DNA from: Chloroflexota bacterium
GTDB lineage: Bacteria > Chloroflexota > Anaerolineae > UBA3071
Assembly: GCA_014383605.1 (NCBI GenBank)
Contig: JACNHM010000367.1
Location: 1-16,892, forward strand
Reading direction: 5' to 3'
DNA length: 16,892 bases
This document shows, one piece after another, positions 1 through 16,892 of this stretch. Each line of letters begins with the position of its first letter. Positions within the stretch are counted from its first letter, which is position 1. The notes under the pieces are model-generated. The model ran no database searches. It was given only the letters and a program-made list of their open reading frames with translations, and was not told the DNA's origin. The position numbers and the translations under genes are program-made.

Positions 1-54
1 TGCTTCAAGCCGCTGGCAGCGGGTTTGCGGCAGCAGGCCACGAACTCATTCGGG
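1..54. repeat. Palindromic intergenic repeat, partial copy
   Basis: This 54-nt stretch matches positions 889-942 with a constant offset of 888, no gaps and eight mismatches by my count. It carries the core CCGCTGGCAGCGGGTT hairpin and the CGAA-TC-TTCGGG right arm. Only the right half of the element lies inside the window; the left half would be before position 1. It lies downstream of the CopD-like gene, which is therefore bracketed by two copies. Confidence 0.7.
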
Positions 55-140
55 GCTGTGAGCTCAATATTCGTGACACACTCTTCCAGCCCGGCGAAGG
101 TAGTGAACCTTCACGAGGCTTTGTCCTCCTGGCTGCAGGG

Positions 141-635
141 CTACGCTGACGGCGGTCCAGATGAGAGTGCTGTGCTAAAGCCGCTGAGCAACAAGATCGC
201 GATCCCCAGGACGACGTTGAGAAACAGCAATCCAGCTTTGATCCTCTCTTGATCCGGGCTGGACGGCCCGCTCCGGCGGCCAAGCACCAGGCTCCGGTAT
301 AGCGCCACGGCGATCATTGCCAGTACCAGGATGTGCTTGATGGTCAATACGGTCGAGTAGGGATTGCCAAAACTGAACAACCCCTGGAAAGCCGGGGAGC
401 GATTGGCCTGGAGAAGACCAGTCAGCATCAATCCCACGATGCTCACGTAGACCAGCACACTCAACCGCTTCTGGATGGTGTCCATCAGTTTTTTGGTCTG
501 CGGGCCCATTCCCAACACTTTCCGGGCCGATGGCAGGACGGTGATCGCCAACGTGATCAGTCCCCCGATCCAGACGGCGGTGAACAGGTCGTGCAAAAAT
601 GTTACCAGGGCAAACATAATCTGCTTGGCAGGCAT
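141..635 (-). CDS. CopD-like integral membrane protein
   Basis: A 164-residue protein with four predicted membrane helices, at about residues 6-34, 58-77, 96-117 and 134-156. The first helix carries His15 in a HDLFTAVWIGG context and the third begins at His101 (TIKHILV). This layout of a short four-helix protein with membrane histidines resembles the copper-resistance CopD domain family and related DUF2269-like proteins. Whether it binds copper or haem cannot be told from the sequence. The ATG start is supported by an AGGAGG site seven bases upstream. There is no recognisable copper protein beside it; the neighbours are palindromic repeats and a lipoprotein gene on the same strand. I am confident that it is a real membrane protein but only moderately confident of the CopD assignment. 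Confidence 0.75.
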   Translation of the reverse strand: MPAKQIMFALVTFLHDLFTAVWIGGLITLAITVLPSARKVLGMGPQTKKLMDTIQKRLSVLVYVSIVGLMLTGLLQANRSPAFQGLFSFGNPYSTVLTIKHILVLAMIAVALYRSLVLGRRSGPSSPDQERIKAGLLFLNVVLGIAILLLSGFSTALSSGPPSA

Positions 636-704
636 AGCATATCCTCCTGTCTGCTTTAAACTTTTGTGGGTTTAGTTGGACGTGGGGCCTTGACTCCCCC
701 GCTT

Positions 705-733
705 CTTGGTGTCTTTGTGCCTTCGTGGTGAAT
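705..733. repeat. Short dispersed repeat of the 'accaagacacaaag' type
   Basis: The stretch contains CTTTGTGCCTTCGTGGTGAA preceded by CTTGGTGT. In reverse it reads as the ccac-gaaggcacaaagac series, which from memory is a dispersed non-coding repeat seen in many environmental bacteria and often mis-translated as short ORFs. It lies between the CopD-like gene and the large palindromic element. No second copy is seen in this window, so the call rests on recognition. Confidence 0.4.
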
Positions 734-834
734 TCCCAGACATCCTCCGAGATTGTACACCGATTCGGGACAAAGGCAAAGCCGGTGGGTGCGGCCTGCG
801 CGGTGCCCACAGGCCATCTGCCATCGAATGTGCC

Positions 835-943
835 GCCGAATGAATTCGACGGCAAACACAGGAAACCTGTTGAAACAGGTTATGTCAATGCTTCAACCCG
901 CTGGCAGCGGGTTTTCCGTATCAGGCCGCGAATTCGTTCGGGC
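835..943. repeat. Complex palindromic element, complete copy
   Basis: The ends form an imperfect inverted repeat: GCCGAATGAATTCG at 835-848 pairs with the arm at 924-943 that carries CGAATTCGTTCGGGC. Inside are two hairpins. AACCTGTT (864-871) pairs with AACAGGTT (874-881), and AACCCGCT (895-902) pairs with AGCGGGTT (906-913). The right half recurs at 1-54. The element stops one base before the lipoprotein stop codon, so it could serve as that gene's 3' end structure. The 660-834 spacer beside it holds only the short dispersed repeat and GC-rich inverted repeats; I see no gene there. Confidence 0.75.
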
Positions 944-2413
944 CTACCCCGGCGGCTCGATGGTGATGGGCTGGTTGATGTCGTAGACCTGGCCCTGTAC
1001 CTCGGTGGTCATCTCCCCCACCTTCATGCGGAACAACCCCTGAATGACCACCGGCGGCAGGTCGTCCTGGGCAGCCACACAGAGCTCCTTGTGCATCATC
1101 TCGCCGAAGTCGTAGAGGTAGCGCTGGCAGCGGATGCCGTTCACCGTCTCCTCGCCGACCAACACCATGTCATCCTCGGGGGTCAGGATGTTGTCCAAAT
1201 CGGCGAAGGCCCCCTTGGCATCCTCTTCGCCGGCCTGCATCCAGGTATCGCCGATCTTGACCCACACGGTATCGCCGATCCAGACGTACTCGGCGGCCAG
1301 CATGCCCCCTTCCACGCCCATGAGCAGCCGCTGGGCCGGCGGCTGGCGCACCCGCTCCAGCGTGTAGGTCTGCACCATGGCCCCACCCTCGCCCATCTGG
1401 ATGTGCACCGACCAATTCATGCGGTAGCTGTCCAGGACGTCCAGGCTGGCGACCTCCACCGCAGTCCCCGGCTGTGCAGCAGGCGCGGGCGGCACCGGCT
1501 CCCCACCCGAAGGCTCAGCCGGGGGCACAGGCACCTCCATCACGTTTTCCGGCGGAGCGATGGTGATGGGCTGATTGAGGTCGTAGAGGGTGTGCTCCTG
1601 CTCGTAGACCATCTTCTGATCCGCACGCGAGGAGTACTTGAGCGTGATGTCCTGAGTGGTCCGGAAGTGGACGACGACGGGCGGCAGGCCGCGCTGGTCG
1701 GCGATGCAGAGGTCGCCCTGGATGTGGCCAGCAACGCTTTGCGGCAGAAGCTGCCGCGCCTCGGCAGGCATGTCCTCGTCCACAGGCACCGGCAAGGAGA
1801 AATCGGCATCTACCGTGTAGCGCTGGCAGCGCACGCCCTGCACCGTATCCGTGCCCTCCGGCTTCATGCTGCCCTCCAGGTCGCGCAGGATCTCGGCCAC
1901 GTCGGGACCGAGGTCGTCCTGCGCCAGGGCCGAACCCACGTCCCCGCTATCGTCCCGCACCCAGACGTCGCCGGCCTTCACCCAGGTGGTGTTGCCGATG
2001 GTGATGGTTTCGAAGGCGTAGTCGCCGAAAGAGGTGGCCTGACGACGCGCCGGCGGCTGGCGCACCCACTCCTCCTCGATGTCGAACTCCTGTTCCAACA
2101 ACCCTCCCCCCTCCAGCAAGCGCACCGTGGAACGCAGGCGGTAGCTGTCCAGGACCTCCTCCGGGCGGGCAAACAGGCCGGCAAAGCCAGAAGGCTCGGC
2201 CGTGGGCGTGGGCGGGAGCGGCGTGAGTGTGGGCGGCACGGGTGTAGGTATGGCCGGCGGCCTCGTGGGCTGCTCGGCCGGTGCTGGCGTGGTCTGCGCC
2301 GCAGGTGGCGGCGTCGCTTCTGGCTCCTCTTTGCCGCCACAGCCAACCAGCCCGCTGGATGAGCCGACCACGGCAAGAATGACCAGCATAGCGAACAAGG
2401 TCTTGTGCTTCAT
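944..2413 (-). CDS. Lipoprotein with two related LolA/LprG-like domains
   Basis: A 489-residue secreted lipoprotein. The signal peptide ends in a lipobox (GLVGC, Cys25) and is followed by a proline- and threonine-rich linker to about residue 75. Two related domains follow, at about 89-295 and 325-489. Both open with a DSYR segment, have a central V(Q/N)G(V/I)RCQRY motif and close with YD(L/I)NQPITI, so the gene arose by internal duplication. The pattern resembles bacterial lipoproteins that bind lipids or other hydrophobic ligands in a half-barrel (LolA, LprG, DUF6612-like). The fold is inferred, and the ligand is unknown. An upstream in-frame start exists, but the ATG at 2413 is chosen because AGGAGG precedes it by about six bases and the signal peptide begins there. 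A promoter lies at 2444-2472. Confidence 0.8.
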   Translation of the reverse strand: MKHKTLFAMLVILAVVGSSSGLVGCGGKEEPEATPPPAAQTTPAPAEQPTRPPAIPTPVPPTLTPLPPTPTAEPSGFAGLFARPEEVLDSYRLRSTVRLLEGGGLLEQEFDIEEEWVRQPPARRQATSFGDYAFETITIGNTTWVKAGDVWVRDDSGDVGSALAQDDLGPDVAEILRDLEGSMKPEGTDTVQGVRCQRYTVDADFSLPVPVDEDMPAEARQLLPQSVAGHIQGDLCIADQRGLPPVVVHFRTTQDITLKYSSRADQKMVYEQEHTLYDLNQPITIAPPENVMEVPVPPAEPSGGEPVPPAPAAQPGTAVEVASLDVLDSYRMNWSVHIQMGEGGAMVQTYTLERVRQPPAQRLLMGVEGGMLAAEYVWIGDTVWVKIGDTWMQAGEEDAKGAFADLDNILTPEDDMVLVGEETVNGIRCQRYLYDFGEMMHKELCVAAQDDLPPVVIQGLFRMKVGEMTTEVQGQVYDINQPITIEPPG

Positions 2414-2443
2414 GTCAATTCCTCCTTCTCGGTTGATGGCACA

Positions 2444-2472
2444 ATTATAGCACCAATCGAGGGCGCGGGCAA
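2444..2472 (-). promoter_or_regulatory. Sigma70-type promoter of the lipoprotein gene
   Basis: On the minus strand a TTGCCC -35 box (2467-2472) and a perfect TATAAT -10 box (2444-2449) are 17 nt apart. The -10 is extended (TGCTATAAT). Transcription would start about 25 nt upstream of the ribosome binding site. Confidence 0.7.
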
Positions 2473-2520
2473 GCGCTGAGGCCAAGGCACAGGAGGGTGT
2501 GGGAGAGTGGGGGAGCGCAA

Positions 2521-2801
2521 TCAGGAGGAGGGGGGGATGCCCTCGCCGGTGTCGGCCACGGCGATCTCTACGGCAGTGTCGGCGGCCTTCGCAGAGATGG
2601 AGATTTGGCCGCCAGGCAGGGTGTGGCGCAGGGCGTTGCCCAGCAGATTGCGCAGCACCTGAGCCAAGCGGTCGGGATCGGCCAGCACAGTGGGCAGACT
2701 ATCCGCCACTTGCAGAACCAGGCCGATCTCCCGGGCTTCGGCGGCCAGGGCAAAGGTGGATGCGGTCGTCTGTACCTCCTGCATGGCGTCGGTCGGCCGT
2801 A
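2521..2801 (-). pseudogene. Histidine kinase ATPase-domain remnant
   Basis: The minus-strand reading frame encodes a piece of a HATPase_c domain, with a [15 protein letters not shown]-box and a [11 protein letters not shown]1 box. It aligns with residues of about 318-408 of the intact kinase at 3609-5021, sharing [32 protein letters not shown] and ADTGEGIPP. Homology continues upstream of the first ATG (2784) to about 2800, so that ATG is not an original start. The frame stops immediately after the G1 box. The G2 box, the HisKA dimerisation domain and the sensor are all missing. It cannot act as a kinase and is best read as a truncated paralogue. The plus-strand promoter of the DUF433 operon starts right beside its broken end. 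Confidence 0.8.
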
Positions 2802-2818
2802 AGACGCGACCGGCACTT

Positions 2819-2847
2819 TTGTGAATCGGCCAGAGATGTGCTAGAAT
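2819..2847 (+). promoter_or_regulatory. Sigma70-type promoter of the DUF433/DUF5615 operon
   Basis: TTGTGA (2819-2824) and TAGAAT (2842-2847) are separated by exactly 17 nt. The expected transcription start, near 2854, falls at or after the possible GTG start at 2853. This supports the ATG at 2889 as the true start of the first gene. Confidence 0.65.
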
Positions 2848-2888
2848 GACATGTGATGGACTCCTTCAGCGAAAGACGAGGTGATACC

Positions 2889-3221
2889 ATGCAACTGGAA
2901 GACTACTTTGAATTCCTCAGCCCTGACGACATCCGCATCAAGGGGCATCGTATCGGCATTGACGACGTGCTCTACTATTACCTGGAAGGGTACACGCCCG
3001 AAGAGATCGCCGCCAATCTGCCCACCCTGAGCGTAGAGGAGATCTATGCCACGATCACTTACTACCTCCGCAACCGCTCCGAGGTGAATGCCTACCTGTC
3101 ACGTTTGGCAACGTGGCGTGAACAGCGCTACCAGGAATGGGCTGCCAGTCCTTCCCCCGTCGTCCAACGGTTGCGCGCCCTGAAAGAACAACGAAACCAT
3201 GGACTGATGGAGGCCGGGTGA
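2889..3221 (+). CDS. DUF433 family protein (antitoxin-like)
   Basis: A 110-residue protein that reads as a full-length DUF433 member. It has the RIKGHRIGIDDVLYYYLEG segment, then YTPEEIAANLPTLSVEEIYATI, the helix-turn-helix-like part of the family, and a charged helical tail. DUF433 proteins are commonly encoded directly upstream of PIN-like DUF5615 proteins and are regarded as their antitoxin partners; the function of this pair has not been shown. The ATG at 2889 is preferred to a GTG at 2853 because GAGGTG lies six bases upstream and because the promoter places the transcript start near 2854. The stop codon overlaps the start of the next gene. Confidence 0.85.
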   Translation: MQLEDYFEFLSPDDIRIKGHRIGIDDVLYYYLEGYTPEEIAANLPTLSVEEIYATITYYLRNRSEVNAYLSRLATWREQRYQEWAASPSPVVQRLRALKEQRNHGLMEAG

Positions 3222-3577
3222 AAATTCGATTTCTGCTGGACGAAAGCGAGACACCCCGTCTCAAGGCCGCCCTGTTGCGCCTCAACCCTGCCATTGACGT
3301 ACTGCGTATTGGGGACCCCGGAGCGGTTTCACTCGGCACGCCCGACCCAGAGGTACTGCGCCATCTGGAGCTATGGCGGCGAATGCTGATCACCTCCAAT
3401 CGGACGAGTATGCCAGCGCATATCGAAGCGCACTGGGCAGCCGATGGGCATCTGTGGGGATTGCTCTGGGTCCGCCCAGGCACTCCGGCAGGCCGGTTGG
3501 CACGGGAACTTCACCTCGTCTGGGAAGCAAGTGAGCCCGAAGAGTGGATTGATCGGCTGGATTGGATTCCGTTCTGA
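3218..3577 (+). CDS. DUF5615 PIN-like protein (toxin-like)
   Basis: A 119-residue protein starting MKIRFLLDESETP, the N-terminal strand and acidic residues (Asp8, Glu9) of the PIN-like DUF5615 family. The later segments GDPGAVSLGTPDPEVL, LITSNRTSMPAH and WGLLWVRPG match the family order, and the length is normal. PIN-fold proteins are usually Mg-dependent RNases. Here the position where many relatives have an acidic residue after the LIT strand is Ser-Asn, so catalysis is uncertain. The GTG start overlaps the upstream TGA (GTGA), and GGAGG lies four bases before it, which indicates translational coupling. The gene is convergent with the kinase, with 31 nt between stop codons and no obvious terminator. 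Confidence 0.82.
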   Translation: MKIRFLLDESETPRLKAALLRLNPAIDVLRIGDPGAVSLGTPDPEVLRHLELWRRMLITSNRTSMPAHIEAHWAADGHLWGLLWVRPGTPAGRLARELHLVWEASEPEEWIDRLDWIPF

Positions 3578-3608
3578 GGGGAGTGGATGGTGGTTGAGGC
3601 GTGGAGGG

Positions 3609-5021
3609 TCAATGTGCTAACGGCAGCGTGAACCAGAAGCGGCTGCCGCGGCCCGGCTCGCTCTCCACACCGATGCGGCCGCCCTGGGCCTGCACCAGTT
3701 GTCTGGCGATGGTCAGCCCCAGGCCGGAGCCGCCGGTCTCCCGCGAACGGGAGCGGCCGGCGCGCCAGAAGCGGTCGAAGATGTGCGGCAGGTCATCGGG
3801 GGGGATGCCCTCGCCGGTGTCGGCCACGGCAAAGTGCACACTGCCGGCGGCAGATTGGGCGGAAATGGCGATCTGGCCGCCAGCAGGCGTGTGGCGCAGG
3901 GCGTTGCCCAGCAGGTTGCGCAGCACCTGGGCCAAGCGGTCGGGGTCGGCCTGCACGGCGGGCAGGCTGTCGGCGACCTGCACGTCCAGGCTGATCTCTT
4001 TGTCCTCGGCGACCAGGGCAAAGGTGGAGGCGGTGGCCTCGATCACCGGAGCGGCGTCGGTGGGCCGCAGGTTGAGCCGCAGTTGCCCGGCCTCGGCCAG
4101 GGCCAGCTCCCGCAGGTCCTCCACCAGCCGGCTCAGCAAGCGGGTCTCGTCGTAAAGGTTGGCCACCTCGGCCTTATCCAGCGGGTAGACGTCATCGAGC
4201 AAGGCCTGCAGATTGCCCTGCAGCACGGTGAGCGGGGTGCGCAACTCGTGGGCCACGTCGGCCATCAGATTCTGGCGCAGCGTCTCCGCCTCTTGCAATG
4301 CCGAGGTCATCTCGTTGAAGGCATGAGCGACCTCAACGATCTCGGCGCTGCCGCTCACCTCCACCTTTTGACTGAAGTCGCCGGCGGCAACAGACTGTGC
4401 GGCCTTGGTCAGCCGACGCAGCGGCGCGGTCAGGCCGTGGCTGAGAATCGCCCCGACGATCAGTCCCAAACCTACTGCCAGTGCCCCGCCGGCGATCAAT
4501 ACGCTCCGCAGACGATCCAGAAAGCTCTGTTCCAGCGTCCCCAACATCTCCGGCTGAGGCAAGGCGATAAGCAAGTAGCCCACAACCTGGCCGCCATCGG
4601 GTTCGGTGATGGGCAAGGCATTATCCAATTCGGCAGAACTCAGCCGTCTACCCCGGCCCTTGCCGGCACTGTCAAAGACGACCTTGCCGCTGACGTCGGC
4701 CAGCACGGCATCCAGACGTCCCCCCGCCATGCCCGGGGACCCTCCCCTGTCTTGCCAGGGGCCGCCCCAGGGACCGCCCATAGACCTGCCGATCAGGACG
4801 CCCTCAGCCAACAAGCTCTCCACGCCCTCCCAACTGCCCTCTCGTTGGTAGTAGGCTGCCAGTTGCTCCATGCCGCTGCCGGAAGCCATCATCCCACTGC
4901 GGGTGACGTACTCACGAAACCGGACGCCGGTGGCCTGATTGATCAAGATGGCGATGGCGCCCACGGCCACCAGGATCACCAGGGCGAAGGCCAGGGTCAG
5001 CCGCACCCAGAGGCGGTTCAT
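3609..5021 (-). CDS. Sensor histidine kinase, two-component system
   Basis: A 470-residue membrane kinase. The first membrane helix is at about residues 8-28 and the second at 173-194, leaving an extracytoplasmic sensor region of about 140 residues with a Gly/Trp/Pro-rich stretch near 81-100. A HAMP linker (about 195-248) leads to the HisKA helix, with the phospho-acceptor His258 in [11 protein letters not shown]. The HATPase_c domain follows: N-box [10 protein letters not shown] (369-378), G1 DTGEGIP (401-407), F box and G2 GGSGLGL (430-436). All catalytic motifs are present. The ATG overlaps the stop of the response regulator (ATGA), so the two are translationally coupled. Its position after a MacB-type exporter suggests that it senses something exported or an envelope stress, which is an inference. 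A broken paralogue of its ATPase domain lies at 2521-2801. Confidence 0.93.
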
Positions 5022-5722
5022 GCTTCTCTGCCCTCCCCTATCAGGCGGTAGCCGACGCCGTAGACGGTCTGGACGTACACCGGTTTTTTCGGATCCGGCT
5101 CGATCTTGCGGCGCAGGTTCTTGACGTGGCTGTCCACGGTGCGGTCCAGTCCCTCGTAGGTGTAGCCCAGCCCTTTCTCGATGAGTTCAGTGCGGGTGAA
5201 GGCGTGGCCGGGGTTCTCCATCAGCATGCGCAGGAGGTCGAACTCGGTGGGCGTGAGCTCCACAGGCTGGCCGTTCATCTGCACCTCGTGCCGGTCCAGG
5301 TCCATGAGCAGCCGACCGATCTGCAGGATGCGGGGCGGCGCGAAATCGTCGGCGGTACGGCGCAGCACCGCCCGCGTGCGGGCCACGACCTCACGGGGGT
5401 TGAAGGGCTTGGTGATGTAATCGTCGGCACCCAGTTCCAGGCCGAGGATGCGGTCGGTGTCCTCGACGCGGGCCGTGAGCATGATGATGGGCAGGTCGGC
5501 CAGGGTGGCGTCGCTGCGCACGATGCGGGTGATGTCCCAGCCGTCGCGGCCGGGCAGCATCAGGTCGAGCACCACCAGGTCAGGCCGCTCACTGCGGATG
5601 AGGGACAGGGCCATCTCGCCCTCGTAGGCGACGAAGACCTGGTAGCCGGCCTGTTCCAGATAAGACCGCACTAAGCGCACGATGTTTTTGTCGTCGTCTA
5701 CCACCAGAATGCGCTGTGTCAC
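5018..5722 (-). CDS. OmpR/PhoB-family response regulator
   Basis: A 234-residue regulator. The receiver domain (about 1-120) has the acidic pocket Asp9-Asp11, phospho-acceptor Asp53 in VVLDLMLPG, Thr83 and Lys105 in ITKPF. The DNA-binding winged helix (about 135-230) has [12 protein letters not shown], a recognition-helix region with [13 protein letters not shown] and the terminal wing [12 protein letters not shown]. The start is a GTG; GAGGAA lies upstream, and no in-frame ATG gives a plausible start. It should be phosphorylated by the coupled kinase. OmpR-type regulators bind direct repeats with about 11-bp spacing. A module of that general form is found three times in this window (see 14356-14412), but a link to this regulator is speculative. 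Confidence 0.95.
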
Positions 5723-5743
5723 GGCATTTCCTCTACGATAACT

Positions 5744-5749
5744 ATTGTA
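5744..5749 (-). promoter_or_regulatory. Possible -10 box of the two-component operon
   Basis: On the minus strand TGCTACAAT is an extended -10-like sequence about 20 nt upstream of the GTG start. I see no convincing -35 box 17 nt further up (TTCCCC at best), so it could need an activator or be fortuitous. It lies downstream of the palindrome at 5780-5812, consistent with separate transcription of the regulator and kinase. Confidence 0.35.
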
Positions 5750-5779
5750 GCATGAACTGAAGAAGCGGGGAAATCTGCC

Positions 5780-5812
5780 AGGTGCAACGCACTTGCGAAG
5801 TGCGTTGCACCT
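5780..5812. repeat. Perfect 15-bp palindrome between permease and regulator
   Basis: AGGTGCAACGCACTT (5780-5794) and AAGTGCGTTGCACCT (5798-5812) pair perfectly around a three-base loop. It starts five bases beyond the permease stop codon. No T-run follows on the minus strand, so it is not a canonical intrinsic terminator. It may be a dispersed palindromic repeat that stabilises or ends the exporter mRNA. Confidence 0.75.
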
Positions 5813-5816
5813 GATT

Positions 5817-7049
<1,233 letters not shown>

Positions 7050-7103
7050 CGCGTTTTCTCCTCTTTGTCCGCATTGAAGCAAAAGTCACACTTTGTTCCG
7101 GCT

Positions 7104-7145
7104 GGATCGCCAGATCCAGCTGCTGAGCGCCGGATCTGGCGATCC
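7104..7145. repeat. Perfect 14-bp inverted repeat upstream of the permease gene
   Basis: GGATCGCCAGATCC (7104-7117) and GGATCTGGCGATCC (7132-7145) pair perfectly around a 14-nt loop. Each arm also contains GGATC/GATCC and can fold on itself. It occupies the 153-nt spacer between the second adaptor gene and the permease gene. No T-run follows on the minus strand. Confidence 0.7.
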
Positions 7146-7202
7146 GTCGCCAACGCAAAAGGGCCACTTTCGCCCTGATGCCTTTGCCCACTTGCCAGAC
7201 GA

Positions 7203-8864
7203 TTAGCGGGGACGGAAGGCACCGCCACCGCCCATCATGCGCATGGCGTCAAAGCCGAACTGTCCGGCGTCGGTAGCCTGCATCTGCACCAGCACCTGAT
7301 CACCCTCGTTCAGGCCGCGCACGATCTCCGTGTACAGGCCATCGCTCAGGCCCACCTCCACCGGCACGGCCTGCGGTTCGGCCTGGGGATCGCTGCCCGC
7401 CGACAGCAGCACCTGGTAGAACCCGCCCACGTTCTGCAGGGCCATGGCGGGCACCAGCAGCGCATCCTCCACCTGGCCCACCTGGATGGCCACGTTGGCC
7501 GTCATGCCCACCAGCAAGGGCAACTCCTCCGCCCCCTGCAACGACACGGGCACCTGGTAGACCATCACATCGCCCTGCAGCGTGCCCTGCAACGGCACCG
7601 CCAGCACCTGGCCGCGGAACTGCTGGCCGGGAAAAGCGTCGAAAGTGATCACCGCCGCCTGGCCTGCCTCTATCTGGCGGATCGTCGTCTCGTCCACCGC
7701 CGCCCGCACTCGCAACTCGTCCAGGTTGGCGATGGTCAGAATGCGGCGGTTCTTGTTGAGCAGGTTGCCCGGCTCGACGGCGGTGGCCAGGATGGTACCG
7801 GCGAACGGCGCTCGCATGGTGGCGGCCTGCAGGTCCGCCTCGGCCCCGGCGACGGCCAGCCGTTTCTTGTCCAGACTCGCCTGAGCCGCGGCCAGCTTCA
7901 CCGGGTCCACGCCTTCGTCCAGATCGGCGCGCTTCTGCAGCGCCTGGGCCAGCGCCACTTCCGCCTCGCTGACCGCCAGCTCTGCCTTGGCCAGGTCCAG
8001 TTCGTCCACACCCGCCTGGGCCTCAGCCAGCGCGTCCCCGGCTTCGGCAACGGCGGCGGTGGCCGCGGCGACCTCCGCAGAGGCCACCTGTAATGCGAGC
8101 TGCCGCTGCGACTGTAGGCGCGCCAGCTCGGATCGCGTCTCGGCCAGGGCCTTTTGTTCCTCAGCCAACTCTTCGGCCTGATCGGGCCTGGCCTGGCCTT
8201 GCGAGACCAGCGCTTGCAGCTCGTTGATGCGGCGCTCATGCCAGTCCACGGCGTAGAGCAGGTCGCGCTCGCTCTTGACCAGGCTATCGTATTCTGTCAA
8301 CGTCTGTTGGACGCGCGCCAGGGCCAGGTCGTCCTGGGCAGTCTTCAGGGCTGTTTGCAGTTTACTCGTGTCGGGACTCTGGAGATCCTGCAGGTCCTGT
8401 TTCGCCTGCTCCAGCTTGAGCTCGGCCTGGGCGGCGGCCAGATCAGCCTGGGCGACGTCCAGGTCACTGGCCGGGGTTTGCAGATCGGCCAGCACTTCCT
8501 CCGCTTCCTGCAGATCGCTCTTGGCCTGATCGAGCGCCTGCTGATAGGGCGAGGGGTCAATGGTGGCCATCTCCTGCCCTTCCTGCACCACGTGACCCGC
8601 TTCGACACTGAGCGTCAGCAGCGGTGTGGTGCCCGCGAGCCGATCGAAGTACAGATCTCCCTGCTGCACGGCGTACAGCTCGCCCACCACGCTGAGACTG
8701 GCGCTGAGGTCGCCTCGCTGCACGGCCACCACCTGGGTGAAGCCATCACTGGCGCTGGCAGCGCCGGCCGTCGGCGCGAAACGGGTCTGGTAGAGCCACC
8801 AGCCCCCCGCCGCGATGGCAGAGAGCACGACAACTATGGGCAATAGTCTTCTTAACACTTTCAT
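7203..8864 (-). CDS. HlyD/MacA-family periplasmic adaptor (second copy)
   Basis: A 553-residue membrane-fusion protein. A membrane anchor (about 7-25) precedes the first half of the lipoyl-like barrel-sandwich domain (GHVVQEGQEMATIDPS, about 90-104). A long alpha-helical hairpin rich in Ala, Glu, Gln and Leu runs to about residue 345, and the second half motif is RAPFAGTILA. The beta-barrel region and the membrane-proximal domain (DALLVPAMALQNVGGF onwards) complete it, and the tail is glycine-rich. Adaptors of this type link an ABC permease to outer layers and stimulate ATPase activity. The ATG at 8864 follows GGAAGGAG by about ten bases and begins MKVLRRLLP; an upstream in-frame start lacks such a site. 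It is a close paralogue of the adjacent adaptor and differs mainly in the distal part of the coiled coil. Confidence 0.92.
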   Translation of the reverse strand: MKVLRRLLPIVVVLSAIAAGGWWLYQTRFAPTAGAASASDGFTQVVAVQRGDLSASLSVVGELYAVQQGDLYFDRLAGTTPLLTLSVEAGHVVQEGQEMATIDPSPYQQALDQAKSDLQEAEEVLADLQTPASDLDVAQADLAAAQAELKLEQAKQDLQDLQSPDTSKLQTALKTAQDDLALARVQQTLTEYDSLVKSERDLLYAVDWHERRINELQALVSQGQARPDQAEELAEEQKALAETRSELARLQSQRQLALQVASAEVAAATAAVAEAGDALAEAQAGVDELDLAKAELAVSEAEVALAQALQKRADLDEGVDPVKLAAAQASLDKKRLAVAGAEADLQAATMRAPFAGTILATAVEPGNLLNKNRRILTIANLDELRVRAAVDETTIRQIEAGQAAVITFDAFPGQQFRGQVLAVPLQGTLQGDVMVYQVPVSLQGAEELPLLVGMTANVAIQVGQVEDALLVPAMALQNVGGFYQVLLSAGSDPQAEPQAVPVEVGLSDGLYTEIVRGLNEGDQVLVQMQATDAGQFGFDAMRMMGGGGAFRPR

Positions 8865-8924
8865 AACGTCACTGCTCCTTCCAACGTTCAAGCCGATGTT
8901 CAAGCTGGACTCTGGCGTTCTCGG

Positions 8925-8996
8925 CTCGTAGTGACGACTTTAGTCGTTTGCGAGCTGAAAAGAGCGACCGAAGTCGCACCTACGAACCCACATTTG
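8925..8996. repeat. Palindromic element between the two adaptor genes
   Basis: The outer ends CTCGTAGTGACGACT and the reverse complement of AGTCGCACCTACGAA form an imperfect inverted repeat. Inside are two small hairpins, ACGACT-TT-AGTCGT and GCGAC-CGAA-GTCGC. The element fills most of the 136-nt spacer. This nested layout (outer arms, two inner hairpins) resembles that of the element at 835-943, but the sequences are not related. Confidence 0.65.
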
Positions 8997-9000
8997 CCTA

Positions 9001-10662
9001 CTACTGGCGAGGAGGCTGCTGACCGCCTGGCTGGCCTCCGCCCATCAGTCCGCGTATGGCGCCGAAACCGAACTCGGTCGAGTCACTGGCCTGTAACTGA
9101 ACGACGACCTGGTCGCCCTCGTTCAGCCCGCGCACGATCTCCGTGTACAGGCCATCGCTCAGACCCACCTCCACCGGCACCGCCTGCGGCGCGGCCTGGG
9201 GATCTCTGTCCGGCACCAGCACCTGGTAGAACCCACCCACGTTCTGCAGAGCCATCGCCGGCACCAGCAGCGCGTCCTGCACCTGACCCACCTGGATGGC
9301 CACGTTGGCCGTCATGCCCACCAGCAAGGGCAACTCCTCCGCACCCTGCAACAAAACCGGCACCTCGTACACCATCACGCCCCCTTGCAGCGTGCCCTGC
9401 AGCGGCACCGCCAGCACCTGCCCGCGGAGTTGCTGGCCGAGAAAGGCATCGAAGGTGATCACCGCGGCCTGGCCCACCTCTATCTGGCGGATCGTCGTCT
9501 CGTCCACCAAAGCCCGCACCTGCAGGCTGTCCAGGTTGGCGATGGTCAGAATGCGGCTGTTGCTGTTGACCAGATCACCCCACTCGGCGCCCGTGTCCAG
9601 CACTGTGCCGGCGAACGGCGCGCGGATGGTGGCGGCTTGCAGGTCTGCCTCGGCCACGGCCACGGCCAATCGCCGCTTGTCCACCGTCGCCCGGGCGGCG
9701 GCCAGCTTCACCGCGTCCACGCCCTCATCCAACTCGGAGCGCTTTTCCTGTGCTGCGGCCAGGGCCACCTCGGCCTCGGCGATAGCCATCTTGGCCCTGG
9801 CCAGGTCCAGATCGTCCACCCCCGCCTGGGCCTCGGCCAGCGCGTCCTGCGCTGCCTGCAGATTCTCTTCTGCCCGCCATACTCGCGTGCGCGCATTCAG
9901 CAGGCTGATCTCGGCCTGCGTTTCGGCCCTGGCCACGGCATCCCGGGCGTCCAACAGCACATTGTAGGCGGTCCGCAAGCGGTCCTGGTAGTAGGCGTCG
10001 GAATAGGTCTCGTTGGCCAGCCGGGTGTATTCCGCCGAGCGCTCTGCTTCCTGTTCCCGCAGATCGTACAACTTGTCGGCGGTGGTGCTGTCGGCCTCCA
10101 GGTCACTCAGGTCGGCCTGGGCCTCCACCAGATCCAGCCTGGCGCCGGCCACGTCGGATTGCAGGTCGGCGATGTCGGGGTCGAGCAGATCGTCCAGATC
10201 TTCCTGCGCCTGCCGCACATTGAGCCGGGCGCGGGCGATGGCCAGGTCGGCCTGGGCGATTTCCAGCTCAGTGGCCGGAGTTTGCAGGTCGGCCAGCACT
10301 TCTTCGGCTTCCTGCAGATCGCTCTTGGCCTGGTCGAGCGCCTGCTGATAGGGCGATGGATCAATGGTGGCCAGCGGTTGTCCTGCCTGGACGACGTGGC
10401 CGGCTTCGACGTCCAACGTCAGCAAGGTCGTGGTGCCCGAGGCGCGGTCGAAATAGAGGTCCTCTTGCTGCACGGCGTACAGCTCGCCCACCACGCTGAG
10501 GCTGGCGCTGAGGTCGCCCCGCTGCACCGCCACCACCTGACTGAAGCCGTCGCTGGCGGCGTCGGCCATCGGCGCAAGACGGGTCTGATAGAGCCAGAAC
10601 CCGCCTCCGCCCACAGCGGCCACGACCACCAGGATGGCCAACACGCGTATCACTGTTTTCAT
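9001..10662 (-). CDS. HlyD/MacA-family periplasmic adaptor (first copy)
   Basis: A 553-residue membrane-fusion protein, the same length as the next gene's product. The membrane anchor is at about 4-25. The first barrel-sandwich half is at 86-101 (AGHVVQAGQPLATIDP), a very long helical hairpin at about 104-345, and the second half at 345-375 (IRAPFAGTVLDTG). The beta-barrel lies at about 378-455 and the membrane-proximal domain at 460-525, followed by a Gly/Gln/Pro-rich tail. It and the second copy share WLYQTR-AP after the anchor and nearly identical C-terminal halves. The ATG follows a GGGAGGAAA site that overlaps the stop of the upstream DUF5666 gene. The two may form a mixed adaptor ring or serve different partners; the sequence does not decide. 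Confidence 0.92.
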   Translation of the reverse strand: MKTVIRVLAILVVVAAVGGGGFWLYQTRLAPMADAASDGFSQVVAVQRGDLSASLSVVGELYAVQQEDLYFDRASGTTTLLTLDVEAGHVVQAGQPLATIDPSPYQQALDQAKSDLQEAEEVLADLQTPATELEIAQADLAIARARLNVRQAQEDLDDLLDPDIADLQSDVAGARLDLVEAQADLSDLEADSTTADKLYDLREQEAERSAEYTRLANETYSDAYYQDRLRTAYNVLLDARDAVARAETQAEISLLNARTRVWRAEENLQAAQDALAEAQAGVDDLDLARAKMAIAEAEVALAAAQEKRSELDEGVDAVKLAAARATVDKRRLAVAVAEADLQAATIRAPFAGTVLDTGAEWGDLVNSNSRILTIANLDSLQVRALVDETTIRQIEVGQAAVITFDAFLGQQLRGQVLAVPLQGTLQGGVMVYEVPVLLQGAEELPLLVGMTANVAIQVGQVQDALLVPAMALQNVGGFYQVLVPDRDPQAAPQAVPVEVGLSDGLYTEIVRGLNEGDQVVVQLQASDSTEFGFGAIRGLMGGGQPGGQQPPRQ

Positions 10663-10677
10663 GGTGCTTTTTCCTCC

Positions 10678-11187
10678 CTACTGCGAACCCCCTGTGCCGG
10701 CACCGCCTGGAGCGAAGCGCCCCGCCGGCGCCACTTGTATGGAGCGCGCCGTGATGGTCCCGTCCTCGTTCTCGCTGCCGGAGACGACCACCTGTTCACC
10801 CGGTTCGAGCTCGGCGGCCGTCACCGAGGCATACTTCTCGATCAGCGTGGTCTCCGTGACCTGGACGCGGGTCTGCTGATCGCTGAAGTCGGTGATAATG
10901 AGGGTGTCGCCGCTGATCTCCTCGATCAGACCGACGAGGCCGCCACCTTGCGCACCTTGCGCACCTTGCCCGCCGAAGCGACCAACCCCCCCCTGGCCAG
11001 GTTGCAGTTGCTGAGCGTCGGCGCCCGCCTGATCACCCTGGGCGAACTGGGCCAAACGATCCCGAAACGCTTCCGGCACAGAAGCTTCCGCTTGTTGCTT
11101 GCCGTAGAGCGTGCCGCCGTAGAAACTGCCGGCGACCAGGATCAGTACGACGACGACACCAAGACCTACACGCAGTGTCCGGTTCAT
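10678..11187 (-). CDS. Membrane-anchored DUF5666-like protein
   Basis: A 169-residue protein. One membrane helix (about 7-26) is followed by a charged segment and a Gly/Gln-rich linker (about 60-83). A small beta-rich domain (84-152) carries GLVGLIEEISGDTLIITD and a later EPGEQVVVSG strand pair, which matches the DUF5666 pattern of an OB-like extracytoplasmic domain. The C-terminal tail is again glycine-rich. The ATG at 11187 is preferred to one seven codons upstream because a strong AAGGAGGTG site lies eight bases before it. DUF5666 proteins are often found beside adaptor and ABC genes in Chloroflexota, but their role is unknown. It sits between the ATPase gene and the adaptors in what looks like one transcript. 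Confidence 0.8.
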   Translation of the reverse strand: MNRTLRVGLGVVVVLILVAGSFYGGTLYGKQQAEASVPEAFRDRLAQFAQGDQAGADAQQLQPGQGGVGRFGGQGAQGAQGGGLVGLIEEISGDTLIITDFSDQQTRVQVTETTLIEKYASVTAAELEPGEQVVVSGSENEDGTITARSIQVAPAGRFAPGGAGTGGSQ

Positions 11188-11217
11188 GTGAGAACACCTC
11201 CTTGTCAATTTGCCTGT

Positions 11218-12012
<795 letters not shown>

Positions 12013-12033
12013 AAGATGAACCTCCTGAGAACT

Positions 12034-12077
12034 GGGCATGGTTCAGACCAGTTTCCTGACAAAAATGAACCATGCCC
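12034..12077. promoter_or_regulatory. 12-bp perfect inverted repeat upstream of the exporter operon
   Basis: GGGCATGGTTCA (12034-12045) and TGAACCATGCCC (12066-12077) pair perfectly around a 20-nt loop. It fills the spacer between the tandem-module gene (stop at 12079) and the ATPase ribosome binding site. On the minus strand no T-run follows, so a read-through attenuator, an operator or a dispersed palindrome are all possible. A separate promoter for the exporter operon is not evident. Confidence 0.6.
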
Positions 12078-12078
12078 T

Positions 12079-13290
12079 TTATTCTAACTTATCTACCTCA
12101 GCCTGCAGGTCTGTCTTGATCCCCCCGAAGGACAGCCCATTCTCGGTGCAGTAATCCCGCACCAGCATCAAGCGGTTGGGGATTTCGCCGCCAATGATGG
12201 CCTCGATCTGTTCAACAGGCACGCCCCAGTCCAGCAGGTCGGCAAAGTTTGTCTGACCAGCTACGATCATTTCATCTTCTGCCTCACCCTCTGCTTCCTC
12301 GCCGGATTGCGGCTCATCTTCCGGCGGGCTGTATTCCACTGATTCCAGCTCAATGGTGTACGCATCCAGGTAGGCAATCTGCTCTGCGGTCAGGTCAGCG
12401 TGGCTCTTCAAAATGTCCACCGCCGGGCGCAGCAGATAGGTGTCTTCCTCATCATGCTCCAACTCGTATGGCAGGCCCGTGTAGAGTGCCACGAACCATT
12501 TCATCGAGCCGTTTCCGATCTCTTCCTCCCCCTCAAATTCGGGGTAGATGGTTTCAAAGTCTTGGTTCTGGAAGGTAGCCGGATCGACTTCTGCTGGCAG
12601 GGCAAAAGCACGACTCAGTGTCTCCAGGGGGATGTCGAACAATTCGCTGATCTCGCCAAACCGGTGATTGCCGCGGATGTCAGCGGGAGTACTCGTTCCG
12701 GCACCTTGACCAGCTACGATCATTTCATCTTCTGCCTCACCCTCTGCTTCCTCGCCGGATTGCGGCTCATCTTCCGGCGGGCTGTATTCCACTGATTCCA
12801 GCTCAATGGTGTACGCATCCAGGTAGGCAATCTGCTCTGCGGTCAGGTCAGCGTGGCTCTTCAAAATGTCCACCGCCGGGCGCAGCAGATAGGTGTCTTC
12901 CTCATCATGCTCCAACTCGTATGGCAGGCCCGTGTAGAGTGCCACGAACCATTTCATCGAGCCGTTTCCGATCTCTTCCTCCCCCTCAAATTCGGGGTAG
13001 ATGGTTTCAAAGTCTTGGTTCTGGAAGGTAGCCGGATCGACTTCTGCTGGCAGGGCAAAAGCACGACTCAGTGTCTCCAGGGGGATGTCGAACAATGTGC
13101 TGATTTCGCCAAACCGGTAATTGCCGCGGATGTCAGCGGGAGTACTCGTTCCGGCACCTTGACCAGCCAGGATTCTAGCGGGAGTCCCGGACGATTTGGT
13201 TCCCCACAACCCCAAAGCGGACGCCCCCATAATCCCTCCGAATATCACGATAGCGATGACGACACCTAGAGTTCTCGAGCGCATTTTCAT
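12079..13290 (-). CDS. Membrane-anchored protein of two near-identical 151-residue modules
   Basis: A 403-residue protein of unknown function. A membrane anchor (about 8-28) precedes module 1 (42-192) and module 2 (193-343). The modules differ only at Tyr58/His209 and Thr65/Glu216. Each has an RFGEIS-LFDIPLETLSRAF segment, a WFVALYTGLPYELE segment, a helical LTAEQIAYLDAYTIEL part and an acidic Pro/Glu/Gly-rich linker. The C-terminal part (344-403) differs: it has FADLLDWGVPVEQIEAIIGG and VRDYCTENGLSFGGIK and looks like a shorter relative of the first segment. I recall similar C-terminal segments beside NapH-like proteins in other anaerobes, without being able to name the family. The ATG overlaps the upstream stop (TAATG) and has GAGGAGG six bases before it, so it is translationally coupled to the NapH-like gene. 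Confidence 0.8.
   Translation of the reverse strand: MKMRSRTLGVVIAIVIFGGIMGASALGLWGTKSSGTPARILAGQGAGTSTPADIRGNYRFGEISTLFDIPLETLSRAFALPAEVDPATFQNQDFETIYPEFEGEEEIGNGSMKWFVALYTGLPYELEHDEEDTYLLRPAVDILKSHADLTAEQIAYLDAYTIELESVEYSPPEDEPQSGEEAEGEAEDEMIVAGQGAGTSTPADIRGNHRFGEISELFDIPLETLSRAFALPAEVDPATFQNQDFETIYPEFEGEEEIGNGSMKWFVALYTGLPYELEHDEEDTYLLRPAVDILKSHADLTAEQIAYLDAYTIELESVEYSPPEDEPQSGEEAEGEAEDEMIVAGQTNFADLLDWGVPVEQIEAIIGGEIPNRLMLVRDYCTENGLSFGGIKTDLQAEVDKLE
12254..13159. repeat. Two tandem 453-bp repeats within the coding region
   Basis: Positions 12254-12706 and 12707-13159 are aligned copies with four differences that I can find, all inside 12644-12666 (and the matching 13097-13119). Each copy begins TGACCAGC, and the same octamer follows the second copy at 13160. 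The period is 151 codons, so the reading frame is kept. Confidence 0.9.
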
Positions 13291-14120
13291 TATCGGCCTC
13301 CTCTAGTTGCAAAAACTACAGTATTCTCAACAGGACAGATCGCCTCGGATGTGCATTCCAGGCAACCAATACACTGGTGATCCCGCACCACATCTACAGC
13401 GTGTACGGGGATGTTCATGGGGCAATCACGACTGCAAAGATTACACAACTTGCACTCCGATTCCCGCCGACGGATGGAGAAAATGCTGAACAGGTTGGTG
13501 ATCCCCAGCACGGCCCCGTAGGGACAGACATACTTGCACCAGGGACGCTCCACCACCAAAGAAGCCAGCAGCGTGATCCCCAGCACCACCAGTCCTGTGA
13601 TGGCGACCTCCCCAGTCCAGAAGTTAAACAAGGCATAGTAGGGGTCGATATCACCGAAGGCCAGCTTCCCCGTCATGGCGGTCATATAGAGTACCCAGGC
13701 CAGCATGATGTAGCGCAGATAGCGCAAGTACCGGTCAATGCGGTGAGGGATGAAGTGGTTGTAGCGTTTCTTGAAGAGCCGCTTGCCCAGCTTACCGACC
13801 CACTCCTGGACGCTCCCCAGCGGGCACACCCAGCCGCAGAAGACCGAACCGAACAGAAAAGCCAGAATGAACACCAGAATCATCAAGATGAAAGAAGATT
13901 CGTGGATTTTCTGTGTGAAGGTGCCCACCGCGGCAAGCTGATAGAGGGATACCACGCCCCCAAAGGGGCAAACAGCGTGCAGCGAAGCGTTGGACAGCAG
14001 CGGGATCGCCATCCCGCTATCATCCAGGGTGTGATTGACCGCAATCAAGGCGATCAGCACAAAGAAAAAAATCTGCAACACCGTCCGGGGCCGAACCTGA
14101 TTCGTGCGAGATCGTTTCAT
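13290..14120 (-). CDS. NapH/CcoG-like polyferredoxin membrane protein
   Basis: A 276-residue iron-sulfur membrane protein. Membrane helices lie at about 13-30, 74-94, 133-150 and 170-191. The membrane part carries HAVCPFGG (Cys51) and the two typical motifs CGWVCPLG (Cys95, Cys99) and CKYVCPYGA (Cys195, Cys199). A cytoplasmic ferredoxin-like end has Cys223-226-229-233 followed by Pro, and Cys250-253-256-262 followed by Pro; the last spacing is five residues instead of three. This is the NapH/NosR/CcoG pattern of proteins that pass electrons between the quinone pool and a partner. No nitrate, nitrous oxide or cytochrome oxidase gene is nearby, so the partner is unknown. The ATG at 14120 is chosen because AGGAGG lies six bases upstream; an ATG two codons earlier abuts that site. 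Promoter module A lies about 240 nt upstream. Confidence 0.92.
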   Translation of the reverse strand: MKRSRTNQVRPRTVLQIFFFVLIALIAVNHTLDDSGMAIPLLSNASLHAVCPFGGVVSLYQLAAVGTFTQKIHESSFILMILVFILAFLFGSVFCGWVCPLGSVQEWVGKLGKRLFKKRYNHFIPHRIDRYLRYLRYIMLAWVLYMTAMTGKLAFGDIDPYYALFNFWTGEVAITGLVVLGITLLASLVVERPWCKYVCPYGAVLGITNLFSIFSIRRRESECKLCNLCSRDCPMNIPVHAVDVVRDHQCIGCLECTSEAICPVENTVVFATRGGR

Positions 14121-14167
14121 AATCATCCTCCTGTCAAAGTAGCTTGATAATGTTGAATTTCAGTTCT

Positions 14168-14218
14168 CTGCTGGCCTCCTGACCAGCAGCAACGGGAACC
14201 GGCGGTCAGGAGACCGCC
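14168..14218. repeat. Paired hairpins in the leader of the NapH-like operon
   Basis: CTGCTGG (14168-14174) pairs with CCAGCAG (14183-14189), and GGCGGTC (14201-14207) pairs with GACCGCC (14212-14218). The loop of the first (CCTCCTGA) is complementary to the GTCAGGAG run of the second over about eight bases, so alternative pairings are possible. It lies in the long leader between module A and the ribosome binding site. Confidence 0.6.
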
Positions 14219-14355
14219 TTGGAACAACAGTGAAACAACAGTTTTGTTGCCTTTTCGCCATCATTATGCTAATCTAACAATGTCAAGGTAGTTAAACAAT
14301 GAAACGGGGGAGCTTCTCCTCCTTTCCTCTTTCCCCTCTTTTCCGTTCTACGCCC

Positions 14356-14412
14356 CCAGTATAGCAGAAAATTGTGGAGATTTTATGAAGACGAGATAGG
14401 AGAATTGTAAAA
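14356..14412 (-). promoter_or_regulatory. Shared promoter/operator module, copy A
   Basis: Written on the plus strand, the copy has CCAGTATAGCA (14356-14366; minus-strand -10 box TATACT), ATTGTGGAGA (from 14371) and GAATTGTAAAA (14402-14412). From the -10 box the offsets are 13 and 44 nt, the same as in copies B and C. The two ATTGT cores are 33 bp apart. There is no consensus -35 box, so an activator is likely. It faces the NapH-like operon, with a leader of about 240 nt. I see no gene between 14121 and 14492. Confidence 0.7.
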
Positions 14413-14492
14413 TCGCAGCACAAACAGAAAGGCTACTCCCTCGCTCAGGAAGCGGCCCTTGGATCCTCTCCACACATGGTGGAACGGGTGCT

Positions 14493-14924
14493 TCAGGGCT
14501 CCGAAACTCGGATCTTGCCCAACAAGACCTCCTGACCACTGAAGCCAACCTTCAGCCGGTCGCCGGTGGCCGGCAGGTACCAGCCGATCTCGATCTCATA
14601 GACGCCCGGCGGCGTTTCCGCTGGCAGGGTCAATCGGTAGTGGTCTTCAATAATCTGCCCCGGCTGCCAGGTCGAGGTGGGCGCCTGACCATCCTGGGGC
14701 TGAGCGTCCTCCTGCGCCCAGATGTGATCCGGCGGCTGCAGCAGATGGGTGAAGACGGTGTAATCTTCCTCCATCGGCGAGAGGAATTGCCAGTAGAGGG
14801 TCAGGTGCAGCGTTTCGCCTGGATGCACCACCCGCCGGTCCAGATAGAAGCCGATCAGGGCGATCTTGCCCTCAAAATCGAAATAGACGGGGTTGGGCAG
14901 CCCGATTGCGCTCTCCGCAGGCAA
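14493..14924 (-). pseudogene. Orphan C-terminal domain of a membrane glycosyltransferase-like protein
   Basis: The frame encodes about 143 residues with a beta-sandwich look: YFDFEGKIALIGFYLD, HPGETLHLTLYWQ, DYTVFTHLL, STWQPGQIIEDHYRLTLP and PPGVYEIEIGWY. From memory this is the soluble C-terminal domain found on many Chloroflexota membrane proteins of the ArnT/PMT-like class. The only start is a TTG without a ribosome binding site. Upstream in the same frame is a hydrophobic stretch (SALAWLALSLP) that looks like the end of a last membrane helix, then a stop before any plausible start. The long membrane part is absent, so I read this as a 5'-truncated remnant. It could instead be a small secreted protein if the TTG is used. 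Confidence 0.65.
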
Positions 14925-14984
14925 GACAGAGCCAGCCAGGCCAGAGCCGACAGTCCGGCCCGATCACCCCGTCCCCCAAAGAAA

Positions 14985-15009
14985 CGAGGCGGGGGTTATC
15001 CCCGCCTCG
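14985..15009 (-). terminator. Intrinsic terminator of unit B
   Basis: CGAGGCGGGG (14985-14994) and CCCCGCCTCG (15000-15009) form a perfect 10-bp GC stem with a five-base loop. On the minus strand it is followed by TTTCTTT. It would end a transcript started at module B (15285-15357). Confidence 0.7.
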
Positions 15010-15054
15010 TCATCGAATCCTCACTCCGCTCAGGTTTAGCGCTAACGCCTCCCG

Positions 15055-15234
15055 TTACGGCCGGCCTCCGCGGCCCCTGCCTCCATCGCCCCCTCTCTCC
15101 ATCGGCGAGCCGATGATAGCGTCATACGCTTCCCGGCTGAGATACTGGGGCTCATAGATCTCCCCCGTCTCCCTCTCCAGCGTGGGGATATTTACCCCAT
15201 ACGTTGTCTGTCGTTGTGTTGGTCTTGTGATCAA
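15055..15234 (-). CDS. Candidate small protein, 59 residues, start uncertain
   Basis: On the minus strand a frame ending at 15055 reads in part YGVNIPTLERETGEIYEPQY, then LSREAYDAIIGSPMERGGDG and a Gly/Arg-rich end. Its codons are GC-rich in the third position and the residue pattern looks like a real protein. The only start is a TTG at 15234 with a weak AGGGG before it. The frame stays open upstream past 15360 without any ATG or GTG, so this could also be the C-terminal remnant of a longer gene. It lies between module B and the terminator at 14985-15009, which together would give a transcript of about 300 nt. I do not recognise a family. Confidence 0.4.
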   Translation of the reverse strand: MITRPTQRQTTYGVNIPTLERETGEIYEPQYLSREAYDAIIGSPMERGGDGGRGRGGRP

Positions 15235-15284
15235 CGAGCCAGCCCCTGACTCTCTTCTGCAGAGGCTTTGCCCGTTGTCTGCTT

Positions 15285-15357
15285 CCAGTATGGTAGATGA
15301 TTGTGGATCTTCTATGGAGGCGGGGTGGGGGAATTGTAAAATGGGGGAATTGTAAAA
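15285..15357 (-). promoter_or_regulatory. Shared promoter/operator module, copy B
   Basis: Plus-strand landmarks are CCAGTATGGTA (15285-15295; minus-strand -10 box CATACT), ATTGTGGAT (from 15300) and GAATTGTAAAA (15331-15341), with the same 13 and 44 nt offsets as copies A and C. A second GAATTGTAAAA follows at 15347-15357, so this copy has an extra box. The first 24 nt of the leader resemble those of copy C (CTGGAAGC-GA-AA-GGG, then AAAGCC). Confidence 0.7.
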
Positions 15358-15392
15358 AAGGAACGAGGAGCGGACATTGCATCCGCCCCTCG
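15352..15392 (-). terminator. Intrinsic terminator of the secreted helical protein gene
   Basis: On the plus strand CGAGG (15364-15368) and GCGGA (15370-15374) pair with TCCGC (15382-15386) and CCTCG (15388-15392), with one mismatched pair. On the minus strand the stem is followed by TTCCTTTTTTAC. It lies about 30 nt beyond the stop at 15421, and its T-tract runs directly into the outermost GAATTGTAAAA box of module B. Confidence 0.8.
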
Positions 15393-15420
15393 CTATTGGA
15401 AAATACGACTGTCTGCTCGG

Positions 15421-16215
15421 CTACTCAGTCTGAGCAAGTGTACCGTCGAAGCGTCCCTTCCCACCAGGCCCCCGGCCAACAGGCTGCTGGCCGTCCCGCT
15501 GACCACCTCGCCCGAAGCCGAGTGGTTCATCCCGGTAGTCGCCAGAGCCGTGTCTCTCGTCGAAGGGTTCGTTCAGATGCTCAGCCACCTCCTCCGTCAT
15601 GTGAGCCAGCATCTCGTCAGCCTGCTCCTGGGTGATGCGCCCCTCGGCCACCACCTCGTCCAGTCTCTCGGTGCGGACAGCGATGAAGGCATCGGCGATG
15701 GTCTGCGCATTCACGCCCTCCTGTTCCGCCACATCGGCAATACTTCTGCCATCTTCAAGCTCGGCCAGCAGTTCGTCCACTGTGAGGCCGAGTTGGTCAG
15801 CCGCGACACTGATCGGTGAGTTCTCCGGGCCACCTATCCGGCCGCTCATCCGGCCGCCCATCTGGCCGCCGGGGGCGAATGGCATACCCATGAAGCCGAA
15901 GCCGCTTTCCGTCCGCTCCAGAATCTGGTCTGCCTGCTCCTGGGTCAGCACACCCTCGGACACAGCCTGCTCGATCACCTGCTGGCGGGCGGTGTCCATT
16001 ACCGCGCCGTGCTCATCCACGCTGATGCCCAGAACGTCGGCGACGGCCTCGCCCATCCGGCCCCAGAATTCGGTCATCCCGCCGAAACCACGCTCCCAGC
16101 CAGAGGCTCCCTGCTCCACCAGCCCCTGGGCCGAAACCCCGCTGGCCAGACCGACCACGCCCACCAGGGCAATGAGCCCTGCGAACACACCGATACGTTT
16201 CCAATTGCTCTTCAT
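15421..16215 (-). CDS. Secreted helical repeat protein (DUF2680-like)
   Basis: A 264-residue exported protein. The signal peptide (about 1-29) ends in SGVSA-Q. Two related helical segments follow. The first (about 62-103) has LGISVDEHGAVMD and SEGVLTQEQADQILERTE. The second (about 141-213) has LGLTVDELLAELEDG, IADVAEQEGVNAQTI and AEGRITQEQADEMLAHMTE. The repeated EG-TQEQAD signature resembles DUF2680-type envelope proteins. A Gly/Met-rich linker (105-130) and a Gly/Arg-rich tail (233-258) surround the second segment. The ATG at 16215 follows an AAAGGAG site by six bases; a similar site lies just upstream. Module C lies about 95-150 nt upstream, and an intrinsic terminator follows. The function is unknown. 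Confidence 0.82.
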   Translation of the reverse strand: MKSNWKRIGVFAGLIALVGVVGLASGVSAQGLVEQGASGWERGFGGMTEFWGRMGEAVADVLGISVDEHGAVMDTARQQVIEQAVSEGVLTQEQADQILERTESGFGFMGMPFAPGGQMGGRMSGRIGGPENSPISVAADQLGLTVDELLAELEDGRSIADVAEQEGVNAQTIADAFIAVRTERLDEVVAEGRITQEQADEMLAHMTEEVAEHLNEPFDERHGSGDYRDEPLGFGRGGQRDGQQPVGRGPGGKGRFDGTLAQTE

Positions 16216-16309
16216 GTTGTTCTCCTTTTGTTCTCCTTTAGTTTTGTTTTGGTAGTTGTCATCTGCGGGTTGCCCCCGATCATCCCCGGGGCTTTCCCAT
16301 TTTCCGCTT

Positions 16310-16366
16310 CCAGCATAGCATGTCATTGTGCAGATCCGATGGAGATAGGGTGACGGAATTGTAAAA
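16310..16366 (-). promoter_or_regulatory. Shared promoter/operator module, copy C
   Basis: Plus-strand landmarks are CCAGCATAGCA (16310-16320; minus-strand -10 box TATGCT), ATTGTGCAGA (from 16325) and GAATTGTAAAA (16356-16366), with offsets of 13 and 44 nt from the -10 box. It precedes the gene for the secreted helical protein. The MITE-like element begins four bases beyond its outer box. Confidence 0.7.
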
Positions 16367-16369
16367 CCG

Positions 16370-16590
16370 GGGATGGTTCCCTAGTTTGTGATGAGGAAGG
16401 GAATTATCTGGGGCCGTAGCGACACCCTGTTTGCCTTTCTGGGTCACATTCGTCCCCGGAATACGCCGTCTTTCCCCAAAAAGCCGCCTTTTGCCCATAT
16501 CTGGGAGAGCATTCCCGGACTGGGATAGGCCCGGCGAACACTGGAGTCCCACGAATATCTCGTACACATCACAGCGTAGGGAACCATCCC
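16370..16590. mobile_element. MITE-like element with terminal inverted repeats
   Basis: GGGATGGTTCCCTA (16370-16383) is perfectly complementary to TAGGGAACCATCCC (16577-16590). After three mismatches the pairing resumes for TGTGATG, giving arms of about 24 bp around a 221-bp element. The interior shows no convincing gene and no transposase. I see no clear target-site duplication, so transposition is not proven. Confidence 0.5.
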
Positions 16591-16892
16591 AGCCTTTCAC
16601 GTGACCTCCAGCCGTTTCCAAAGCACATTTGGACGTAGAACAAATGGTCAAGCACATAATTCGGAGATTATGTCGTCCGGTTTTTTGCGCTCTGGCTTGG
16701 CTTCAGCCACACTCATCTTTGGCGTTCTCCTTACGAGCAGTGTTGGATACTGCAATCCAACACTACTCGAAGAAACGCCTTTCACTGGTATCACGCTCTA
16801 GCGTAACGGTTGTGCAACCAGAGCCCAAACCGTTCTGAACCGGCCAAAATCGGCACTTTTACAACCGAACAGCTTTGTGGTAACCTTATCGT
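16591..16892. other. Non-coding end region with a 10-bp palindrome
   Basis: No gene is supported here. AGTGTTGGAT (16739-16748) and ATCCAACACT (16755-16764) form a perfect 10-bp stem with a six-base loop. CATAAT (16658-16663) pairs with ATTATG (16670-16675). The first palindrome is similar in style, but not in sequence, to the one at 5780-5812. Short frames that cross it look like chance translations. Confidence 0.6.

Follow-up and report, generated by a model that had tools for sequence, protein, structure and literature searches.

Three predicted minus-strand promoters with 11-bp operator repeats suggest an autoregulated BaeR/PhoB-type local regulon in a Chloroflexota bacterium

The closest described systems are those of the response regulators BaeR, PhoB and CreB. 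One report gives the BaeR consensus as TTTTTCTCCATDATTGGC / TCTNCANAA (PMC3799227), and a second names mdtABCD-baeSR and spy as direct BaeR targets (PMC7657598). At Pho boxes, 11-bp direct repeats replace the −35 box. The cre/blr-tag of CreB, TTCACnnnnnnTTCAC, as given in a third report, also has an 11-bp period and half-sites of the type described below (PMC3660660).

We analyzed a 16,892-nt stretch of DNA from a Chloroflexota bacterium (the window), in which an earlier note had recognized three copies of a rigidly spaced module. We consider it likely that these are three minus-strand promoters of an autoregulated local regulon, activated by a BaeR/PhoB-type regulator of the OmpR/PhoB subfamily, most likely the protein encoded at 5018–5722. 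The locus resembles the BaeSR envelope-stress system in several ways: the window unit CTCCAT/CTNCA fits the quoted BaeR consensus (PMC3799227), the −10 box of Escherichia coli mdtA stands in the register of the window copies, both systems have an efflux operon with the two-component genes last, and a secreted protein is a second target of BaeSR and a putative one in the window. Unlike BaeSR, the window has a MacAB-like rather than an RND pump, NapH-like and DUF2202 proteins are among its putative targets, and its regulator is 42% identical overall to BaeR, no closer than to PhoB (41%).

Operator and promoter architecture

The copies, at 14356–14412, 15285–15341 and 16310–16366, align without gaps, and 34 of 57 columns are invariant. 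Pairs of copies share 44, 39 and 41 of 57 positions; the top value, 44, is also the highest for any 57-nt pair in the 3.3-kb region, whereas 20 dinucleotide shuffles gave at most 34. The consensus pattern of the copies matched three times in the window and never in 200 shuffles, a test that is not independent because the pattern was written from the copies themselves. A matrix built from 10 sites of other genomes scored 43.3, 38.8 and 30.6 exactly at the three copies; elsewhere in the window, no position exceeded −1.3 on the minus strand or 2.7 on the plus strand. This test is partly circular, because the sites came from window-derived patterns or matrices.

Each copy consists of four 11-bp units of type nTYCAYAAn, of which the second is degenerate, followed at a fixed distance by a −10 box, all on the minus strand. 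In copy 1, the operator (14369–14412) reads TTTTACAATTC / TCCTATCTCGT / CTTCATAAAAT / CTCCACAATTT and the −10 box is TATACT (14358–14363), in the register seen at the sites of other genomes. The operator of copy 2 (15298–15341) is paired with CATACT (15287–15292) and that of copy 3 (16323–16366) with TATGCT (16312–16317). In copy 2, the first unit is repeated once more in tandem, as a 16-nt stretch (15342–15357, minus strand) that adjoins the T-tract of the preceding terminator. A promoter consensus scan of 13000–16892 returned two hexamer pairs, neither with the −10 box of any copy.

These data agree with the earlier note on the rigid, indel-free copies, the 33-bp (3 × 11) distance between ATTGT cores with an ATGRAG element one step in, and OmpR/PhoB-type direct repeats with an 11-bp period that lie by the −10 box and replace a −35 box, the arrangement of OmpR/PhoB-subfamily operators. 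They contradict it on orientation. The note had placed a −10 box on the plus strand; the promoter is on the minus strand, so that GAATTGTAAAA forms its upstream end (TTTTACAATTC) and CCAGTATAG on the plus strand corresponds to the −10 region TATACTGG read in reverse.

The module had been given as 57 nt. The copies stand, but the conserved block actually spans ∼75 nt, including ∼19 nt past the −10 box, and identity is at background outside both edges. Such sharp edges, the conservation past the −10 box and the 15 of 33 positions identical across the three copy pairs in the degenerate second unit would fit another explanation, in which a single promoter segment was duplicated and the three copies are what is left, resembling each other more by descent than through selected contacts. 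Other genomes, however, have similar units in the same register before similar genes, beyond the reach of duplication within the window, and function and duplication are compatible. We regard descent as the main source of the likeness as rather unlikely. The earlier contention that the copies are not a recent duplication is thus secured only in part, because operator contacts alone leave the ∼19 conserved downstream nucleotides unexplained; an older duplication of the module may be the source of the three copies. A plasmid collection searched with 14300–16450 gave no match.

Downstream genes and the candidate regulator

Each copy heads a minus-strand unit. That of copy 3 is a DUF2680 gene, that of copy 2 a truncated remnant of a DUF2202 gene, and that of copy 1 a napH/MacAB-like string of nine genes with an OmpR-family regulator and its kinase at the end. 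The first gene after copy 3 (15421–16215) encodes a secreted DUF2680-type protein, assigned from Pfam PF10925 and homologues. Its start was set at 16215, which has a ribosome-site-like GGAG upstream and gives a signal-like N terminus; the longest frame starts at 16326, within the operator. An intrinsic terminator follows the gene (15362–15394, minus strand), with a 15-bp stem, then CCTTTTTT, and a fold z of −6.1. An AlphaFold model of the DUF2680 protein, made with the window protein and 79 of at least 120 homologues (mean pLDDT 70.3, pTM 0.44), did not support a Spy-like fold: at E ≤ 10 the PDB gave 44 matches, of which none reached E ≤ 0.001 and, among those listed, none was Spy. Therefore, the analogy with Spy is functional only.

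The first frame after copy 2 (15055–15234, minus strand) retains only the C-terminal end of a DUF2202 protein. It matches the DUF2202 protein encoded at L021 at 53% and aligns with positions 140 to 161 of 162 of the Pfam DUF2202 profile at an E value of 0.017, below the cut-off. A stem-loop followed by TTTCTTT (14960–15015, minus strand; fold z −3.4) is a possible terminator of this unit and is absent from the terminator scan results.

The first gene after copy 1 encodes a NapH-like membrane 4Fe-4S protein (13290–14126). It is followed on the minus strand by the genes for p403 (12079–13290), an ABC ATPase (11218–12039), a DUF5666 protein (10678–11208), two HlyD-type fusion proteins (9001–10662 and 7203–8903), a MacB-type permease (5817–7082), the OmpR-family response regulator (5018–5722) and the sensor histidine kinase (3609–5021), whose top NCBIfam score is to BaeS_SmeS, below the cut-off. 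From 14126 to 3609, the same-strand genes are separated by gaps of at most 120 nt. No site lies within 2.5 kb of the regulator gene, and its link to copy 1 is a predicted operon of ∼8.6 kb.

The regulator contains a receiver domain (103.2 bits, cut-off 30.2) and a Trans_reg_C domain (97.7 bits, cut-off 26.2; Pfam), which places it in the OmpR/PhoB subfamily. It scored below the equivalog cut-offs for MtrA (NF040689, 232.9 versus 300 bits; the top-scoring model), PhoB (TIGR02154, 231.9 versus 296.2 bits), BaeR (NCBIfam NF007982, 214.5 versus 380 bits) and CreB (NF008296, 196.3 versus 273 bits), so that the BaeR model was outscored by those for MtrA and PhoB. The kinase, similarly, was below the BaeS equivalog cut-off (NCBIfam NF012163, 258.7 versus 500 bits). 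The recognition helix, by contrast with the PhoB helix RTVDVHIRRLRKALE, whose residues are other than those in the window protein, is like that of E. coli BaeR (RTIDSHIKNLRRKLE): 3 of 15 residues differ, all by V/I or I/L changes. CreB has the helix RTVDTHIKTLRAKLR, and the window regulator is 36% identical to it.

Related sites in other genomes

With a matrix from the three copies, the best match lay within 350 nt upstream of napH, on the same strand, in 16 of 75 napH loci; 1.1 were expected, and seven scrambled controls gave one to three of 75. A 31-base pattern occurred exactly in none of 80 napH loci, and 8 of 400 genomes from the order contained a related 35-base pattern with up to three mismatches (backward control, 2). 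Related 11-bp repeats were also seen before napH-like genes in other phyla.

Model R1 was trained on 10 out of 20 candidate sites, picked with window-derived patterns, and matched at E ≤ 0.1 in 71 of 121 genomes of the order. At E ≤ 0.01, 26 of 55 matches had a listed homologue of the regulator on the same strand, at most 2.5 kb downstream (chance ∼0.05%), and none had one on the wrong strand; excluding four training sites left 22 of 51. HlyD, DUF4405 and DUF2202 were found above the Pfam cut-off among the proteins encoded after the matches, and DUF2680 and DUF5666 below it; all of these families except DUF4405 are also present in the window. Thus, as the earlier note had anticipated for a genome scan, matches in related genomes lie upstream of envelope/redox-type and two-component genes. 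Nor do the sites appear to be mostly inside genes, an outcome that the note had counted against its reading, yet in 10 of 30 match loci the site falls within a frame that is 150 codons or longer. The relatives' sites before regulator homologues support the proposed local regulon and make the 5018–5722 protein, one candidate in the earlier note, the best candidate for its putative activator.

An operator (score 8) was present upstream in 20 of 29 loci with a BaeR-like helix versus 2 of 21 helix-negative loci, a comparison confounded by origin, as 24 of the 29 are from R1's training order and 20 of the 21 from mixed-phyla napH loci; within napH loci, the counts were 3 of 5 versus 2 of 20. Among the nearest regulator orthologues (60 to 68%), sites are weaker, deviate in sequence or are missing near the gene: CTCCAGA variants occur at L123, L125, L126 and L128, CTCCACA/CTCCATA variants at L121, L122 and L124, and no site lies near the orthologue's gene at L119. 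The site of the closest relative, L001, scores only 4.5.

We also scored 12 E. coli promoters. Each of five matrices built on relatives' sites, in one case with the three window copies added, placed spy and mdtA first and second. With the 13-site matrix, spy scored 18.9 and mdtA 14.4, followed by phoB (5.7) and pstS (4.4), and no position scored 12 or more in 4 Mb of sequence simulated to resemble that of E. coli. The E. coli creD promoter scores 2.0. R1 had no match at mdtA and only partial matches at spy. With the window's three copies alone as the matrix, the PhoB target pstS came first (9.5), ahead of mdtA (7.8) and spy (1.1); the assignment to the BaeR subtype therefore depends on the relatives' sites. 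This ranking would fit genuine OmpR/PhoB-type operators bound by another response regulator, for example a PhoB orthologue, and OmpR-family regulators are numerous: the 121 genomes each have at least 1 to 12 matches (E ≤ 1e-45). Against such a regulator stand the frequency with which R1 matches precede homologues of the window type, the BaeR-like helix and the overlap between gene families after R1 matches and the window operon, and we judge it improbable.

Two further explanations are far less credible. Plus-strand promoters without a −35 box would fit CCAGTATAG, which could pass for a −10-like box on that strand, but the identified genes from 3609 to 16215 are all on the minus strand, nine plus-strand frames near the copies have no Pfam family at E ≤ 0.01, and the relatives' sites, by the napH-locus matches and the R1 strand counts, point toward napH or regulator operons; we rejected them. 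RNA elements, such as a leader or attenuator, would fit the conservation beyond the −10 box, but most of the conserved columns are upstream of it with an 11-bp period, and Rfam gave no match at the gathering score, so that this reading was likewise rejected.

The proposed circuit

In the autoregulated circuit that we favor, the kinase (3609–5021) would phosphorylate the regulator (5018–5722), and phosphorylated dimers would occupy the tandem nTYCAYAAn half-sites (four, the second degenerate) on one face of the DNA, presumably in response to envelope or redox stress. The last half-site ends directly upstream of the −10 box, at the usual −35 position; we therefore propose that sigma-70 polymerase is recruited by the regulator. 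Under this scheme, copy 3 would drive the secreted DUF2680 protein, copy 2 the remaining part of the DUF2202 gene, and copy 1 the string from napH through p403 and the MacAB-like exporter genes to the regulator and kinase, which, if cotranscribed, would close a positive loop like that of the E. coli mdtABCD-baeSR operon.

The mechanism is known and this member apparently undescribed: no description of the regulon was found among the matches listed in a literature search that included Chloroflexi papers and had subscription journals mostly outside its scope. More tentatively, the locus might belong to a very old BaeR-type circuit, with a promoter geometry common to Chloroflexota and Enterobacteria, that governs transferable envelope/redox modules and in which operator and helix stayed matched while targets were exchanged. 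Its possible modules would be NapH-like electron transfer, DUF2680, DUF2202, DUF5666, MacAB-like export and its own two-component genes. For Chloroflexota, this provides a regulator–operator pair and a list of putative targets that can be tested, and it ties the uncharacterized families DUF2680, DUF2202, DUF5666 and p403 to one likely envelope/redox response. For a phylum far distant from E. coli, the sites suggest a geometry resembling that of the mdtA promoter.

Three predicted operator copies and the units they precede

The earlier note had described an indel-free promoter/operator module, read on the plus strand, in three copies at 14356-14412, 15285-15341 and 16310-16366 (copies 1, 2 and 3). 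The copies and their rigid spacing were confirmed: all three share the same base in 34 of 57 columns, with pairwise identities of 44, 39 and 41 of 57, while the top pair in dinucleotide shuffles of the 3.3-kb region (n = 20) reached only 34. The plus-strand orientation did not stand, as the identified genes from 3609 to 16215 all lie on the minus strand, and nine plus-strand frames around the copies matched no Pfam family. On the minus strand the copies read TTTTACAATTC-N11-CTYCATnnnAn-nTnCACAATnn-nnTnCYATRCTGG, with 11-bp units in series (the second degenerate in the window copies), then a TATACT-like -10 box at fixed register. Conservation extends ~19 nt 3′ of this box, and copy-to-copy identity is at background 5′ of the first unit and again past ~75 nt. 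A sigma-70 consensus scan of 13000-16892 gave two hexamer pairs (1.9 expected), neither of which uses the -10 boxes of the copies.

Copy 3 is followed by a gene for a DUF2680 secreted protein (16215-15421, minus strand; the start is our choice) and a strong terminator (15394-15362, minus strand), identified by terminator scan and fold test. Copy 2 lies 3′ of this terminator and 5′ of a 59-codon frame (15055-15234) resembling the C terminus of a DUF2202 protein. The frame matches, at 53%, the DUF2202 protein of a napH locus from another genome (L021), where the DUF2202 gene directly precedes napH; its Pfam DUF2202 match, under cut-off, covers profile positions 140-161 of 162. This ferritin-like gene has apparently been cut to its C-terminal end, with the promoter copy and a possible terminator persisting; the latter is a further stem-loop with TTTCTTT, 3′ of the remnant and absent from the terminator-scan list. 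Between the copy-2 and copy-1 units, a 143-codon frame with a TTG start (14493-14924) has a weak MG2 match and no family above cut-off, and resembles a C-terminal gene remnant. Copy 1 is followed by a gene string on one strand whose neighbours lie no more than 120 nt apart, in the order napH-like gene, p403 (12079-13290), ABC ATPase, DUF5666, two HlyD-type genes, MacB-type permease, OmpR-family regulator (5018-5722) and histidine kinase (3609-5021). Close to the window end, an inverted repeat of 15 nt with a 6-nt loop (16734-16769) is 93% complementary.

Sites in related genomes

The window has its affinity close to Anaerolineales. A matrix of the three copies was scanned against 80 napH loci of other genomes, and the 75 with sufficient upstream DNA were counted. 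At 16 of these, against an expectation of 1.1, the locus-wide top match shared the strand of napH and lay no more than 350 nt upstream of it. Seven control matrices (one reversed, one complemented, five with permuted columns) gave 1 to 3 of 75, and partial matrices gave 12 (columns 1-42) and 15 (columns 23-57). By hand count, CTTCAYA runs with an 11-bp period exceeded all 200 shuffles at 25 of 76 napH loci, a search we treat as descriptive because the shuffles were mononucleotide; by record titles these loci belong to Chloroflexi, Actinomycetes/Propionibacteriaceae and Spirochaetales, with weaker runs in Clostridia. L001, the closest relative, carries a weak site (4.5 with the three-copy matrix) and a TATACT box ahead of a 190-codon gene, with napH and a p403 homologue next; the product of the 190-codon gene matches the window DUF2680 protein at 32% and has no Pfam family. 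A matrix of 10 sites from other genomes singles out just the three window copies (43.3, 38.8 and 30.6; next-best scores, -1.3 and 2.7), a test that is partly circular because window-derived patterns had been used to find its sites.

The genome scan proposed in the earlier note was run in relatives. The operator model R1, built by sequence only from those 10 sites and the three window copies, was run on 121 genomes of L001's order and matched at E ≤ 0.1 in 71 of them. These genomes were also searched with the window regulator protein, and 150 listed matches were used. At E ≤ 0.01, at least 26 of 55 R1 matches have a regulator homologue on their own strand that starts no more than 2.5 kb downstream, and among the matches listed none of the 55 has a wrong-strand start; the chance under uniform placement is roughly 0.05%. 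Among the matches listed, the count was at least 15 of 32 at E ≤ 0.001, and at least 22 of 51 with the training sites (4 of the 26) removed. Of 30 sites, 10 lie within some open frame of 150 or more codons on one strand or the other; these frames may or may not be genes.

Downstream frames were read by eye for the 30 R1 matches returned as loci. The first frame was a short membrane protein in 11, a DUF2680-like secreted protein in 7 and the regulator itself in 1; others were HlyD, DUF5666, DUF4405 and rhodanese-like proteins, and those unplaced by eye include L139, L146, L150, L152 and L155. Ten proteins were run against Pfam, nine from these loci and the DUF2202 protein of L021. HlyD (L141), DUF4405 (L159) and DUF2202 (L021) scored above cut-off, DUF2680 (L134, L147) and DUF5666 (L143, L145) below it, and the L133, L140 and L150 proteins had no family above cut-off. 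The second frame after the L159 match is also DUF2202, above cut-off.

Short membrane proteins (about 120-160 aa) are encoded directly 3′ of the operator, often with the regulator gene next, at L081-L083, L086, L087, L131-L133, L136-L138, L140, L142, L154, L156 and L160. The five such frames run against Pfam matched no family above cut-off (the L081 and L133 genes are the same). A signalling accessory role in the two-component system is possible.

The regulator and its likeness to BaeR

With the E. coli regulators BaeR, PhoB and CreB the window regulator shares 42%, 41% and 36% identity, values that do not decide its type. Its NCBIfam scores were 232.9 for MtrA and 231.9 for PhoB, ahead of 214.5 for BaeR; because regulator and kinase score below each NCBIfam cut-off, we do not class the system as BaeR, BaeS, PhoB, MtrA or CreB. 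Its recognition helix is nearly that of E. coli BaeR (RTIDSHIKNLRRKLE), unlike the helices of PhoB (RTVDVHIRRLRKALE) and CreB (RTVDTHIKTLRAKLR). For 50 regulators of fetched loci, sites were sought within 2.5 kb upstream. A score of at least 8 was found for 20 of 29 with a BaeR-like helix versus 2 of 21 with other helices (opposite-strand control, 2 and 1 in a count that included one gene twice), a comparison confounded by kinship, with 24 of the 29 from the matrix-training order and 20 of the 21 from napH loci. The counts were 21 and 4 at a threshold of 5, 18 and 1 at 10, and 11 and 1 at 15; within napH loci alone they were 3 of 5 versus 2 of 20. The window regulator gene has no site within 2.5 kb upstream because it sits at the end of the predicted operon. 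L126 and L128 have the same succession of genes (fusion protein, ATPase, MacB, regulator and kinase), and ahead of the first gene they carry site-like repeats of CTCCAGA-type units, scoring 15.9 and 21.3.

For 12 E. coli genes, the upstream 350 nt were scored with the 13-site matrix (the 10 sites plus the window copies). The two BaeR promoters, spy (18.9) and mdtA (14.4), scored highest, followed by phoB (5.7), pstS (4.4), kdpF (4.2) and creD (2.0); creA, ompF, ompC, cpxP, cpxR and torC were negative. Across 4 Mb of simulated E. coli-like sequence a single position scored 10 or more and none scored as high as 12; genuine E. coli sequence (100 kb) gave a top score of 9.1. The mdtA -10 box, TACACT, is in register with the model. 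Spy and then mdtA also led with four further matrices, from the 10 non-window sites, all 20 candidate sites outside the window (these 10 among them), nine napH/DUF2680 sites and the 20 sites found upstream of regulators in the helix comparison (the last giving mdtA 10.0 and pstS 7.3). With the three window copies alone, pstS (9.5) outscored both mdtA (7.8) and spy (1.1), and a filtered R1 search of E. coli gave no mdtA match and only partial spy matches. One paper (PMC3799227) quotes the BaeR consensus as TTTTTCTCCATDATTGGC and TCTNCANAA, with a CTNCA element common to both; against these, copies 1 and 3 carry TCTCCACAA and TCTGCACAA, and copy 2 is an incomplete match.

Proposed circuit and the p403 duplication

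From these sequence features, and from what is established for the OmpR/PhoB family, we infer that phosphorylated dimers of the regulator would bind at the tandem half-sites and bring sigma-70 polymerase to a promoter that has no -35 box, and that expression of the napH operon would place the regulator under positive autoregulation. Such a circuit would work like BaeSR and PhoBR. Its plan would be that of BaeSR, for which PMC7657598 describes BaeR binding upstream of mdtABCD-baeSR and of spy. From the target genes and the BaeSR likeness, our guess is that the signal may be envelope or redox stress. No description of this regulon was found in the literature searched, and the main interest lies in the breadth of the system and a promoter geometry resembling that of E. 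coli mdtA.

Within the p403 gene, a 453-bp tandem duplication with 99% matches (12254-13167) doubles the main domain, which is apparently single-copy in the 265-aa L001 homologue; the duplication is probably recent. The protein has no match in Pfam or NCBIfam. A p403-like match occurs together with the napH-like gene in 57 of the 80 loci, in several phyla.
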